A DNA stretch of 64,000 nucleotides, taken from positions 930,001-994,000 of the forward strand of contig NZ_CP114598.1 in the NCBI RefSeq assembly GCF_030848305.1, read 5' to 3'. Positions 1 to 64,000 of this stretch are shown here, in pieces. How positions within the stretch are numbered: the first letter of the stretch is position 1; every line of letters starts with the position of its first letter. The DNA comes from Akkermansia muciniphila (GTDB lineage: Bacteria; Verrucomicrobiota; Verrucomicrobiia; Verrucomicrobiales; Akkermansiaceae). The position numbers and the translations under genes were made by a program. The notes under the pieces are model-generated. The model ran no database searches and was not told where the DNA came from. It saw nothing but the letters and a program-made list of their open reading frames with translations.

Positions 1-15
1 AACCATGAATCCAAA

Positions 16-252
16 ATGAAAAAAGTGGACGGAGAGGAACATCCCGCTTCCGACTTTGCCTACGTTCCCGATCCGGAAAAGCCTTCCACCTGGAAACTGC
101 CGATTTTCAATATGCGCCATGTAGGAGGGGCCCTGGCCGCCATGACCGGCGACTATCGCGGCAATCCCGTTGAAATACCGGAAAGAGATCGCCGTGCCGT
201 CATGAAAAAAATCCTGGCCAGGAAAGTGAAACTGGAACAGGAGGAAAACTGA
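16..252 (+). CDS. Small conserved hypothetical protein, possibly 5'-truncated by the window edge
   Basis: A 78-residue soluble protein. The reading frame is open back to base 1, so the true start may lie outside the window; the ATG at 16 is the first in-window start. The N-terminal half holds a segment reading ASDFAYVPDPEKPSTWKLP, followed by a region with RGNPVEIP and a basic helix at the C-terminus. I associate this Phe-Ala-Tyr-Val-x-Asp-Pro...Ser-Thr-Trp-Lys-Leu pattern with small uncharacterised proteins sometimes found near phage or head-protease genes (DUF6582-like), but that is memory of the pattern only. No signal peptide or membrane segment is visible. Function unknown. Confidence 0.55.
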   Translation: MKKVDGEEHPASDFAYVPDPEKPSTWKLPIFNMRHVGGALAAMTGDYRGNPVEIPERDRRAVMKKILARKVKLEQEEN

Positions 253-614
253 TTCCGTTTTCTTTCATTCCGTTTTTCCGCTTTTAAAAAGAAATTTAAT
301 TATTCGAAAATTATCAAGCATCCCAAGGATGTTTTTCTTTAAGGCGGATTGGGAAATTCAACCAGATTCAAAAAATCTGAAAATCAAACATCTTTCTCCG
401 GTCTATAAAAACAACATGCATAAAATTCCTATATAAATAAATATCAATGACATATTGAAATAAAAACATGTCTTCCCCTGAACAGGCCGTTCGAATCCAG
501 GTCATCACGGATAGGAAATGAAGAATGCCGGGAAAAAATGCTGCCGGTCATTTCCCGCATGGCAGCGCTTTTCCCCTTCCGTCAACTCCGTCCCAAAATA
601 TAACTGATGATAAA
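253..614. other. AT-rich intergenic region with a weak terminator-like hairpin
   Basis: No gene is supported here. At 319-331 a small hairpin (GCATCC/GGATG, 3-nt loop) is followed by TTTTTC and could end the preceding gene, but its stem is only five pairs. The stretch 400-475 is markedly AT-rich and could hold the promoter of the dehydrogenase gene that follows. An in-frame ATG at 525 would add 30 residues to that gene. Confidence 0.4.
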
Positions 615-1514
615 ATGAACACAGAAGACATTAATAAAATACAGGACCCGCGCGGCGAATTCCGCCAGGAAGGATATGAACAACAACAGCAGAAAGCCCC
701 CGGCCTGCAATCCGAAATGAAACCCGTGCCGGATTCCGGGGAACAGAGCTACCATGGCTGCAACAGGCTCCGTGGCCGAAAAGCCCTGGTCACAGGGGGA
801 GATTCGGGCATAGGCCGGGCGGCGGCTATTGCCTACGCACGCGAAGGAGCCGACGTAGCCTTGAACTATCTTCCTGAAGAACAAAGCGATGCCGAAGAAG
901 TGGCGGAACTCATCAGAAAGGAGGGCCGGAAGGCCGTCCTGCTGCCGGGAGACCTCAGCGATGAAGCCTTTTGTAAAAAACTCGTCAGGGATGCCCTGGA
1001 AAAACTTGGCGGGCTGGACATCATGGCCCTGGCAGCCGGCAAGCAAGTGGCGGTGGAAGATATTCGTGACATTACCACGGAACAATTAACCAAGACATTT
1101 GAAGTAAATGTGTTCTCTCTGTTCTGGGTTGCCAGGGAAGCCCTTCCGCATCTCAAGCCGGGGACGAGCATCATTACCTGCTCATCCATCCAGGCCTACC
1201 AGCCCGGCAAGAACCTGGTGGACTATGCCTCCACGAAAGCGGCTATCATCGCGTTCAGCCGCGCCCTGGCCAAGCAGGTCGCTCCCAAAGGCATCCGGGT
1301 CAATGTGGTGGCTCCCGGCCCCATCTGGACAGCTTTGCAAGTAACCGGAGGCCAGCTGCAGAAAGACCTGCCGGAATTCGGACGGAAAACGCCCCTCAGA
1401 AGGGCAGGCCAGCCTGTAGAGCTCTCCGGACTGTACGTCTTTCTCGCCTCCCAGGAATCCAGCTTCATTACTGCGGAGGTCTTTGGCGTTACCGGCGGCA
1501 TGCATCTGGCCTGA
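615..1514 (+). CDS. YghA-like short-chain dehydrogenase/reductase
   Basis: NAD(P)-dependent SDR oxidoreductase of 299 residues, matching the length and architecture of E. coli YghA. The N-terminal extension contains DPR...PG(L/I)QxxMxPVPDxGExxYxG. The Rossmann motif is TGGDSGIG (residues 60-67). The predicted active site is Ser190/191, Tyr204 and Lys208 (YASTK), followed by [10 protein letters not shown]. The start at 615 was chosen because [13 protein letters not shown] begins where YghA-type proteins begin; an upstream in-frame ATG at 525 would add 30 residues with no family counterpart. Family members reduce aldehydes or ketones and are often stress-associated; the substrate cannot be read from the sequence. 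It is monocistronic. Confidence 0.9.
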
Positions 1515-1545
1515 TGCGGAATCCCTATCCGCAGGCCACACCTCC

Positions 1546-1616
1546 GGATAACCGGGAAAGCGGCCGGAAACGGCTCTGCAAAGAAATCAGGGCATGGCTC
1601 CATTTCCCGGTTATCC
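1546..1616. repeat. 14-bp perfect inverted repeat, 43-nt loop
   Basis: GGATAACCGGGAAA at 1546-1559 is exactly complementary to TTTCCCGGTTATCC at 1603-1616. The repeat lies just after the dehydrogenase stop codon. No T-tract follows it on the plus strand, so it is not a typical intrinsic terminator. It could be an mRNA-stabilising hairpin or the trace of a small element. Confidence 0.6.
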
Positions 1617-1637
1617 CGGAAAAAGATTCCTGCTTGA

Positions 1638-1889
1638 ATAGCAGGTAATGGCATTCCGGAGGTTTTAGCACGGGGATACCTGGCGCATCTTGCAGAACGC
1701 ATGGGCGACAAAAACTACCGTTACCGGAAAACGCCCGCCGGTGCTTCCATCCAGAAAGCTGTGTACTATCTCCTGCCTTACCGCGCCAACCCTGAAACAT
1801 GGCCCCGGCAAGGCTCCGGGGCAAACACTCCCCTTCCCGCCATCTTTGAACCGGCGCAGACGGGCGGGACACAACGGAAACGCTCCTGA
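1638..1889 (+). pseudogene. Apparent C-terminal remnant of an alginate-lyase-family protein
   Basis: An open frame without a plausible start reads ...GIPEVLARGYLAHLAER, then MGDKNY, then PAGASIQKAVYYLLPY, then NPETWP. This resembles the end of alginate-lyase-domain proteins (PF05426 type), where an alpha/alpha-barrel helix is followed by a (K)ALDYLLPYxxxPExWP motif. A stop at 1635-1637 closes the frame upstream, and no lyase sequence is recognisable between it and the dehydrogenase. After the WP motif the frame runs into unrelated residues and stops. I infer a decayed gene from which only the C-terminal segment survives. Similarity is judged by eye, so an accidental open frame is possible. 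Confidence 0.4.
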
Positions 1890-1984
1890 ACCACGCCCGC
1901 CGTTAAAAACGCCCGTTGTTCCTGCTTATTGAACATTCCCTGTTCAGCAGCATTATTAACGGGACCGTTTTCACGGAAAACGGC

Positions 1985-2494
1985 TTAATAAGAAATTTCC
2001 CCGGTGTTTTTTCTGTCAGATTTTTCCTTTCTTTTTGCTGCTTTCCATTCCCACGGAGATATGGGATTCGGGTCAGACCAGATGCCTTTTTGGGCCTTTC
2101 TGGCATCCCTTTCAAGAGAAACGAGCTTCCGGCTGGCGGAAAAATTTTTATAAATCCACGCCCATCCTTCCTTTACCATCTCTTCGTTGACGAACATTTT
2201 TCCATGCCATATTTCCCCTAAAATACGGCCGTACCTGTCATTCCCGGTATACCGGACTGTAACCGTCTCTCCCCAAATCAGCTTTTCCAGGTATTCCTTG
2301 GCGCCTTCATACCCGTCCTGCCCCCTTTCCGGCGTATCAATGCCCTCAAGCCGTATCCGGTGCGTACGCATTTGTTCAGGCGTCTTTTCCAGAAGAATAA
2401 CCGTGTCGCCGTCAATCACGTTAATCACTACTCCCCTCATACTTTCGGCAAAAACCATGCAGGGACTTATCAGGAAAACCAAAAGCCATTTCAT
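1985..2494 (-). CDS. Secreted thermonuclease-like (SNase) nuclease
   Basis: A 169-residue protein with a signal peptide (about residues 1-16, ending VFA) and one staphylococcal-nuclease OB-fold domain. The catalytic set is intact: DGDT at 28-31, Arg48, RLEGIDTPE at 48-56 with Asp53 and Glu56, and Arg90 in DRYGR, matching Asp21, Arg35, Asp40, Glu43 and Arg87 of the S. aureus enzyme. A basic tail follows residue 150. It should be a Ca2+-dependent, sugar-nonspecific phosphodiesterase working outside the cytoplasm, for nucleic-acid scavenging or defence. It lies on the same strand 206 bp after the IbrA/IbrB-like operon but has its own promoter-like sequence. Confidence 0.9.
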   Translation of the reverse strand: MKWLLVFLISPCMVFAESMRGVVINVIDGDTVILLEKTPEQMRTHRIRLEGIDTPERGQDGYEGAKEYLEKLIWGETVTVRYTGNDRYGRILGEIWHGKMFVNEEMVKEGWAWIYKNFSASRKLVSLERDARKAQKGIWSDPNPISPWEWKAAKRKEKSDRKNTGEISY

Positions 2495-2501
2495 GAAAAA
2501 T

Positions 2502-2530
2502 GATATAATCTAAAAAATATCAGGCCGCAA
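2502..2530 (-). promoter_or_regulatory. Putative promoter of the nuclease gene
   Basis: On the minus strand TTGCGG (2530-2525) and TATATC (2507-2502) are separated by 17 bp, with the start codon 8 bp further on. The spacing is ideal for a sigma-70 type promoter, but the very short leader leaves little room for a transcript 5' end before the ATG. Confidence 0.35.
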
Positions 2531-2700
2531 CTATTCTTTAGAGGAACTGTTCCCGCACTGTTCATGCGACCGGGAACGAAGGGAAACCTCTCCGGCATCC
2601 ACAGGCAATCAACCATGCGGCCATGGGGAATGGACTGCAAGTTCAGCAAGGAGAACCGGACGCCCTGCAGCATTCAACGGCATGGGATGAATCATCTTAC

Positions 2701-2895
2701 TCATTTCTTCAATTCTTCTGCTATTCTGCCGAGATTCTTTTCCGTTGCCTTTCTCAATTTCTCCTGCTGTTTCCAGTACCACGCCGTTCTTTCCGATACT
2801 CCGGCCTGCTTCGCCAGCCAGCGCACGGCTCCGCTCGTGTCACAGCCCGTTTTCTTCTGAACGGCTTCCAGAAGTTGAGCGACATATTGATTCAT
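2701..2895 (-). CDS. Small putative helix-turn-helix protein, third gene of the IbrA/IbrB-like operon
   Basis: A 64-residue protein starting MNQYVAQLLEAV, only 16 bp after the stop of the ParB-fold gene. The segment GAVRWLAKQAGVSERTAWYWKQ (about 23-44) has the spacing of a helix-turn-helix: a helix, a turn at Gly-Val-Ser, and a recognition helix with exposed Arg, Thr and Trp. The C-terminal third is highly charged. It may regulate the operon or act as a DNA-binding partner of the ParB-like protein. A longer reading back to 3033 exists in this frame, but the extra 46 residues overlap the parB-like gene and look noncoding. Confidence 0.6.
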   Translation of the reverse strand: MNQYVAQLLEAVQKKTGCDTSGAVRWLAKQAGVSERTAWYWKQQEKLRKATEKNLGRIAEELKK

Positions 2896-2911
2896 GGATT
2901 CCGGGGCGATA

Positions 2912-3427
2912 TTATTTCGATTCCCATGCCTGGCTGAATTCCCCCTCCCGGAACAGGGAGGCAATCCCGCTGAGCTGCTTGAGGCGCAGCAATTCCTCCG
3001 CGTCCATTCCCAGGTTTTTAAGTATCCACGCATCTGACATGCCCGCCTCCGTCAACTCCTGGATAATACTGGTCATGAGGGCGATATTATGAGATCCCCG
3101 GGCACGGTTGTGCCTGATGGTGGAAGCCATGCGGTTTCCAAGAGGCTTGTCGATTACGGCCACCGGCATCATGCCGCCCTCCCGTTCGTAAATATCGCGG
3201 TAGGTTTTCATAATCTGGCAGCGGTGGAAACCGTCCACGATTTCATAGGTCCCGTCCTCCAGCTTATAGCAGACAATGGGCATCGTATAGCCGTCCTCCT
3301 TGATGCTCTGGTAGAGCAGCTTCATTTCGGGGGGCGCCACGCTGTTCGGGTTGTAAGCGTTGGAACGTATCTGGTCCAGAGGAACGCGCCGGATTTGGTA
3401 AACGGGAGATTGATAGGAGCTTTTCAT
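2912..3427 (-). CDS. IbrB-like ParB/sulfiredoxin-fold protein
   Basis: A 171-residue protein with an N-terminal ParB/sulfiredoxin-like domain. It begins with VYQIRRVPLDQI and NAYNPN. DGFHRC at 65-70 corresponds to the ParB box II region, and TIRHNRARGSHN spans 103-114. A small helical region (about 118-155) resembles the ParB HTH linker. It lacks the dimerisation domain of chromosomal ParB and is not expected to be the segregation protein. The ATG overlaps the stop of the PAPS-reductase-like gene by four bases, so translation is coupled. This pairing matches IbrA/IbrB, described in E. coli as activators of immunoglobulin-binding protein genes and common on mobile elements. Confidence 0.85.
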   Translation of the reverse strand: MKSSYQSPVYQIRRVPLDQIRSNAYNPNSVAPPEMKLLYQSIKEDGYTMPIVCYKLEDGTYEIVDGFHRCQIMKTYRDIYEREGGMMPVAVIDKPLGNRMASTIRHNRARGSHNIALMTSIIQELTEAGMSDAWILKNLGMDAEELLRLKQLSGIASLFREGEFSQAWESK

Positions 3428-4719
3428 AAAATGTTGCGATATTTATTGACGGCGGCCCGGCGCCGGGCAATCGCTCCCTTGGTTGGGCCGAATCCGGCGT
3501 ACTTGCAAAAGTAGTCGTTCTTCATGATGCAGATGCACATGCGCTTGTAGGAAGGCACCTGCCGGAAATTGCTGACCGGCATGTCGTCAGGGTAGCCCAT
3601 GAACCGGACGACGTCGCGGTCGACGTAACGGCCCGACTTTCCCGTCACGGTCGCCAGCGGATAGGCGGCCAGCACTTCATCGGCAGTTCCGGGATCGACG
3701 GTGCCCCCTTTCATCCAGTACTTTTTGGACCTTTCCAAAATGTTGTTGTAGTGTTCCGCCGTTTTCCTGTTCATTGTAGAAAGCAGGAATTCATAATAGG
3801 ACTTCCAGGTATGGCCGGGCGGCAGTTTAATGGTTTTCCAGCCCATGGCCGTCGTGCCTCCGTACAAACCCGTAAAATTGACGCCGTTGACGCGACCGAC
3901 CATGCGCGCCCAGTTGGCAGGATCAATAACTTTGTAAAGCTTCAGGCTTTCCTGGGCGCAGTCATTGAACGGGCTCGCCACCCGCATCTGCCCGATCGTG
4001 AGGCCTGCCTGGTACAGGAGGTCATAAAGGCGGTTGTAGTCAAAACCAAAGCGGGCATTGGCCGTCCAAACGTCACTGACGCGCCAGTCATAAAGAGGGT
4101 AGGCGCTGACGGTCATGGCATCAGCCTGTGTAATCCACTTCCTTCCCTCATAAGACGTCCTCTTATTGCCGCGGGCAACGGCGGCGTATCTGTTGAGACT
4201 TTCATCCGCCCGCAGCCCTACCATGACGGCAGTGCTTCCGTGTTTTTTGGCAAAATGGCGTGAAAGCTTATCCTGGAATTCATAGTCCACCATGCCGTGC
4301 CGGAACGGAACGTCCAGATTCTTTTCGTTGACTACATAGGGATTCTCCGGCATAGGCCGCACCCACAGTTTTTTTTGGGCGGCGCTCCACGGCGTCCAAT
4401 AGGGTTCCCCTAGGGAGCATGCGGACTGGGCCCTGATCGGCACACAATACCACATTTTACGGATGCCGGGGAATTGCTCCAGAAATGTTCTGGTCACATA
4501 CTCGGTCGTCATCTGGTATTGGGCCTCATAATCAAGGTGGTACATGGACAGTTTGTCCAGCAGGCCCTGTTCGGCGGCGTAACGATAGCAGAGATTAAGC
4601 ATGACGCCGCTGTCCTTGCCGCCCGAAAAGGACACTAGGACATTGTCAAACTCCCGGAAACAATAGGCAATGCGTTCTAAAGCCGCCTCATAAACATTTT
4701 TATCCAGATATGTTTTCAC
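3424..4719 (-). CDS. IbrA-like phosphoadenosine phosphosulfate reductase family protein (DUF3440 type)
   Basis: A 431-residue protein with an N-terminal PP-loop ATPase / PAPS-reductase domain. The pyrophosphate-binding loop SFSGGKDSG is at about residues 30-38. The large C-terminal part is typical of IbrA and not of CysH, and carries a cysteine-rich segment (KRMCICIMKNDYFCKYAGF). There is no CysH-type C-terminal redox motif (ECGLH), so assimilatory sulfate reduction is unlikely. The GTG start at 4719 is preferred because the domain begins there; an ATG at 4812 would add 31 low-complexity residues overlapping another frame. The PAPS-reductase fold paired with a ParB/Srx fold recalls DNA phosphorothioation (DndC with DndB/SspE), but no dnd or ssp genes are visible. 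Confidence 0.85.
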   Translation of the reverse strand: MKTYLDKNVYEAALERIAYCFREFDNVLVSFSGGKDSGVMLNLCYRYAAEQGLLDKLSMYHLDYEAQYQMTTEYVTRTFLEQFPGIRKMWYCVPIRAQSACSLGEPYWTPWSAAQKKLWVRPMPENPYVVNEKNLDVPFRHGMVDYEFQDKLSRHFAKKHGSTAVMVGLRADESLNRYAAVARGNKRTSYEGRKWITQADAMTVSAYPLYDWRVSDVWTANARFGFDYNRLYDLLYQAGLTIGQMRVASPFNDCAQESLKLYKVIDPANWARMVGRVNGVNFTGLYGGTTAMGWKTIKLPPGHTWKSYYEFLLSTMNRKTAEHYNNILERSKKYWMKGGTVDPGTADEVLAAYPLATVTGKSGRYVDRDVVRFMGYPDDMPVSNFRQVPSYKRMCICIMKNDYFCKYAGFGPTKGAIARRRAAVNKYRNIL

Positions 4720-4925
4720 AATTTTTCCAAAGCCTGGTTTCCGCCATCCGCCGCCAGCTCCCTGCCGGATGAGAACACGCCGCCCCGGATACGGTCGCCG
4801 GAAGCCATACATTTTCCCTGAAACCGCTCTTGAAGCCTGCAGTTCATAGGGATATCCCCTGTTCTTTCAAACAGGATTGCAGCGCTTTTATTCCTGCATA
4901 AATAAGCAACATCATGTTTTTTCAT
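4716..4925 (-). CDS. Small ORF translationally coupled to the IbrA-like gene
   Basis: A possible 69-residue protein starting MKKHDVAYLCRNKSAAILFE and ending NQALEKL. Its TGA stop overlaps the GTG start of the IbrA-like gene (TTGTGA), the arrangement seen between coupled genes. It is mixed in composition with four cysteines and no recognisable domain. Codon usage is reasonable in the distal half, and no convincing ribosome binding site precedes it. It may be a real leader gene of the operon or only the upstream reading frame of the transcript. Confidence 0.35.
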   Translation of the reverse strand: MKKHDVAYLCRNKSAAILFERTGDIPMNCRLQERFQGKCMASGDRIRGGVFSSGRELAADGGNQALEKL

Positions 4926-5453
4926 GTTTTCAAACGCGCAGCATCTTATCGTCCGCTATTTTCCGTCAGCAATACCAACCTACTGAATTATTGCGGCAGG
5001 TCAATGTTTTTACTGCAATTATTTCAGTAATTTTATTGTCATCGCTCTTCTTCTCAAAATACCCGCGCTTTTTAGCGAGTAACGCCATTACCGAAACGCC
5101 TTGCCTATGGCGTCATGACCTTCTTTCCCTCTCCACGGCATCCCCGCCATGTTCAGAATGCACAAAGCTGCGGCGGCATACACGGTCCCGGAATAGGAGA
5201 CGCGGAAACGATAATCCGCTTAAAATGATCGTGGCCGGGAAAAGCCCCCTTTTCCTTGTTACAACCCGGGATCCCGACAGAACATGAATCTCCGGCGCAC
5301 TCCTTAAACATGCCGCCAGATTAGCGCTTCAGGCGTTTCATGATTTTTTCTGAAACGCCAATGTTACGCCAAAACGGAATCAAAAAATGATATACGGCCA
5401 GCATTTATGGCTGTTTTTCCGTGGTTTTTTACACTTCCAGCCTCAAAACAGGC
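4926..5453. other. Non-coding stretch with two inverted repeats between the operon and tRNA-Asn
   Basis: No credible gene. TTACTG at 5010-5015 and CAGTAA at 5025-5030 form an operator-like palindrome with a 9-nt spacer, about 85 bp upstream of the small ORF that heads the operon. A related half-site TACTGAATTATTG occurs at 4981. A stronger hairpin lies at 5332-5359 (GGCGTTTCA/TGAAACGCC, 10-nt loop). On the minus strand a loose promoter match (TTGCTG, 16 bp, GATAAG) lies about 25-50 bp before 4925. Confidence 0.4.
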
Positions 5454-5492
5454 AAAAAAGAAGCCCTGTAATCCATTAAAATTACAGGGCTT
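5454..5492 (-). terminator. Intrinsic terminator of tRNA-Asn
   Basis: Twelve-bp perfect stem AAGCCCTGTAAT/ATTACAGGGCTT (5461-5472 with 5481-5492), 8-nt loop. On the minus strand it is followed by a run of six T (5459-5454). It sits 10 bp after the tRNA 3' end. Confidence 0.9.
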
Positions 5493-5502
5493 AGAAAATT
5501 AG

Positions 5503-5577
5503 TGGCTCCCCCGGTTGGGCTCGAACCAACGACCTAGTGATTAACAGTCACCCGCTCTACCGCTGAGCTACAGGGGA
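5503..5577 (-). tRNA. tRNA-Asn (GTT)
   Basis: A complete cloverleaf of 75 nt read on the minus strand. The acceptor stem is TCCCCTG/CGGGGGA, with discriminator G and an encoded CCA. The D arm is GCTCAGCGGTAGAGC, the anticodon loop CTGTTAA gives anticodon GTT, and the T arm is TTGGTTCGAGCCCAA. The 3' end faces the accessory region at 1-5.4 kb, the side on which an element using this tRNA as an attachment site would sit. Confidence 0.97.
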
Positions 5578-5604
5578 GTTTGCATTCCATGGAACGCGGA
5601 AGGG

Positions 5605-5633
5605 TTTTTACTGGAGGCGCAGGCGTTTGGCAA
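5605..5633 (-). promoter_or_regulatory. Putative promoter of tRNA-Asn
   Basis: On the minus strand TTGCCA (5633-5628) and TAAAAA (5610-5605) are separated by exactly 17 bp, 27 bp before the mature tRNA 5' end. Spacing and position fit a sigma-70 promoter. Confidence 0.5.
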
Positions 5634-5716
5634 GTACTTTTTTACTCTTGCAGGCTTTTTGACGCAAAAAGATTTCCGCGGCGCGGTCATGGCAACGGTG
5701 TTTTCTTGACCTTTGA

Positions 5717-6853
<1,137 letters not shown>

Positions 6854-6872
6854 GCAGGGCCCATTCTTCCGG

Positions 6873-6898
6873 TGCCGCAGGCCCCTTCCCCTGCGGCA
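6873..6898 (+). terminator. Possible terminator after leuB
   Basis: Nine-bp stem TGCCGCAGG/CCTGCGGCA with an 8-nt loop, 20 bp after the leuB stop. The tract that follows (TTCCTTGCTTTC) is T-rich but interrupted, so efficiency may be partial. Confidence 0.5.
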
Positions 6899-6985
6899 TT
6901 CCTTGCTTTCGGAGGGAAGGGATGTCCCCTTCCCTCCGTTTTCCTCTCTCATTTCCGGGATTTTCCGGTTCTTCATCCATCTATC

Positions 6986-8026
6986 ATGAACATCCTTATC
7001 ATTGGCCAGGGAATTGCCGGAAGCTGTCTGGCGTGGGAATTGAAACGCCTCGGCGCGGATTTCACGGTCGCAGACCGCCCCGTGGCGGAAACGGCCTCCC
7101 GGGTGGCGGCCGGATTGGTGAACCCCCTGACGGGCCGCGCCTTCCGGCCCGGATGGCGGCAGGAAGAATGCCTGGCGGCGGCAGAAGCCTTTTACCCGGA
7201 GACGGAACGGGAATTGGGCGGGTCCTGGTGGCAGAAAACTCCGATTTTCCGTGAAGTGGAGACGGAGGACCAGTTTGAAATCTGGCAGGAACGCCAGACG
7301 GCTCCGGAATCCTGCGCCTATGCCGGGCCTCTTTTTCCATGGCCGGAACACTGGGAAGGGCGCGGGAAAGCCGCTTATACGCGAGGCTCCGCCGTGCTGC
7401 ACGTGGAGAACATGGTTACCGCCATGCGGCGGTTCTTTATGGAACAGGGCCGTTTTGTGGAAGCGGATGTGTCTCCCGCAGATATCCGGCCGGACGTAGA
7501 CGGCCTTTTCCGCTGGAACGGCCGCACGTTTTCCCACATCGTCTGGTGTACCGGCTGGGAAGCCGGACTCCATCCGGACATGTCTCCGCTGAAGGGGCGC
7601 CCCTCCAAAGGAACTATTCTGGATTTGGATTTGAAAGAGCTGGACTGGCATGCCGGCGTCCTGCATTTCGGGCACTGGCTGGTTCATAACGGTTCTTTCT
7701 GGCGCTTCGGGGCCACTTACGCGTGGGCGTGGGATGCGCCCGGCATTCCGGAAGCCCCCGCCGTCCAGGAATTGATGCTGGATCTGGTTAAACGCTATTC
7801 AGGGAACATGGACGTCATCCGCGCCCGAGCCGCCGTCCGCCCCATCATCCGCCGCAGCCAGCCGGTCGCCGGCCCCATTCCCGGGCTGGACGGCCAGTTC
7901 GTCTTCTCCGGGCTCGGCAGCAAGGGGGTGACCACGTCCCCATGGTCCGCTGCCCAGCTTGCCGGGCATCTCGTGCACGGAGCGGACCTGCCGCCGGATC
8001 TGTTGCCTGCCGCGCTCTGGAAATAA
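6986..8026 (+). CDS. FAD-dependent oxidoreductase (DAO family)
   Basis: A 346-residue protein whose N-terminus MNILIIGQGIAGSCLAWELKR is the GxGxxG dinucleotide-binding fold, followed by an acidic end-of-strand residue region (VADRP). A second FAD-contact region near the C-terminus reads VFSGLGSKGVTTSPWSA, as in D-amino-acid-oxidase/glycine-oxidase-type DAO proteins. The motif ASRVAAGLVNPLTGRAF (about 36-52) is shared with the oxidoreductase domain of MnmC and its relatives. The start at 6986 places the Rossmann fold at the N-terminus; a longer in-frame start at 6872 adds unconvincing residues. The substrate is unknown. Confidence 0.85.
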   Translation: MNILIIGQGIAGSCLAWELKRLGADFTVADRPVAETASRVAAGLVNPLTGRAFRPGWRQEECLAAAEAFYPETERELGGSWWQKTPIFREVETEDQFEIWQERQTAPESCAYAGPLFPWPEHWEGRGKAAYTRGSAVLHVENMVTAMRRFFMEQGRFVEADVSPADIRPDVDGLFRWNGRTFSHIVWCTGWEAGLHPDMSPLKGRPSKGTILDLDLKELDWHAGVLHFGHWLVHNGSFWRFGATYAWAWDAPGIPEAPAVQELMLDLVKRYSGNMDVIRARAAVRPIIRRSQPVAGPIPGLDGQFVFSGLGSKGVTTSPWSAAQLAGHLVHGADLPPDLLPAALWK

Positions 8027-8098
8027 TGCGGGACGCCAGTCGCCCTGCCTTGAACGGAACAGCTATTTTCCTTGTCAAAAGGCTCTGAACGCGATTAC

Positions 8099-8986
8099 AT
8101 GCGGCCTTATATGCGAGCGGAGAAAGAGAACTGGGGAGATACGGTACGGGAGCGTCTGTTTGACCAGCGCAGCGCCGTCATGGTGCACTGGCTGATTCTG
8201 CTCAATGTAGTTGTCTTTATCCTGGGGTTCTTCTTCCAGGTGGACATCCCAAGGAATATTTACCCGCCCGTTCATTTGGACTTGATCCAGCTTTACGGGG
8301 CTTACAGCGAATATACGTGTTTTCACGAGGGGGAATTGTGGCGGTTGTTCACCTACCAGTTTCTTCACGCCAATCTGGGGCACATCATGTTCAACATGAT
8401 TGCCCTGTGGTTTTTCGGCCCGGTTGTAGAGGAGCGTTTCGGCCATGGGCGTTTCCTGCTGTATTACCTGTTTTGTGGCGTGGCGGCGGCTCTGTTTTCC
8501 TCCCTGCTGGGGTACATGGGATTCTTTGATCCGGAATGGCGCTTCATTCCCATGGTGGGGGCCTCCGGTTCCATTTATGGCATCATGGCCGCATGCGCGG
8601 TGCTCTTTCCCCATGCCCGGGTACAGCTTCTGTTTCCCCCGGTTAATCTGAGCGTGCGCCAGTTTGCCCTGGCCGTTCTCGGCATTGCCGCGGCCGTCAT
8701 TATTTTCCAATGGAACAATGCGGGCGGGGAAGCCGGCCACCTGGGCGGCATGTTCGCCGGATTTATCCTGACATTGCTGATTCTATGGAAGGAAAAGCTG
8801 TCTTCTTCCAGACGAAGGGCGGCCTCTTCTTCCCACTATTCCCCTAAGCTTTCCGGCCGCCGTCCGGCGCAGGCCAGCCCCTCTGAAAAAGAAGTGGATG
8901 AAATCATGGAAAAAATATCCAGGTCCGGCCTGTCCAGCCTGACGGAGGAGGAACGGGAAATTCTCCGGCGCGCTTCCCGTCGCTGA
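8099..8986 (+). CDS. Rhomboid family intramembrane serine protease
   Basis: A 295-residue polytopic membrane protein. A cytoplasmic N-terminus of about 28 residues precedes TM1 (WLILLNVVVFILGFFF). The rhomboid signature includes FTYQFLHANLGHIMFNM (84-100), the catalytic serine Ser156 in GASGSIYG, and the catalytic His214 in EAGHLGGMFAG. A hydrophilic C-terminal tail of about 65 residues contains a helical E/K-rich segment. Expected to cleave transmembrane substrates within the inner membrane. The ATG at 8099 is chosen; a TTG nine codons upstream is also in frame. It lies 72 bp after the FAD oxidoreductase stop and 74 bp before comM, so the three may be co-transcribed. Confidence 0.92.
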   Translation: MRPYMRAEKENWGDTVRERLFDQRSAVMVHWLILLNVVVFILGFFFQVDIPRNIYPPVHLDLIQLYGAYSEYTCFHEGELWRLFTYQFLHANLGHIMFNMIALWFFGPVVEERFGHGRFLLYYLFCGVAAALFSSLLGYMGFFDPEWRFIPMVGASGSIYGIMAACAVLFPHARVQLLFPPVNLSVRQFALAVLGIAAAVIIFQWNNAGGEAGHLGGMFAGFILTLLILWKEKLSSSRRRAASSSHYSPKLSGRRPAQASPSEKEVDEIMEKISRSGLSSLTEEEREILRRASRR

Positions 8987-9060
8987 ACTATTTGTTAGAT
9001 ATTTTTATATTTTTCGTTATTTTCCTTCCTTTTCTGTCATCCATTCCCTAGCATGGACGA

Positions 9061-10596
9061 ATGATGACGCGACTGTATTCCTCCACCGTCCTGGGCGTAG
9101 ATGGGGTAGAAGTGGAGGTGGAAGTGGATTTCCGCCCCATGGCGGAAAAACGCACCTTTATTGTCGGCCTGCCGGATGCAGCCGTGAAAGAAAGCGGGCA
9201 GCGCGTGGACACGGCCATACAAAACAGCGGCCTTCCCTTTCAGCAGGGCGTCTTCGTCGTCAATCTGGCCCCGGCGGATTTAAGGAAGCAAGGCCCCGGA
9301 TTTGACCTTCCCATCGCCCTGGGAATGGTTGCGGGAGCGGCGGAAAAGGAGATGGACGCTTCTGACTGGTGCATTGTAGGAGAACTGGCCCTGGACGGAA
9401 CCGTCCGCCCCGTGCAAGGCATTCTGCCGCAAATCATGGAAGCGCGGCGCATGGGCAGGAGACGCATCATGCTGCCGCGCGCCAACGCCTGTGAAGGGCT
9501 GCCCGTGCAGGGCGTGGAGATTTATCCCGTTTCTTCCCTGAGGGAAGCATGGCATCTGCTTACTTCCGAAGCCCTGCCGCCTCCATTTACGGGTTCAGGG
9601 CAAGAGGTGCGCGCTTCCCGGGACAAAGACGCCGCTGTGGATTTTGACGAAATCAAGGGGCAGCCTTATGCACGCCGCGCCATGGAGATTGCGGCGGCAG
9701 GAGGCCATAATATCCTGCTTTGCGGCTCTCCGGGGTCCGGCAAATCCATGCTGGCGCAAAGACTCCCGACCATTCTTCCGCCGCTGAGTCCGGAGGAAGC
9801 GTTGGAAACCAGCAAAATCCATTCCGTATGCGGCCTGTTGAAACGGGGGAACGGCCTGGTGGATCAGCGTCCGTTCCGGGCACCCCACCACACCATTTCC
9901 GATGTCGGACTGATGGGGGGAGGAGCAAACATCACGCCGGGAGAAGTATCCCTGGCCCACAACGGCGTTCTCTTTCTGGATGAATTGCCGGAATTCCGCC
10001 GCTCCGCTCTGGAAACCCTGCGGCAGCCGCTGGAAACCGGCCAGGTAGTCATTTCCCGCGCTTCCGGCACCATGACATTCCCGTGCCGTTTCATGTTGGC
10101 TGCCGCCATGAACCCGTGTCCCTGCGGTTATCTGGGAGACAGGAGACGGGCCTGCACCTGCCCCCCGGCGCAGATCGCGCGCTACCGCCGCAAGATTTCA
10201 GGCCCGCTGCTGGACCGGTTTGACCTGCTGATGGAAGTTCCCGCCGTGGATCCCTCTATTCTGGCCTCCGCGCCTGCCGGAGAATGTTCCGCCAGTATCC
10301 GGGAACGCGTGGCGGCCGCACGGCGGCTCCAGGCCAGCAGATACGCAGGAACGCCTTTCCGCAATAATGCGGCCCTTTCCGGAAAAGCGCTCCAGAAATA
10401 TTGCCGCCTGCAGCCGGAAGGACGGTCCATCCTGCTCCGCGCCGTGGAAGAGCTGGCCCTTTCCGCCAGAGCCTATGACCGTATTCTCAAGGTGGCCCGG
10501 ACCATCGCAGATTTGGAAGGAACTTCCGATATTCAGGATGCACATTTGTACGAAGCCGTGCAGTACCGGGCTTTCGAACAATCACTGAGGGATTAG
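9061..10596 (+). CDS. comM: ComM/YifB-type Mg-chelatase-like AAA+ ATPase
   Basis: A 511-residue protein with the three-part ComM layout. An N-terminal ChlI-like domain comes first (VGLPDAAVKESGQRV, PADLRKQGPGFDLPIALGM). The AAA+ module has Walker A GSPGSGKS at 222-229 and a Walker B LFLDELPEF near 305. The cysteine cluster CPCGYLGDRRRACTCPP and a C-terminal helical Mg_chelatase_C domain follow. ComM is a hexameric helicase that drives branch migration when single-stranded donor DNA integrates during natural transformation, and it is also widespread in species not known to be competent. Length is normal. Confidence 0.95.
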   Translation: MMTRLYSSTVLGVDGVEVEVEVDFRPMAEKRTFIVGLPDAAVKESGQRVDTAIQNSGLPFQQGVFVVNLAPADLRKQGPGFDLPIALGMVAGAAEKEMDASDWCIVGELALDGTVRPVQGILPQIMEARRMGRRRIMLPRANACEGLPVQGVEIYPVSSLREAWHLLTSEALPPPFTGSGQEVRASRDKDAAVDFDEIKGQPYARRAMEIAAAGGHNILLCGSPGSGKSMLAQRLPTILPPLSPEEALETSKIHSVCGLLKRGNGLVDQRPFRAPHHTISDVGLMGGGANITPGEVSLAHNGVLFLDELPEFRRSALETLRQPLETGQVVISRASGTMTFPCRFMLAAAMNPCPCGYLGDRRRACTCPPAQIARYRRKISGPLLDRFDLLMEVPAVDPSILASAPAGECSASIRERVAAARRLQASRYAGTPFRNNAALSGKALQKYCRLQPEGRSILLRAVEELALSARAYDRILKVARTIADLEGTSDIQDAHLYEAVQYRAFEQSLRD

Positions 10597-10649
10597 AGCG
10601 CCATTAATCCCTTTTCTTTCGCAGCCAGCCAAAAATTATTCTCGTGCTG

Positions 10650-10682
10650 AAAATAGAAAAGAGGCAGCTTTTCAGCTGCCTC
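10650..10682 (-). terminator. Intrinsic terminator of the PEP-CTERM gene
   Basis: Stem GAGGCAGCT/AGCTGCCTC around 10661-10682, followed on the minus strand by a T-rich tract (10660-10650). It lies about 20 bp after the stop of the minus-strand gene and may also block read-through from comM. Confidence 0.8.
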
Positions 10683-10702
10683 CCGAATAACGAAGGTATT
10701 TA

Positions 10703-11398
10703 CTATGAGCGTCTGCGGCGCAACAGCATAGCTCCCAGACCCAGCAGGCCCAAAGACGCGGCGGCAGGCTCGGGCACCGTTTCATAGGAAACCTGTATAC
10801 CGGTAATTGTATAAGCGGAAGTAGCGGTTCCAGCGCCACCGCGCACCCCGGCGACTACCTTATACCCTTCTTCCCAGGTAAGGGGAGCATCCGACATATC
10901 CAGGGAAACTGTTGTTGTTTCCGATGTAGAAGTAAATGAGAAATTCTGTACTCTGGAGAGCTCCTCAACCAAACTGCCGGTTGAATCATATACGGCAAGC
11001 ACCATGGAATAACTGGTGATGACGGAAGAAGGAGTATTGCAGGAAAACGTAATGGAAGAAACGGAATCACCCTGCTGCGGCCCTCCAAGAACCATGGCGA
11101 AGGAATCCCCGCTAACTCCGGCACGTCCGCATAATGTAATGGTTCCTGCATTGTCCTCATTCACCCAAGCGCCTTCATTATTTACCCCCCAATTTGAAAT
11201 GGAATTGTTATTGCCGCCGGCATATATTCCATTTTGCAGGCCCTTTACTTTGTCCAGAAGTTGTTGCCCTGATGTTCTCGCCATAGTGGCCGTCTGTGTT
11301 ACGCTTTGCGATTCAGGAAGCTCGGCAATAACCGTAGCCGCCTGGACGGACATCATACATGCGCAACTGGCTGACAAAATATAATGATAGACTCTCAT
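10703..11398 (-). CDS. PEP-CTERM sorting domain-containing exported protein
   Basis: A 231-residue protein with a signal peptide (about 1-20, cleavage after VQA). The body is Ser/Thr/Asn-rich and predicted to be beta-rich. The C-terminal sorting signal is VPEP at about residue 208, a hydrophobic helix (AAASLGLLGLGAMLL) and an RRRRS tail. PEP-CTERM signals are recognised by exosortase, which removes the tail and hands the protein to the envelope or extracellular matrix. The exosortase itself is not in this window, but a TIGR04073-like companion is at 16.6-17.1 kb. The middle of the protein matches no domain I recognise. Its promoter region carries a palindrome shared with another PEP-CTERM gene. 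Confidence 0.85.
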   Translation of the reverse strand: MRVYHYILSASCACMMSVQAATVIAELPESQSVTQTATMARTSGQQLLDKVKGLQNGIYAGGNNNSISNWGVNNEGAWVNEDNAGTITLCGRAGVSGDSFAMVLGGPQQGDSVSSITFSCNTPSSVITSYSMVLAVYDSTGSLVEELSRVQNFSFTSTSETTTVSLDMSDAPLTWEEGYKVVAGVRGGAGTATSAYTITGIQVSYETVPEPAAASLGLLGLGAMLLRRRRS

Positions 11399-11416
11399 AA
11401 CGCTTTGCGTTAGTTA

Positions 11417-11433
11417 GAGGATTGTTAATCCGT
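11417..11433 (-). promoter_or_regulatory. Palindromic motif immediately upstream of the PEP-CTERM gene
   Basis: Minus-strand sequence ACGGATTAACAATCCTC, 18 bp before the ATG at 11,398 and preceded by GTTGACA (a possible -35 element). Half-sites GGATT/AATCC are separated by 3 nt. It resembles the elements at 11,649 and 45,094 and could be a regulator binding site. Confidence 0.4.
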
Positions 11434-11648
11434 TGTCAACATAAAAAATTGAAAGAGCGGTATTCCGGCAGGGGACTTCTTTTTTGAGGTAAGTGTCTTA
11501 TAGAGACCACTCCTTGCGTTTCTTGCATTTTAACAGCTGCACATCATTTCATAAATCATTGATTATTATCAATCAATAAGATATTGCGAACTATTCTTGA
11601 AGGAAATAGTTTCAGGTTTTCCCTCCTGATATTGCGCAAAGAAAAAGA

Positions 11649-11665
11649 GCGGATTAACAATCCGC
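11649..11665. promoter_or_regulatory. Perfect 7-3-7 palindrome GCGGATT-AAC-AATCCGC
   Basis: Arms of seven bases with a 3-nt centre. The 14-base core is identical to the motif 216 bp away in opposite orientation. It lies downstream of metY, so it may mark the far edge of a regulatory region or a small repeat element rather than an operator of metY. Confidence 0.45.
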
Positions 11666-11693
11666 TGTTCCTTTTATCCAATCCCTGATGATG

Positions 11694-11724
11694 AAAAAAG
11701 CCGCCTCAGCAACAGTGAGGCGGC
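11694..11724 (-). terminator. Intrinsic terminator of metY
   Basis: Nine-bp stem GCCGCCTCA/TGAGGCGGC (11,700-11,708 with 11,716-11,724), 7-nt loop, followed on the minus strand by six T. It begins 19 bp after the metY stop. Confidence 0.9.
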
Positions 11725-11742
11725 CCTCTCCAAGAAGAAACT

Positions 11743-13035
11743 TTAACGAATAACTTCCAAAGCCTGTTTGAGATCCGCAATAATGTCTTCCGCAGCTTCC
11801 GTCCCTACGGAAAACCGGATGAGGTCAGGCCGTACGCCCGCCTCCATGAGCTGTTCATCCGTCAACTGACGGTGCGTATGGCTGGCGGGATGGAGAACGC
11901 AGGTGCGGGAATCTGCTACATGGGTCACGATAGCGGCCAGTTTCAGACTGTCCATAAACTTGATGGAACGCTCACGGCCTCCCTTGATGCCGAAGGTTAC
12001 TACGCCGCAGGATTGGCCGCCGCGGAATTGCTTCTGCGCCAGTTCATAATACTCATTGGAAGAAAGCCCCGGATAATTGATCCAGGCAACATCTTCCTGC
12101 CCTTGCAGGAATTCCGCCACTTTTTGCGCGTTTTCACAATGCCGCGGCACGCGCAGGTGGAGGGTTTCCAGGCCCAGGTTGAGCAAAAAGGCGTTCTGCG
12201 GGGACTGGATGGAACCCAGGTCGCGCATGAGCTGGACAGTCGCCTTGGTGATGTAGGCGCCCTTGCCGAAGCTTTTGCTGTAGGAGAGACCGTGGTAGGA
12301 GGGGTCCGGTTCCGTCAACCCCGGGAATTGATCCCTGTGCGCCTCCCAGTCAAAATTGCCGCTGTCCACAATCACGCCGCCTACGGCGGTGGCATGGCCG
12401 TCCATGTACTTGGTGGTGGAGTGGGTGACGATATCCGCGCCCCATTCAAACGGACGGCAATTAATGGGAGTGGCAAAGGTATTGTCCACAATGAGAGGAA
12501 CGCCGTGCGCATGGGCAATGTCCGCCATTTTACGGATATCCAGCACGCAAAGCGTAGGATTGGAAATAGTCTCCGCAAAGAAAGCCTTCGTATTGGGACG
12601 GAACGCTTTGGCGATTTCCTCCGCCGGGGCGTCCTGGTCCACGAAAGTAACTTCAATGCCCATTTTCCGGAAGGTGACGGCAAAGAGGTTGTATGTGCCT
12701 CCGTAAATGGCCGCAGCGCTGACGATATGATCTCCAGCCTCGCAAATATTGAAAACGGCAAAGAAGGAAGCCGCCTGGCCGGAAGACGTCAGAATGGCGG
12801 CCACACCGCCTTCCAGTTCAGCGATTTTTCTGGCAACCGCCTCGTTGGTGGGGTTCTGGAGGCGTGTATAAAAAAAGCCGGATTCTTCCAGATCAAACAA
12901 TTTTGCCATTTGTTCGCTGGTCTCATACTTGAACGTCGTGCTCTGGTAAATGGGCAATACGCGGGGTTCGCCCTTTTTAGGCGCCCAGCCCGCCTGCACG
13001 CACAGGGTTTCCGGTCTCAATTCCCGATTCATCAT
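11743..13035 (-). CDS. metY: O-acetylhomoserine aminocarboxypropyltransferase / sulfhydrylase
   Basis: A 430-residue PLP enzyme of the Cys/Met metabolism family. It replaces the acetyl group of O-acetylhomoserine with sulfide to make homocysteine in direct methionine synthesis. Visible marks are PIYQSTTF, YTRLQNPT, the phosphate-binding SSGQAA, Tyr111 in YGGTYNL, Asp184 in IVDNTFATP, and the Schiff-base Lys209 in HSTTKYMDGHATAVGG. The length and the Phe-Gly-Ile-Lys-Gly-Gly insertion favour MetY over cystathionine gamma-synthase (about 380-400 residues). The start at 13,035 (MMNRELRPETLCVQ) fits the family; an upstream ATG at 13,167 would add 44 non-homologous residues. Confidence 0.93.
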   Translation of the reverse strand: MMNRELRPETLCVQAGWAPKKGEPRVLPIYQSTTFKYETSEQMAKLFDLEESGFFYTRLQNPTNEAVARKIAELEGGVAAILTSSGQAASFFAVFNICEAGDHIVSAAAIYGGTYNLFAVTFRKMGIEVTFVDQDAPAEEIAKAFRPNTKAFFAETISNPTLCVLDIRKMADIAHAHGVPLIVDNTFATPINCRPFEWGADIVTHSTTKYMDGHATAVGGVIVDSGNFDWEAHRDQFPGLTEPDPSYHGLSYSKSFGKGAYITKATVQLMRDLGSIQSPQNAFLLNLGLETLHLRVPRHCENAQKVAEFLQGQEDVAWINYPGLSSNEYYELAQKQFRGGQSCGVVTFGIKGGRERSIKFMDSLKLAAIVTHVADSRTCVLHPASHTHRQLTDEQLMEAGVRPDLIRFSVGTEAAEDIIADLKQALEVIR

Positions 13036-13295
13036 GCGGGGCATGCTATGCCATGCCGCCTGCCTTGTAAAGCAGGGAAAACCAGACGTATGGCCAAATC
13101 CGTCCCATTCCCCGCCGAAGCGCGCTCCCGTGTTTTTTCCCGGCATAAAACTCCCTGTCCCCGGCAAATCAGCTGCAAAGGCAGGGGCGTTTTACCTGCG
13201 CGCGGGACGCTCCTACGATGGAATGAAACGGCAATTCCGCCAATGGCCTTTTCCCGGAACCAACCGTTTTCCGGCAAATGAAGCCGGGCGCATGA

Positions 13296-14543
13296 TTACC
13301 TGATTTCCGGCAAGGGGGTGGAAATTTCCTCTTCCGTCAGATAGCAGCCGGGATCTGATCCGTACCAGTGCCCATTGGCAAACGCGGCACGGGTGCGGAA
13401 GCCTCCGCCGCACAGGGCGAAGTGAACGCAGCGGCCGCAACGGCCTTCAATCTTTTTCTGCCGTTCCAGAGGGTCGTCAGAGCCGCGCAGCTCAGGCAGC
13501 ATCTCCACCGCGGCTCCGGCCCTGGCGTCCCATAAATCGGAAAACCGGTCATTCTTCACATTGCCCAGAGTAACGGATTGCCAAAACTGGTCCGGATGCA
13601 CGGCTCCCTGCGTGTCAATGTTGGCGATGCCCCGGCCGGAACTGTTCGCGCCGCCGCCATTCCACTGGAGCAGGCCAAGGGTTTCCTTCGCCAGAGGGGA
13701 GCCTTCCCGGAGCTGGCGCAGAAGCAGGTAAATGCCGTCCGCAGGCTGAGTCACAGTCAGCACTTCACGGTTTTTCCCCTCCGCTTTCCATTCCTCCACA
13801 CGGGCAATCAGCGTATCCATGGCATTCCGCGCTTCTTCCTGGGTCAGGGTTTGCACTTCCACGCCGCGGCCAGTGGGAACCAGATGGTAAAAACAGACGC
13901 GCTGGATGTCGTTGGCGTCAATAAAGTCCAAAATCCGGCCCATGCACTGCACATTGTTGCGGGTCAGCGTCAGGCGCAGACCTGTCTTCTGCCCCACTTC
14001 ACTGCAAAGCCTGAACCCGCGCACCGCCTGTTCAAAAGAACCTTCCACGCCGCGGAATTTGTCATGAACGGCGCCAATGCCGTCCAGGGAAATGCCTACG
14101 TACGCCACGCCCAGTTCCTTGAACCGCGCTGCGGCCTCCGGCGTGATGCGGGTGCCGTTTGTGGAAATGGTCACCTTCAGCCCTTTCCCGGTGGCACGTT
14201 CCAGCAGTTCCATAAAGCGTGGATGCACCAGCGGCTCCCCTCCGGAAAAAAGGAGGGCGTTCACCTTGTAGCCCGCCAAATCATCAATGACCGCGCAGCA
14301 CTGGTCCCAATCCAGCTCCCCCTCAAATTTCCGGGCTGAGGCATCCGCATAACAGTGTACGCATTTGAGATTGCAGGTGCGCGTAATGTTCCAGACCACA
14401 ATGGGCTTGCGCACGCGGGACGAAGCCGGCGCACAGGAATCCACGGCGCCCCCTGCAAAACGGCCGTGCCCGTGGCCCTGTCCGTATCTCAAATGGTCCG
14501 CGGGCTGTTCCGCCCCTGTCCAAAGTCTGGTAATATTAATCAT
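13296..14543 (-). CDS. Radical SAM/SPASM protein resembling AhbC (12,18-didecarboxysiroheme deacetylase)
   Basis: A 415-residue protein starting MINITRLWTG...DHLRYG, the kind of N-terminus AhbC proteins have. The radical SAM cluster motif is Cys57-x3-Cys61-x2-Cys64 in WNITRTCNLKCVHCYA, followed by LLFSGGEPL, STNGT and YVGISLDG. The segment GRGIANIDTQGAVHPDQFW, then LGNVKN, matches the characteristic AhbC stretch. The SPASM cysteines are Cys369, 372, 378 and 400. In the alternative heme pathway AhbC removes acetate side chains from 12,18-didecarboxysiroheme to give Fe-coproporphyrin III. The gene overlaps the upstream radical-SAM gene by 8 bp, so they form an operon. A linker GQGHGHGRF near residue 21 is histidine-rich. 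Confidence 0.75.
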   Translation of the reverse strand: MINITRLWTGAEQPADHLRYGQGHGHGRFAGGAVDSCAPASSRVRKPIVVWNITRTCNLKCVHCYADASARKFEGELDWDQCCAVIDDLAGYKVNALLFSGGEPLVHPRFMELLERATGKGLKVTISTNGTRITPEAAARFKELGVAYVGISLDGIGAVHDKFRGVEGSFEQAVRGFRLCSEVGQKTGLRLTLTRNNVQCMGRILDFIDANDIQRVCFYHLVPTGRGVEVQTLTQEEARNAMDTLIARVEEWKAEGKNREVLTVTQPADGIYLLLRQLREGSPLAKETLGLLQWNGGGANSSGRGIANIDTQGAVHPDQFWQSVTLGNVKNDRFSDLWDARAGAAVEMLPELRGSDDPLERQKKIEGRCGRCVHFALCGGGFRTRAAFANGHWYGSDPGCYLTEEEISTPLPEIR

Positions 14544-15597
14544 GGTGTTGTGAAAGCCTGGGCTGATAAGGGCAAAGGTTGTCTTCCGCCATCATGTCTC
14601 CGTAAACGGCATAGGCGCGGGACCGGGACCCTCCGCAGATGGAACGGTACTCACACCGTCCGCATTTGCCCTGCAACGCATTGTCATCCCGGAGCTTGAG
14701 GAAAAGAGGGTGCGTACGGTAGATTTCTCCAGGGTCATCCGTCCGGACGTTCCCTGCCGTCATGGGCAGAAAACCGGAGGGCTGGATTTCTCCGGTATGG
14801 GAAATAAACATAATGCCTTTGCCGTCCCGGGTGGGGATGGCGCGGCGGGCAGGCTTGCTGCCCTGGGCGCGGGCTTCCTGAAGCGCCACGCGGCGGTAAT
14901 GGTGCCCTTCCGTAGTTTTAACGCCGAAGGATACCTCATGGCTTATCCTGCTCAGTTTTTTCCAGACGGCTTCCACTTCTTCCGCGGCAGGCATTTCATC
15001 CATGGCGGCGCGGCCTGTGGGCACCAGAAGAAACACGCTCCACATGCCCGGCTTCATCTTATTCATCAGCTCCACAAAGTCGTCAAATTCTCCCAGCGTG
15101 CTCCTGGTGATGGTGGTGTTGATTTGCAAGTGCATGCCGGCTTCCTTCGCCATTTCCGCAGCCCGGAGAGTCCGTTCATATGTGTGGAGAACGCCGCGGA
15201 AAGCGTCATGGGTACTCTCATGCGCGCCGTCCAGGCTCAACGACATGCTCTGAACTCCGGCTTCTTTCAACGCACGGAAATCCGTGTGCAGCAGCCGGGC
15301 GGTAGCAGCAGGGCTCAAGGCCACATGCAGCCCCTTGCCGGAAGCCGCACGGATCAATTCCAGAATATCCGGCCTCATGACCGGGTCGCCGCCCGTCAGC
15401 ACCAGCATGGGAGGCCGCAGTTCCGCCAACTGGTCAATCAGGCGCAATGCCTCCTCATGGGTCAATTCATCCGGGTGGGGACGCGGCTGGGCTACGGCGC
15501 GGCAATGTCTGCACGCAAGCGCGCAAGCGCGCGTCACTTCCCAGAAAACCAGGAAGGGGCGTTCATTGAGATCTGTTTCACTAAAAACCGGGCGCAT
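14536..15597 (-). CDS. Radical SAM/SPASM protein resembling AhbD / TIGR04053 (candidate heme synthase)
   Basis: A 353-residue protein with the radical SAM motif Cys25-x3-Cys29-x2-Cys32 (WEVTRACALACRHCRA), LVLTGGDPVMRPDIL, LSPAAT and MSLSLDG. C-terminal SPASM cysteines are 312, 315, 321 and 342. The sequence is closest in pattern to the TIGR04053 group, a sister of AhbD, which oxidatively decarboxylates Fe-coproporphyrin III to heme b. Adjacency to the AhbC-like gene supports a role in heme or modified-tetrapyrrole synthesis. TIGR04053 members are not all proven heme synthases, so peptide or other tetrapyrrole modification remains possible. First gene of the two-gene unit. Confidence 0.7.
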   Translation of the reverse strand: MRPVFSETDLNERPFLVFWEVTRACALACRHCRAVAQPRPHPDELTHEEALRLIDQLAELRPPMLVLTGGDPVMRPDILELIRAASGKGLHVALSPAATARLLHTDFRALKEAGVQSMSLSLDGAHESTHDAFRGVLHTYERTLRAAEMAKEAGMHLQINTTITRSTLGEFDDFVELMNKMKPGMWSVFLLVPTGRAAMDEMPAAEEVEAVWKKLSRISHEVSFGVKTTEGHHYRRVALQEARAQGSKPARRAIPTRDGKGIMFISHTGEIQPSGFLPMTAGNVRTDDPGEIYRTHPLFLKLRDDNALQGKCGRCEYRSICGGSRSRAYAVYGDMMAEDNLCPYQPRLSQHHD

Positions 15598-15667
15598 TTC
15601 TCAGGACAGTCAATTTAGAACAATTATAATTTTTGACCAGCTCAAAAGGACGCATCCCCTAAAAAGT

Positions 15668-16486
15668 TCACTTAACCGCCTCTTCACGGATTTTTTGAAC
15701 TTCCTTAGGCAATTCGGAAAGGGAATTCACAGCTTCCTTCAGGCTCCTGGAAGCATCCGGAGAAAGCATGATGGCCGTCACATGCTTGACAATGGGCTGC
15801 ATCATTTCCACAAGTTGCTGCTGCACTCCCATCAGCTTGGCCTGCTGGTTGCGGGTGAGAGGCGGCAGGGCGGCCTGTTTTTTGGCGACGTCCAGCAGAG
15901 CTTCCCGGTAACGGCCTATCTGTTCCACAGCAGCCTTGCTGGTTTCTTCATCCTTTGCCTTGGCCAGGGAATCATGAAGCTTTCTGACTTCATCCACAGT
16001 TTTGACCAGCAGGGTTTCATGCGTGTTGCCCTCCGCATCCTCCGGGAATGGCTCCGCATGCTCGGCCTTGTCCCGGGAAGCCTGCGCCAGTTCTGTCTGG
16101 ACAGACCGCAAATCCGCCAGGGCCTTTTGCAAATCGGGCGTAAGCAGTCCTTCCTTCTTTAAACGGGCCAGGGATTCTACCAATTTGCCGGAAATTTTCT
16201 GCACTTCCGTCATCTGGGCAGAAACCTGAGCCTGCTCCTGGAGTGTAGCGCCGGGAAGTTCCAGCTGCCTTTTTCCAAGATCCAGCAGTTTTTCGCGCAC
16301 TTTTTTAACTGTTTCCACAGCAGTGGCCGCGCCGGGTTCATCCGTCACCTTATCCAGGGCTGCCGCAATTTCATGCATGCTGGCAACGCTCTGTCTGGTC
16401 AGGGAAAGATGAGAGTCCTGGGCAAATGAAGGAGCTGTCATGAAGACGGCAGCGCCCAAGCCGATGAAAGCAGCGGTTTTATTCAT
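15668..16486 (-). CDS. Exported alpha-helical protein of unknown function
   Basis: A 272-residue protein starting MNKTAAFIGLGAAVFMTAPSFA, a signal peptide with likely cleavage at SFA-QD. The mature part is almost entirely helical, with charged heptad-like stretches (VKKVREKLLDLGKRQLEL, LADLRSVQTELAQASRDKAE, VDEVRKLHDSLAKAKDEE), suggesting a periplasmic coiled-coil or helical bundle. The N-terminal and C-terminal halves look loosely like two copies of one pattern: EKLLDLGKRQLELPGATLQEQAQVS and EALLDVAKKQAALPPLTRNQQAKLM each follow a helix. I recognise no family. The start at 16,486 is the one that gives a clean signal peptide. Confidence 0.75.
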   Translation of the reverse strand: MNKTAAFIGLGAAVFMTAPSFAQDSHLSLTRQSVASMHEIAAALDKVTDEPGAATAVETVKKVREKLLDLGKRQLELPGATLQEQAQVSAQMTEVQKISGKLVESLARLKKEGLLTPDLQKALADLRSVQTELAQASRDKAEHAEPFPEDAEGNTHETLLVKTVDEVRKLHDSLAKAKDEETSKAAVEQIGRYREALLDVAKKQAALPPLTRNQQAKLMGVQQQLVEMMQPIVKHVTAIMLSPDASRSLKEAVNSLSELPKEVQKIREEAVK

Positions 16487-16568
16487 AATATGGAAGCCTT
16501 TCCGGCATGGAAGAATACGTTTTCCTCCCTTCCCCGTCAATGGCGGCTATTGTCAGGGCTACTGCATG

Positions 16569-16604
16569 AAAAAAGGGCTGCCCGCAAGCAAACGGACAGC
16601 CCTT
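16569..16604 (-). terminator. Intrinsic terminator of the TIGR04073-like gene
   Basis: Stem AAGGGCTGCCCG/CGGACAGCCCTT with one mismatch, 8-nt loop, followed on the minus strand by six T (16,574-16,569). It lies 24 bp after the stop at 16,628. Confidence 0.85.
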
Positions 16605-16627
16605 CTGAGATTTTTAACAGCCCGGCC

Positions 16628-17062
16628 TTAATCACGCTGCTGGCGTGAATACTTGTAGTAGCTCTGGAAGCTGAGTTCCGCAGGGAATTCGCTCAGACCG
16701 CCATTGGGATTGTACTCCTTGAGGCCGCTCATGCCGCAACGTCCTTGATACGGAGGCTTGTACGTGCACTTGTAAGTGGGAGCCCAGAAGGTGACAAGTT
16801 CATAGATTCCGTAGCCCATGCGCTCAAACATGGTAGCGGTGCCATCAACAATGCCTACGGAAAAACCGGCATAATCTCCTTCGCGGCTCGTCCAGTTGAT
16901 GATTCCCAGCGGAATTTCTTCAACGGAATAAATAAGGTTGGCGATGGCGCGGCCCAGCTTGCGGGTGGGGGTGTATTCGGAAGCGGGGGGAGCCTGAATG
17001 TCCGCGCTGGCGACGCCAAGGACGCCGGCGGCAAAAAGAGCTGAGATGATGGCACGTTTCAT
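16628..17062 (-). CDS. Putative exosortase system-associated protein (TIGR04073-like)
   Basis: A 144-residue exported protein with signal peptide MKRAIISALFAAGVLGVASA. The mature part has the pattern ...TRKLGRAIANLIYSVEEIPLGI, then VGIVDGTATMFERMGYGIYELVTFWAP, which I associate with the TIGR04073 family found in exosortase/PEP-CTERM-bearing Verrucomicrobiota and related bacteria. Members are presumed envelope proteins with no known biochemical role. Two cysteines (in YKCTYK and GRCGMSG) could form a disulfide. Its presence fits the three PEP-CTERM proteins elsewhere in the window. It is separated from gpsA by 57 bp and has its own terminator. Confidence 0.7.
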   Translation of the reverse strand: MKRAIISALFAAGVLGVASADIQAPPASEYTPTRKLGRAIANLIYSVEEIPLGIINWTSREGDYAGFSVGIVDGTATMFERMGYGIYELVTFWAPTYKCTYKPPYQGRCGMSGLKEYNPNGGLSEFPAELSFQSYYKYSRQQRD

Positions 17063-17119
17063 ACTGATTGTTTATATAGTATAATTTGTCGAGGAAAAGC
17101 AACTCAAAAAAACAGAAAA

Positions 17120-18130
17120 TCAATCCGACTCCGGCCGGGGGTCACGCGTCATAAGTTCCGCAAGCGCTTCCATCGGCGGCTTGGATTCATAAAGAACGGA
17201 ATAAACGGCGTCAATCAGGGGAGTCCTGACATCCAGCTTCCGCGCAATTTCATAGACGGAAAGGGTGTTGGGCACCCCTTCCGCCACCATGCCCAGGGTA
17301 TCCAGGATTTCCTGGAGGCTTTTCCCTTCCGCCAGTCTCCGCCCCACCGTCTGGTTGCGGGAATGGCGGGAATAGCAGGTAACGATCAGATCGCCTACTC
17401 CGGAAAGGCCCATGAAGGTTTCCCTGCGGCCCCCGCTGGCGACGCCGATGCGCGTCATTTCAGCCAGGCCGCGGGTCAGCAGAGCGGCCTGGGCATTGTC
17501 CCCCAGATTCAGTCCTTCGCATAAGCCGGCCCCGATGGCAAAGACGTTCTTAATCGTTCCGCCCAGCTGCATGCCGATAATATCCGTAGCGGAATAAACA
17601 CGGAAGGTTTTGGATGCAAATATCTGCTGCGCCCAATCCGCATATTTCGGATCTTCAAATCCAATCAGGGAAGCGGACGGAAGGCCCAGGCAGATATCTT
17701 CCGCATGATTGGGACCGGAAAGCACGCCTATGGGGTTGGAGGGCAGATATTCCTGGAGGATTTCCGTCATTCTTTTATGGGTTCCCTGTTCAATGCCCTT
17801 GGTGCAGGAGACGATGACGGCATCCGGCAGCACCGGCAGGCTGCGCAGCTGCTGGGCCACGGAACGCATGGCCACGGAAGGGACCACTACCACAATGAGC
17901 CCCGCGTCCCTTACCTGATCCAGGTCGCAAGTAGGATGAATATTGGGGGCCAGAGGAAGGGCGGTTTTCGAAAGGACCGGGCTGCGCCTTGTTTCGGCCA
18001 GCTGCCTGGCCTGAGCCTCTTCCGGCGTCCACAGGACGACTTCACATTCCCGGGTCGCCAGAACCATGGAGAGGGCCGTGCCCCAGGAACCGGCGCCAAT
18101 GACTGCTATTTTATGTAACCGATTCATCAT
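17120..18130 (-). CDS. gpsA: NAD(P)+-dependent glycerol-3-phosphate dehydrogenase
   Basis: A 336-residue cytoplasmic enzyme reducing dihydroxyacetone phosphate to sn-glycerol 3-phosphate, the backbone for phospholipids. The N-terminal Rossmann motif is AVIGAGSWGTAL (about 9-20). VSCTKGIE, LSGPNHAEDI, IGMQLGGTIKNVFAIGAGLCEGLNLGDN (with the catalytic Lys in IKNV), and SGVGDLIVTCYSRHSRNQTVGRRL are all present. The ATG follows the plsY stop by one base, so the two lipid genes are one transcript. Length is normal. Confidence 0.97.
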   Translation of the reverse strand: MMNRLHKIAVIGAGSWGTALSMVLATRECEVVLWTPEEAQARQLAETRRSPVLSKTALPLAPNIHPTCDLDQVRDAGLIVVVVPSVAMRSVAQQLRSLPVLPDAVIVSCTKGIEQGTHKRMTEILQEYLPSNPIGVLSGPNHAEDICLGLPSASLIGFEDPKYADWAQQIFASKTFRVYSATDIIGMQLGGTIKNVFAIGAGLCEGLNLGDNAQAALLTRGLAEMTRIGVASGGRRETFMGLSGVGDLIVTCYSRHSRNQTVGRRLAEGKSLQEILDTLGMVAEGVPNTLSVYEIARKLDVRTPLIDAVYSVLYESKPPMEALAELMTRDPRPESD

Positions 18131-18131
18131 C

Positions 18132-18776
18132 TTACTTGGACTTTTTGGAATAGAAGGAGTGCTCCGTTCCGTTGAGAAGCCTGATGATATTGGAACGGTG
18201 CTTGAGAATCACCAGCGCGCCCACTAACGTGAAAAAGGCGACGTAAAGTATCTGGGGGGAAACTGCCCCGGCCTGGCAAAGCGGATAAATCCACCATCCG
18301 GCGGCAATCATCACCACAGCGGCCACCAGGCTGGCCAGGGACACGATGCCGGAGATTCCCATAACCACCAGCCAAGAAGCCAGAGCCACGCAAGCCACCA
18401 CCGGATTGAGGGCAAATAAAACCCCCGCGGTTGTCGCTACGCCTTTTCCTCCCCTGAATTTCAGGAAACAGGTGTAAGTATGACCGAGTATAACCGCGAA
18501 ACAGGAGAGAACGACCAAGACATTGAAATCCCAGCCGCCCGCATCCCCCGTCAGGGACGGCAGCCAGTTCAAAGTGCCGAATACAGGAATGAATCCCTTT
18601 AAAAAGTCCAAAATGAAAACGGAAAGGCCCCATTTCCAGCCCAGCACGCGCCACGCGTTGGTAGCGCCTATGTTGCAGGAACCCTGCTGCCTCAGGTCAA
18701 TTCCTTTGACTCTGCCGGCAAGGTAGCCGAACGGAACCGCTCCAATCAGGTAATAGAAAACTATCCAGGCGATCAT
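18132..18776 (-). CDS. plsY: Glycerol-3-phosphate acyltransferase (acyl-phosphate-dependent)
   Basis: A 214-residue polytopic membrane protein that transfers an acyl group from acyl-phosphate to glycerol 3-phosphate, the first committed step of phosphatidic-acid synthesis with PlsX. The three PlsY motifs are visible: GAVPFGYLAGRVKGIDLRQQGSCNIGATNAWRVLG near the N-terminus, FRGGKGVATTAGV in the middle, and LVGALVILKHRSNIIRLLNGTE at the end. About five TM segments are predicted. The ATG at 18,776 is chosen over one 12 codons upstream. Its product is used directly with that of the coupled gpsA gene. Confidence 0.95.
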   Translation of the reverse strand: MIAWIVFYYLIGAVPFGYLAGRVKGIDLRQQGSCNIGATNAWRVLGWKWGLSVFILDFLKGFIPVFGTLNWLPSLTGDAGGWDFNVLVVLSCFAVILGHTYTCFLKFRGGKGVATTAGVLFALNPVVACVALASWLVVMGISGIVSLASLVAAVVMIAAGWWIYPLCQAGAVSPQILYVAFFTLVGALVILKHRSNIIRLLNGTEHSFYSKKSK

Positions 18777-19027
18777 GTTGTGTGAATTGTATTCTACCCC
18801 TCCGCCAGTCAAATGACAATGGGGAAATCAATTCCGGCCCAGTTCTTTCCGGAGGAGCCGCTCCCGTAAAAGAGCTCCATGCCTGAAGCTTCCTTCAACT
18901 CCGCATCTTCAGCATTCTCCGTCTCCCTGCCTGCGGAAAAAGCCTTGTTCAAAGCGCAATAAAAACAACGCGGACATTTTCCGCCCGTACAAAACCATGC
19001 TCCCGCATTTCCTTTGCCGGAATCAGC

Positions 19028-19813
19028 TTATTTCGCGCCCGCACAGGGTTTTCGCATGACGGCGGCCCAGACGGAAGCATTATCCTGCTGGGGCTCCAGC
19101 ATATCCTTCACCTGTTCCATGATAGTTTCCACCAGCTCCCGGCTGGAACAATCCCTGGCCTTTTGAAGAGCCAGGAAAGAAGGTTCTCTCAACAGCTCGC
19201 TCCAAACCTGCAGGCCATCCGAACAGGCCAGCACCGCATCTCCCGGATGCAGAAGCAGGGGCATGGCGCTGATATCCACCAGTTCCATGGGGCCGCCCAT
19301 GACGGCGGAACGGAGAACGGAACGCTGCCGAAGCGCGCCTTGAAGGGACATTTTCCCTTTCCGGTAAAGGCAATCCGCAATCGGTCTCATGGAATGGTCT
19401 TCATTCAGACGGTCCATGCGGAAACTGTCTGCCCCGCTCCATAAATAAAGGGGGGAGTCCCCCACACTGATCCACCACAGGAAATGGTCGCGGATGAAGA
19501 CGGCCAGCAACGTGGTCCCGGATTCCTCCGGTTCCTTCTGAATGGCGGCCAACGCCCTGTTGGCCGCATGCAGAGCAGCCGTTAAACGTTCCGGGATATC
19601 CTCTATGCCGCTTTCCGCAAATACTGCGGCAAATTCCTGCGCTACCACACAGGAGGCGCGATCCCCGCGAAGATGCCCTCCCATGCCGTCGCACACAATG
19701 CCCAGCATCCCGCCGGCGGCGGGAAGACTTTTAACCACGTCTTCCTGTTCGCGGCGTTTGCCGATCCATTGGGCGGAAGCGCAATCCAGAATATCCAGGG
19801 TGCTGGAAGCCAT
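19028..19813 (-). CDS. PP2C-family serine/threonine protein phosphatase
   Basis: A 261-residue protein with metal-dependent phosphatase motifs: RREQEDV (about 20-26), VCDGMGGHLRGD (40-51) with the metal-binding Asp42-Gly43, SGTTLLAVF, SVGDSPLYL, LACSDGLQVW, and the terminal QQDNASVW with a metal-binding Asp. No membrane segment or sensor domain is visible, so it is probably a stand-alone cytosolic phosphatase. It lies 17 bp after lysS on the same strand and likely shares its transcript. No kinase is adjacent. Confidence 0.9.
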   Translation of the reverse strand: MASSTLDILDCASAQWIGKRREQEDVVKSLPAAGGMLGIVCDGMGGHLRGDRASCVVAQEFAAVFAESGIEDIPERLTAALHAANRALAAIQKEPEESGTTLLAVFIRDHFLWWISVGDSPLYLWSGADSFRMDRLNEDHSMRPIADCLYRKGKMSLQGALRQRSVLRSAVMGGPMELVDISAMPLLLHPGDAVLACSDGLQVWSELLREPSFLALQKARDCSSRELVETIMEQVKDMLEPQQDNASVWAAVMRKPCAGAK

Positions 19814-19829
19814 GCAACAGTGGTTTGGA

Positions 19830-21311
19830 TTAACTGTCCTTACGTTTCAGCTGCGGGAAGAGCAACACGTCGCGGATGGAGGAAGCCCCCGTCAGCATCA
19901 TGACGACGCGGTCGATACCGATGCCGATGCCGCCTGCGGAGGGCATTCCGTATTCCAGCGTCTCAATGAAATCATAGTCCACACGCTGGGTCTCTCCGGC
20001 AGCCTGGTGTTCCAGGCGTTCCTTTTGCACGTCAGGATCGTTCAATTCCGAATAGCCGGGGGAAATTTCCTGCCCGTTGATCACCAGTTCATAAACGTCC
20101 ACCACATCCGGATTTTCCCGGTTCAGTTTGGCGAGGGGGACCAGATCCTTGGCCACGTGGGTAACGAAGCAGGGGTTCATGGTCTTTTCCTCCACCAGTT
20201 TTTCATAAACCTGCTGGGAAACGTCCACATCTTTCATATCCGGGCTGATTTCCACTCCCAGCTCTTCACAGCGGGCGCGGCGCGCTTCGGGGGAAATGTC
20301 AAACCAGTCTTCTCCCGCCACGCCGCGGATCAGGTCCTGATAGTCGGCGCGTTTCCAGGGACGGGTGAGGTCGATGGTGTAAAGCACGTTGCCCTCCGCG
20401 TCCTTGTGGTCAATCTGAAGGCCCCCGCAGAATTTTTCCGCCAGATGGCAGATGAGTTCCTCCACCATATTCGCCATGGTTTCAAAATCGCCGCAGGCGC
20501 AATAGGCTTCCAGCATGGTGAATTCCGGGTTGTGGCGGCGGTCAATGCCTTCATTGCGGAAGCTGCGGTTGAGTTCGAAAATTTTGGTGAAGCCGCCCAC
20601 CATCAGACGCTTGAGGAAAAGCTCCGGGGCAATGCGCAATGTCAACGGCATATCCAGCGCGTTATGGTACGTTTCAAACGGCTTGGCGGCGGCGCCACCG
20701 GCCACATCCTGAAGCATGGGGGTCTCCACTTCCAGATATCCGCGTTCCTGGAGAAAGCGGCGGATTTCCGCAATCATGAGGGAGCGCGTAACGAACAGGG
20801 AGGCGCTTTCCTCATTGGAAATAAGGTCCAGGTGGCGCTTGCGGTAGGTGACCTCCTTGTCCGCCAATCCGTGCCATTTGTCCGGCAGGGGGCGGAGGCT
20901 TTTGGAAAGAATGGTCAGTCCGGATACCTTCACGGTAGGTTCTCCGGTACGGGTCAGGAACGTGGTTCCCTTAATGCCGACCCAGTCCCCGCGATCCAGG
21001 AGCTTCCAAAGCTTCCAGGTAGTTTCATCCACCTCATTCTTATGCAGGAACCCCTGGATTTTCCCCCGTACGTCCCCAATGACGAAAAACTGGGACTTGC
21101 CCATGTCGCGAATAGCCAGAAGGCGGCCGGCGACGGCTACCTGTTTGTCTTCCTGGAAATCGGCTTTCAACCCGGCGGGAGTGGTGGTCACGTCAAATCT
21201 TGCGCCATAGGGATCAATTCCCAGCTCGCGGATTTTGGCGAGCTTGTCGCGGCGCACGGCAATAAGTTCGGATTCCGTCGTGGTCGGATGTGCCTGCTGT
21301 TGTTCGGACAT
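19830..21311 (-). CDS. lysS: Lysyl-tRNA synthetase, class II
   Basis: A 493-residue cytoplasmic enzyme charging tRNA-Lys. The N-terminal OB-fold anticodon-binding domain (about 60-160; VAGRLLAIRDMGKSQFFVIGD) is followed by the class II catalytic core. That core has motif 1 around VETPMLQ, motif 2 FRNEGIDRRHNPEFTMLEAY with the ATP-binding Arg, and motif 3 GGIGIGIDRVVMMLTG. Length is typical. The leader region upstream shows no T-box or other riboswitch that I recognise. Confidence 0.97.
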   Translation of the reverse strand: MSEQQQAHPTTTESELIAVRRDKLAKIRELGIDPYGARFDVTTTPAGLKADFQEDKQVAVAGRLLAIRDMGKSQFFVIGDVRGKIQGFLHKNEVDETTWKLWKLLDRGDWVGIKGTTFLTRTGEPTVKVSGLTILSKSLRPLPDKWHGLADKEVTYRKRHLDLISNEESASLFVTRSLMIAEIRRFLQERGYLEVETPMLQDVAGGAAAKPFETYHNALDMPLTLRIAPELFLKRLMVGGFTKIFELNRSFRNEGIDRRHNPEFTMLEAYCACGDFETMANMVEELICHLAEKFCGGLQIDHKDAEGNVLYTIDLTRPWKRADYQDLIRGVAGEDWFDISPEARRARCEELGVEISPDMKDVDVSQQVYEKLVEEKTMNPCFVTHVAKDLVPLAKLNRENPDVVDVYELVINGQEISPGYSELNDPDVQKERLEHQAAGETQRVDYDFIETLEYGMPSAGGIGIGIDRVVMMLTGASSIRDVLLFPQLKRKDS

Positions 21312-21619
21312 AGTGCGGGGATTCTAAAGGCTTGCTTCCGTTTTGGCTAGCGCATTGTCAGGCAGAGGAGCATTTTTGACAGCCGGGGTTGATCCGGAAC
21401 ACGCCTCGGCCTTCCCGCCGCTCTTGCAAAAAGCCCGGACAGAACCACATAAAACACGATATTCAAAGGAATTGAAAAGAAACTGGTCTTATTATTAAAA
21501 AATGACCCGCAAAACCCCACATACGCATAATTGCTTTTACCTTTGGCATCAGACATGTTATAAATATCCTCGTTAAGACGCACCTTATTTATCAATCTTA
21601 TAACTATCCGTGCAGACTT
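21312..21619. other. Divergent promoter region between lysS and nifJ
   Basis: No gene is supported. The half nearer nifJ is AT-rich and contains TTTACC (21,536) and TATAAA spaced 17 bp apart, a plausible promoter for nifJ. An 82-codon minus-strand frame (21,347-21,595) has a poor composition and no recognisable features. Confidence 0.4.
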
Positions 21620-24600
21620 ATGAGTGATCAGACAACCGTAACTTACAGCACGATTGACGCTAACGAAGCCGTAGCCTCCGTAGCCTATCGTTTTTCTGAA
21701 GTCATTGCCATTTACCCCATTACACCATCTTCTCCGATGGGCGAATCAGCTGAAAGCTGGGCCGCCGTCAACAAGAAGAACCTGTGGGGCACCGTTCCCT
21801 CTGTGGTAGAAATGCAGAGTGAAGGCGGCGCGGCAGGCACCGTTCACGGCGCCCTCCAGACCGGAGCGCTGGCAACCACGTTCACCGCATCCCAGGGGCT
21901 CCTGCTGATGATCCCGAACATGTTCAAAATCGCAGGGGAACTGACTCCCGCCGTGTTCCACGTGGCCGCCCGCTCCCTGGCCTACCAGGCCCTCTCCATC
22001 TTCGGCGACCACAGTGACGTGATGAGCGCCCGTTCCTGCGGATGGGCCATGCTGTGCGGCTCCTCCACCCAGGAAGCGGCGGACTTCGCCGTCATTTCCC
22101 ACGCCGCCACGCTGGAATCCCGCATTCCTTTCATCAACTTCTTTGACGGTTTCCGCACGTCCCACGAAATCGGCAAGATTGCAAACATCACGGACGACAC
22201 CCTGAACGGCATGATCAAGCAGGAATGGCTGGATTCCTTCCGGGAACGGGCCCTGACTCCCGATGCTCCCGTCCTGCGCGGCACTGCCCAAAACCCGGAC
22301 GTTTACTTCCAGGGACGTGAAACGGTCAACCGTTTCTATGAAGCTACCCCGGCCATTGTCCAGAACGCCATGGACAGGTTCGCGGAACTTACCGGCCGTT
22401 CCTACCATCTGGTGGACTACACCGGCGCTCCGGACGCCGAACGCGTCATTATCCTGATGGGATCCGGCGCTGAAGCCGTGGAAGAAACGGTAGAAGCCAT
22501 GATGACCCGGGAAAACGCCAAAGTGGGCGTGCTGAAGGTGCGCCTGTTCCGTCCCTTCCCCGCCGCCGAACTTGTCAAGGCTCTTCCCGCTACGGTCAGG
22601 AAAATTGCCGTGCTGGACCGCACCAAGGAACCCGGCTCCCAGGGAGAACCGCTCCACCAGGACATCATCCAGGCCCTCTTCGACGCCCAGGCCAACGGCA
22701 CGCTGCCCTTCACCGACGGCATGCCCAAGGTGGTAGGCGGACGCTACGGCCTCTCCTCCAAGGAATTCACCCCCGCCATGGTCAAGGGCGTCTATGACAA
22801 CCTGGCTCTGGACACTCCCAAGAACCATTTCACCATCGGCATCAACGACGACGTGCTGGGAACCAGCCTTCCGTATGATGAAGATTATTCCACGGAAGCG
22901 GACGACGTGACGCGGGCCATGTTCTTCGGCCTCGGGTCCGACGGCACCGTAGGCGCCAACAAGGACGCTATCAAGATCATCGGCCAGCATACGGACCTGT
23001 ATGTGCAGGGCTACTTCGTGTACGACTCCAAGAAATCAGGCTCCTCCACCATCTCCCACCTGCGCTTCGGCCCCCGTCCGATCAAGTCCACATACCTGAT
23101 CACCAAGGCAAACTTCCTGGCTCTGCACCAGCCCTCCCTGCTGGATCTGTTCGATTTCCTGAAGAATGCCGCCAACGGCGCCACTTTCCTGATGAACAGC
23201 CCGCATCCTGCGGACAAGCTTTGGGACACGCTGCCCGCCCGCATGCAGCAGCAGATTCTGGACAAGAACATCAAGCTCTACACGATTGACGCCTTTGCCG
23301 TAGCGCGTAAGACAGGCATGGGCGGCCGCATCAACATGATCATGCAGACCTGCTTCTTCAAGCTGGCCAGCGTGATTCCCGCGGATGAAGCTATCGGCTA
23401 CATCAAAAAGGCCATTGCCAAAACCTACGCCAAGAAGGGGCAGGATGTTGTTGACAAAAACATTGCCGCCGTGGACGCCACGCTGGAAAATCTGCATCAG
23501 GTGGACACAACCGGCAAGACTGTCAACGGACACGCCATTCCGTCCGCCATGTCCCCGGACGCTCCGGACTACGTCCAAAACATCCTCGGCAAGATGATGT
23601 GCGGCGAAGGCGACAGCATCCCGGTCAGCCAAATGCCTGTGGACGGCACGTTCCCGAACGGCACGTCCCAGTACGAAAAGCGCAATCTGGCCCTGGACCT
23701 GCCGGAATGGGATCCGACCCTTTGCATCCAGTGCGGCAAGTGCACCGCCGTTTGTCCGCACGCGGTCATCCGCAGCAAATTCTTCTCTCCTGACGCCCTT
23801 GCGAACGCTCCGGAAGGGTTTGAATGCCTGGATGCCAAGCATCCGGACTGGAAGGGAGAAAAATTCGTCATTCAGATTTCCCCGAACGACTGTACGGGCT
23901 GTACGCTCTGCGCGGACGTCTGCCCCGCCAAGAGCAAGACGGACCCGACGCACAAGGCCCTGACCATGGTTCCGGCCGGGAAGATTCACGACAAGGAAGA
24001 AGCCAACTGGAACTTCTTCCTGAGCCTTCCGGACGTGGACCGCACCAAGGTAAAGACGGATAACATCCGCTCCATGCAGGTGCTGCGCCCGCTGTTCGAA
24101 TTCTCCGGCGCCTGCGCCGGCTGCGGTGAAACCCCGTATGTAAAAATGCTCTCCCAGCTCTTCGGCAACCGCCTGGTGGTAGCCAACGCTACGGGCTGCT
24201 CCTCCATTTACGGCGGCAACCTGCCCACCACCCCGTGGTCCCATGACTCCGAAGGACGCGGCCCCGCCTGGGCCAACTCCCTGTTTGAAGACAACGCCGA
24301 ATTCGGTCTTGGCTTCCGCGTCTCCCTGGACAAGCAGATGGAACACGCCATTGAGCTTCTTCATGAAGCCGCCGGCGTCGTGGGCCAGGAACTGGTGGAC
24401 CGGATACTGTCCAATCCGCAGAAGGATGAGGCGGACATCGCCCAGCAGCGTGAAAACATTGAAGAACTCAAGAAGAAAATCGCCGGCAAGCCGGAATGCG
24501 CGCGTCTCCTGACCCTTGCGGACAAACTCGTCCGCAAGAGCGTGTGGATTCTGGGCGGCGACGGCTGGGCCTACGACATCGGCTACGGCGGCCTGGACCA

Positions 24601-25198
24601 CATCCTGGCCAGCGGACGGAATGTGAAGGTGCTGGTCATGGATACGGAAGTATACTCCAATACCGGCGGCCAGTGCTCCAAATCCACCCCGCGCGCCGCA
24701 GTAGCCAAATTCGCCACGACCGGCAAGCCCGGCGTGAAGAAGGATCTGGGGCTCATGGCCATGACTTACGGCAACGTGTACGTGGCCTCCGTCGCCCTCG
24801 GCGCCAAGGACGAACACACGCTGAAAGCCTTTGTGGAAGCGGAAGCCTATGACGGCCCGGCTCTCATCATCGCCTACTCCCACTGCATCTCCCACGGCAT
24901 CAATATGGCCAAGGGCCTGCAGCAGCAGAAGGCATGGGTGGATTCCGGCCGGGTTCTGCTCTACCGCTATAATCCGGACCTGACCCGCCAGGGCAAGAAT
25001 CCGCTGATTGTGGAAGGCAAGGGCCCGAAGGGCGATCTGCGTGATGTGCTGCTCAGCGAAAACCGCTTCAAGCTTCTGGCGAAGACCAATAAGGAAGGAT
25101 TTGAAAAACTCCTTGAAGAAGCCCAGAAGGATGTCTGGCACCGCTGGAACCTGTACCAGAGCATTGCCGGCATGGGTGCCGACAAGCCCGCAGAATAA
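21620..25198 (+). CDS. nifJ: Pyruvate:ferredoxin (flavodoxin) oxidoreductase, single-chain
   Basis: A 1192-residue homodimer-type PFOR that oxidises pyruvate with CoA to acetyl-CoA and CO2, passing electrons to ferredoxin or flavodoxin; this is the central anaerobic pyruvate reaction. The N-terminal pyruvate-binding part begins with TIDANEAVASVAYRFSEV and YPITPSSPMGE. Two 4Fe-4S motifs lie in the ferredoxin insert: CIQCGKCTAVCP from about residue 702 and CTGCTLCADVCP from about 758. The proximal cluster cysteines include CAGCGETPY, and the thiamine-diphosphate motif GGDGWAYDIGYGGLDH lies near 977. Codon usage is strongly biased to a C-rich third position, as expected for a highly expressed gene. 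A strong terminator follows. Confidence 0.98.
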   Translation: MSDQTTVTYSTIDANEAVASVAYRFSEVIAIYPITPSSPMGESAESWAAVNKKNLWGTVPSVVEMQSEGGAAGTVHGALQTGALATTFTASQGLLLMIPNMFKIAGELTPAVFHVAARSLAYQALSIFGDHSDVMSARSCGWAMLCGSSTQEAADFAVISHAATLESRIPFINFFDGFRTSHEIGKIANITDDTLNGMIKQEWLDSFRERALTPDAPVLRGTAQNPDVYFQGRETVNRFYEATPAIVQNAMDRFAELTGRSYHLVDYTGAPDAERVIILMGSGAEAVEETVEAMMTRENAKVGVLKVRLFRPFPAAELVKALPATVRKIAVLDRTKEPGSQGEPLHQDIIQALFDAQANGTLPFTDGMPKVVGGRYGLSSKEFTPAMVKGVYDNLALDTPKNHFTIGINDDVLGTSLPYDEDYSTEADDVTRAMFFGLGSDGTVGANKDAIKIIGQHTDLYVQGYFVYDSKKSGSSTISHLRFGPRPIKSTYLITKANFLALHQPSLLDLFDFLKNAANGATFLMNSPHPADKLWDTLPARMQQQILDKNIKLYTIDAFAVARKTGMGGRINMIMQTCFFKLASVIPADEAIGYIKKAIAKTYAKKGQDVVDKNIAAVDATLENLHQVDTTGKTVNGHAIPSAMSPDAPDYVQNILGKMMCGEGDSIPVSQMPVDGTFPNGTSQYEKRNLALDLPEWDPTLCIQCGKCTAVCPHAVIRSKFFSPDALANAPEGFECLDAKHPDWKGEKFVIQISPNDCTGCTLCADVCPAKSKTDPTHKALTMVPAGKIHDKEEANWNFFLSLPDVDRTKVKTDNIRSMQVLRPLFEFSGACAGCGETPYVKMLSQLFGNRLVVANATGCSSIYGGNLPTTPWSHDSEGRGPAWANSLFEDNAEFGLGFRVSLDKQMEHAIELLHEAAGVVGQELVDRILSNPQKDEADIAQQRENIEELKKKIAGKPECARLLTLADKLVRKSVWILGGDGWAYDIGYGGLDHILASGRNVKVLVMDTEVYSNTGGQCSKSTPRAAVAKFATTGKPGVKKDLGLMAMTYGNVYVASVALGAKDEHTLKAFVEAEAYDGPALIIAYSHCISHGINMAKGLQQQKAWVDSGRVLLYRYNPDLTRQGKNPLIVEGKGPKGDLRDVLLSENRFKLLAKTNKEGFEKLLEEAQKDVWHRWNLYQSIAGMGADKPAE

Positions 25199-25218
25199 GG
25201 CAAAGGCCGCTTAACTTC

Positions 25219-25256
25219 AACGCCCCTGTCCGGTGTATCCGGCAGGGGCGTTTTTT
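25219..25256 (+). terminator. Intrinsic terminator of nifJ
   Basis: Long stem AACGCCCCTG...CCGG/CCGG...CAGGGGCGTT (25,219-25,252) with one unpaired base, followed by TTTTTT. It begins 20 bp after the nifJ stop. Confidence 0.92.
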
Positions 25257-25443
25257 ACTGCCGGATATTTCATGGGGAACAAACCATGAATATTTGGGAG
25301 GGGCCGTTTTTCCACCATGAAGCCGTGCAAGCAGGCTTTCCGAGCCAGAGCCGCCTTCCCTGAAAGCCGGAATTCAGTCTTTCCACCCCTGCAACACAGA
25401 ATAAGAACGCCCTATTATAGGGCTCCATTTCCGAACGGAGGTT

Positions 25444-25632
25444 CTAAAGGTCTTCCAATACAGCCGCAGCCTCCGCTGCCGACATGCCCAGGGCAAAGGC
25501 GAGCACTTCATGCGGCCAGGGAAATACCGGTTCCCTCACGCCCTCCCACCAGAAAAGCGCGGCCCTTCTTTCCTGCGGGCCGCGCCAGCGGAGAAACCGG
25601 AAAAAGGCGTTAAAGCAGGAATGCCTCTTCAA
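25444..25632 (-). CDS. Possible small protein coupled to the cupin gene
   Basis: A 62-codon frame whose TTG start overlaps the cupin TGA stop (TTGA). The product is rich in aromatic and charged residues (LRWRGPQERRAALFWWEGVREPVFPWP) and ends with an alanine-rich helix (EVLAFALGMSAAEAAAVLEDL). I recognise no family. In its favour are the coupled start and codon-like composition at the 3' end. Against it are the TTG start and lack of known relatives. A 6-bp hairpin (GCCCTA/TAGGGC, 25,407-25,421) lies after the stop. Confidence 0.3.
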   Translation of the reverse strand: MKRHSCFNAFFRFLRWRGPQERRAALFWWEGVREPVFPWPHEVLAFALGMSAAEAAAVLEDL

Positions 25633-26066
25633 GATTCCCGGAAATGGTGCACACCGGAGGAAGAGCATACCATTCCGGATGCCGTATCCGGAAAGTGGAC
25701 CACATCGGGCGTCAGGCGGGTGCCCACATCCAGATAGACCAGCTTCTCCGTTGCGGATCCGTTGCGGATAACATGCGCTCCCTCCGGGCTGGCGGGGAAT
25801 GCAATCGCATCCCCTTCTTTCAAACTTATTTCACCCTCAGGAGTACGCACAACGGCATGGCCCCTGATGATATAAAATACCTCTTCATTCACTTCATGGT
25901 AATGATAGCCATAGGCGTACGCCCCCGGCTCCACTTCCACGAAACTGGCCGCACATTTTCCGGCATCCGCTTCCTGAATGACGGGTTTTACCGCAAAGGA
26001 ATTGCCGTCCCGGCTAATAACCTGAGGCTCCGCCTCCTTGTAATTGGCAGTGATGATCTTGTTCAT
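25629..26066 (-). CDS. Cupin-domain protein
   Basis: A 145-residue small cupin. Motif 1 reads GYHYHEVNEEVFYIIRG (53-69) with candidate metal ligands His55, His57 and Glu61/62. Motif 2 has GDAIAFPASPEGAHVIRN with His98. The family typically continues after VVHFPDT for another 10-20 residues, including a conserved Asp-Tyr-Trp/Asp-Gly-Glu ending that is absent here, so the protein may be slightly shortened. Likely a metal-binding sugar or small-molecule isomerase, dioxygenase or sensor; the ligand is unknown. Divergently transcribed from an HxlR regulator that starts 125 bp away and probably controls it. Confidence 0.85.
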   Translation of the reverse strand: MNKIITANYKEAEPQVISRDGNSFAVKPVIQEADAGKCAASFVEVEPGAYAYGYHYHEVNEEVFYIIRGHAVVRTPEGEISLKEGDAIAFPASPEGAHVIRNGSATEKLVYLDVGTRLTPDVVHFPDTASGMVCSSSGVHHFRES

Positions 26067-26190
26067 GGCATTATCTGTTCATGCTTGCCGTAACGGCAGG
26101 CTCTTATTAAAATAGGCGGCAACATTCTTTCTGTAAAGTAGGCAGAAAATAGTGCCCTAGGTTCCTGAAAGAAACCATCTCTTAAAATAA

Positions 26191-26511
26191 ATGACTTATC
26201 ATATTTCATCATGTCCTGTTGAGACGACTCTCCAACTGATTTCCTCCCGCTGGAAAGTGCTCATCCTCCGTGATCTGCTCCAAGGCACCCGGCGGTTTGG
26301 AGAGCTCCGCAAGTCCGTTGGTCCTGTGACGCAGAAGGTCCTGACCGCGAACCTGCGTTCCATGGAAAAGGATGGTCTCCTTACGCGAAAGGTGTACGCT
26401 GAGGTGCCTCCGCGCGTGGAGTACACTCTTACGGAACTGGGACGCAGCCTGCGCCCCATCCTGGCCTCCATGGAGGAATGGGGATCTCAATATCAAAGAA
26501 GAAACCGCTGA
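26191..26511 (+). CDS. HxlR-family winged-helix transcriptional regulator
   Basis: A 106-residue protein fitting the HxlR/MarR-like DUF24 family. It starts with SSCPVETTLQLISSRWKVLILRDL and an N-terminal cysteine (Cys8), the position that serves as redox or electrophile sensor in HypR/YodB-type members. It continues with GTRRFGELRKSVGPVTQKVLTANLRSMEKDGLLTRKVY (recognition helix) and VEYTLTELGRSLRPIL (wing). Expected to act as a homodimer. The gene is divergent from the cupin gene, and the shared 124-bp intergenic region should hold its operator; no clear long palindrome is visible there apart from the short GCCGTAACGGC at 26,088. Confidence 0.9.
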   Translation: MTYHISSCPVETTLQLISSRWKVLILRDLLQGTRRFGELRKSVGPVTQKVLTANLRSMEKDGLLTRKVYAEVPPRVEYTLTELGRSLRPILASMEEWGSQYQRRNR

Positions 26512-26589
26512 TTCTCCCTGTCCGGCGTCTGAACCAAGCTCCCGGAAAGAGATGGAAATGCAGCGGTTTCTTTTTCCTCCGCGGAAAAG

Positions 26590-28722
26590 TCAGCGGGAAA
26601 TTTCCGCCGTTTTACGGATGATTTCACGGGCTTTCCGCACATCATCCTCATGGGAATTCCCACGGCTTTTTTCCACGGTAAAAAGCCTGGAAAGCTCTTC
26701 ATCCATGCGGGCTACGGCGGCTTTTGCCTTGGGATTTTTCGCGGCCCGGGCGCGCAGGATATTGACCTTTTCAAATTCTTCCAGGCCATCCCGCAGTTTT
26801 TCAAACCGCAGGGAACTGAGATTGCCGGGATAAACCAGGTAGCAGTCTCCCGCGGGCCAGTTCCCAAAATCCGTTTTTTCAAACGGATTGCGGTTCCAGG
26901 AATTATAAGCCCATCTCAAAAAGCCGTCCAGATGATTGGCGGCCGCAAAGAGGGGAAGCCATTCCGCCTCCGCCAGCGGGGAAATAGTGAAGGTGTTGGG
27001 CTTTTTGGGATGAACACAGACGTAGAACGTCGTCTTTTTCCCTTCCTTCTTGCGCTGCGCCAGCAAATCGCCCGTGACTGTGCCTGCATGGTTAATAACG
27101 GGAGAGACGTCATAAACGTCCCGGGTCATGGCCGTAGGCCGGTTGACGGCGGAAACGATTTTGAATTCCGGGGCATACTTGTCCAGCACGTTCTTGGCCG
27201 CTTTGACCATTGCGTCCGGCCGTTCATCCAGCCCGATGCAGGTTTTGTCCAGCCATCCTTTGCTCTTGACGTGTTTGCGGAAATCCGTCAGGAAAGGCCC
27301 CCAGATAGCTTCGTAAGAGGGATCATTCGGTTTAAGGTCCAGAAACTTGTACTTTCCGGTCGCCTCATCCAGATAACGGATTTTCATGTTCCAGGGTATC
27401 ATGGTGTAGCAGGATATCTGCCCCTTGACGCCCACCTCGTTCATCATGAAGGAAACCCACTTGTCAAAATTGGCGTAATTCCAGCGCATGGTTCCGTTTT
27501 TGCCCCTGACCCATTCAATCATGGGCGGGAACCAGTCATAAGTCTGGGCATTCCAGGCTTCATCAATCAGGGAGCATGTAATGGCCTTCTGCCCGGCGTC
27601 CGCCAGCCTCTTCATCACCGGTTTCATCAGCGCGAAATGCTCCGGAGACCACGGTTCCACATCATGCCAGCGGGCCACGGCCTGCGGATGCTGCCACAAG
27701 TCCAGATGAACTTGCCAATGAGCGGGAGCGGGCAGGGATTCCGGCGCCACCTCCAGAATTACCGGCACGCTGACGGGAGAGCCGCTTTCAGCGGAAACCA
27801 CTATTTTTCCTTTGTACACGCCGGGTTTGGCAGACGGGGGTATATTGACTTCCACCCACACCGGACGCACGCCTCCGGCCTGCAGATCGCAGCTGTTTTC
27901 GCTGCCGATGATATCTGAAATCAGCCTGTTGCCGCCCCTGGTGTAGCGTATCATGGCCGTCCGGACAGGGATAACCTGTCCGGCAGCGTTTTTTACCCCG
28001 GCGCAGGAGGCCGATAACTGGGGCTGCGCCCGGGAAGACCAGACGGCAATCTGCCCGCCGGCGCGTTCGCCTCTCCAGCCGGAGAGACGCACGGCATCCT
28101 GAAGCATTTCCTGCCCGGGAGCGCCGTTGTAAGGAATACGGTCATAATCCTTCACCGCTGCAGCTTGCAGGCTCAGGGCGGCATCGGGGCCGTACCCTTT
28201 GATTTCCACCAGGTGCCCCCCCTTATCATTGCCGGCGCTATTGTCTAAAAAAGTGATTTTAACGTAACGGACCGTCTGCGGATTGAATTTGAAGGGAACG
28301 CCTTCCGAAGTGGCGGCAATGCTGTTGGAAGACTGATCCGCCAACATGTTCCAATTCTTCCCGTCTTCGGATCCTTCTATTTTATATTTGTAAATGCGCC
28401 CTTCCTCCCAATAGGGCCATACATGCAGGGCGGAAAGCGTGCGGGGTTTTCCCATATCTATTTGAAGCCAGACGGGAATGCCCTCGCAACCCCAGTATTT
28501 GCCGGCGTTATTCGCCTGCCCGTCCACGGCCAGTTCCGGACGGTCACTGCCGTAATGACCGGAAGCGGTTACTTTGGCTCCGGCAAATAAATTACCCGCA
28601 TCGCTTGGGGTTCCTGCGGAAACCAGGGCGGGTTCATACAGGGGATGCCTCTCCAGGGACTGGGCCTGGACAAAAGACGTTAAGGCAATGGCGGAGCACA
28701 GAGGGAAAAAAAGACGGCGCAT
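26590..28722 (-). CDS. Secreted GH123-like glycoside hydrolase with discoidin domain
   Basis: A 710-residue exported protein with a signal peptide (cleavage near VQA-QS). An F5/8 type C (discoidin) carbohydrate-binding domain spans about residues 48-175 (ASGHYGSDRPELAVDG, WLQIDMGKPRTLSALHVWPYW, VRYVKITFLDNS). A beta-sandwich follows (240-340), then a DUF4091/GH123-type barrel (about 345-630). GH123 enzymes are beta-N-acetylgalactosaminidases using substrate-assisted catalysis through an Asp-Glu pair, and here IGLDERPD supplies Asp499-Glu500. GalNAc is abundant in mucin and glycosphingolipids, which suits this organism. DUF4091 includes proteins of unproven activity, so the exact substrate is inferred. 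Confidence 0.85.
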   Translation of the reverse strand: MRRLFFPLCSAIALTSFVQAQSLERHPLYEPALVSAGTPSDAGNLFAGAKVTASGHYGSDRPELAVDGQANNAGKYWGCEGIPVWLQIDMGKPRTLSALHVWPYWEEGRIYKYKIEGSEDGKNWNMLADQSSNSIAATSEGVPFKFNPQTVRYVKITFLDNSAGNDKGGHLVEIKGYGPDAALSLQAAAVKDYDRIPYNGAPGQEMLQDAVRLSGWRGERAGGQIAVWSSRAQPQLSASCAGVKNAAGQVIPVRTAMIRYTRGGNRLISDIIGSENSCDLQAGGVRPVWVEVNIPPSAKPGVYKGKIVVSAESGSPVSVPVILEVAPESLPAPAHWQVHLDLWQHPQAVARWHDVEPWSPEHFALMKPVMKRLADAGQKAITCSLIDEAWNAQTYDWFPPMIEWVRGKNGTMRWNYANFDKWVSFMMNEVGVKGQISCYTMIPWNMKIRYLDEATGKYKFLDLKPNDPSYEAIWGPFLTDFRKHVKSKGWLDKTCIGLDERPDAMVKAAKNVLDKYAPEFKIVSAVNRPTAMTRDVYDVSPVINHAGTVTGDLLAQRKKEGKKTTFYVCVHPKKPNTFTISPLAEAEWLPLFAAANHLDGFLRWAYNSWNRNPFEKTDFGNWPAGDCYLVYPGNLSSLRFEKLRDGLEEFEKVNILRARAAKNPKAKAAVARMDEELSRLFTVEKSRGNSHEDDVRKAREIIRKTAEISR

Positions 28723-28775
28723 ACTTTATATATACGCCGGAATTCCCTTTTCTTTCAAAAGAAAAATCATCGCCG

Positions 28776-29543
28776 CTATTCCGCCAAAGGACGTACGGGT
28801 ATCCCTTTGGAAGCAAAGTAAGCCTTGGCTTCCGGCACCGTATATTCCCCGAAGTGGAAAATGGAAGCCGCCAGCACGGCATCCGCCTTTCCTTCCACCA
28901 GCACATCCACCATGTGGTCCAAATTACCCGCTCCCCCGCTGGCGATTACCGGAATGCGCACCGCACTGCTTACGGCGCGGGTCAATTCAATATCATAACC
29001 TGTTTTGGCCCCGTCCGCGTCCATGCTGGTCAATAAGATTTCCCCGGCCCCGCGGCGTTCCGCCTCCACGGCCCATTCCACGGCATCCAGCCCCACGAAC
29101 TTCCTTCCCCCATGGGTGGAAACGCCCCACTTGCCGGAAGTCTGGCGTTTGGCGTCAATAGCGACGACGATGCACTGGCTCCCGAAAGCCGCCGCACCTT
29201 CATTAATCAATTCCGGCCGATTGATAGCCGCCGTATTCAGGGAGACCTTATCCGCACCCGCCAGAAGCATTTCGCGCATATCCTTCACGGAACGGATGCC
29301 GCCGCCCACCGTCAGCGGCATAAAACAGCATGCCGCCGTGCGGCGCACAACGTCCGCCATGGTGGCACGGCCATCGGAAGAAGCGGTAATATCCAGAAAA
29401 ACAAGTTCGTCCGCCTGCTGGGCATCATACGCCCTGGCGCATTCTACCGGATCCCCGGCATCCCTCAGATTGATGAAATTGGTCCCCTTGACGACCCTGC
29501 CGTTCGTTACGTCCAGACACGGAATAATTCTTTTAGCCAGCAC
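28776..29543 (-). CDS. hisF: Imidazole glycerol phosphate synthase, cyclase subunit
   Basis: A 255-residue TIM barrel that, with HisH, converts PRFAR and glutamine-derived ammonia to imidazole glycerol phosphate and AICAR in histidine synthesis. [20 protein letters not shown] carries catalytic Asp11. [23 protein letters not shown] and KVSLNTAA follow, then [10 protein letters not shown] with the second catalytic Asp near 130, and [11 protein letters not shown]. Length is normal. HisH and the other his genes are not in the window. It has no operon partner, with an exported hydrolase downstream on the same strand. Confidence 0.97.
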
Positions 29544-29850
29544 GGCCCTATCAAGCCATCACGGCCGCTAAAGGAAAAGCCTAAAATACGGCTTGCCGCG
29601 GGATGCCTTTTGATAAAAAATCTCTCCTTTTTGACCTGATGCCCTTTTCGGCAGCCCTGCCGCCCGTATACGCCAATAAGAAAAATTGATTGAAATTTAT
29701 CAATGCCATTAACCCATTTTCCAGCGGCCCTGCCCCGCCGTGAAACAACGCAACGCGGCATCCGCCCCTTCTCGCCCGCATGTATAAAACGGCCTAAGAG
29801 CTTTTCTTCCCATGCCCAGGTGGTAAACTCCGCATCAGGCATCTCCATCC

Positions 29851-31599
29851 ATGACTACCACACGCTCGGGATTCACCAAACTTGCAGCCGTCTGCATTGC
29901 CATTCTTCTGGGGGCGGTGGTCTGGGAGCTGGGATGGCCCCTGACGCGGACGGAATATGAATGGTCACGCCTGATTGCAGCCGTCGCCACGCTGGGCCAC
30001 CTGACGGGCATTCTGGGATCCTATTTCCGGAACGAAATCAACCGCCCTTCCCTGAGGCTCCTGATTTTCCAAATCGCCAGCTGCCTCATGATTTTCCTCC
30101 TGATTGCCAGGGAACAACAGGAAGCGGGATACATGAGGTTCACGGAACTTTCCCGCCTGGTGATTACGGCCGGGCTGATTGCCATTCCCACGCTGATGTC
30201 CCTGACCAGGATTTTTGAATGGCTGGTGGGCAAGCAAAAGAGAGGCCGGCCTCTCATGGCCCCCGCCATGCAGTTTGTAGCCTCCCTGGGTGTGGTCATT
30301 CTGGCAGGCGCCGGATTGCTTCTGCTGCCTAATTCCACATATCCGGGTATTACGCTCAGTTTTACGGATGCCCTGTTCACCAGCACCAGCGCAGTATGCG
30401 TCACCGGTCTGAACACCGTAGATTTTGCCCATACCTTCACCCCGCTGGGAGAACTGTTCACGCTTGCCCTTATCCAGATTGGCGGATTCGGCATCATGAC
30501 GTTCGCCTACTTCGTAGCCATGGTGGCGGGCCAGGGTTTTTCCCTGAGGGACCGCGTACTGCTGACGGATCTGCTTGATGAAGACAATCTGGGAGCCGTC
30601 GTCTCCTTTATCACCACTATTGTGGTCAGCACGCTGTTCATTGAACTGTGCGGCGCCGTCCTTCTTTATTTCTCCTGGGAAGGGAAGGACATCAACCTGA
30701 TGGGGGAACCTTTGTGGTGGCATTCCCTGTTCCATTCCGTTTCCGCCTTCTGTAATGCGGGTTTTTCAACTTTCCCGATGAATTTGATGGAACCGGGCAT
30801 ACGCCTGTGCCACAGCGGGCAGGCGGTTATCATGGCGCTGATCATATGCGGCGGCCTGGGATTCGGCATTTACAAGGAAATCAATTCACGTCTGGCGAAC
30901 CGCTTCTTTTCCAAACACCGCCGCCTGCACATGCAGTGGACCCCTTATTTCAAGCTGGTGATGATTTCCACGGGGATTCTTCTGGCGGGAGGCGCCCTGG
31001 CTATCTTCGCCGTTTCCTCTCCCCATGCCGCGGAACCGTTGTGGGAACACCTCTGGATTTGTCTTTTCGACAGCGTTACGGCCCGCACGGCGGGATTCAA
31101 CATCAGCGATTACAGCCGCTATCTGCCCGCGGCCAGCCTCATTATGTGCGGTCTGATGGTGGTGGGAGGCAGCCCCGGCGGGACGGCAGGCGGCATGAGA
31201 ACCACTACCTGCGCCATTGCGGGCGCGGAAATACTGCGCATCCTCCGCGGCAGGGATCATGTGGAATTTTTCCGCCGCCGCATTGACCAGCGCACCGTAG
31301 CGCGCTGCGTGATTACCGTAGTAGTCTCCTGCGCCTGGATCGGCTGTTTTACCGTCCTGATCTGCGCCCTGGAGCCCTCCATGAGCTCGCTGGATATCTT
31401 CTTTGAAAACTGCAGCGCTTTTGCTACGGTAGGCGTGTCGCGGGGCATCACCCCAGATTTAAGCGATCCTTCCAAATATCTTCTTATCATCAACATGCTC
31501 GCCGGCCGCGTGGGGCTCTTCGCTTTTCTCATTGCGCTGGCCGGCGCCCCCACTCCGCGGCATTACCGCTATCCATCCGTCAAAATCCCGTTAACCTGA
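29851..31599 (+). CDS. TrkH-family potassium uptake transmembrane subunit
   Basis: A 582-residue polytopic inner-membrane protein of the Trk/Ktr superfamily. After N-terminal TM segments that are longer than in KtrB, the four pore-loop repeats are recognisable: STSAVCVTGLNTVDF, SVSAFCNAGFSTFPM, SVTARTAGFNISDYS and NCSAFATVGVSRGIT. Each has a glycine at the selectivity-filter position. GGSPGGTAGGMRTTT precedes the fourth repeat, as in TrkH/KtrB. It should form the K+ channel gated by the RCK protein encoded 10 bp downstream. Start at 29,851 (MTTTRSGFTKLA). Confidence 0.95.
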   Translation: MTTTRSGFTKLAAVCIAILLGAVVWELGWPLTRTEYEWSRLIAAVATLGHLTGILGSYFRNEINRPSLRLLIFQIASCLMIFLLIAREQQEAGYMRFTELSRLVITAGLIAIPTLMSLTRIFEWLVGKQKRGRPLMAPAMQFVASLGVVILAGAGLLLLPNSTYPGITLSFTDALFTSTSAVCVTGLNTVDFAHTFTPLGELFTLALIQIGGFGIMTFAYFVAMVAGQGFSLRDRVLLTDLLDEDNLGAVVSFITTIVVSTLFIELCGAVLLYFSWEGKDINLMGEPLWWHSLFHSVSAFCNAGFSTFPMNLMEPGIRLCHSGQAVIMALIICGGLGFGIYKEINSRLANRFFSKHRRLHMQWTPYFKLVMISTGILLAGGALAIFAVSSPHAAEPLWEHLWICLFDSVTARTAGFNISDYSRYLPAASLIMCGLMVVGGSPGGTAGGMRTTTCAIAGAEILRILRGRDHVEFFRRRIDQRTVARCVITVVVSCAWIGCFTVLICALEPSMSSLDIFFENCSAFATVGVSRGITPDLSDPSKYLLIINMLAGRVGLFAFLIALAGAPTPRHYRYPSVKIPLT

Positions 31600-31609
31600 A
31601 TATACCGTT

Positions 31610-32314
31610 ATGAGATACACCGTTATCGGCCTGGGCCAGTTTGGACAGGAACTCTGCACAGAACTTTCCGCCCGCAATATTGAAGTAGTGGCTGTCGCCT
31701 CCACGGATGAAGAATTGGAGCAAATCAAGGATCTGGTGACCTATGCCGTGGTGACGGATTACACTAATCCGGCCGCTTTGCGTGAATTGGAACTGGACGA
31801 CCAGTCCGCCGTCATCGTCGCCATCGGGGACAGTTTTGAAGAAAATCTCCTCGTCGTCACGCACCTTCAGAAAATGGGCGTCCGCTATATTTACGCCCGC
31901 GTCATGAGTCCGGTGCACGAACATATTTTAAGCCAGATGAACGTGTATGCGCTCATCAACCTGTCCCGCGTGGCTTCCAAGCAGCTTGCCAGCCAGCTGG
32001 AATCCCCGGAATTCCTGCGCGTGTCCCCCATGGATGAAAACCACAGCATCGTGGAAATAGCCGTGCCGCGCATCTGGGTGGGCAAGCTCCTGCGGGATGT
32101 GGGCCTGCGCACGGAACACCACCTCAACCTGCTCACCATCCGCCGCGGGGAAGCCCAGACTCCGCAGGGCCGCCGGGAAATCCTGTCCATCCCGCGCATT
32201 CCCGTCATCGGCACTCCTTCCCCGGATCTCATTTTTGAAGACCACGACATTCTGGTCCTGTTCGGCAAGGAAACAAACCTGATTGAATTCGCCCAATTAT
32301 CCAAGGGATTGTAA
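31610..32314 (+). CDS. KtrA/TrkA-type RCK potassium-uptake regulator
   Basis: A 234-residue cytoplasmic protein with an N-terminal RCK (TrkA-N) Rossmann domain (YTVIGLGQFGQELCTEL; the acidic VTDYTNPAAL segment; SAVIVAIGDSFEENLL) and a C-terminal TrkA-C domain (about 140-230; IVEIAVP, FEDHDILVLFG). One RCK unit makes it KtrA-like rather than the double-unit TrkA. It binds ATP/ADP or NAD and gates the TrkH-type pore encoded immediately upstream. The 10-bp spacing indicates one transcript. Confidence 0.94.
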   Translation: MRYTVIGLGQFGQELCTELSARNIEVVAVASTDEELEQIKDLVTYAVVTDYTNPAALRELELDDQSAVIVAIGDSFEENLLVVTHLQKMGVRYIYARVMSPVHEHILSQMNVYALINLSRVASKQLASQLESPEFLRVSPMDENHSIVEIAVPRIWVGKLLRDVGLRTEHHLNLLTIRRGEAQTPQGRREILSIPRIPVIGTPSPDLIFEDHDILVLFGKETNLIEFAQLSKGL

Positions 32315-32403
32315 ACCATTCTCCGCAAGTAAACTGGGTGGGGTACTCCTCCCCAGTTCAAAAAAACGGCCAAGCTGCCTTACCAGTCAGCCGCCAGTTT
32401 GTT

Positions 32404-35400
32404 TTACTGGTTTGATAACGCCTCAAAAGAAGCCATCAGACGTTTTTCAGAGACGCGGCCTTTGACGGAAATGGCGGGAGCGAAAATGGCCAGGCGGTAT
32501 TCTTCCAGCAAATAACCGTATTGCATCCAGCGCAGGTCTCCGGCATGTTCCTCCAAAACCTGACGCCAGGGAAAATAGACGCGTTCAAAGAGGTCCAGGC
32601 GTTCCAGCTCCCTGGCAAGGGGTTGCTGGCCGATGCGCCTGATGCGCTCCGCAATTCCCTGCATGTACCGTTTCAGGTCCGGCAAGCGTTCCGCTCCATG
32701 CGCCCACAGGAAACGGGGGCGCAATAACCAGTCAAGCTGGCGCCGAAGGTCAGCCGTGATGCGCTCCGTATGGCGCACGCCCTTTTGCAACGCCATAAAG
32801 TCTCTGACGGCATGTTCCGTACCTGCCACCAGTTCCCATATATCCGCCACGTTATGCGCCGCGTCAAAAAGGTTTTGCCGCAGATTCATTTCCGCAGCAG
32901 CGAATTGTTCCGCCGTGCGCGGCAAAGGACGGCCCATAGCTGTCTCCGCAGCAACGTCCACGAGGTCTTCCGCATTGGTAGACGGTTCCCGTCCGAGCAT
33001 CTGGAGAGAGAGCTTTCCTTCCATCTTCAACGGAAATTTTTTGCGGAGATGGTTAAGCTGGTCCGTCTGGCGCAGGCGCATGAAACGCAGGCATCCTTCC
33101 CGGTGGGATTCCGCAGCGCGCAGTTCATCCTCAAAAACACGGACGCCCACGGATGCGCCTTCATCCACCAGAGCCACATAACCCGGCCTTCCCGCCACAT
33201 CCACCGTGTATTCCAAATCTCCGCAGAGCCATTCCTTCATGCCGGTTACGGACATGATATCCTCCGCTGTTTTCTGGAACCGGCGGGAAAGCTTTTTACC
33301 CAGGCGGTTATTCAGTTCCGCAACATCCGTGCCCATGGCAAGCTCCTCTCCTTCATCATCGCACACCCATATTTTCGTAACCAGCTCCGCAGGAAGACGG
33401 TTCATATCAAAAAAGGAGGGCGCGCAAAATTTTCCCGTTTCCACTTCCACAAATTCCGCCAGTTTCCCTGCCAGCGGTCCATCCGGTTCCAGGCCATGCC
33501 TCAGTTCCGCAAAGCAGGCTGCCTTTTGGCTGATGGGCTGGAGAAAGACGCGCAAATCCTTGGGAAGAGTGCGCAGCAGACATTCCGCCCGCTGGGCCAG
33601 ATGGCCCGAACCCCCCCACTCCGGCAACCATTCGGGAATATCCGGCAACTGGTCGATATGAACGCCCAGGGTCACGCCGTCATCTTCCGCGCCGGGATCG
33701 TTCTGGTAATACACGACGTATTCCGCGCCGTTACAGGTGATTTCATCCGGAAAACCATCCAGCAGATCTTTCCCCCAGAATTCGTACATGGCTTCCTGCG
33801 GCGGAACATGCAGAGCTTCCGGGTTTTTCTTTTCCACACCGGCGGCCCATCGCAAAAAGGCCCTGGCTGTACAGCAGTCCGACGGAACAAGCCTGTTAAA
33901 GAATTCAAAAACTCCTTCCTCGCACCAGACCTGGTCCGGGCGGCGCAATTTCAGTTCTATCTGCCGAACCTCCTCCCGGAGCGCTTCCAAATGCCTGATA
34001 CAGGCGGGTTTCGCACGGAAACCGCCGCCCAACAGCCCTTCGCGTATCATGATTTCCCGTGCATGGACGGGATTGATACGGCCATAGTGCACACGCCTGT
34101 TATCAATGATGCGCAAGCCGCCGCACACGACGCGTTCCACGGCGTAAACGACGCCCTGTTCCTTGTCCCACCGCGCTCCGGAATAGTGTGATTCGCACAA
34201 ATGGGGCGCTACTTGTTCCACCCATTCCGGTTCCAAAATGGAGGCGCGGCGCATCCACAGGCGCGTGGTGTCCACCAGCTCCACGCCCATGACCCACTCA
34301 CTCCTTTTTTTACGGCGGAACAGAGCAGAACCGGGAAAAATGCCGAAGGAACGCCCTCCGGCGCCGCGATATTCCCGGTTGTCCGCATCCCAAAGGCCGA
34401 ACTGGCGCGGAACGCCCGCCAGAATGCTCCGGTGAATCATGGCAAAGGAAGCCTGCCGCTCCGCTTCCTCTTCCAAAGGGGAAATCTTGCATTTCAGGGT
34501 TTCCCTGACCAGCCTGGAAAGGTCTTCCCATAAATTGAACCATTCCATCATGCGGTTGAAATTGAGGAAATTTTTCCCGCACCATTTCCGAAGCTGGTTT
34601 TTGCGCCAGCGCTTTCCCTCCCGGAATTGCCATGCGGCCTTCCACAACTTGAGCAGGGACAGGAAGTCGCTGTCTTCTTCCTTCCACTGAGCGTGGGCCT
34701 GGTCCGCTTTCTGAACGGCATCCGCAGGGCGTTCGCGGGGATCCATGACGCCCAGGCCGGCTACAATGACCAGCATTTCCGGCAGGGCCTGTTCATGCTG
34801 CGCTTCCAGCAGCATGCGGGCCAGCCGCGGGTCAATGGGCAACCGAGCCAACTTCCTGCCTACGGGCGTGAGCTGCCGGGCTTTGTCCAGGGCGCCGATC
34901 TCCCGCAAGGCGCGGTAACCTTCCGTCACCAGTTTGGATGAAGGAGGATCCGGAAGAGGAAACTCCGGCATTTCCGGCAACCCCAGGTCTTTCATCCGGA
35001 GAAGCGCTCCGGCCAGTGCGCTGCGCCTGATTTCCGGATCCGTAAATTCCGGCCTGTCTTCCCAGTCCTTCTCACTGTACAGGCGGATGCACACGCCTTC
35101 ACATACACGGCCGCAACGGCCGGCGCGCTGGCGGGCGCTGGCCCTGGAGACGGGTTCTATCTGAAGCCGCTGCACTTGGCGCGCCGGGCTATAGCGGCTG
35201 ACGCGCGCCAGGCCGGAGTCAATCACGTAAATGATGCCGGGGATTGTCAGGGACGTTTCCGCCACATTCGTAGCCAGCACAATGCGGCGGTATCCCCGCT
35301 CCGGATGAAAAATCCTCTGCTGGTCCGCCAGGCCCAGCCTGGCGAACAGAGGCAGAATGCGCGTATTCTTCAGATTCCGGCCTTCCAGTTTTTCCGCCAC

Positions 35401-36099
35401 TTCACGTATTTCCCGTTCTCCGGGAAGGAAGACAAGCACATCCCCGCGGTCGTCCAGAGTATCCAGCCAATCCACGGCACGCGCCACATGAGCCGGGAGT
35501 TCCTCATCGTCATGCAGCGGCGGCAGATAGTGGAGATCCACCGGATAAGTGCGGCCTTCTACCTGAATAATAGGCGCGCCTCCGAAGAATTCGGAAAACC
35601 CTCCGGCATCCAGCGTCGCGGAACTGATGACCAGCCGCAAGTCCCTCCGCCTGCCCAGCAAAAGCCGCAGATAGCCGAGCAGAAAATCAATGTTGAGGCT
35701 GCGTTCATGCGCCTCATCCAAAATCAGGGTATGATATTGGCGCAGATCCGGATCATGCTGCGTTTCCGCCAGAAGAATCCCATCCGTCATGAACTTCAGG
35801 CGCGTGTCCGGCCCGGTTTTTTCCTCAAAGCGCACCTGGTAACCCACCAGACCTCCCAGGTCGCAGTTTAATTCTTCCGCCACCCGGCGGGAAACGGAAG
35901 CAGCAGCCAGTCTTCTGGGCTGGGTGCACCCTACTCTGCCCCGCGCCTCCCCGGCAAGCTCCATGGCCATTTTGGGAAGCTGGGTAGTCTTACCGGAGCC
36001 CGTCTCCCCCACTACGACAATGACCTGATGCTCCCGCATCGCCGCCAGAATGTCATTCCGGCGGCGGGAAATGGGGAGATCCGGATAAGTAATGTTCAT
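32404..36099 (-). CDS. hrpA: ATP-dependent RNA helicase HrpA (DEAH box)
   Basis: A 1231-residue DEAH/RHA helicase. Walker A is GETGSGKTT at 31-39. Motif Ia includes TQPRRLAAASVSRRVAEEL, and motif II is DEAH at 128-131. SATLDAG (motif III), VLATNVAETSLTIPGI (motif V) and RQRAGRCGR (motif VI) follow. HA2 and OB-fold regions come next, and the long C-terminal half is the DUF3418 domain typical of bacterial HrpA. Such proteins unwind RNA and have been tied to mRNA processing and ribosome-collision rescue. Size is close to the E. coli protein (1300). Confidence 0.96.
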   Translation of the reverse strand: MNITYPDLPISRRRNDILAAMREHQVIVVVGETGSGKTTQLPKMAMELAGEARGRVGCTQPRRLAAASVSRRVAEELNCDLGGLVGYQVRFEEKTGPDTRLKFMTDGILLAETQHDPDLRQYHTLILDEAHERSLNIDFLLGYLRLLLGRRRDLRLVISSATLDAGGFSEFFGGAPIIQVEGRTYPVDLHYLPPLHDDEELPAHVARAVDWLDTLDDRGDVLVFLPGEREIREVAEKLEGRNLKNTRILPLFARLGLADQQRIFHPERGYRRIVLATNVAETSLTIPGIIYVIDSGLARVSRYSPARQVQRLQIEPVSRASARQRAGRCGRVCEGVCIRLYSEKDWEDRPEFTDPEIRRSALAGALLRMKDLGLPEMPEFPLPDPPSSKLVTEGYRALREIGALDKARQLTPVGRKLARLPIDPRLARMLLEAQHEQALPEMLVIVAGLGVMDPRERPADAVQKADQAHAQWKEEDSDFLSLLKLWKAAWQFREGKRWRKNQLRKWCGKNFLNFNRMMEWFNLWEDLSRLVRETLKCKISPLEEEAERQASFAMIHRSILAGVPRQFGLWDADNREYRGAGGRSFGIFPGSALFRRKKRSEWVMGVELVDTTRLWMRRASILEPEWVEQVAPHLCESHYSGARWDKEQGVVYAVERVVCGGLRIIDNRRVHYGRINPVHAREIMIREGLLGGGFRAKPACIRHLEALREEVRQIELKLRRPDQVWCEEGVFEFFNRLVPSDCCTARAFLRWAAGVEKKNPEALHVPPQEAMYEFWGKDLLDGFPDEITCNGAEYVVYYQNDPGAEDDGVTLGVHIDQLPDIPEWLPEWGGSGHLAQRAECLLRTLPKDLRVFLQPISQKAACFAELRHGLEPDGPLAGKLAEFVEVETGKFCAPSFFDMNRLPAELVTKIWVCDDEGEELAMGTDVAELNNRLGKKLSRRFQKTAEDIMSVTGMKEWLCGDLEYTVDVAGRPGYVALVDEGASVGVRVFEDELRAAESHREGCLRFMRLRQTDQLNHLRKKFPLKMEGKLSLQMLGREPSTNAEDLVDVAAETAMGRPLPRTAEQFAAAEMNLRQNLFDAAHNVADIWELVAGTEHAVRDFMALQKGVRHTERITADLRRQLDWLLRPRFLWAHGAERLPDLKRYMQGIAERIRRIGQQPLARELERLDLFERVYFPWRQVLEEHAGDLRWMQYGYLLEEYRLAIFAPAISVKGRVSEKRLMASFEALSNQ

Positions 36100-36111
36100 G
36101 ATAAAGAGAAG

Positions 36112-36142
36112 AAAAAACCCTGCAAGAACGTCCTGCAGGGTT
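36112..36142 (-). terminator. Intrinsic terminator of ilvN
   Basis: Nine-bp stem AACCCTGCA/TGCAGGGTT (36,116-36,124 with 36,134-36,142), 9-nt loop, followed on the minus strand by TTTTTT. It lies between ilvN and hrpA, only 13 bp before the hrpA start. Confidence 0.88.
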
Positions 36143-36166
36143 GAAGAAGAAAGCCTGAAGGTTCTT

Positions 36167-36649
36167 TTACTGACAGGGTTTGGGGAGGGCGATGCGACCG
36201 CTCCGGGTCAGCATCTGCACATCATAATGCTCAATGAGGGACAGGAAACGGTCTATCTTGTGCTCGCCGCCTGTCACTTCAATGGTCAGGGCCTCCCGCG
36301 TGACATCCACAATGTGGGCGTCCAGTATCTGGCAGAACTCAATGACTTCATGCCGCGTGGCGGAATCCACGCCTATGCGGGTCAGTACCGTTTCCCGGTA
36401 CACATTGTCCGTATTGCGGAAATCTACTACTTCCACCGTGTTGACCAGTTTTTCCAGATGTTTGATAATCTGGTCCAGAACATCCTCCTTTTCGCGTACG
36501 ACGATGGTCATCCGTGAAAAGCGCGGGTCCTGGCTAGGGGCAACGTTCAACGAATGAATATTGTAGCCCCGTCCACTAAACAAACCGGCAATGCGGGCAA
36601 GCACGCCGAATTTGTTTTCAACAAGTACGGAGATAGTATGACGAGTCAT
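36167..36649 (-). CDS. ilvN: Acetolactate synthase small (regulatory) subunit
   Basis: A 160-residue two-domain regulatory subunit. The N-terminal ACT domain reads HTISVLVENKFGVLARIAGLFSGRGYNIHSLNV, and the C-terminal ALS_ss_C domain contains ATRHEVIEFCQILDAHIVDVTREALTIEVTG. It activates the catalytic subunit IlvB and confers valine feedback inhibition in branched-chain amino-acid synthesis. IlvB is not adjacent, which is unusual because the two subunits are often encoded together. Length matches IlvH/IlvN proteins of about 160 residues. Confidence 0.95.
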   Translation of the reverse strand: MTRHTISVLVENKFGVLARIAGLFSGRGYNIHSLNVAPSQDPRFSRMTIVVREKEDVLDQIIKHLEKLVNTVEVVDFRNTDNVYRETVLTRIGVDSATRHEVIEFCQILDAHIVDVTREALTIEVTGGEHKIDRFLSLIEHYDVQMLTRSGRIALPKPCQ

Positions 36650-36770
36650 AATTTAATTTCTTAAAGGTGATGCATTGTAAGCGCTTTTGACTGCCAGTCA
36701 AGCCTGCGGACGGCGATGCCGGAAAACGTTTTCCCGAACGGAGATTCCGGCGGGAACCGCTCAGGCCGGA

Positions 36771-38273
36771 TCAAAGCTCGTGCGGTATAATGGCGTTGCC
36801 TTCTGTCGCCTCAGGGATGCGGGGAAGCAATGTTTTTTCAGAAACAGGGCGCGCATCCACTTTCACATTGAATTGCTGCCCGTCGCGGGAAACGGTCAGC
36901 AACGCCGGCCCTTCCCTAAGGGCTTTGACCAAAGCTTCCTTGGTGCTGACACTCTGGTGATTTACGGCAAAGACCATATCGCCGGCCTGCAATATCTGCC
37001 CTACGGATTTCTTCGGATTCACCTGAATGACCAGCAGTCCCCGGGCGCCGATAGACTGCTCCTCCGCAGTCAGTTCACGCAAATGCATTCCCACTCCTTC
37101 CATGAAGTCTTCCCAAGGAGAAGGAACATTCTTTAAAATACTGTCTCCCACCTTCAGGGTGACGTTCATCTTTTGCCCCTTGCGCCAGATTTTCAGCCGG
37201 AACTTGTCGCCGATGGAAAGATTTTCAATGCGCTCCTTCACTTCCTCATCCGTCTGGATGGGAACTTCGTTGAAACTCAGTATTACGTCACCCGTTTGAA
37301 GACCTGCCTGCTCCGCCGGAGAGCCATGATTCACGATGTTGATGACCGCGCCTCCAGCCTCATGGTAATCCAGGAAGCTGCGAAGCGGAGGAGTATTGCG
37401 CACAATGTCCAGTCCCAGATACCCTTTCATGGGTCGTCCATGCTTGCAAATCTGCTCAAAGCTGTGCATCACCAGATTGGAGGGAATGGCAAACCCAATG
37501 CCGGCGTAATTTTTCTCCACGTTGGGAAGCACCGATTTGTTGATGCCGATGACCTCCCCGCGGATGTTGATGAGGGGGCCGCCTGAATTCCCCGGAAAAA
37601 TGCTGGCGTCCGTCTGGATCAAGTTAATGCCGGAATCCACCAACTTGCGTTCACGGGAGCTGATAATGCCGCGGGAAACCGTCGTGCCCAGCCCATAGGG
37701 ATTGCCGCATGCCAGGACAATCATGCCGGGCGCAATTTCATCACTGTTGCCGAACGGAAGGGGGGTAAAGGTCATCGGGTTTTCCACCTGCAACACGGCA
37801 ATGTCCAGTTCCGGGTCCACTCCCACCAGACGTACGGAAACGCTTTTCCCATTACTCAGCGTAACGCGCAGAGCATGCTTGTTCTGAATGACATGATAAG
37901 CGGTAATAATATGTCCTTCTTCAGTAACAATGACGCCGGAACCCAAACCATGAACCGTCAGCCTTTTTTCAATCATGGAATCACCGTCCTCGGAAGGCTG
38001 TGGAACGCTTGTCACGCCTGTAGTATCTATGCTGACCAATACCCGTTCCACCAACCGGGCAACGCGTGAATATTCCTCATTGAGCTGGTGCAAAACAGGA
38101 ATATCCTCCTTCTTCAGTTCAGGCTGCTGGGCCAGGGTAAACACCTCCGACCGGAAGGAAACATTTTTCTCCGTAACACGGCTGTTCCATCTCCAATAGG
38201 CAACGGAGACCACGGTCATCATAACCGTCATCATGATGACAAGTAAAGCCCGTGTCCATATGGTCGATCTCAT
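36771..38273 (-). CDS. HtrA/DegP-like serine protease with PDZ domains
   Basis: A 500-residue periplasmic protease anchored by one N-terminal TM segment (about 8-26). The trypsin-like domain has the catalytic triad His127 (ITAYHVIQ), Asp157 (DPELDIAVL) and Ser230 (FPGNSGGPL). A first PDZ domain (about 280-385; GYLGLDIV, GSPAEQAGLQTGDVILSFN) and a second, weaker one (about 400-480; ARGLLVIQVNPKKSVGQILQAGDMVFAVN) follow. A helical segment between the TM and the protease domain (about 38-80) is not part of the DegP core. Expected role: quality control of envelope proteins. Divergent from holA. Confidence 0.93.
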   Translation of the reverse strand: MRSTIWTRALLVIMMTVMMTVVSVAYWRWNSRVTEKNVSFRSEVFTLAQQPELKKEDIPVLHQLNEEYSRVARLVERVLVSIDTTGVTSVPQPSEDGDSMIEKRLTVHGLGSGVIVTEEGHIITAYHVIQNKHALRVTLSNGKSVSVRLVGVDPELDIAVLQVENPMTFTPLPFGNSDEIAPGMIVLACGNPYGLGTTVSRGIISSRERKLVDSGINLIQTDASIFPGNSGGPLINIRGEVIGINKSVLPNVEKNYAGIGFAIPSNLVMHSFEQICKHGRPMKGYLGLDIVRNTPPLRSFLDYHEAGGAVINIVNHGSPAEQAGLQTGDVILSFNEVPIQTDEEVKERIENLSIGDKFRLKIWRKGQKMNVTLKVGDSILKNVPSPWEDFMEGVGMHLRELTAEEQSIGARGLLVIQVNPKKSVGQILQAGDMVFAVNHQSVSTKEALVKALREGPALLTVSRDGQQFNVKVDARPVSEKTLLPRIPEATEGNAIIPHEL

Positions 38274-38427
38274 GGAAATGCCCTGCCGTAATAACGATCA
38301 AACGATTTGCGGCTTGATCACAAGGGGATGCCTGAAAACGGAGCCCGTCAAGCTTCAGCCGCTTTTTGACATTCCGATTCCATTGATACTATTTAAGCCT
38401 TTTCTCTTCAAATGAAAAAACCTGCAA

Positions 38428-39591
38428 ATGACAAATACGCCTTTCAACAAACCGTACTTTATGATATCATGCGGTTACGGTTTTATGGGTTCCAGCGCTT
38501 TACAACAACAAGCCATTCATCTCGTCTTCGGCACGGATGAAGGAATGGTGCGTGAAAAGGCTTCCGGCATTTTTGCCGCTCTGACGGAAGGCACGAATGA
38601 ATTTTCCCATGAAATTCTGGAAGCGGTCTGCGGTGATTCCGATGAAGCGGCTCAGGTGGTACGCCAGGTTACGGAAGCTTTGCGGACCCTCCCATTTTTT
38701 CCGGGACGCAAAGTAGTCTGGATGAAGAACTGCAATTTTCTGGGAGACTCCGTCACGGGACGTTCTTCCACTACGGAAGCGGCTCTGGACTCCTTCAGGC
38801 AATTGCTGGAAAGCGGCCTGGGGCCGGACGTCCTGCTGCTTATTTCCGCCTCCGAATTTGACAAGCGCCGTTCCTTCAACAAATTCCTGCTTCAATCCGC
38901 CGTGTCGGAAGAATTGAACAAGCCGGACATCACCAAAGCAGGATGGGAAGGCAGTTTAATGCCCCTCATTAATAAGGAAACGGCGGTGCGAGGCATGAAT
39001 TTCGATTCCGCCGCCCTGGAACTGTTCATTCACCGCGTCAGCGAATCCTCCCGCCAAATCATTTCTGAAATTGAAAAACTGGATCTTTATCTGGGAGCGG
39101 ACAGACGCACCGTAATGCCGGAGGATGTAGAGCGCATGGTTCCGTTGACGCGTACAGGCGTTATTTTTGAAATTTCCCGGGCTCTGGAAAACAAAAAAAG
39201 CGACGCGGCTATCTCTCTGATTGACTTTCAACTGGAACGCGGTGAAAACGCCATCACCATCATGCGCGCCGCATTCATCCCTACTCTAAGGAATCTGCTG
39301 GCCGCCAGACTTTTATGTGACGCATTCAACCTGAAGCCCACCAATTTCAAGGAATTTACGGCCCGCATTTCTTCCCTGCCCTCTTATGCAGCCGCGTTAA
39401 TTCCCCTGAAAAAAGACGGCTCTCCCAATGCTTACCCGCTTTTTCTGGCGGCGCAGAACGCTTCCAAATTCAAGACGGAACGGCTGAAGCAAACTTTAAA
39501 AGAATGCATGAAGGCAGATAAAGCCCTAGTGTCCTCCTCTCTTGATCCCCGCCTGATTCTGCATCGTCTTGCCATCTGTTCCGCATCCTGA
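38428..39591 (+). CDS. holA: DNA polymerase III delta subunit
   Basis: A 387-residue clamp-loader subunit that opens the DnaN sliding clamp. N-terminal features include [19 protein letters not shown] and [18 protein letters not shown] central region ([19 protein letters not shown]) and the helical C-terminal collar domain ([22 protein letters not shown], then [16 protein letters not shown]) follow. Alternative starts at 38,461 or 38,485 are possible because the first 20 residues have no clear family counterpart. Its TGA shares one base with the mnmG start, so translation is coupled. Confidence 0.9.
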
Positions 39592-41477
39592 TGAACTCCT
39601 CCTCTTCTTCCGTTTTCCCCCTGTTTGACGTTCTCGTCGTCGGCGCCGGGCACGCAGGTATTGAGGCGGCGCTGGCAGCATCCCGTCTGGGGTGTTCCGT
39701 CGCCGTCCTGACCCATAACCTGGATACCATTGGGCAAATGTCCTGCAACCCGGCTATCGGGGGACTTGCCAAAGGGCATATCGTCCGGGAAATAGACGCC
39801 CTGGGCGGAGCCATGGGATTGAACACGGATGCCACCGCCATTCAATTCCGGATGCTTAACGCCTCCAAGGGACCCAGCGTGCGCGCTCCCCGCGCCCAGT
39901 GCGATAAAACAGCCTACCGCACAAGAATGAAAATGGTTCTGGAAACCGCCCCGGGCATACGCCTGTTTCAGGGAGATGTGGTCAGATTGCTCGTCAACGG
40001 GGAACAACAGGTAACGGGAGTTGTTACTTCTCTGGACTGCGCCATTCATGCCCGCAGCGTGATTATCTGCTCCGGGACATTCATGAAGGGATTGCTTCAT
40101 GTAGGCCTTCAGCACATAACAGGCGGCCGAATGGGTTGCGCTTCTTCCAGCCTTTCCGCCGATCTTGCCATGCTGGGTTTTCAGGTGGAACGGCTTAAAA
40201 CGGGAACTTCTCCCCGCGTCAATGGAAAGTCCATTGACTTTTCCGTCTGCGAAATGCAGCCTGGAGATACTCCGGAAGCCCTGTTCAGTTACCGTTCCCG
40301 CGATATACTGAAACGTGATTCCGAACCTTTTTGCACTTTGAACACATGGGGAGATGCAAATTTCCGGATGAAGCAAATGCCCTGCTGGATCACCTACACC
40401 AACCAGGCGACGCACGACATTATCCGGAAAAATTTAAAATTCAGCCCTCTTTACAGCGGTATCATTGAAGGCGTAGGCCCCCGGTATTGTCCCTCCATAG
40501 AAGATAAAATCGTGCGCTTTGCGGAAAAAACAAACCATCAGGTATTCCTGGAACCGGAAGGCCGCAGTACGGAAGAATTCTACCTTAACGGAGTTTCCAC
40601 TTCCCTGCCCTACTCCGCTCAGTGCGATTTTATTCATACCATTCCCGGTTTGGAAAAAGCGCAGCTGATCCGTCCGGGATATGCGGTGGAATATGACTTC
40701 TGTCCTCCTACGCAATTGCATCCCACACTGGAAACAAAACTGGTGGAAAACCTGTATTTTGCAGGTCAAATCAACGGCACATCCGGCTATGAAGAAGCCG
40801 CGGCGCAAGGTTTGATGGCGGGAGCGAACGCCGCCCTGAAAACCCTGGGCAAACCTTCTCTGGTGCTGCGCCGCGATCAGGCTTACATCGGCGTCATGAT
40901 AGATGACCTCGTTACCAAGGGAACCGATGAACCTTACCGCATGTTCACCAGCCGGGCAGAATTCCGCCTGCTGCTGCGCCAGGATAACGCAGACCTGCGG
41001 TTGGCCCCTCTGGCTTTTGAAACGGGCCTTATTACCCGTGAAACGGCCCGAAAAGCGGAAGACAGGAAAAACGCCATTGATGAAGGAATAACAAAAGCAG
41101 CCGCCCTCAAACACGAAGGGGTTTCTCTCTCCACATGGCTTAAAAGGCCCGGCAACGACTGGCCCCTATTGCCTGAAGAACTGAAAAAAATGTTCCACGT
41201 GGAACATTTGGATGCCATTGCCACGGATATACAGTACGAAGGGCATATTGAAAGGCAGAAAAAACAGGCGGAAAAAATCATACGGATGGAAAATAAAACT
41301 ATTCCCACCGATATTGATTACGAACATGTCCACGCCTTAAAAAAAGAGGCTGTCATCAAGCTGGGCAATATACGTCCCGCAACTATCGGACAGGCCTCCC
41401 GCATTCCCGGAATTACCCCGGCAGATATTGCCCTGTTGCTCGTGCATCTGCAAAAACGCAGCAGGCAGCAAACATAA
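39591..41477 (+). CDS. mnmG: tRNA uridine-5-carboxymethylaminomethyl modification enzyme MnmG (GidA)
   Basis: A 628-residue FAD protein that, with MnmE, modifies U34 of tRNAs reading split codon boxes. FAD motif [19 protein letters not shown] (about 17-35); [36 protein letters not shown] (GidA signature 1); [25 protein letters not shown] (signature 2); and the C-terminal helical MnmE-binding region are all present. A perfect parS palindrome is embedded at 41,191-41,206 and encodes the residues MFHVEH. GidA genes commonly sit beside bacterial replication origins. Confidence 0.97.
41191..41206. other. parS centromere-like site (perfect match)
   Basis: TGTTCCACGTGGAACA is a perfect 16-bp palindrome equal to the widespread chromosomal parS sequence bound by ParB. 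It lies inside the mnmG coding sequence, about 1.9 kb from the candidate origin. ParB loads at such sites, spreads, and with ParA and SMC segregates newly replicated origins. parA and parB themselves are not in the window. Confidence 0.9.
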
Positions 41478-41937
41478 TATCCTGTGCCTCTTTCATTCAG
41501 AAATTTAATCTGAGAGATATGCGGAGCCTGGATGATGGGAAAAACATGACAGAAGCTTCCCTGATCCGTATATGATCCCATTGTATCGCCCTGTCGTTAT
41601 TGCGCGGAATTGATAAAAGAGATTCAATCCTGTTCCCTGAATTCTTTTTGTGCGACAGCAGATCCTTTTTCTCTCTGAGTAATCATCATTCCTCTGCCTG
41701 TTGCAAAAAGAAATGGAATTATCCCTTGAGTATTATTGAATACCGGTCTCTCTAATTGATCAATTTATCCATTACAAATCATTGACATACTGTCGATAAC
41801 AAAAAAACAGCATGAGAAGATCACTCCAAGAAGTAAGGGGAGCAAAAAGGACTGAATAGTAAAATCTACCCGGAAATGAAAGTTACTTTCCCAAGTCTCA
41901 AATTCTTCAGATAATCAATAGACAAAGCCCTCGTCCA
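41478..41937. other. AT-rich intergenic region between mnmG and ribD
   Basis: No gene is supported in this 460-bp stretch, which separates convergent genes. Base composition is clearly more AT-rich than the surrounding coding sequence. TTGACA occurs at about 41,783 on the plus strand without a convincing -10 partner. No strong terminator was found after mnmG. Confidence 0.4.
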
Positions 41938-43007
41938 TTAACGGTAACAGATATCTCCCCTGATGCACACATCATCTCCAAAGGCATTCACAACAGGCTG
42001 TTCAAGACAGGCTTCATGCTCCAGAAACGGACCGGACGCTACGCCGTCCGCACCGCCGCCGATAATGATGGGAGCATAAAATCCCACCCACTCATCGACC
42101 AAACGGGCTTTCAAGAATTCCCGGACCAGACAGCCTCCCGCTTCCAGAAGGAGAGTCCCTATTTTTTTATCATCATATAATTTTTTTAATAATTCCAAAT
42201 AATTAAAACATTCTCCACAATCAAGGTGCGGTCACGAAATTCATCCGTCAAACAAATGGAATCCGCAGGTATGGAAGCGGCATCACGGGTCAGAATAATA
42301 CGCCAGGGTTGTTCCTTGAGGAGAGAAACAGCACGATCCGGTTTCCTAATGGTCAGGGACGGATTGTCCAGACGAACGGTATTCCCTCCGGTGAGAACCG
42401 CATCGCATTCGGCACGCAGGGTATGTACAAAAGACCTGGATTTTTCATTCGTCAGCCATTGGGAGCGTTCCGGACTGCGGGAAATGCGGCCATCCAGAGA
42501 CATGGCGCTTTTTGCAATTACCCAGGGACGTCCTTCCAGCATGTTCAACCTGAATCCCCGGATTAAATGATCGCATTCCTTTTCCAGAACCCCGCGGGTA
42601 ACCTTGATGCCGGCCTGCTCAAGAATATCAGCCGCAGCGCCGCGGTGCTTGGGATTGGGGTCTTCCGAACCATAAACCACCCGTTTGAAACGGTATTGCA
42701 AAATAGCATCCGTACAAGGCGGCGTTTTTCCGGAAGTGCTGCATGGTTCCAGAGTAACATACAAAGTTGAATCAGCGAACAGGGCTGCATTGCCTCTCGC
42801 CACTCCGTCAGCAATGGCCTCTCTTTCCGCATGGGGCAAACCGGCTTTTTTATGAAATCCTGAACCGATTACCCGGTTTTCATGTACAATGACCGCTCCC
42901 ACGCAGGGATTCGGGCTCGTAAGTCCGATCCCATTTGAGGCCAGTTTTATGGCCATACTCATCCAACGGTCATCCTGGTTTTTCGTATTCACGCCGTTTT
43001 GTAGCAT
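41938..43007 (-). pseudogene. ribD: Riboflavin deaminase-reductase (ribD) interrupted by a frameshift
   Basis: The frame to 42,186 encodes the deaminase domain: HAEREAIADG and EPCSTSGKTPPC supply the zinc ligands. The first part of the reductase domain (KSAMSLDGRISR, LTGGNTVRLDNPSLTIR) follows. It stops at 42,186 just after ENVLIIWNY. The remaining reductase (MELLKKLYDDKKIGTLLLEAGG, then VDEWVGFYAPIIIGGGADG) continues in another frame from 42,198 to 41,938. Adding one base near 42,199-42,207 would give a normal protein of about 360 residues. RibD performs the second and third steps of riboflavin synthesis. The cause may be a genuine mutation, a sequencing error, or slippage at the A/T-rich run. 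The start is uncertain: ATG at 43,007, or GTG at 43,031. Confidence 0.85.
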
Positions 43008-43031
43008 GAAAACCGGAAGAAGGACAATCAC

Positions 43032-43215
43032 GTTGTGTGATTGAAGAATATTAGGTTTAACAATATTAAATTCCTTCTTCTTCTACCGTGTGTCTAGTGT
43101 GAATAAGATTTCAAATTGCTGAAAATGAAAGTATTAAACCTCATTCCAACTGTTAATAAATTTGGTCTGCAAAAATGTGGATAACATCTGAATAAGTTAT
43201 TCACATCATATTCGC
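43032..43215. other. Candidate replication origin (oriC) with DnaA boxes
   Basis: An AT-rich intergenic region with three matches to the DnaA-box consensus TTATNCACA: TGTGAATAA at 43,098-43,106 (minus), TGTGGATAA at 43,176-43,184 (minus, perfect consensus) and TTATTCACA at 43,197-43,205 (plus). The stretch 43,040-43,080 is especially AT-rich and could be the unwinding element. Supporting context: mnmG 1.5 kb to the left and dnaN 2.1 kb to the right, parS sites on both sides, and a change in strand composition across the region. dnaA is not visible in the window. Confidence 0.65.
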
Positions 43216-43324
43216 AGTTAATTGGCTTATTCTTTCACAGGGTTATTGGCAGGCGCGGCTGTAAAACAGATTCGCGCATTCCTCCTTGCAGAGGCCACGG
43301 AGGAAAGCATACCATTCTTTTGTG

Positions 43325-44251
43325 AAGGTTGCCAAATTGATTTATATTCCGGAGAGGGATCATACTTTTCCTGCTACAAGCCCTGAAGCGCCCTTCCACG
43401 GCTTTTCTGTGGCTGGAGTGAATATAGCCGCCTACTGCGCTGCCCGCCTTCGGGAGGCGGGCTTTGAAGCGGTTTTCGATCCGGAAACTCCGGTTTGGGA
43501 AGAAAAAGGGGAAATCATAGAGGTGTCCATGCATGATTTTTCCCCGGAGGCGGCCATATGGCTTGCCTCCTGCGGGGCAGGGGAGGCAAGGAGTGAAGAG
43601 GGGTATTTGCTGGCCCGGAAAGGCGGGGAAAGCGGATTGACGCGGGTATTCACGCGGAGGGAGGCAGCAATAGAGCGTCTCGTTTATCCCTGGGATCTGC
43701 TGGAATGGCAGGAAAAAGTGATGGAGAAGATGGAATGGGAGAATTTCTCCGGGGGGGAAGGGGTTTATGTTATGGGAGCGCTCCGGGTGGGGGACGGGAC
43801 CGTCATCATGCCGGGCGTGGTTGTGGAAGGGACCGTATGGGCGGGAGATGGCTGCCGCATAGGGCCTAATTGCCATTTGAGGGGTTATGTGTCTCTGGGG
43901 AATAACTGCGTAGTAGGGCAGGGAGTAGAACTGAAAAATTGTATTATCGGCGACGGCACATTGATCCCTCATTTGAGTTATGCGGGGGATTCCATCATTG
44001 GCAATGACGTTAACTTCGGCGCCGGAACGGTATGTTCCAATTTTCGCCATGATGGCGGCGAACACAAAATGATGGCGGGCGGGAGGCTGGAATTTACTGG
44101 AAGAAACAAGCTTGGAGCCGTCATTGGAAGCCATGTGCGGCTGGGCGCCAATACCGTTGTTTTGCCGGGGCGGGTTATTTCTCCCGGTACCTGGACCAGG
44201 CCGGGGGAAGTATTCACGGGGGACGTGAATGGCAGAATGGAAATTTCCTGA
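43325..44251 (+). CDS. Left-handed beta-helix (GlmU/sugar-1-phosphate nucleotidyltransferase-type) protein
   Basis: About 308 residues. The C-terminal half is a hexapeptide-repeat beta-helix (VYVMGALRVGDGTVIMPGVVVEG, GDGCRIGPNCHLRGYVSLGNN, CVVGQGVELKNCIIGDGTLIPHL, SIIGNDVNFGAGTVCSN, GAVIGSHVRLGANTVVLPG) as in the acyltransferase/trimerisation domain of GlmU and G1P thymidylyltransferases. The N-terminal half lacks a recognisable nucleotidyltransferase signature, so the protein may have only an acyltransferase or structural role. A GTG at 43,325 is the likely start; a TTG at 43,286 is also in frame. The coding strand is strikingly G-rich. Confidence 0.8.
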   Translation, partial: KVAKLIYIPERDHTFPATSPEAPFHGFSVAGVNIAAYCAARLREAGFEAVFDPETPVWEEKGEIIEVSMHDFSPEAAIWLASCGAGEARSEEGYLLARKGGESGLTRVFTRREAAIERLVYPWDLLEWQEKVMEKMEWENFSGGEGVYVMGALRVGDGTVIMPGVVVEGTVWAGDGCRIGPNCHLRGYVSLGNNCVVGQGVELKNCIIGDGTLIPHLSYAGDSIIGNDVNFGAGTVCSNFRHDGGEHKMMAGGRLEFTGRNKLGAVIGSHVRLGANTVVLPGRVISPGTWTRPGEVFTGDVNGRMEIS

Positions 44252-44258
44252 ATGCCGA

Positions 44259-44300
44259 AAAGGCCGCATGCGGAAAAACGTCTCCCGGCATGCGGCCTTT
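44259..44300. terminator. Bidirectional terminator-like hairpin between convergent genes
   Basis: Thirteen-bp perfect stem AAAGGCCGCATGC/GCATGCGGCCTTT (44,259-44,271 with 44,288-44,300). It separates the beta-helix gene on plus from the PEP-CTERM gene on minus. Flanking T-tracts are short on both strands. Confidence 0.7.
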
Positions 44301-44320
44301 GGTGAATGGTTAAAGTTGCT

Positions 44321-45049
44321 TCAGCAGCATCGGCGACGGCGCATCATCAGAGCGGCCAGCCCCAGCAGGCCCAGGGAAACCGCGGATGCTTCCGGCACGG
44401 GAAGCACGACGCCGTCATAAAATTTGATGTTGTTGACATCCAGAGTGCCGTTCATGGGGCGGGTATTTCCGAAAGAAGCCCCAAACTGGGAGCCTGTCAG
44501 GGCAGGGGAGGATGGATTCCACTCGGTAATCGTGCCTGCCAAAGCGCCGTTGACGTAAATGGAAAGCGTTTGGGAGGAAAGATCGGAAATGATGCTTAGA
44601 TTATTCCAGTTGTCCTGCTGGAGATCTGTCCAGGTCAACCCCGTATTGATATTTCCGCCGGTTTGGCCGCCGAACCCCTTGTTGTAGAAGTAAAGTTCTC
44701 CGTTGTCAGCGAATTCCAGCACCATGCTGTTGGATTCTCCGGAGACCGTCCCATTGGTGTACAGGCTGAAAATGTCTTTCCACCCGTTGCTGGTGGAACT
44801 CAGGTTTTTCAGGTTAAAGCTCACGGTAAAACTGCCTGTGATGCCCGTTATGTTTGCGTTATAGGGAGTGCCGGAACCGCTGCCGAACGTGGCGTAATCA
44901 TTGCCGGAAGTGTAATTGAAGGAGCCGTTCCAGTTGGGGGCGGTTATTTGTGCTCCTTCCGCAGTCCATTCCCAAGAATAGATAGGAGTAGCCGCGTGGG
45001 ACATGCCTGCCGCTGCCAGTAAAGATAAAATAATCAATGAGCGTTTCAC
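44321..45049 (-). CDS. PEP-CTERM protein with LamG/concanavalin-like body
   Basis: A 242-residue exported protein. GTG start at 45,049 (VKRSLIILSLLAAAGMSHA is the signal peptide). The body (ITGSFTVSFNLKNLS, GWKDIFSLYTNG, WNNLSIISDLSSQTLSIYVNGALAGTI, ALTGSQFGASFGNTRPMNGTLDVNNIKFYDGVV) follows the LamG/laminin-G-like jelly-roll pattern, often carbohydrate-binding. The sorting tail is VPEASAVSLGLLGLAALMMRRRRCC, so the PEP motif is PEA here rather than PEP, and two cysteines end the protein. The promoter region contains the palindrome at 45,094. The longer frame back to 45,112 covers that palindrome and is unlikely. Confidence 0.85.
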   Translation of the reverse strand: MKRSLIILSLLAAAGMSHAATPIYSWEWTAEGAQITAPNWNGSFNYTSGNDYATFGSGSGTPYNANITGITGSFTVSFNLKNLSSTSNGWKDIFSLYTNGTVSGESNSMVLEFADNGELYFYNKGFGGQTGGNINTGLTWTDLQQDNWNNLSIISDLSSQTLSIYVNGALAGTITEWNPSSPALTGSQFGASFGNTRPMNGTLDVNNIKFYDGVVLPVPEASAVSLGLLGLAALMMRRRRCC

Positions 45050-45093
45050 GGAAATTTTGAAATATGGGTTACAATCAATCCGATAGGAGGGCA

Positions 45094-45110
45094 GCGGATT
45101 TCTAATCCGC
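45094..45110. promoter_or_regulatory. Perfect 7-3-7 palindrome GCGGATT-TCT-AATCCGC
   Basis: Same arms and spacing as the palindrome at 11,649 and related to that at 11,417. It lies 45 bp upstream of the GTG start of the LamG-like PEP-CTERM gene, a position suited to a regulator or to a transcript leader hairpin. Confidence 0.5.
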
Positions 45111-45214
45111 ATAAGGATATTGAAGAAATCTGATTCCCTGGAATGGATTTTTAAGAATGCTTAAATAATCTAAAAAACCTATTCATGCAAGATATGCCCG
45201 GAGAAATTACATAT

Positions 45215-45228
45215 TACTATATATAGTA
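45215..45228. promoter_or_regulatory. AT-rich 14-bp palindrome upstream of dnaN
   Basis: TACTATATATAGTA is a perfect palindrome 105 bp before the dnaN start. It may overlap a -10 element or be an operator. No consensus -35 is obvious at the right spacing. Confidence 0.35.
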
Positions 45229-45332
45229 TGCTTTTAAAAAAATACTGCCAAATATTAGGGTTTGACGGAGAAATGGCTTGAACTATGAAAGGCGGTTATG
45301 AGAAGATGCGAGGCAGATAAAAGCACAGACAC

Positions 45333-46433
45333 ATGAAGTTTACCATTTCCAAGCAAGTATTTCTCGACGGGCTGAGACAGGTTGCCAGCGTCGTGTCTTC
45401 CAAGACGACGCTGCCTATTCTTTCCAACGTCAAGATTGAAGCTGAAAACGGCCAGGTACGTTTTACGGCTACCGATCTTGACGTATGCATTACTGGCGTA
45501 GTTCCCGCGAATGTGCTGCGTGAAGGCTCCGTGACCCTGCCCGCTAAAAAGCTGGTGAGCATCATCAGCGAACTTCCTGAAGCCGAAGTTCAGGTGGATG
45601 TCAACCAGCGCAACCAGGCTGCTGTGGAATGCGGCCGCTCCCAGTTTAAGCTGAACGGCCTTCCGGCGGATGAATTTCCGGAATTGCCGTCCTTTGAACA
45701 GGCAACCGTGTACCAGGTGGACCAGAATGTATTGCGGGACTGCATCCGCCGCACGGAATATGCTATTTCCACGGATACGACCCGCTACGTGCTGAACGGC
45801 ATTTCCCTCTCCTTCCGCAACGGTAAAATGACCCTGGTGGCCACAGACGGCCGCCGTCTGGCGCTGGCGGAAACCGCCCTGGAATTCCCGGAAGAACAGC
45901 AGCTGGACGCTATCCTGCCCACCAAGGCTGTTGGTGAACTCCGCCGCCTGCTGGATGAAGTGGGAACCGCCACCATCCGTTTCACCCGCAACCAGGCCGC
46001 TTTTGAAATCAATGATACGTTACTGATCAGCAAGCTGATTGACGGCAATTACCCGAACTACCGCCAGGTAATCCCGACGGACTGCAAGGAAAGCATTGAA
46101 CTTCCCTGTGGAGAACTGCTGGAAACGGTGCGCCGTGTCTCCCTCCTTTCCGTGGACAAGAGTACGAATATCAAGCTGAACTTCCGTGAAAACGAGCTGG
46201 AAGTGGCTTCCAGTGCGGAAGGCGTGGGTGAAGCCCATGAATCCATGACGATCACTTATGCCGGAAGGCCGCTTTCCATTTCCTTCAATCCGGATTTCTT
46301 CATGGCTCCCCTGAAGACGATGGCCGGGGATACGATTATTACGCTGAATCTCATTGATGAAATGAGCCCGGGCGTCTTGAAGATCGGAGATGAGTTCCTG
46401 TATGTGCTCATGCCGATGAGATCTCCCAATTGA
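45333..46433 (+). CDS. dnaN: DNA polymerase III beta subunit (sliding clamp)
   Basis: A 366-residue protein of three similar beta-clamp domains (about 1-120, 128-245, 246-366). Recognisable segments include MKFTISKQVFLDGLRQVASVVSSKTTLPILSNVKIEA, LPADEFPELP, TRYVLNGISLSFRNGKMTLVATDGRRLALAE, LISKLIDGNYPNYRQVIP, SINPDFF-type SFNPDFFMAPLK, and the C-terminal YVLMPMR. It forms the ring that tethers polymerases to DNA and binds partners through the C-terminal cleft. dnaA and recF are not adjacent here, unlike the classical dnaA-dnaN-recF order. A strong terminator follows. Confidence 0.98.
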   Translation: MKFTISKQVFLDGLRQVASVVSSKTTLPILSNVKIEAENGQVRFTATDLDVCITGVVPANVLREGSVTLPAKKLVSIISELPEAEVQVDVNQRNQAAVECGRSQFKLNGLPADEFPELPSFEQATVYQVDQNVLRDCIRRTEYAISTDTTRYVLNGISLSFRNGKMTLVATDGRRLALAETALEFPEEQQLDAILPTKAVGELRRLLDEVGTATIRFTRNQAAFEINDTLLISKLIDGNYPNYRQVIPTDCKESIELPCGELLETVRRVSLLSVDKSTNIKLNFRENELEVASSAEGVGEAHESMTITYAGRPLSISFNPDFFMAPLKTMAGDTIITLNLIDEMSPGVLKIGDEFLYVLMPMRSPN

Positions 46434-46464
46434 TTTTGGTGGCACAAAATCGTTCATACAGAGG

Positions 46465-46499
46465 AACAGGCGCCGTGGCAACATGGCGCCTGTTTTTTT
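46465..46499 (+). terminator. Intrinsic terminator of dnaN
   Basis: Ten-bp perfect stem AACAGGCGCC/GGCGCCTGTT (46,465-46,474 with 46,485-46,494), 10-nt loop, running into seven T. Confidence 0.93.
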
Positions 46500-46528
46500 A
46501 TTTACTGAAAGTGAAGGAGATAAATATG

Positions 46529-46537
46529 TTATTCACA
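46529..46537 (+). promoter_or_regulatory. DnaA box next to parS
   Basis: TTATTCACA fits the DnaA consensus TTATNCACA. It is 4 bp from the parS-like site and 35 bp after the dnaN terminator hairpin. A single box outside the main cluster could titrate DnaA or belong to an extended origin. Confidence 0.5.
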
Positions 46538-46541
46538 CAAA

Positions 46542-46557
46542 TGTTCTACGTGGAACA
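46542..46557. other. parS-like site (one mismatch)
   Basis: TGTTCTACGTGGAACA differs from the perfect parS palindrome by one base (T for C at position 6). It is intergenic, between the dnaN terminator and the next gene. With the perfect site at 41,191 it brackets the candidate origin. Confidence 0.75.
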
Positions 46558-46721
46558 TTTTTTATTTTCCATTACGGGAAAACTGTAATCTCCTCCCTTG
46601 AAAAGGCAGGATTCCTGCATGGAGTGCGAGGAACTATCACCGGAAACCTCTGCGATGGCGGAAGAATGCCATTATCGGTGAATGAAAAGATACGGCCACA
46701 GAATATTCAGAGAGCTGCATC

Positions 46722-47162
46722 TCACTCGCTCAACAGCCCAGGAGGAGCGAACAAGTCCGGAGCGAGATGAAAGGGATAAGAACCGGATGCCTGAAGGATG
46801 GCTTCACGAACGGAGGTCATGGAATGGAAACAGGAGCGTTCCACATTCAGAATACGTCCGTCCTTCAGTTTGATCATTAATCCGGGTTCTGCTTCATTAT
46901 TTGGAGTGCATCCTATGCGTTCAATTAATTCCCACGGTATTTCCCTGCGTGAAATGCTGTTGCCCCAGAGGATGGAGGAAGAAGTGATTGTGAGAAAATA
47001 AGGTCTGCCCAGGATAACGGGAAGCCACAGAAACAGCAGAAGAGAGCCGAAAAGAAGGTTCCACCAGCCGGAACCGAAAAAAGCCCAGGCCAGACCGCAC
47101 CCCAGGGTTGCGAGGATTTTTCCTCCCAGCTGATAACTGCGGTAGAAGTAATAAGTATTCAT
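46722..47162 (-). CDS. Small membrane protein with PH-like C-terminal region
   Basis: A 146-residue protein starting MNTYYFYRSYQLGG. Two hydrophobic segments (about 15-32 and 35-52: ILATLGCGLAWAFFGSG, LLFGSLLLFLWLPVILG) form a hairpin in the membrane. The remaining part reads YFLTITSSSILWGNSISRREIPWELIERIG, then LMIKLKDGRILNVERS, the strand pattern of bacterial PH-like (bPH2/YdbT-type) domains. An ATG-like start at 47,255 would add 31 residues of a different character. Function unknown; possibly associated with lipid or envelope homeostasis. It lies 102 bp downstream of the AdoHcy-hydrolase-like gene. Confidence 0.7.
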   Translation of the reverse strand: MNTYYFYRSYQLGGKILATLGCGLAWAFFGSGWWNLLFGSLLLFLWLPVILGRPYFLTITSSSILWGNSISRREIPWELIERIGCTPNNEAEPGLMIKLKDGRILNVERSCFHSMTSVREAILQASGSYPFHLAPDLFAPPGLLSE

Positions 47163-47264
47163 GAGTTGCGAAGTCAATGAAACATCAGACTGACCATGGA
47201 ACGCTAAGTTCCCAACCGTACTCTGTACGATACCGCTTTGTTCCGGAAAAGACAAGGTGATAAG

Positions 47265-48317
47265 TCAGGAAATCCAGTCCAGCATTCCAGACGGTATGGA
47301 ACCGCAGGAACGTATCAGGGAAAGAAAACGTTTTTCCATTTCCGGCGGCGGTGGAAAAAGACCCGGCAAGGCCCGGCCCGCAACAAGTTCCAGGGCGCCC
47401 TGGTTGTGAAGCGCCAGGGGAGGATCAATGTAACGCATTTGCGTAGGATCCGGCAGAATAAAATTAAGAGGGCGGCCTTCGTTCAGCAGGCGGTTCTTTG
47501 GAATTTCCGGCCCCCATTCATCCTCCACGCCCATATTGGCAAGCAAAATGCCGGAAGATAAGAGTATAGCCGGGTCAATAAGCCCTGACATGGCATTCCG
47601 CTTACCTGTAGCCGTAACGGCGCAGAAAGCACGCCTGGTTGCGTCAGTAAGGGCCGCCTTGTCATTTGCCTGCACAAAGGAGGCGGAAGACAGAGGTTTT
47701 CTCTCCACATCCGCTACAATGACATTCAGTTTCCGGTTGAGAGCATGCAGAGCTATTCCGCGGCCGACTTTTCCATATCCAATGACCAGCAGAGTTTGCC
47801 CCTGTTCGTTTTTTATTCCAAGAGCGTCCAGCGCCCGGAAAAAACTTTCTCCGGTCCCAAGGCAGGTTTCTATCTGTTTAATCTTTCCGGCGTCCACCAT
47901 CCACACGGGTTGTGGACATGCCGCATAGCGTTCCGCGCCTGAGCGGGTCAATTCCACATATCCGCAAAGACTGGGGACATGGCTGAGCGCTCCGGCACAG
48001 TCCATGACTACATCATAAGGGCCGCCTGCCCGTTCCGCTTCCACCACGGGAATTCCATACTGCCCCAGCAATACGACTGTATCCGGATCATGGGGCATTA
48101 CCGGAGAGATCGCTACTGTCAGCTTCGCTCCTGCGGCCAGAAGAGAAGCGTATTTAGCGCAGGTATTCCGGAATACGGGAGAAGCGTCAATAATCCGGCA
48201 TCCTTCCAGCGGGCGGCTTTCCGACCACGTTTTATATTGATGCAGGAGAACGGGAAATTCTTCCTGCCGATAAAAGGGGAACAAATTTTCCAGAATGCGC
48301 TCCGGAGATACAGGCAT
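47265..48317 (-). CDS. S-adenosylhomocysteine-hydrolase-like NAD-binding protein
   Basis: A 350-residue protein related to AdoHcyase but about 80-120 residues shorter. The cofactor domain is clear: LLVIGYGKVGRGIALHALNRKLNVIVADVE, then FCAVTATGKRNAMSGLIDPAILLSSGILLANMGVEDEWG, parallel to the AdoHcyase cGYGdVGKG and TTGN...ICNIGHFD regions. Upstream, PVWMVDAGKIKQIETCLGTGES parallels [23 protein letters not shown], but the Asn-Asp and Lys-Ser-Lys-Phe-Asp residues that contact substrate are changed. Either the substrate differs or the protein is a non-canonical dehydrogenase-fold paralogue. Function unknown. Confidence 0.7.
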   Translation of the reverse strand: MPVSPERILENLFPFYRQEEFPVLLHQYKTWSESRPLEGCRIIDASPVFRNTCAKYASLLAAGAKLTVAISPVMPHDPDTVVLLGQYGIPVVEAERAGGPYDVVMDCAGALSHVPSLCGYVELTRSGAERYAACPQPVWMVDAGKIKQIETCLGTGESFFRALDALGIKNEQGQTLLVIGYGKVGRGIALHALNRKLNVIVADVERKPLSSASFVQANDKAALTDATRRAFCAVTATGKRNAMSGLIDPAILLSSGILLANMGVEDEWGPEIPKNRLLNEGRPLNFILPDPTQMRYIDPPLALHNQGALELVAGRALPGLFPPPPEMEKRFLSLIRSCGSIPSGMLDWIS

Positions 48318-48655
48318 AACAACAATTCAGGGGTTCTTGCAGAAGAAGGTAATCCCCATCCTGCCGTTTTCCCAGAAAAACTTCGTCAACAAAACATCTT
48401 TTGTTGAATGGTTGTTAAAGGCTGTAGCCGGTTCGTGGAAGACAAACTGTTAAGTTGTCAATGTCCGCTTGCAGGCTGAGCATTCCGAATAAGGTGGTTG
48501 ATTTTACCCGGTCGTTTTATCCGGCATTTTTATTTGCCCTCCGATGAGGATTACAAAACGCTTCTTTTCGTTGTATGGCCCGCAAAAATAGTGCAATAAT
48601 TCAGGAAATATAATTTTTGTACGTTATGCTTATGCCTCGGAAAAAACGGCATAGA
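48318..48655. other. Intergenic region with a perfect palindrome
   Basis: No gene. TCAACAAAA (48,386-48,394) and TTTTGTTGA (48,399-48,407) form a 9-bp perfect inverted repeat with a 4-nt centre, about 70-90 bp upstream of the AdoHcy-hydrolase-like gene; it looks like an operator. Otherwise AT-rich sequence. Confidence 0.45.
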
Positions 48656-48687
48656 AAAAAGGACTGCTTTTCAGGCAGCCCTTTTTA
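48655..48687 (-). terminator. Intrinsic terminator of the LysM / L,D-transpeptidase unit
   Basis: Stem AAAAAGG.CTGC/GCAG.CCTTTTT (48,656-48,667 with 48,675-48,686) with one mismatch, flanked by A and T runs so that it can work on both strands. It lies 41 bp after the transpeptidase stop. Confidence 0.85.
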
Positions 48688-48727
48688 AAATTAGGTGGTG
48701 TTTTAAAGGGAGCATTGCTCCGGCAGG

Positions 48728-49459
48728 CTATTGCTTGCGGCCTCCGGATCCCTGTTGTTGTGCGGGAGGGATTTTCTGCGCTTCCGGCACGGGCAACGGC
48801 GTTTTCCGGATGGTAACGGGCGTTCCTATGCTGGTCTGCCTGTAGAGGATTTCCGCAACATTTCGCGGCAGACGGACGCAGCCATGAGAAACAGGATGCC
48901 GCCGAACTTTTCCTACATGCAGGCCCAGGCCCGCATTGGTAAGCCTCTGCCAGTAGGGCATGGGAGAGCCGTCAAAACGGCCTCCTTCCGGTACGGGATC
49001 CGTGGATTCGGCATTGTAGTTAATGCATTTGCCTTCGGCATCATACATTTTGCCGTAGAGGTTGGAGGCGTAGTCTTCCTTTTTGGAGATCACAGTATAG
49101 TCTCCCGTTTTGGTCGGATAGGCTTTGACGCCGGAGGAGAGGGGAAAATCCATGGCGACCAGTCCGTCCACCAGATACTGGCCCCGCTGTTCGTCCAGGC
49201 AGACGAAGATTTTCCGGGATTTTTTCGGCTGGCGGTTCAACAGGGTGTCGTCCTTATAGACGTCGTATGTTTTCCGGTAGTCCTTGCGGGCCACGAAATG
49301 AGCGTACGTAGAAGGATGAAACGGGTTTTTATACTCCGGGACGGATTTGTCCACGGTGCGCGGATCCGGCAGGGCCGCATGGCCCGTGCCGGAGTGGGAA
49401 CAGGACATCCACCCCATGAGAACCACGGGGAAGACGGCCAGGAGAAAGAGAGGCTTCAT
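48728..49459 (-). CDS. L,D-transpeptidase (YkuD domain), probable envelope protein
   Basis: A 243-residue exported protein. The hydrophobic N-terminus ends WMSCS, with Cys20 as a possible but non-canonical lipidation site. The YkuD domain (about 82-217) contains IFVCLDEQRGQYLVDGLVAMDFPLSSG and the catalytic motif HVGKVRRHPVSHGCVRLP with His181, His192 and nucleophile Cys194. Such enzymes make 3-3 peptidoglycan cross-links or attach proteins to the wall. It begins 30 bp after the LysM gene stop, giving a two-gene wall unit. The C-terminus is Pro/Gln/Gly-rich. Confidence 0.9.
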   Translation of the reverse strand: MKPLFLLAVFPVVLMGWMSCSHSGTGHAALPDPRTVDKSVPEYKNPFHPSTYAHFVARKDYRKTYDVYKDDTLLNRQPKKSRKIFVCLDEQRGQYLVDGLVAMDFPLSSGVKAYPTKTGDYTVISKKEDYASNLYGKMYDAEGKCINYNAESTDPVPEGGRFDGSPMPYWQRLTNAGLGLHVGKVRRHPVSHGCVRLPRNVAEILYRQTSIGTPVTIRKTPLPVPEAQKIPPAQQQGSGGRKQ

Positions 49460-49489
49460 AAGTGGTGAAACCGGGAGGGGTTTCCCGGA

Positions 49490-49963
49490 TTACTTGGAAC
49501 GCGGGATTGTCAGCTTCTGGTTGATGTGAATCAGATCGGACTTAAGGCCGTTAGCCCTCTTGAGAGCCTTGACGGAGGTGCCGTTCCTGCGGGCGATGGC
49601 TCCCAGCGTATCGCCTTTCTTCACGGTGTAGGTGCGGGCCTTGGGAGCGGATTTACGGGAGGAGCTCTTTCTGGCAGCTGCGCTGCGGGAGGATTTGGTG
49701 CCGGACGTGCTCTTCCGCGCGGATGATTTTTTAGTGACGGAAGGTTTGGCAGGGGGATTGTAAGCGTAGCTGGAGGAATTCTGAACCGGGCTGTAATGGC
49801 CGGATTCGTAAGCGGGATCAGAGCTTTCCGCGATCCACGGCGGGATTTCGCCGCTGGCCGGTTCTGCGGTGTCATAGCCGGCCGTGGAGGAATTCTGGGT
49901 GGAGCAGGAAGAGAAGGGTAATACCAGCGCAACAGCGCAGGTTAAAATAAATGGCGTTTTCAT
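49490..49963 (-). CDS. LysM-domain lipoprotein
   Basis: A 157-residue protein. MKTPFILTCAVALVLPFSSCS gives a lipoprotein signal with likely lipidated Cys (FSSC). A disordered Ser/Ala/Lys-rich linker (about 60-105, KKSSARKSTSGTKSSRSAAARKSS) leads to one C-terminal LysM domain (TYTVKKGDTLGAIARRNGTSVKALKRANGLKSDLIHINQKLTIP) that binds GlcNAc-MurNAc chains. It probably anchors to the outer membrane and grips peptidoglycan. Start at 49,963 is preferred over 49,978 because it gives a compact signal. It precedes the L,D-transpeptidase gene by 30 bp. Confidence 0.88.
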   Translation of the reverse strand: MKTPFILTCAVALVLPFSSCSTQNSSTAGYDTAEPASGEIPPWIAESSDPAYESGHYSPVQNSSSYAYNPPAKPSVTKKSSARKSTSGTKSSRSAAARKSSSRKSAPKARTYTVKKGDTLGAIARRNGTSVKALKRANGLKSDLIHINQKLTIPRSK

Positions 49964-50033
49964 GTGTGCCCTGTTCATACTAATTTATGATTTCGGATTC
50001 AAGGCGGCAGCGCGGATTGTCGGGATTTTTTTT

Positions 50034-50849
50034 TCAGACCTTGCCCAGATTATAAAAGGTTTCCGCATTTCGGGTCGTCACATGGGCCAGGTCTTCCAGG
50101 TTCATGCCTCTGGCAGCGGCGATGAACCGGGCTGTATGAATGAGATGGGCGGGTTCATTCATGCGGCCCCGGAGGGGTTCCGGACTGAGGTAGGGGGAAT
50201 CCGTTTCCAGCATGATACGGTTTTCCGGGCACCAGCTTGCGGTTTCCGCCACTGCGGAGGCGTTTTTAAAAGTAGCCACTCCGGTGAAGGAGACCATGCC
50301 GTCCAGTTCGTCAAAGATTCGCGTGGCCTGAGCGGCATTTCCGATGAAGCAATGAAAGACGGGACGCACGCGGCCCGCGTAGTTCCGGGCAATCGCCAGG
50401 GCGTCCTCAAAGCTCGCGGAGCCTTTCCGGTCCCGCGTATGCAGGACGATATTGAGGCCCAGGCGCGCCGCCAGGTCAAAATGCTGTTCCAGCATATTCT
50501 GCTGAAGGCGGCGGAAATTTTCCTGCTCCCAGCCCGGGGGGGGGACATGGAAATAGTCCAGCCCCGTTTCCCCAATGGCGGCCAGGGGAATGTCCTGCGC
50601 TATCTGGAAAAGACGGTCCGTCCAGCCTTCCGGCGCTTCATGGGCATCATCCGGATGGATGCCCAGCGCGCAGAAGACTACGCCCGGGAACTGGCGTGCC
50701 CATGCTATATTCATCTCCCAATCATTCGGCCGTGCCCCCAGCGTAATCATGCGGTCAGTGTTTGCCTGGAGGGCATGCTGAACGTAGGTTTCCCTGCGGG
50801 ACTGGTCGAATTGGGAGGAGGCCAGATGGCAATGCGTGTCAATGATCAT
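50034..50849 (-). CDS. TatD-family metal-dependent deoxyribonuclease
   Basis: A 271-residue amidohydrolase-fold protein. Metal ligands: IDTHCHL at 3-9 (His6, His8), GETGLDYFH (Glu in GETG), VLHTRD (His), and FHCFIG (His). ETDSPYLSPEPLRGRMNEP carries the final Asp and the TatD signature. TatD proteins are 3'-5' exonucleases and phosphodiesterases linked to DNA repair and RNA quality control. Start at 50,849 (MIIDTHCHL) chosen; the upstream extension to 51,083 overlaps the next gene and lacks homology. Divergent from the LpxR-like gene. Confidence 0.95.
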   Translation of the reverse strand: MIIDTHCHLASSQFDQSRRETYVQHALQANTDRMITLGARPNDWEMNIAWARQFPGVVFCALGIHPDDAHEAPEGWTDRLFQIAQDIPLAAIGETGLDYFHVPPPGWEQENFRRLQQNMLEQHFDLAARLGLNIVLHTRDRKGSASFEDALAIARNYAGRVRPVFHCFIGNAAQATRIFDELDGMVSFTGVATFKNASAVAETASWCPENRIMLETDSPYLSPEPLRGRMNEPAHLIHTARFIAAARGMNLEDLAHVTTRNAETFYNLGKV

Positions 50850-50972
50850 GGCATAGAAACCCCGGAAGGGCAGGGGAAGTTTGTGGATATTTGCCGGCTT
50901 TGAAAAGAGCAAACGCAGAGCATGCCTGATTTTTCCTTGCCACACGGAAGTGAAACGCACAAACTGCCCTGC

Positions 50973-52034
50973 ATGAAATGTACGGCTTTGTGCATGTGCG
51001 CCGCCCTGTTGCCGGTGGCTTCCCTTCAGGCAGGAACCCAGCAGATGGAAGCTCCGCAGGAGGGCCCCGTTATCAGTTTTCATCTGGAAAACGATATGTT
51101 CGTGGGAGATGATGACAATTATACCAACGGCGTCCGGTTTGCCTGGATGTCCGGCACCACATCCCGAAGCCAGACTTTTTCCGGCATGCTGGGGACGGTT
51201 CTGGGGGGTACGAATGCTTCAGGTTCCTGGCGCCGGTTCATGGGAATGGACGGTTCTCCCAATTTGCGCCAGCAGTGGGGACTTGACTTGACTCAGCTTA
51301 TGTATACTCCGGAGCAGAAAGCCACCTATCCCCTGTACAACCAGCATCCCTATGTGGGAAGCCTGACGTTGGGGCTTACTTCTCTGGTTAAGAATGAAGA
51401 CAGGGCCAATTCCCTGGAATTGCAGCTGGGTACCACGGGCACGAATTCCCTGGCGAAAGGCTCCCAGCATTTTATTCATAAACTGTGGGGTATGGAGCAA
51501 TGGCCCGGCTGGGCCAACCAGCTCCCCGGAGAGATGACCGCCAATTTGTTTTTCAAGCGTTATTACCGCCTGCGCGGACTGGAAAAGCGCTACGGCTCTG
51601 GTTTTGAAACGGACGCTCTGGCTTACTGGCACGCAGACGCCGGCACAGTAATGGTGCAAGCGGGGGGCGGCATGTCTTTCCGCTTCGGCTATAATCTGGG
51701 CAATACTTCTCCGGAGAACAGCATTCGCGGCGCGACCAGCGCCGCGCCTCCCTTCGTTTACAACAGGACGTCCGTTTCCAACTGGGGGTACTACGGTTAT
51801 CTTCACGCCGCCGTGCGGGCCGTGGCCCATGACCTGTATCTGGATGGCACGGTGTTTCGTTCCTCCCCCAAGTATGTGAACAAGTATCCTGTGGTGGGAG
51901 AATGGGGCTATGGCTTCGGCCTCCGGTACAAGCGCTCAGAGTTGCTTTTCGGCCTGCATTACATGACCAAGGAGTACACCCAGCAGGAATCCATGCAGTG
52001 TGTGGGCGTTCTCCAGCTCCGGCATACTTTTTAA
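50973..52034 (+). CDS. LpxR-like outer-membrane lipid A deacylase (DUF2219)
   Basis: A 353-residue outer-membrane beta-barrel protein. Signal peptide MKCTALCMCAALLPVASLQA is followed by the LpxR hallmark ISFHLENDMFVGDDDNYTNGVRFAW, which holds the Ca2+/active-site Asn and Asp residues. Alternating amphipathic strands end in a C-terminal Phe (LQLRHTF), the usual insertion signal. LpxR removes the 3'-acyloxyacyl group of lipid A, lowering TLR4 stimulation in pathogens; in a gut commensal it may tune endotoxicity. The in-frame start at 50,922 adds 17 residues before the signal peptide, so 50,973 is preferred. Confidence 0.88.
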   Translation: MKCTALCMCAALLPVASLQAGTQQMEAPQEGPVISFHLENDMFVGDDDNYTNGVRFAWMSGTTSRSQTFSGMLGTVLGGTNASGSWRRFMGMDGSPNLRQQWGLDLTQLMYTPEQKATYPLYNQHPYVGSLTLGLTSLVKNEDRANSLELQLGTTGTNSLAKGSQHFIHKLWGMEQWPGWANQLPGEMTANLFFKRYYRLRGLEKRYGSGFETDALAYWHADAGTVMVQAGGGMSFRFGYNLGNTSPENSIRGATSAAPPFVYNRTSVSNWGYYGYLHAAVRAVAHDLYLDGTVFRSSPKYVNKYPVVGEWGYGFGLRYKRSELLFGLHYMTKEYTQQESMQCVGVLQLRHTF

Positions 52035-52104
52035 CGGCTGCGTTTGCAGGCCGCGCATAAACGTGACAGCAGCTTGCAAAGGGCAAGTTTGCTGTTAGAA
52101 TTAG

Positions 52105-55965
<3,861 letters not shown>

Positions 55966-55992
55966 CTCCCGCGGTTTTCACTGCGTGAACAG

Positions 55993-56030
55993 ACGCCCCG
56001 CCGCTTTTTCAAAGCGCGCGGGGCGTTTTA
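55993..56030 (+). terminator. Intrinsic terminator of the beta-galactosidase gene
   Basis: Stem ACGCCCCGC.GCTTT/AAAGC.CGCGGGGCGT (to 56,026) with one mismatched pair and a short loop, followed by TTTATT. It begins 28 bp after the stop. Confidence 0.88.
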
Positions 56031-56098
56031 TTGCCGGGCACTATGGGTATTCTGGCGGGAAATGCAGAGGGAAATGGAGTACGAATAGTTGACGGCAC

Positions 56099-56136
56099 AA
56101 AAAACCTCTGTACAGAAAATACCCGTACAGAGGTTT
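56099..56136 (-). terminator. Intrinsic terminator of the PEP-CTERM pair
   Basis: Twelve-bp perfect stem AAACCTCTGTAC/GTACAGAGGTTT (56,102-56,113 with 56,125-56,136), followed on the minus strand by a T run. It ends 17 bp from the stop of the minus-strand gene at 56,154. Confidence 0.9.
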
Positions 56137-56153
56137 GACGAAAGAGGAAACTT

Positions 56154-56840
56154 TTATTTCCGTTTACGGCGTACCATCAGGGCTGCCAAGCCCAGCAAGC
56201 TCATGGTGGTTGTTGCGGGTTCCGGAATCAAAAGCTGGATGGTATTGTTTTCCAGATTGATATTTCCCAGGATGCATTCCGTATAGTAGTCAAGATCGTT
56301 TATGAGAGCCTGCTCCTTGGTCGTAAGCCACAGATCGAACGGCTCGTTGCCGGATATCTTTATATTATCATAATTAAGCAGACTGTCGCTGGATGCGTTT
56401 TTAAAGACAAAAAAAGCTGTTTCTCCATCCTGTCCCGTCACCATTAAATAAACGGGGGATGTCGGGGTATAAGAAGAATAATCTCCAGACAAATTAAAGC
56501 TGCCGTCAGTGACGCTGCCATTTTGCTCTTCAGGTATATTTGTCAGCGTGCTGGTGAAATTGTTCTGCATGCTCATCAGATCACTGTATTTCAGTTGATC
56601 CTGTGCATACGAATTACCTTGTAAGTTCCATTGCCGGCTGGTCACATCATAACTCCAAGTATTTCTGTTGAAGGCGCCTAAAACAGCATTGCCTGCATTC
56701 AGCGGATTTCCGAGGGAATTGGTTAGGGAATACGCGGAGGGATCATCATTGCTGATATTGAAACTGTCCGCCAGGGCAATCCCTCCAGAAAAGAGAGCGC
56801 AGGCGGTAAAAGCATTGGTGAAAAGGGAGCGATAGAACAT
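56154..56840 (-). CDS. PEP-CTERM sorting domain-containing protein
   Basis: A 228-residue exported protein with signal peptide MFYRSLFTNAFTACALFSGGIALA. The acidic, Asn/Ser/Tyr-rich body has no recognised domain; motifs such as SYTPTSPVYLMVTGQDGETAFFVFKN suggest a beta-sandwich. The sorting signal is IPEPATTTMSLLGLAALMVRRKRK. It begins 6 bp after the preceding exported protein gene, so both are made together. Unlike the PEP-CTERM genes at 10.7 and 44.3 kb, no GCGGATT palindrome is present at its promoter. Low GC relative to neighbours. Confidence 0.85.
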   Translation of the reverse strand: MFYRSLFTNAFTACALFSGGIALADSFNISNDDPSAYSLTNSLGNPLNAGNAVLGAFNRNTWSYDVTSRQWNLQGNSYAQDQLKYSDLMSMQNNFTSTLTNIPEEQNGSVTDGSFNLSGDYSSYTPTSPVYLMVTGQDGETAFFVFKNASSDSLLNYDNIKISGNEPFDLWLTTKEQALINDLDYYTECILGNINLENNTIQLLIPEPATTTMSLLGLAALMVRRKRK

Positions 56841-56846
56841 GGCTGG

Positions 56847-57857
56847 TTATTTATTGGTTTGATGTTTGCTGGACACCGTGATGTAGGAAGGTGTCTTGGA
56901 AGATTCATAGTAGATGGAAAAGACTCCATGGAAAGGGACGTTGGAAACATCCTCTCCATTGTCTTGGCGTTTCCAGGAACCGTTGTTGTTGACGACCTTG
57001 ACCATGGCATTCTTGCCATCTGCGGGAATGTTGATGACGGCGTCATCAGGCAATTGCAGAGCTGTTTCAGCCAGGGTCTGGGAAAGGGGCAGGCGGGTGT
57101 GAAGAAGGGAATTGAATGTGGAAACGACCAGCTTCTGGTTCTTCAGGGATACTTCCCCAACGACCACAGCTGTAACATCGGAACCGGCCTTGCGCGTAAT
57201 AGTCAGGGGTTCATGGCTGAACACCGGCATGCCGCCGATATTTTCCGTAGATCCCCTCCTTCTCCATTCGCTTCCGGAGTAATAAGCGGCAAGCTTGGTG
57301 GTTGCAGAATTAAAGATGTTAACGGTGTCCGCAGACATGGCGGAGCCGCTTTTCAGGCCAAACTGGTTGTCCACGCCAAGAATATCATCCAGAGTGCGCG
57401 TTTTGCGCAGAGCGTATGAATCGGGGGGAGTTCCCTTTCTTACCAGGTCGGAAAGAAGGCGGTCATCCACTTTAATGGAATGTTCCGTCCAGCAAGATCC
57501 CGGTTTTTTCCATCCATCCCGGTTTAAGGGAAGAGCCATGACTTCATTGCCGAAGTGAAGAACCAGCACATAGGCGGAGTTTTCATTCATCAGGTCGTTG
57601 AAATTGACGTCCGGATCCGTGATGGTGACTTTATTGCCGGAAATGGCAATGTTGTCTTCTTGGAGGGTGTGCTGTACCAAGGCTTCCGGATGCACTCCTA
57701 AACCCAGATAACCCGTTGCTTTGGCGTACAGGGGTATTTGGATATAGCCGCAGGGCGTACTGTAAGCCGTTTCCGCATGCAGGGAGGCGCTTGCTGCCGA
57801 AAGCAGCACGCATGTGCAAAGAGACACTGGCAGACAGTGTGCCGGATTGATAAACAT
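56847..57857 (-). CDS. Exported protein of unknown function, partner of the PEP-CTERM protein
   Basis: A 336-residue exported protein with a signal peptide ending SASLHA. It starts ETAYSTPCGYIQIPLYAKATGYLGLGVHP, a pattern (TPxGYxxIPLxA) I associate with the TIGR02597 family seen in exosortase-bearing Verrucomicrobiota, often encoded beside a PEP-CTERM gene. The rest is predicted beta-rich (VTAVVVGEVSLKNQKLVVSTFNSLLHTRLPLSQTL). No catalytic motif is recognised, and it lacks a PEP-CTERM signal itself. On the minus strand, TTGACA about 30 bp before the ATG may be part of its promoter. Family assignment is from memory of the pattern. Confidence 0.7.
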   Translation of the reverse strand: MFINPAHCLPVSLCTCVLLSAASASLHAETAYSTPCGYIQIPLYAKATGYLGLGVHPEALVQHTLQEDNIAISGNKVTITDPDVNFNDLMNENSAYVLVLHFGNEVMALPLNRDGWKKPGSCWTEHSIKVDDRLLSDLVRKGTPPDSYALRKTRTLDDILGVDNQFGLKSGSAMSADTVNIFNSATTKLAAYYSGSEWRRRGSTENIGGMPVFSHEPLTITRKAGSDVTAVVVGEVSLKNQKLVVSTFNSLLHTRLPLSQTLAETALQLPDDAVINIPADGKNAMVKVVNNNGSWKRQDNGEDVSNVPFHGVFSIYYESSKTPSYITVSSKHQTNK

Positions 57858-58544
57858 TAACCCATTAAAAAGAAAGGAAATCGTTTGTCAATTAGGAAAG
57901 GAAGGAACATTTCCGTTCTTCATTTGTTAAACTTTTTCCCGGACAGAGGAAGCCTCCGGTGTGTCCGGGGATACGCCCGGGATTTAAAACATTAGGGAGG
58001 ATGGTCGCCGTTTTTTTCAATTCCCCCGGAACAGAAGCGGGGGAAACGTAATCAACGTGATGACCTTGAACGCAGCGCTGGATACATTGTTCCCGATGAG
58101 TGGGATGTAATTGACCGTCCCGGTCCGGAGAATATCCTGGCGGAAAAATCGTCCGGCATTAGCCGGTGCCTTGGTTCCGCGTCTTTCTCCGGTTATCGGG
58201 GCGGTTTTCACACTGGATTTTTGTCGGTTTGGTTTAATCAGTTGAAAGACAGGGACAGCGGATCGGCAGTCGTGCAATATCCTCTCTTTGGTTTTTTAGA
58301 CTGATATGAAGTTTCTTCAATCCTGAATGAGATTATTTGCAAATAATCTTCCCTTAGCGGCATGAACATATCGGCACCCTCACCGCTTTCCGTCAGCTCA
58401 AGGCGGACTTTCCAATAATTCGTTGAGCGTACAGGTGATATTGCGGGGGATCCGAAGGAGTAAAAAATTTTTAGATAACAGGAAAAATCCTATTTTTCCA
58501 TTCAACGGTTGGAGTTATTCTTATGTCTAAAATACCAACATACC
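57858..58544. other. Intergenic region holding a long frame without a start codon
   Basis: About 690 bp between an exported protein gene and clpB. A plus-strand frame at 57,996-58,304 is open for 102 codons but has no ATG, and no GTG or TTG before codon 70. It reads ERSAGYIVPDEWDVIDRPGPEN, then NILAEKSSGISRCLG, which looks protein-like and may be a remnant of a lost gene. The segment before clpB is AT-rich. No CIRCE element and no clear sigma-32 promoter was found there. Confidence 0.4.
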
Positions 58545-61127
58545 ATGCTTAACAATCTAACAACAAAATTTCAGGAAGCGCTGATGCAGGCGCAGCAAAC
58601 TGCAGGCCGGCTTGGAAAACCGGAAATTTCCTCTCTGGACGTTCTGGTGGCGTTACTGGAGCAGGAAGGCGGAATTCTTTCCCCTATTCTCCGCAAAGCC
58701 TCTTGCGATCCGGGGCTGCTTCTCCAGGCAGCCCAAAGGGAGGTTTCCCACGAACCTACTCAAAGCGGCGCTACCACGCAGCCGCAGATGGGGCGTGACC
58801 TGGCTACCGTCATGCAGGCTGCGGAAGAGGAACGCAAAAAGCTCAAAGACGACTACCTCAGCGTGGAACACTTCATGCTTGGGGCGTTGGACACGCAAAA
58901 CAAAGTGCACCAGTTGACGGACACCTTTGGCCTGACCAAGGATAACTATCTGGCCGCCATGAAGGAAGTGCGCGGCAACCAGCGCGTGACGGACGACAAC
59001 CCGGAAGGCAAATACCAGACACTGGAAAAATATGGGACGGACCTGACGGCCCGCGCCCGTGCCGGTAAAATTGACCCCGTCATCGGCCGCGATACGGAAA
59101 TCCGCCGCGTTTTGCAGATTCTTTCCCGCAGGACGAAAAACAATCCCGTCCTGATCGGGGAGCCCGGCGTTGGCAAAACCGCCATTGCGGAAGGTCTGGC
59201 GCGGCGCATTGTCAACGGCGACGTGCCGGAAAGCATGCGCAACAAGCGCATTGTATCCCTCAACATCGGATCCATGCTTGCCGGAGCCAAATATCGCGGT
59301 GAATTTGAAGAACGCTTGAAATCCTTCCTTAAGGAAGTAACGGATTCCAACGGTGAAATCATTCTGTTTATCGATGAACTGCACACCATTGTAGGCGCGG
59401 GCGCCAGTGAAGGGGCGGTGGATGCCTCCAACCTGCTCAAGCCCGCCCTGGCCCGCGGGGAACTGCGGACCATCGGCGCGACGACACTGGACGAATACCG
59501 CAAATACATTGAAAAAGATGCGGCTCTGGAGCGCCGGTTTCAGCCCGTCATGGTCTCCGAACCCAGCGTGGAAGATACCATCGCCATTCTGCGCGGCTTG
59601 AAAGAACGCTATGAAGTCCACCATGGAGTGCGTATTACGGACGCTGCCATCGTAGCGGCGGCCACCCTTTCCGACCGTTATATTTCCGACCGTTTTCTGC
59701 CTGACAAGGCAGTAGACCTGGTGGATGAAGCGGCAGCCCGCCTCAAAATTGAGCTGGACTCCATGCCCACGGAAATTGACCAGATTGAACGTGAGGCCAT
59801 GCAGCTTGAAATGGAGCGGCAGGCGCTGGCGAAGGAAGAAGACGCCGACAGCAAGGCCCGTTTGGAAAAAATCACCAAGGACCTGGCCGACTTGAAGGAA
59901 AAATCCGGTTCCATGATTGCCAAATGGAAAAGCGAAAAAGAAGTGCTGGACGCCGTCCGCAGGGAACAGGAAAAAATAGAAACCCTCAAACTGGAAAGCG
60001 AAAGGGCCAAACGTATGGGTGACCTGACCCGCGCGTCGGAAATCACCTATGGCGAACTTCCGGAAGCCCAGCGCGCCCTGACGGAAGGCAAGGAAAAGCT
60101 CAGCAAAATGCAGAAGGAAGATGGGGGGCTGCTGAAGGAGGAAGTCACGGAAGGAGACATTGCCAAAGTGGTTGCCACCTGGACCGGCATTCCCGCCGCC
60201 CGTCTGCAGGAAGGGGAGCGTGTCAAGCTGGTGCACATGGAAGAGCGTCTGGGCGCCCGCGTAATCGGGCAGAAACAGGCCGTTAAGGCCGTATCCGACG
60301 CCGTGAGACGCGCCCGCGCCGGGTTGCAGGATGAAAACAGGCCCATCGGCTCTTTCCTGTTCCTGGGACCCACCGGCGTGGGCAAGACGGAACTTAGCAA
60401 GGCGCTGGCGGAATTCCTCTTTGACAGTGAAAACGCCATCGTCCGCATTGACATGTCCGAATACATGGAAAAACATTCCGTCGCGCGCCTCATCGGGGCG
60501 CCTCCCGGATACGTGGGGTATGAAGAAGGCGGTCAGCTCTCTGAAGCCGTGCGCCGTCGTCCGTACTGCGTGGTTCTCTTCGATGAAATTGAAAAGGCTC
60601 ACCCGGACGTCTTCAACGTATTGCTCCAGGTGCTGGACGACGGCCGCATTACGGACGGCCAGGGGCGTACGGTTGACTTCCGCAACACGGTCATCATCAT
60701 GACCTCCAACATCGGCAGCCAGTATATCCTCAATGAGGCCAATGCGGAACAGCGGGAAGCCAAGGCTCTGGAAGCGTTGCGCGGCCACTTCCGTCCGGAA
60801 TTCCTGAACCGCATTGATGAAATCATCATCTTTGACCGGCTCACGGCGCAGGAACTCAAGGGTATTGTGGACATTCAGCTTCAGCGTGTCCGCAGGCGTC
60901 TGGAAGCCAAGGGCCTGTTTTTGCGCATGACTCCGGAAGCTACGGCTCTGGTGGCGGATCACGGTTTTGATCCTGTGTATGGAGCCCGTCCTCTCAAACG
61001 AGCCATTCAGCATGATCTTCTGGACCCGCTCAGCCTCAAGCTTCTGGAAGGAGACTTCCCGGAAGGAACGGAAATCGTGGTGAGGGAAAAAGACGGCAAA
61101 CTGGACTTCACCAAGGAGAAAAAATAA
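58545..61127 (+). CDS. clpB: ATP-dependent chaperone ClpB
   Basis: An 860-residue hexameric disaggregase that works with DnaK to solubilise aggregates after stress. N-domain (1-145); first AAA+ module with Walker A GEPGVGKT at 205-212 and Walker [14 protein letters not shown]; a coiled-coil middle domain (about 400-525; [28 protein letters not shown]), which distinguishes ClpB from ClpA/ClpC; and second AAA+ module with GPTGVGKTE near 608 and [14 protein letters not shown]. The start [17 protein letters not shown] at 58,545 fits the family; 12 codons upstream an in-frame ATG (58,509) is less likely. Confidence 0.97.
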
Positions 61128-61164
61128 CTGAAAAGCATACTTGCCGGTATATTGCCGGGAGCGG

Positions 61165-61197
61165 ACAGGGGCGCGGCATTAGCTGCGCCCCTGTTTA
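61165..61197 (+). terminator. Intrinsic terminator of clpB
   Basis: Stem ACAGGGGCGC/GCGCCCCTGT (61,165-61,174 with 61,185-61,194), 10-nt loop, followed by TTATTG. It lies 37 bp after the clpB stop. Confidence 0.85.
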
Positions 61198-61905
61198 TTG
61201 TTCGAATGGGAGGGGAGCAGGTTTTGGTGAGAGTAGTGACGCTATGGAGAGGGAATACAGCGTGCTTGGAAAACCAGCCTTCCTTGCAGAGGGGCGGAAG
61301 GGGGCTGAATTCCCCTTGGGAGGCGGGGAAGTGGGATGGGGAAAAAGGGAAGCGTTCAAAAAAAAGACGCGACAGGATGGGGGATTATGACAAAACGTCA
61401 TCTCATTGATTATATGTGTGTTAATGTCTGTGTGGATAGGGGTGGCCTGAATGAGGCGCGGGAAAAAATGAAAAAACATCTCGAAAAAATTGACAAAAAG
61501 GGGGAAGTTGATAAAGTTCTCGGCACGCCAACACGGCGACGGGATGAAAAGCCCGGCGGCAGACGGACTCGGAAGAGTAACGGAAGCGGCTGGAGCCGGC
61601 CACCCGGAGAGCTCCCTGGAAGCAGGGGCGATAAGAAGATTTCAAGGGAATGACTACCGAAAACCGCCGAGGGTTTTCCGAGGGCGCCGAGAGGTGCCGG
61701 AGGAGGAAAAAGCCCGAAGGAGCGACCTGGCTCTGAGAGGGGTGGTTTGGTAGAAGCGAGGGGAAAGAAAAAAGGTCGTGACGCGCGCCGTGCAAGGCAG
61801 AGCGAAGAGGCCTTCAAGAGACACAACTTGAAGGAAGAGCCGGCTGAAGCATGGCGCAAATGAAATCGCAAGATTCCATTTGGTCCAGCAATTTCAAAAA
61901 TTAAT
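61198..61905 (+). other. rRNA operon promoter and leader region
   Basis: About 700 bp without a credible protein gene; the frames present are unlike proteins and biased by purine-rich sequence. It should contain the rrn promoter and the 16S leader with its processing stem. The last 50 bases before 16S are AT-rich. Confidence 0.6.
61490..61517 (+). promoter_or_regulatory. Putative rRNA promoter
   Basis: Consensus -35 TTGACA (61,490-61,495), 16-bp spacer, and TAAAGT (61,512-61,517) as a weaker -10. The site is 390 bp before 16S, which leaves room for an antitermination leader. Other rrn promoters may exist. Confidence 0.5.
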
Positions 61906-63585
<1,680 letters not shown>

Positions 63586-63661
63586 GGGGGTATAGCTCAG
63601 TTGGTAGAGCGCCAGCTTTGCAAGCTGGATGTCCGGGGTTCGAGTCCCCGTGCCTCCACCA
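63586..63661 (+). tRNA. tRNA-Ala (TGC)
   Basis: A 76-nt cloverleaf with acceptor GGGGGTA/TGCCTCC, D arm AGCTCAGTTGGTAGAGCG, anticodon loop TTTGCAA (anticodon TGC), T arm CGGGGTTCGAGTCCCCG, and encoded CCA. It lies in the 16S-23S spacer, ahead of tRNA-Ile; the more common order is Ile then Ala. Confidence 0.97.
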
Positions 63662-63685
63662 GTTTCGGAAAAGAGACCCAAAGCC

Positions 63686-63762
63686 GGGCCTGTAGCTCAG
63701 TTGGTTAGAGCACGCGCTTGATAAGCGCGGGGTCACAGGTTCAAGTCCTGTCAGGCCCACCA
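63686..63762 (+). tRNA. tRNA-Ile (GAT)
   Basis: A 77-nt cloverleaf with acceptor GGGCCTG/CAGGCCC, D arm AGCTCAGTTGGTTAGAGC, anticodon loop TTGATAA (anticodon GAT), T arm ACAGGTTCAAGTCCTGT, and encoded CCA. Second tRNA of the rRNA spacer, 24 bp after tRNA-Ala. Confidence 0.97.
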
Positions 63763-63971
63763 GCAAAATCGATTATTGAGGGAAAGCGAAAATTGACATC
63801 TGCGTGGCAAAGAAAACGGTTGCTGAGAAGCAATCGCTTTCCAACAAAGTGGGTAGTTGAACAACAACAACTACAAAACACAAAAACATGCATACCAAGC
63901 AATGAGACAATACAGTAAGTCACGAAAGGGCTTTGTGGTATTGTGGAAGTGGTAACAAGCTTTTGCAATAT
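63763..63971 (+). other. tRNA-Ile to 23S spacer
   Basis: AT-rich spacer of about 210 bp with no gene. It includes an A/C-rich stretch (63,858-63,895), presumably single-stranded in the precursor. Confidence 0.5.
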
Positions 63972-64000
63972 GATGAAGTAAGTAAGGGCGTACGGTGAAT
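63972..64000 (+). rRNA. rrl: 23S ribosomal RNA, 5' end only
   Basis: The final bases AAGTAAGTAAGGGCGTACGG then TGAAT align with the conserved 23S start (E. coli TTAAGCGACTAAGCGTACACGG then TGGAT). The gene continues beyond the window. The exact 5' end is approximate. Confidence 0.85.

Follow-up and report, generated by a model that had tools for sequence, protein, structure and literature searches.

The DNA analysed here, referred to as the window, is a 64,000-nucleotide stretch (C1:930,001-994,000) of the complete, single-contig chromosome of Akkermansia muciniphila, which is 2,650,075 bp long. Near 43 kb of the window, an AT-rich gap separates ribD from a gene for a hexapeptide-repeat transferase, with mnmG and holA on one side and dnaN on the other. 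The features of this locus are as follows (window coordinates; the basis of each assignment is given in brackets):

38428-39591, plus strand: holA, DNA polymerase III delta subunit (Pfam DNA_pol3_delta)
39591-41477, plus strand: mnmG (gidA) (Pfam GIDA, TIGR00136)
41191-41206, no strand assigned: parS-like palindrome TGTTCCACGTGGAACA inside mnmG (parS consensus, at most 2 mismatches)
42186-43031, minus strand: ribD, whose upstream region bears the box cluster (Pfam deaminase and RibD_C)
43032-43260, no strand assigned: proposed oriC, the AT-rich gap between ribD and the hexapeptide-repeat transferase gene (GC content, skew, alignment)
43046-43087, no strand assigned: near-invariant AT-rich block GAATATTAGGTTTAACAATATTAAATTCCTTCTTCTTCTACC, proposed DNA unwinding element (conservation, low stability)
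43098-43106, minus strand: DnaA box R1, TTATTCACA, which is TTGTTCACA in several relatives (exact match, conservation)
43151-43159, minus strand: DnaA box R2, TTATTAACA here and TTATTCACA in most relatives (one mismatch, conserved)
43176-43184, minus strand: DnaA box R3, TTATCCACA, identical to the consensus (exact match, conservation)
43187-43195, minus strand: DnaA box R4, TTATTCAGA (one mismatch, conserved)
43197-43205, plus strand: DnaA box R5, TTATTCACA in the opposite orientation, invariant in 12 species (exact match)
43322-44251, plus strand: hexapeptide-repeat (GlmU-like) transferase gene, start codon uncertain (Pfam Hexapep, open reading frame)
45333-46433, plus strand: dnaN, sliding clamp (three Pfam DNA_pol3_beta domains, TIGR00663)

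DnaA boxes and an AT-rich block upstream of ribD

The original prediction had placed a candidate replication origin in this gap, describing it as AT-rich and as lying 1.5 kb from mnmG and 2.1 kb from dnaN. Its GC content is indeed 30% over 43032-43215, as against 55% for the whole window, and both distances agree with the end of mnmG at 41477 and the start of dnaN at 45333. The gap can be aligned in 12 Akkermansia genomes at 71-96% identity; a short gap match without ribD in one further genome (L055 in G011) was treated as spurious. The neighbouring ribD encodes 281 aa here, compared with open frames of about 350-390 aa in relatives: its RibD_C match covers positions 1-82 of 197, and the frame breaks off within the reductase domain. 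The break is located at 42,160-42,200 near a T-rich run, with what remains of the reductase domain continuing in a different frame (C1:972,019-972,198), and is either a frameshift mutation or a homopolymer assembly error.

Three exact matches to the DnaA-box pattern TTATNCACA are found at the sites first reported, namely 43098-43106 (minus), 43176-43184 (minus, TTATCCACA) and 43197-43205 (plus). That inventory was correct for these three boxes but missed two conserved boxes with one mismatch each, R2 and R4. DnaA-box clustering at the ribD gap, as expected of an oriC, is beyond chance: the window holds 4 exact boxes, while shuffled sequences average 0.84 and only 1 of 100 shuffles reached 4, and among the 51 exact boxes of the whole chromosome the three in the gap are the only trio that fits within 1 kb. 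The fourth exact box of the window (TTATTCACA) is at 46,529-46,537, just 3' of dnaN and outside the cluster. Elsewhere on the chromosome, the sole other pair of exact boxes within 100 bp is at C1:1,000,130-1,000,205, 27 kb from the proposed origin; both boxes are on the plus strand, apparently near the start of a gene, and the pair could be a titration or regulatory site.

The spacings between R1 and R5 (53-54, 25, 11 and 10 bp) are kept in relatives, and across 12 species the mean column identity is 0.970 for the boxes and 0.976 for the AT block, compared with 0.740 for the remaining gap. R1 to R4 are all oriented toward the AT block, while R5 points away from it. Next to the boxes, the 40-bp stretch 43045-43084 ranks within the least stable 0.15% of the window; by this stability rank and by its conservation, the adjoining AT-rich and easily melted element of an oriC can be placed at 43,046-43,087. 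We also applied the published DnaA-trio rule (a box with at most 2 mismatches, a spacer of at most 16 bp and at least 3 trios; PMC8287927) to the gap, which gives one weak match (R2, spacer 13, 3 trios) of a kind also present in 141 of 500 shuffles (28%). A DnaA-trio reading of the TTCTTCTTCTAC run in the AT block was rejected, its position relative to R1 departing from the published order of box, spacer and trio.

GC skew and the position of dnaA

GC skew was computed over the window and over forty 20-kb stretches sampled around the chromosome, rather than at every base. In the window, the cumulative minimum, where an oriC would be expected, falls at 42,995, about 40 bp from the gap, and the skew in 2-kb steps rises from -0.087 (41-43 kb) to +0.184 (43-45 kb). 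The shift in strand composition that had been predicted from three sampled lines is thereby borne out, and the G and C counts given for those lines are exactly correct. Outside the window, all 15 stretches sampled from 1 to 920 kb have negative skew and all 18 stretches sampled from 994 kb to 2.206 Mb have positive skew; the values are close to zero at 2.25-2.34 Mb and negative from 2.385 Mb onward. Thus, the gap sits at the single change from negative to positive, and the reverse change occurs near its antipode (2.298 Mb). No whole-chromosome minimum at any other place was seen, the 40 samples and the window together putting the change at the ribD locus. Skew at four-fold-degenerate sites, calculated per gene in the window, proved too noisy for use.

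Two further observations were made in the other half of the chromosome. The sample at 2.451 Mb has a skew of -0.34, which reflects a prophage and leaves the overall pattern unaffected: the region concerned (C1:2,451,001-2,468,000, about 17 kb) has an extreme skew of about -0.4 and encodes a phage head-to-tail connector (PF12236), hence we take it to be an integrated prophage whose strand bias is very strong. A dif-like site (TTCGCATAATATATGTAATGCAAAAT) is present at C1:2,261,323-2,261,348, at a distance of 37 kb from the point exactly opposite the origin; it is a weak candidate, having three mismatches to our own composite consensus, and the skew on its two sides (+0.008 and -0.005) is too small to interpret.

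The origin could instead be located at dnaA, at base 1 of the contig, with the ribD gap merely a site of DnaA binding. dnaA does often adjoin oriC, and A. muciniphila genome comparisons have taken dnaA as the origin, with genomes laid out from it (PMC6624636). The only dnaA of this chromosome is at C1:31-1398, 972 kb from the gap and from the change in skew; as originally predicted, there is none beside the candidate origin, nor is there one in the window. dnaA has negative skew to its left and to its right, with no change of sign: the contig was begun at dnaA and not at the origin. The same negative skew on both sides is found in five relatives (G001, G004, G005, G009 and G012), and DnaA boxes were not found to cluster near dnaA in this genome, G005 or any of 18 non-Akkermansia genomes. 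An origin at dnaA is therefore extremely unlikely. In most members of the family outside Akkermansia, dnaA is directly upstream of dnaN; a comparison of 36 Akkermansia genomes found this arrangement in none.

Conservation of the cluster and of parS among relatives

In the same five relatives, skew is negative to the left of the ribD locus and positive to its right. In G057, a divergent and complete genome, the sign changes within the interval 408-440 kb, which contains ribD (425.3 kb); dnaA is at 2,806 kb. Of 52 Akkermansia genomes, 47 carry at least four boxes within 450 bp upstream of the ribD match; among 20,000 control windows, 6 contain at least four, five of which probably derive from the G075 copy of the ribD-gap locus itself. 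In the five exceptions (G050-G053 and G069), no more than one or two boxes can be recognised upstream of ribD; these genomes possibly possess an altered DnaA-box specificity. An exact parS is kept close to ribD, at a few kb, in G050-G053.

Outside Akkermansia, the cluster upstream of ribD is found in a few sister genera: in G141, in G148, G154 and G155 (with two boxes in G157), and in Rubritalea marina. The members sampled from two other families (f2 and f4) and from several other genera gave no such cluster. Adjacency of mnmG and ribD is seen in several of the order's families. When skew was sampled coarsely in two complete non-Akkermansia genomes (G131 and G163), it was weak or changed sign several times.

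The palindrome TGTTCCACGTGGAACA is the one place in the chromosome that matches the parS consensus with at most 2 mismatches; it lies 1.9 kb from the gap, as expected of a parS near an oriC. Its exact form is present in 57 of 76 Akkermansia genomes, while a reversed control pattern gave 0 matches, and in 40 of the 46 genomes with listed sites an exact parS lies within about 15 kb on the contig that carries ribD.

Skew can place an origin to no better than a few kb, and the true origin might be in another gap nearby, for example the very AT-rich one before dnaN (45,113-45,332) or the one between mnmG and ribD, with the box cluster only an accessory. Both gaps are less stable still than the AT block, positions 42,168 and 45,204 being at the top of the instability list. 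Nevertheless, neither contains any exact box, and the cluster keeps its place where these neighbours have moved away: dnaN is 7-28 kb from the cluster in G061 and G057 (7 kb in G061, where mnmG is on another contig as well), and in both the cluster remains upstream of ribD, directly so in G061. We regard this placement as very unlikely. The original view of an origin next to mnmG and ribD holds for ribD (47 of 52 genomes) but not for mnmG as a conserved neighbour.

Since the cluster is immediately upstream of ribD and DnaA is able to act as a transcription regulator, the boxes might also constitute a DnaA-controlled ribD promoter, or a site of DnaA titration, and not an origin at all. Against this, the cluster coincides, in many species, with parS and with the one point at which chromosomal skew turns from negative to positive, and the probability we attach to such an explanation is extremely small. 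Regulation of ribD by the cluster could be an additional role.

The proposed origin and its relation to known ones

We conclude that the gap upstream of ribD (about 43,032-43,260) is almost certainly the oriC of this chromosome, and would be its single, bidirectional origin. This reading of the sequence is supported by the skew change, the sole near-consensus parS 1.9 kb away, the conserved box spacing, the skew in relatives and the linkage of the cluster to ribD. The location of the proposed oriC, its box anatomy and its conservation can be read directly from the genomes compared.

DnaA binding, the site of melting and bidirectional initiation are suggested by this anatomy together with established knowledge of oriC. 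DnaA, encoded 972 kb away, would bind the five boxes R1-R5, spread in the direction of the AT block, which is on the ribD side, and melt 43,046-43,087. Two forks would then travel to a terminus opposite the origin, and the parS inside mnmG would serve segregation of the origin via ParB.

In E. coli, oriC has an AT-rich element on one side, with the nearest boxes facing this element and a box of opposite orientation at the far end. The proposed Akkermansia origin resembles it in being away from dnaA, in having mnmG nearby (E. coli oriC is beside gidA/mnmG) and in a similar layout of boxes and AT element, the orientation of R1-R4 toward the AT block being like the left half of E. coli oriC. It differs in having five recognisable boxes in about 110 bp, in having ribD as its direct neighbour and in the distance to dnaA, which is about a third of the chromosome; no 13-mers of the E. 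coli type were recognised in the gap. With origins of the Bacillus subtilis type (BUS; PMC8287927, PMC10721633) it shares boxes that adjoin an AT-rich element, for which spreading of DnaA into the melted strand has been proposed, although the Akkermansia gap, unlike those origins, is not beside dnaA.

That origins can lie away from dnaA is already well known. For A. muciniphila YL44, the origin has been placed by Hi-C, parS, GC skew and coverage, in a study which used the identical parS consensus with 2 mismatches and stated that origin and dnaA may be separate (PMC10197239); the YL44 origin, so far as the available part of that report describes it, is very probably the same locus as the ribD gap. 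The position given in that part is at the level of a map and comes with no boxes, ribD link or comparison of species (PMC10197239). In another member of the Verrucomicrobiota, Methylacidiphilum infernorum, GC skew put the origin 250 nt upstream of dnaA (PMC2474590), hence dnaA-linked and ribD-linked origins would both exist in this phylum. Our literature search, which covered sources other than preprints, subscription papers and DoriC, yielded map-level statements on the Akkermansia oriC only, and none on its anatomy, its linkage to ribD or its conservation across the family.

A broader interpretation is put forward tentatively, as one that is possible but rather doubtful. In Akkermansia and some other Akkermansiaceae, the origin may have kept its place upstream of ribD irrespective of dnaA and of dnaN, two genes that come apart in this lineage, and the near-invariant AT block may be a lineage-specific unwinding element outside the published DnaA-trio order.

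A. muciniphila is a major gut bacterium, and a genome layout that takes dnaA as the start puts the origin wrong by roughly a third of the chromosome's length. An origin set at dnaA could bias peak-to-trough estimates of replication rate, gene-dosage corrections and Tn-seq normalisation. A short and exactly located oriC would offer a starting point for building origin-based plasmids and for testing DnaA binding in Verrucomicrobiota. It would also provide a natural case in which the origin stayed with a metabolic gene while dnaA moved elsewhere.
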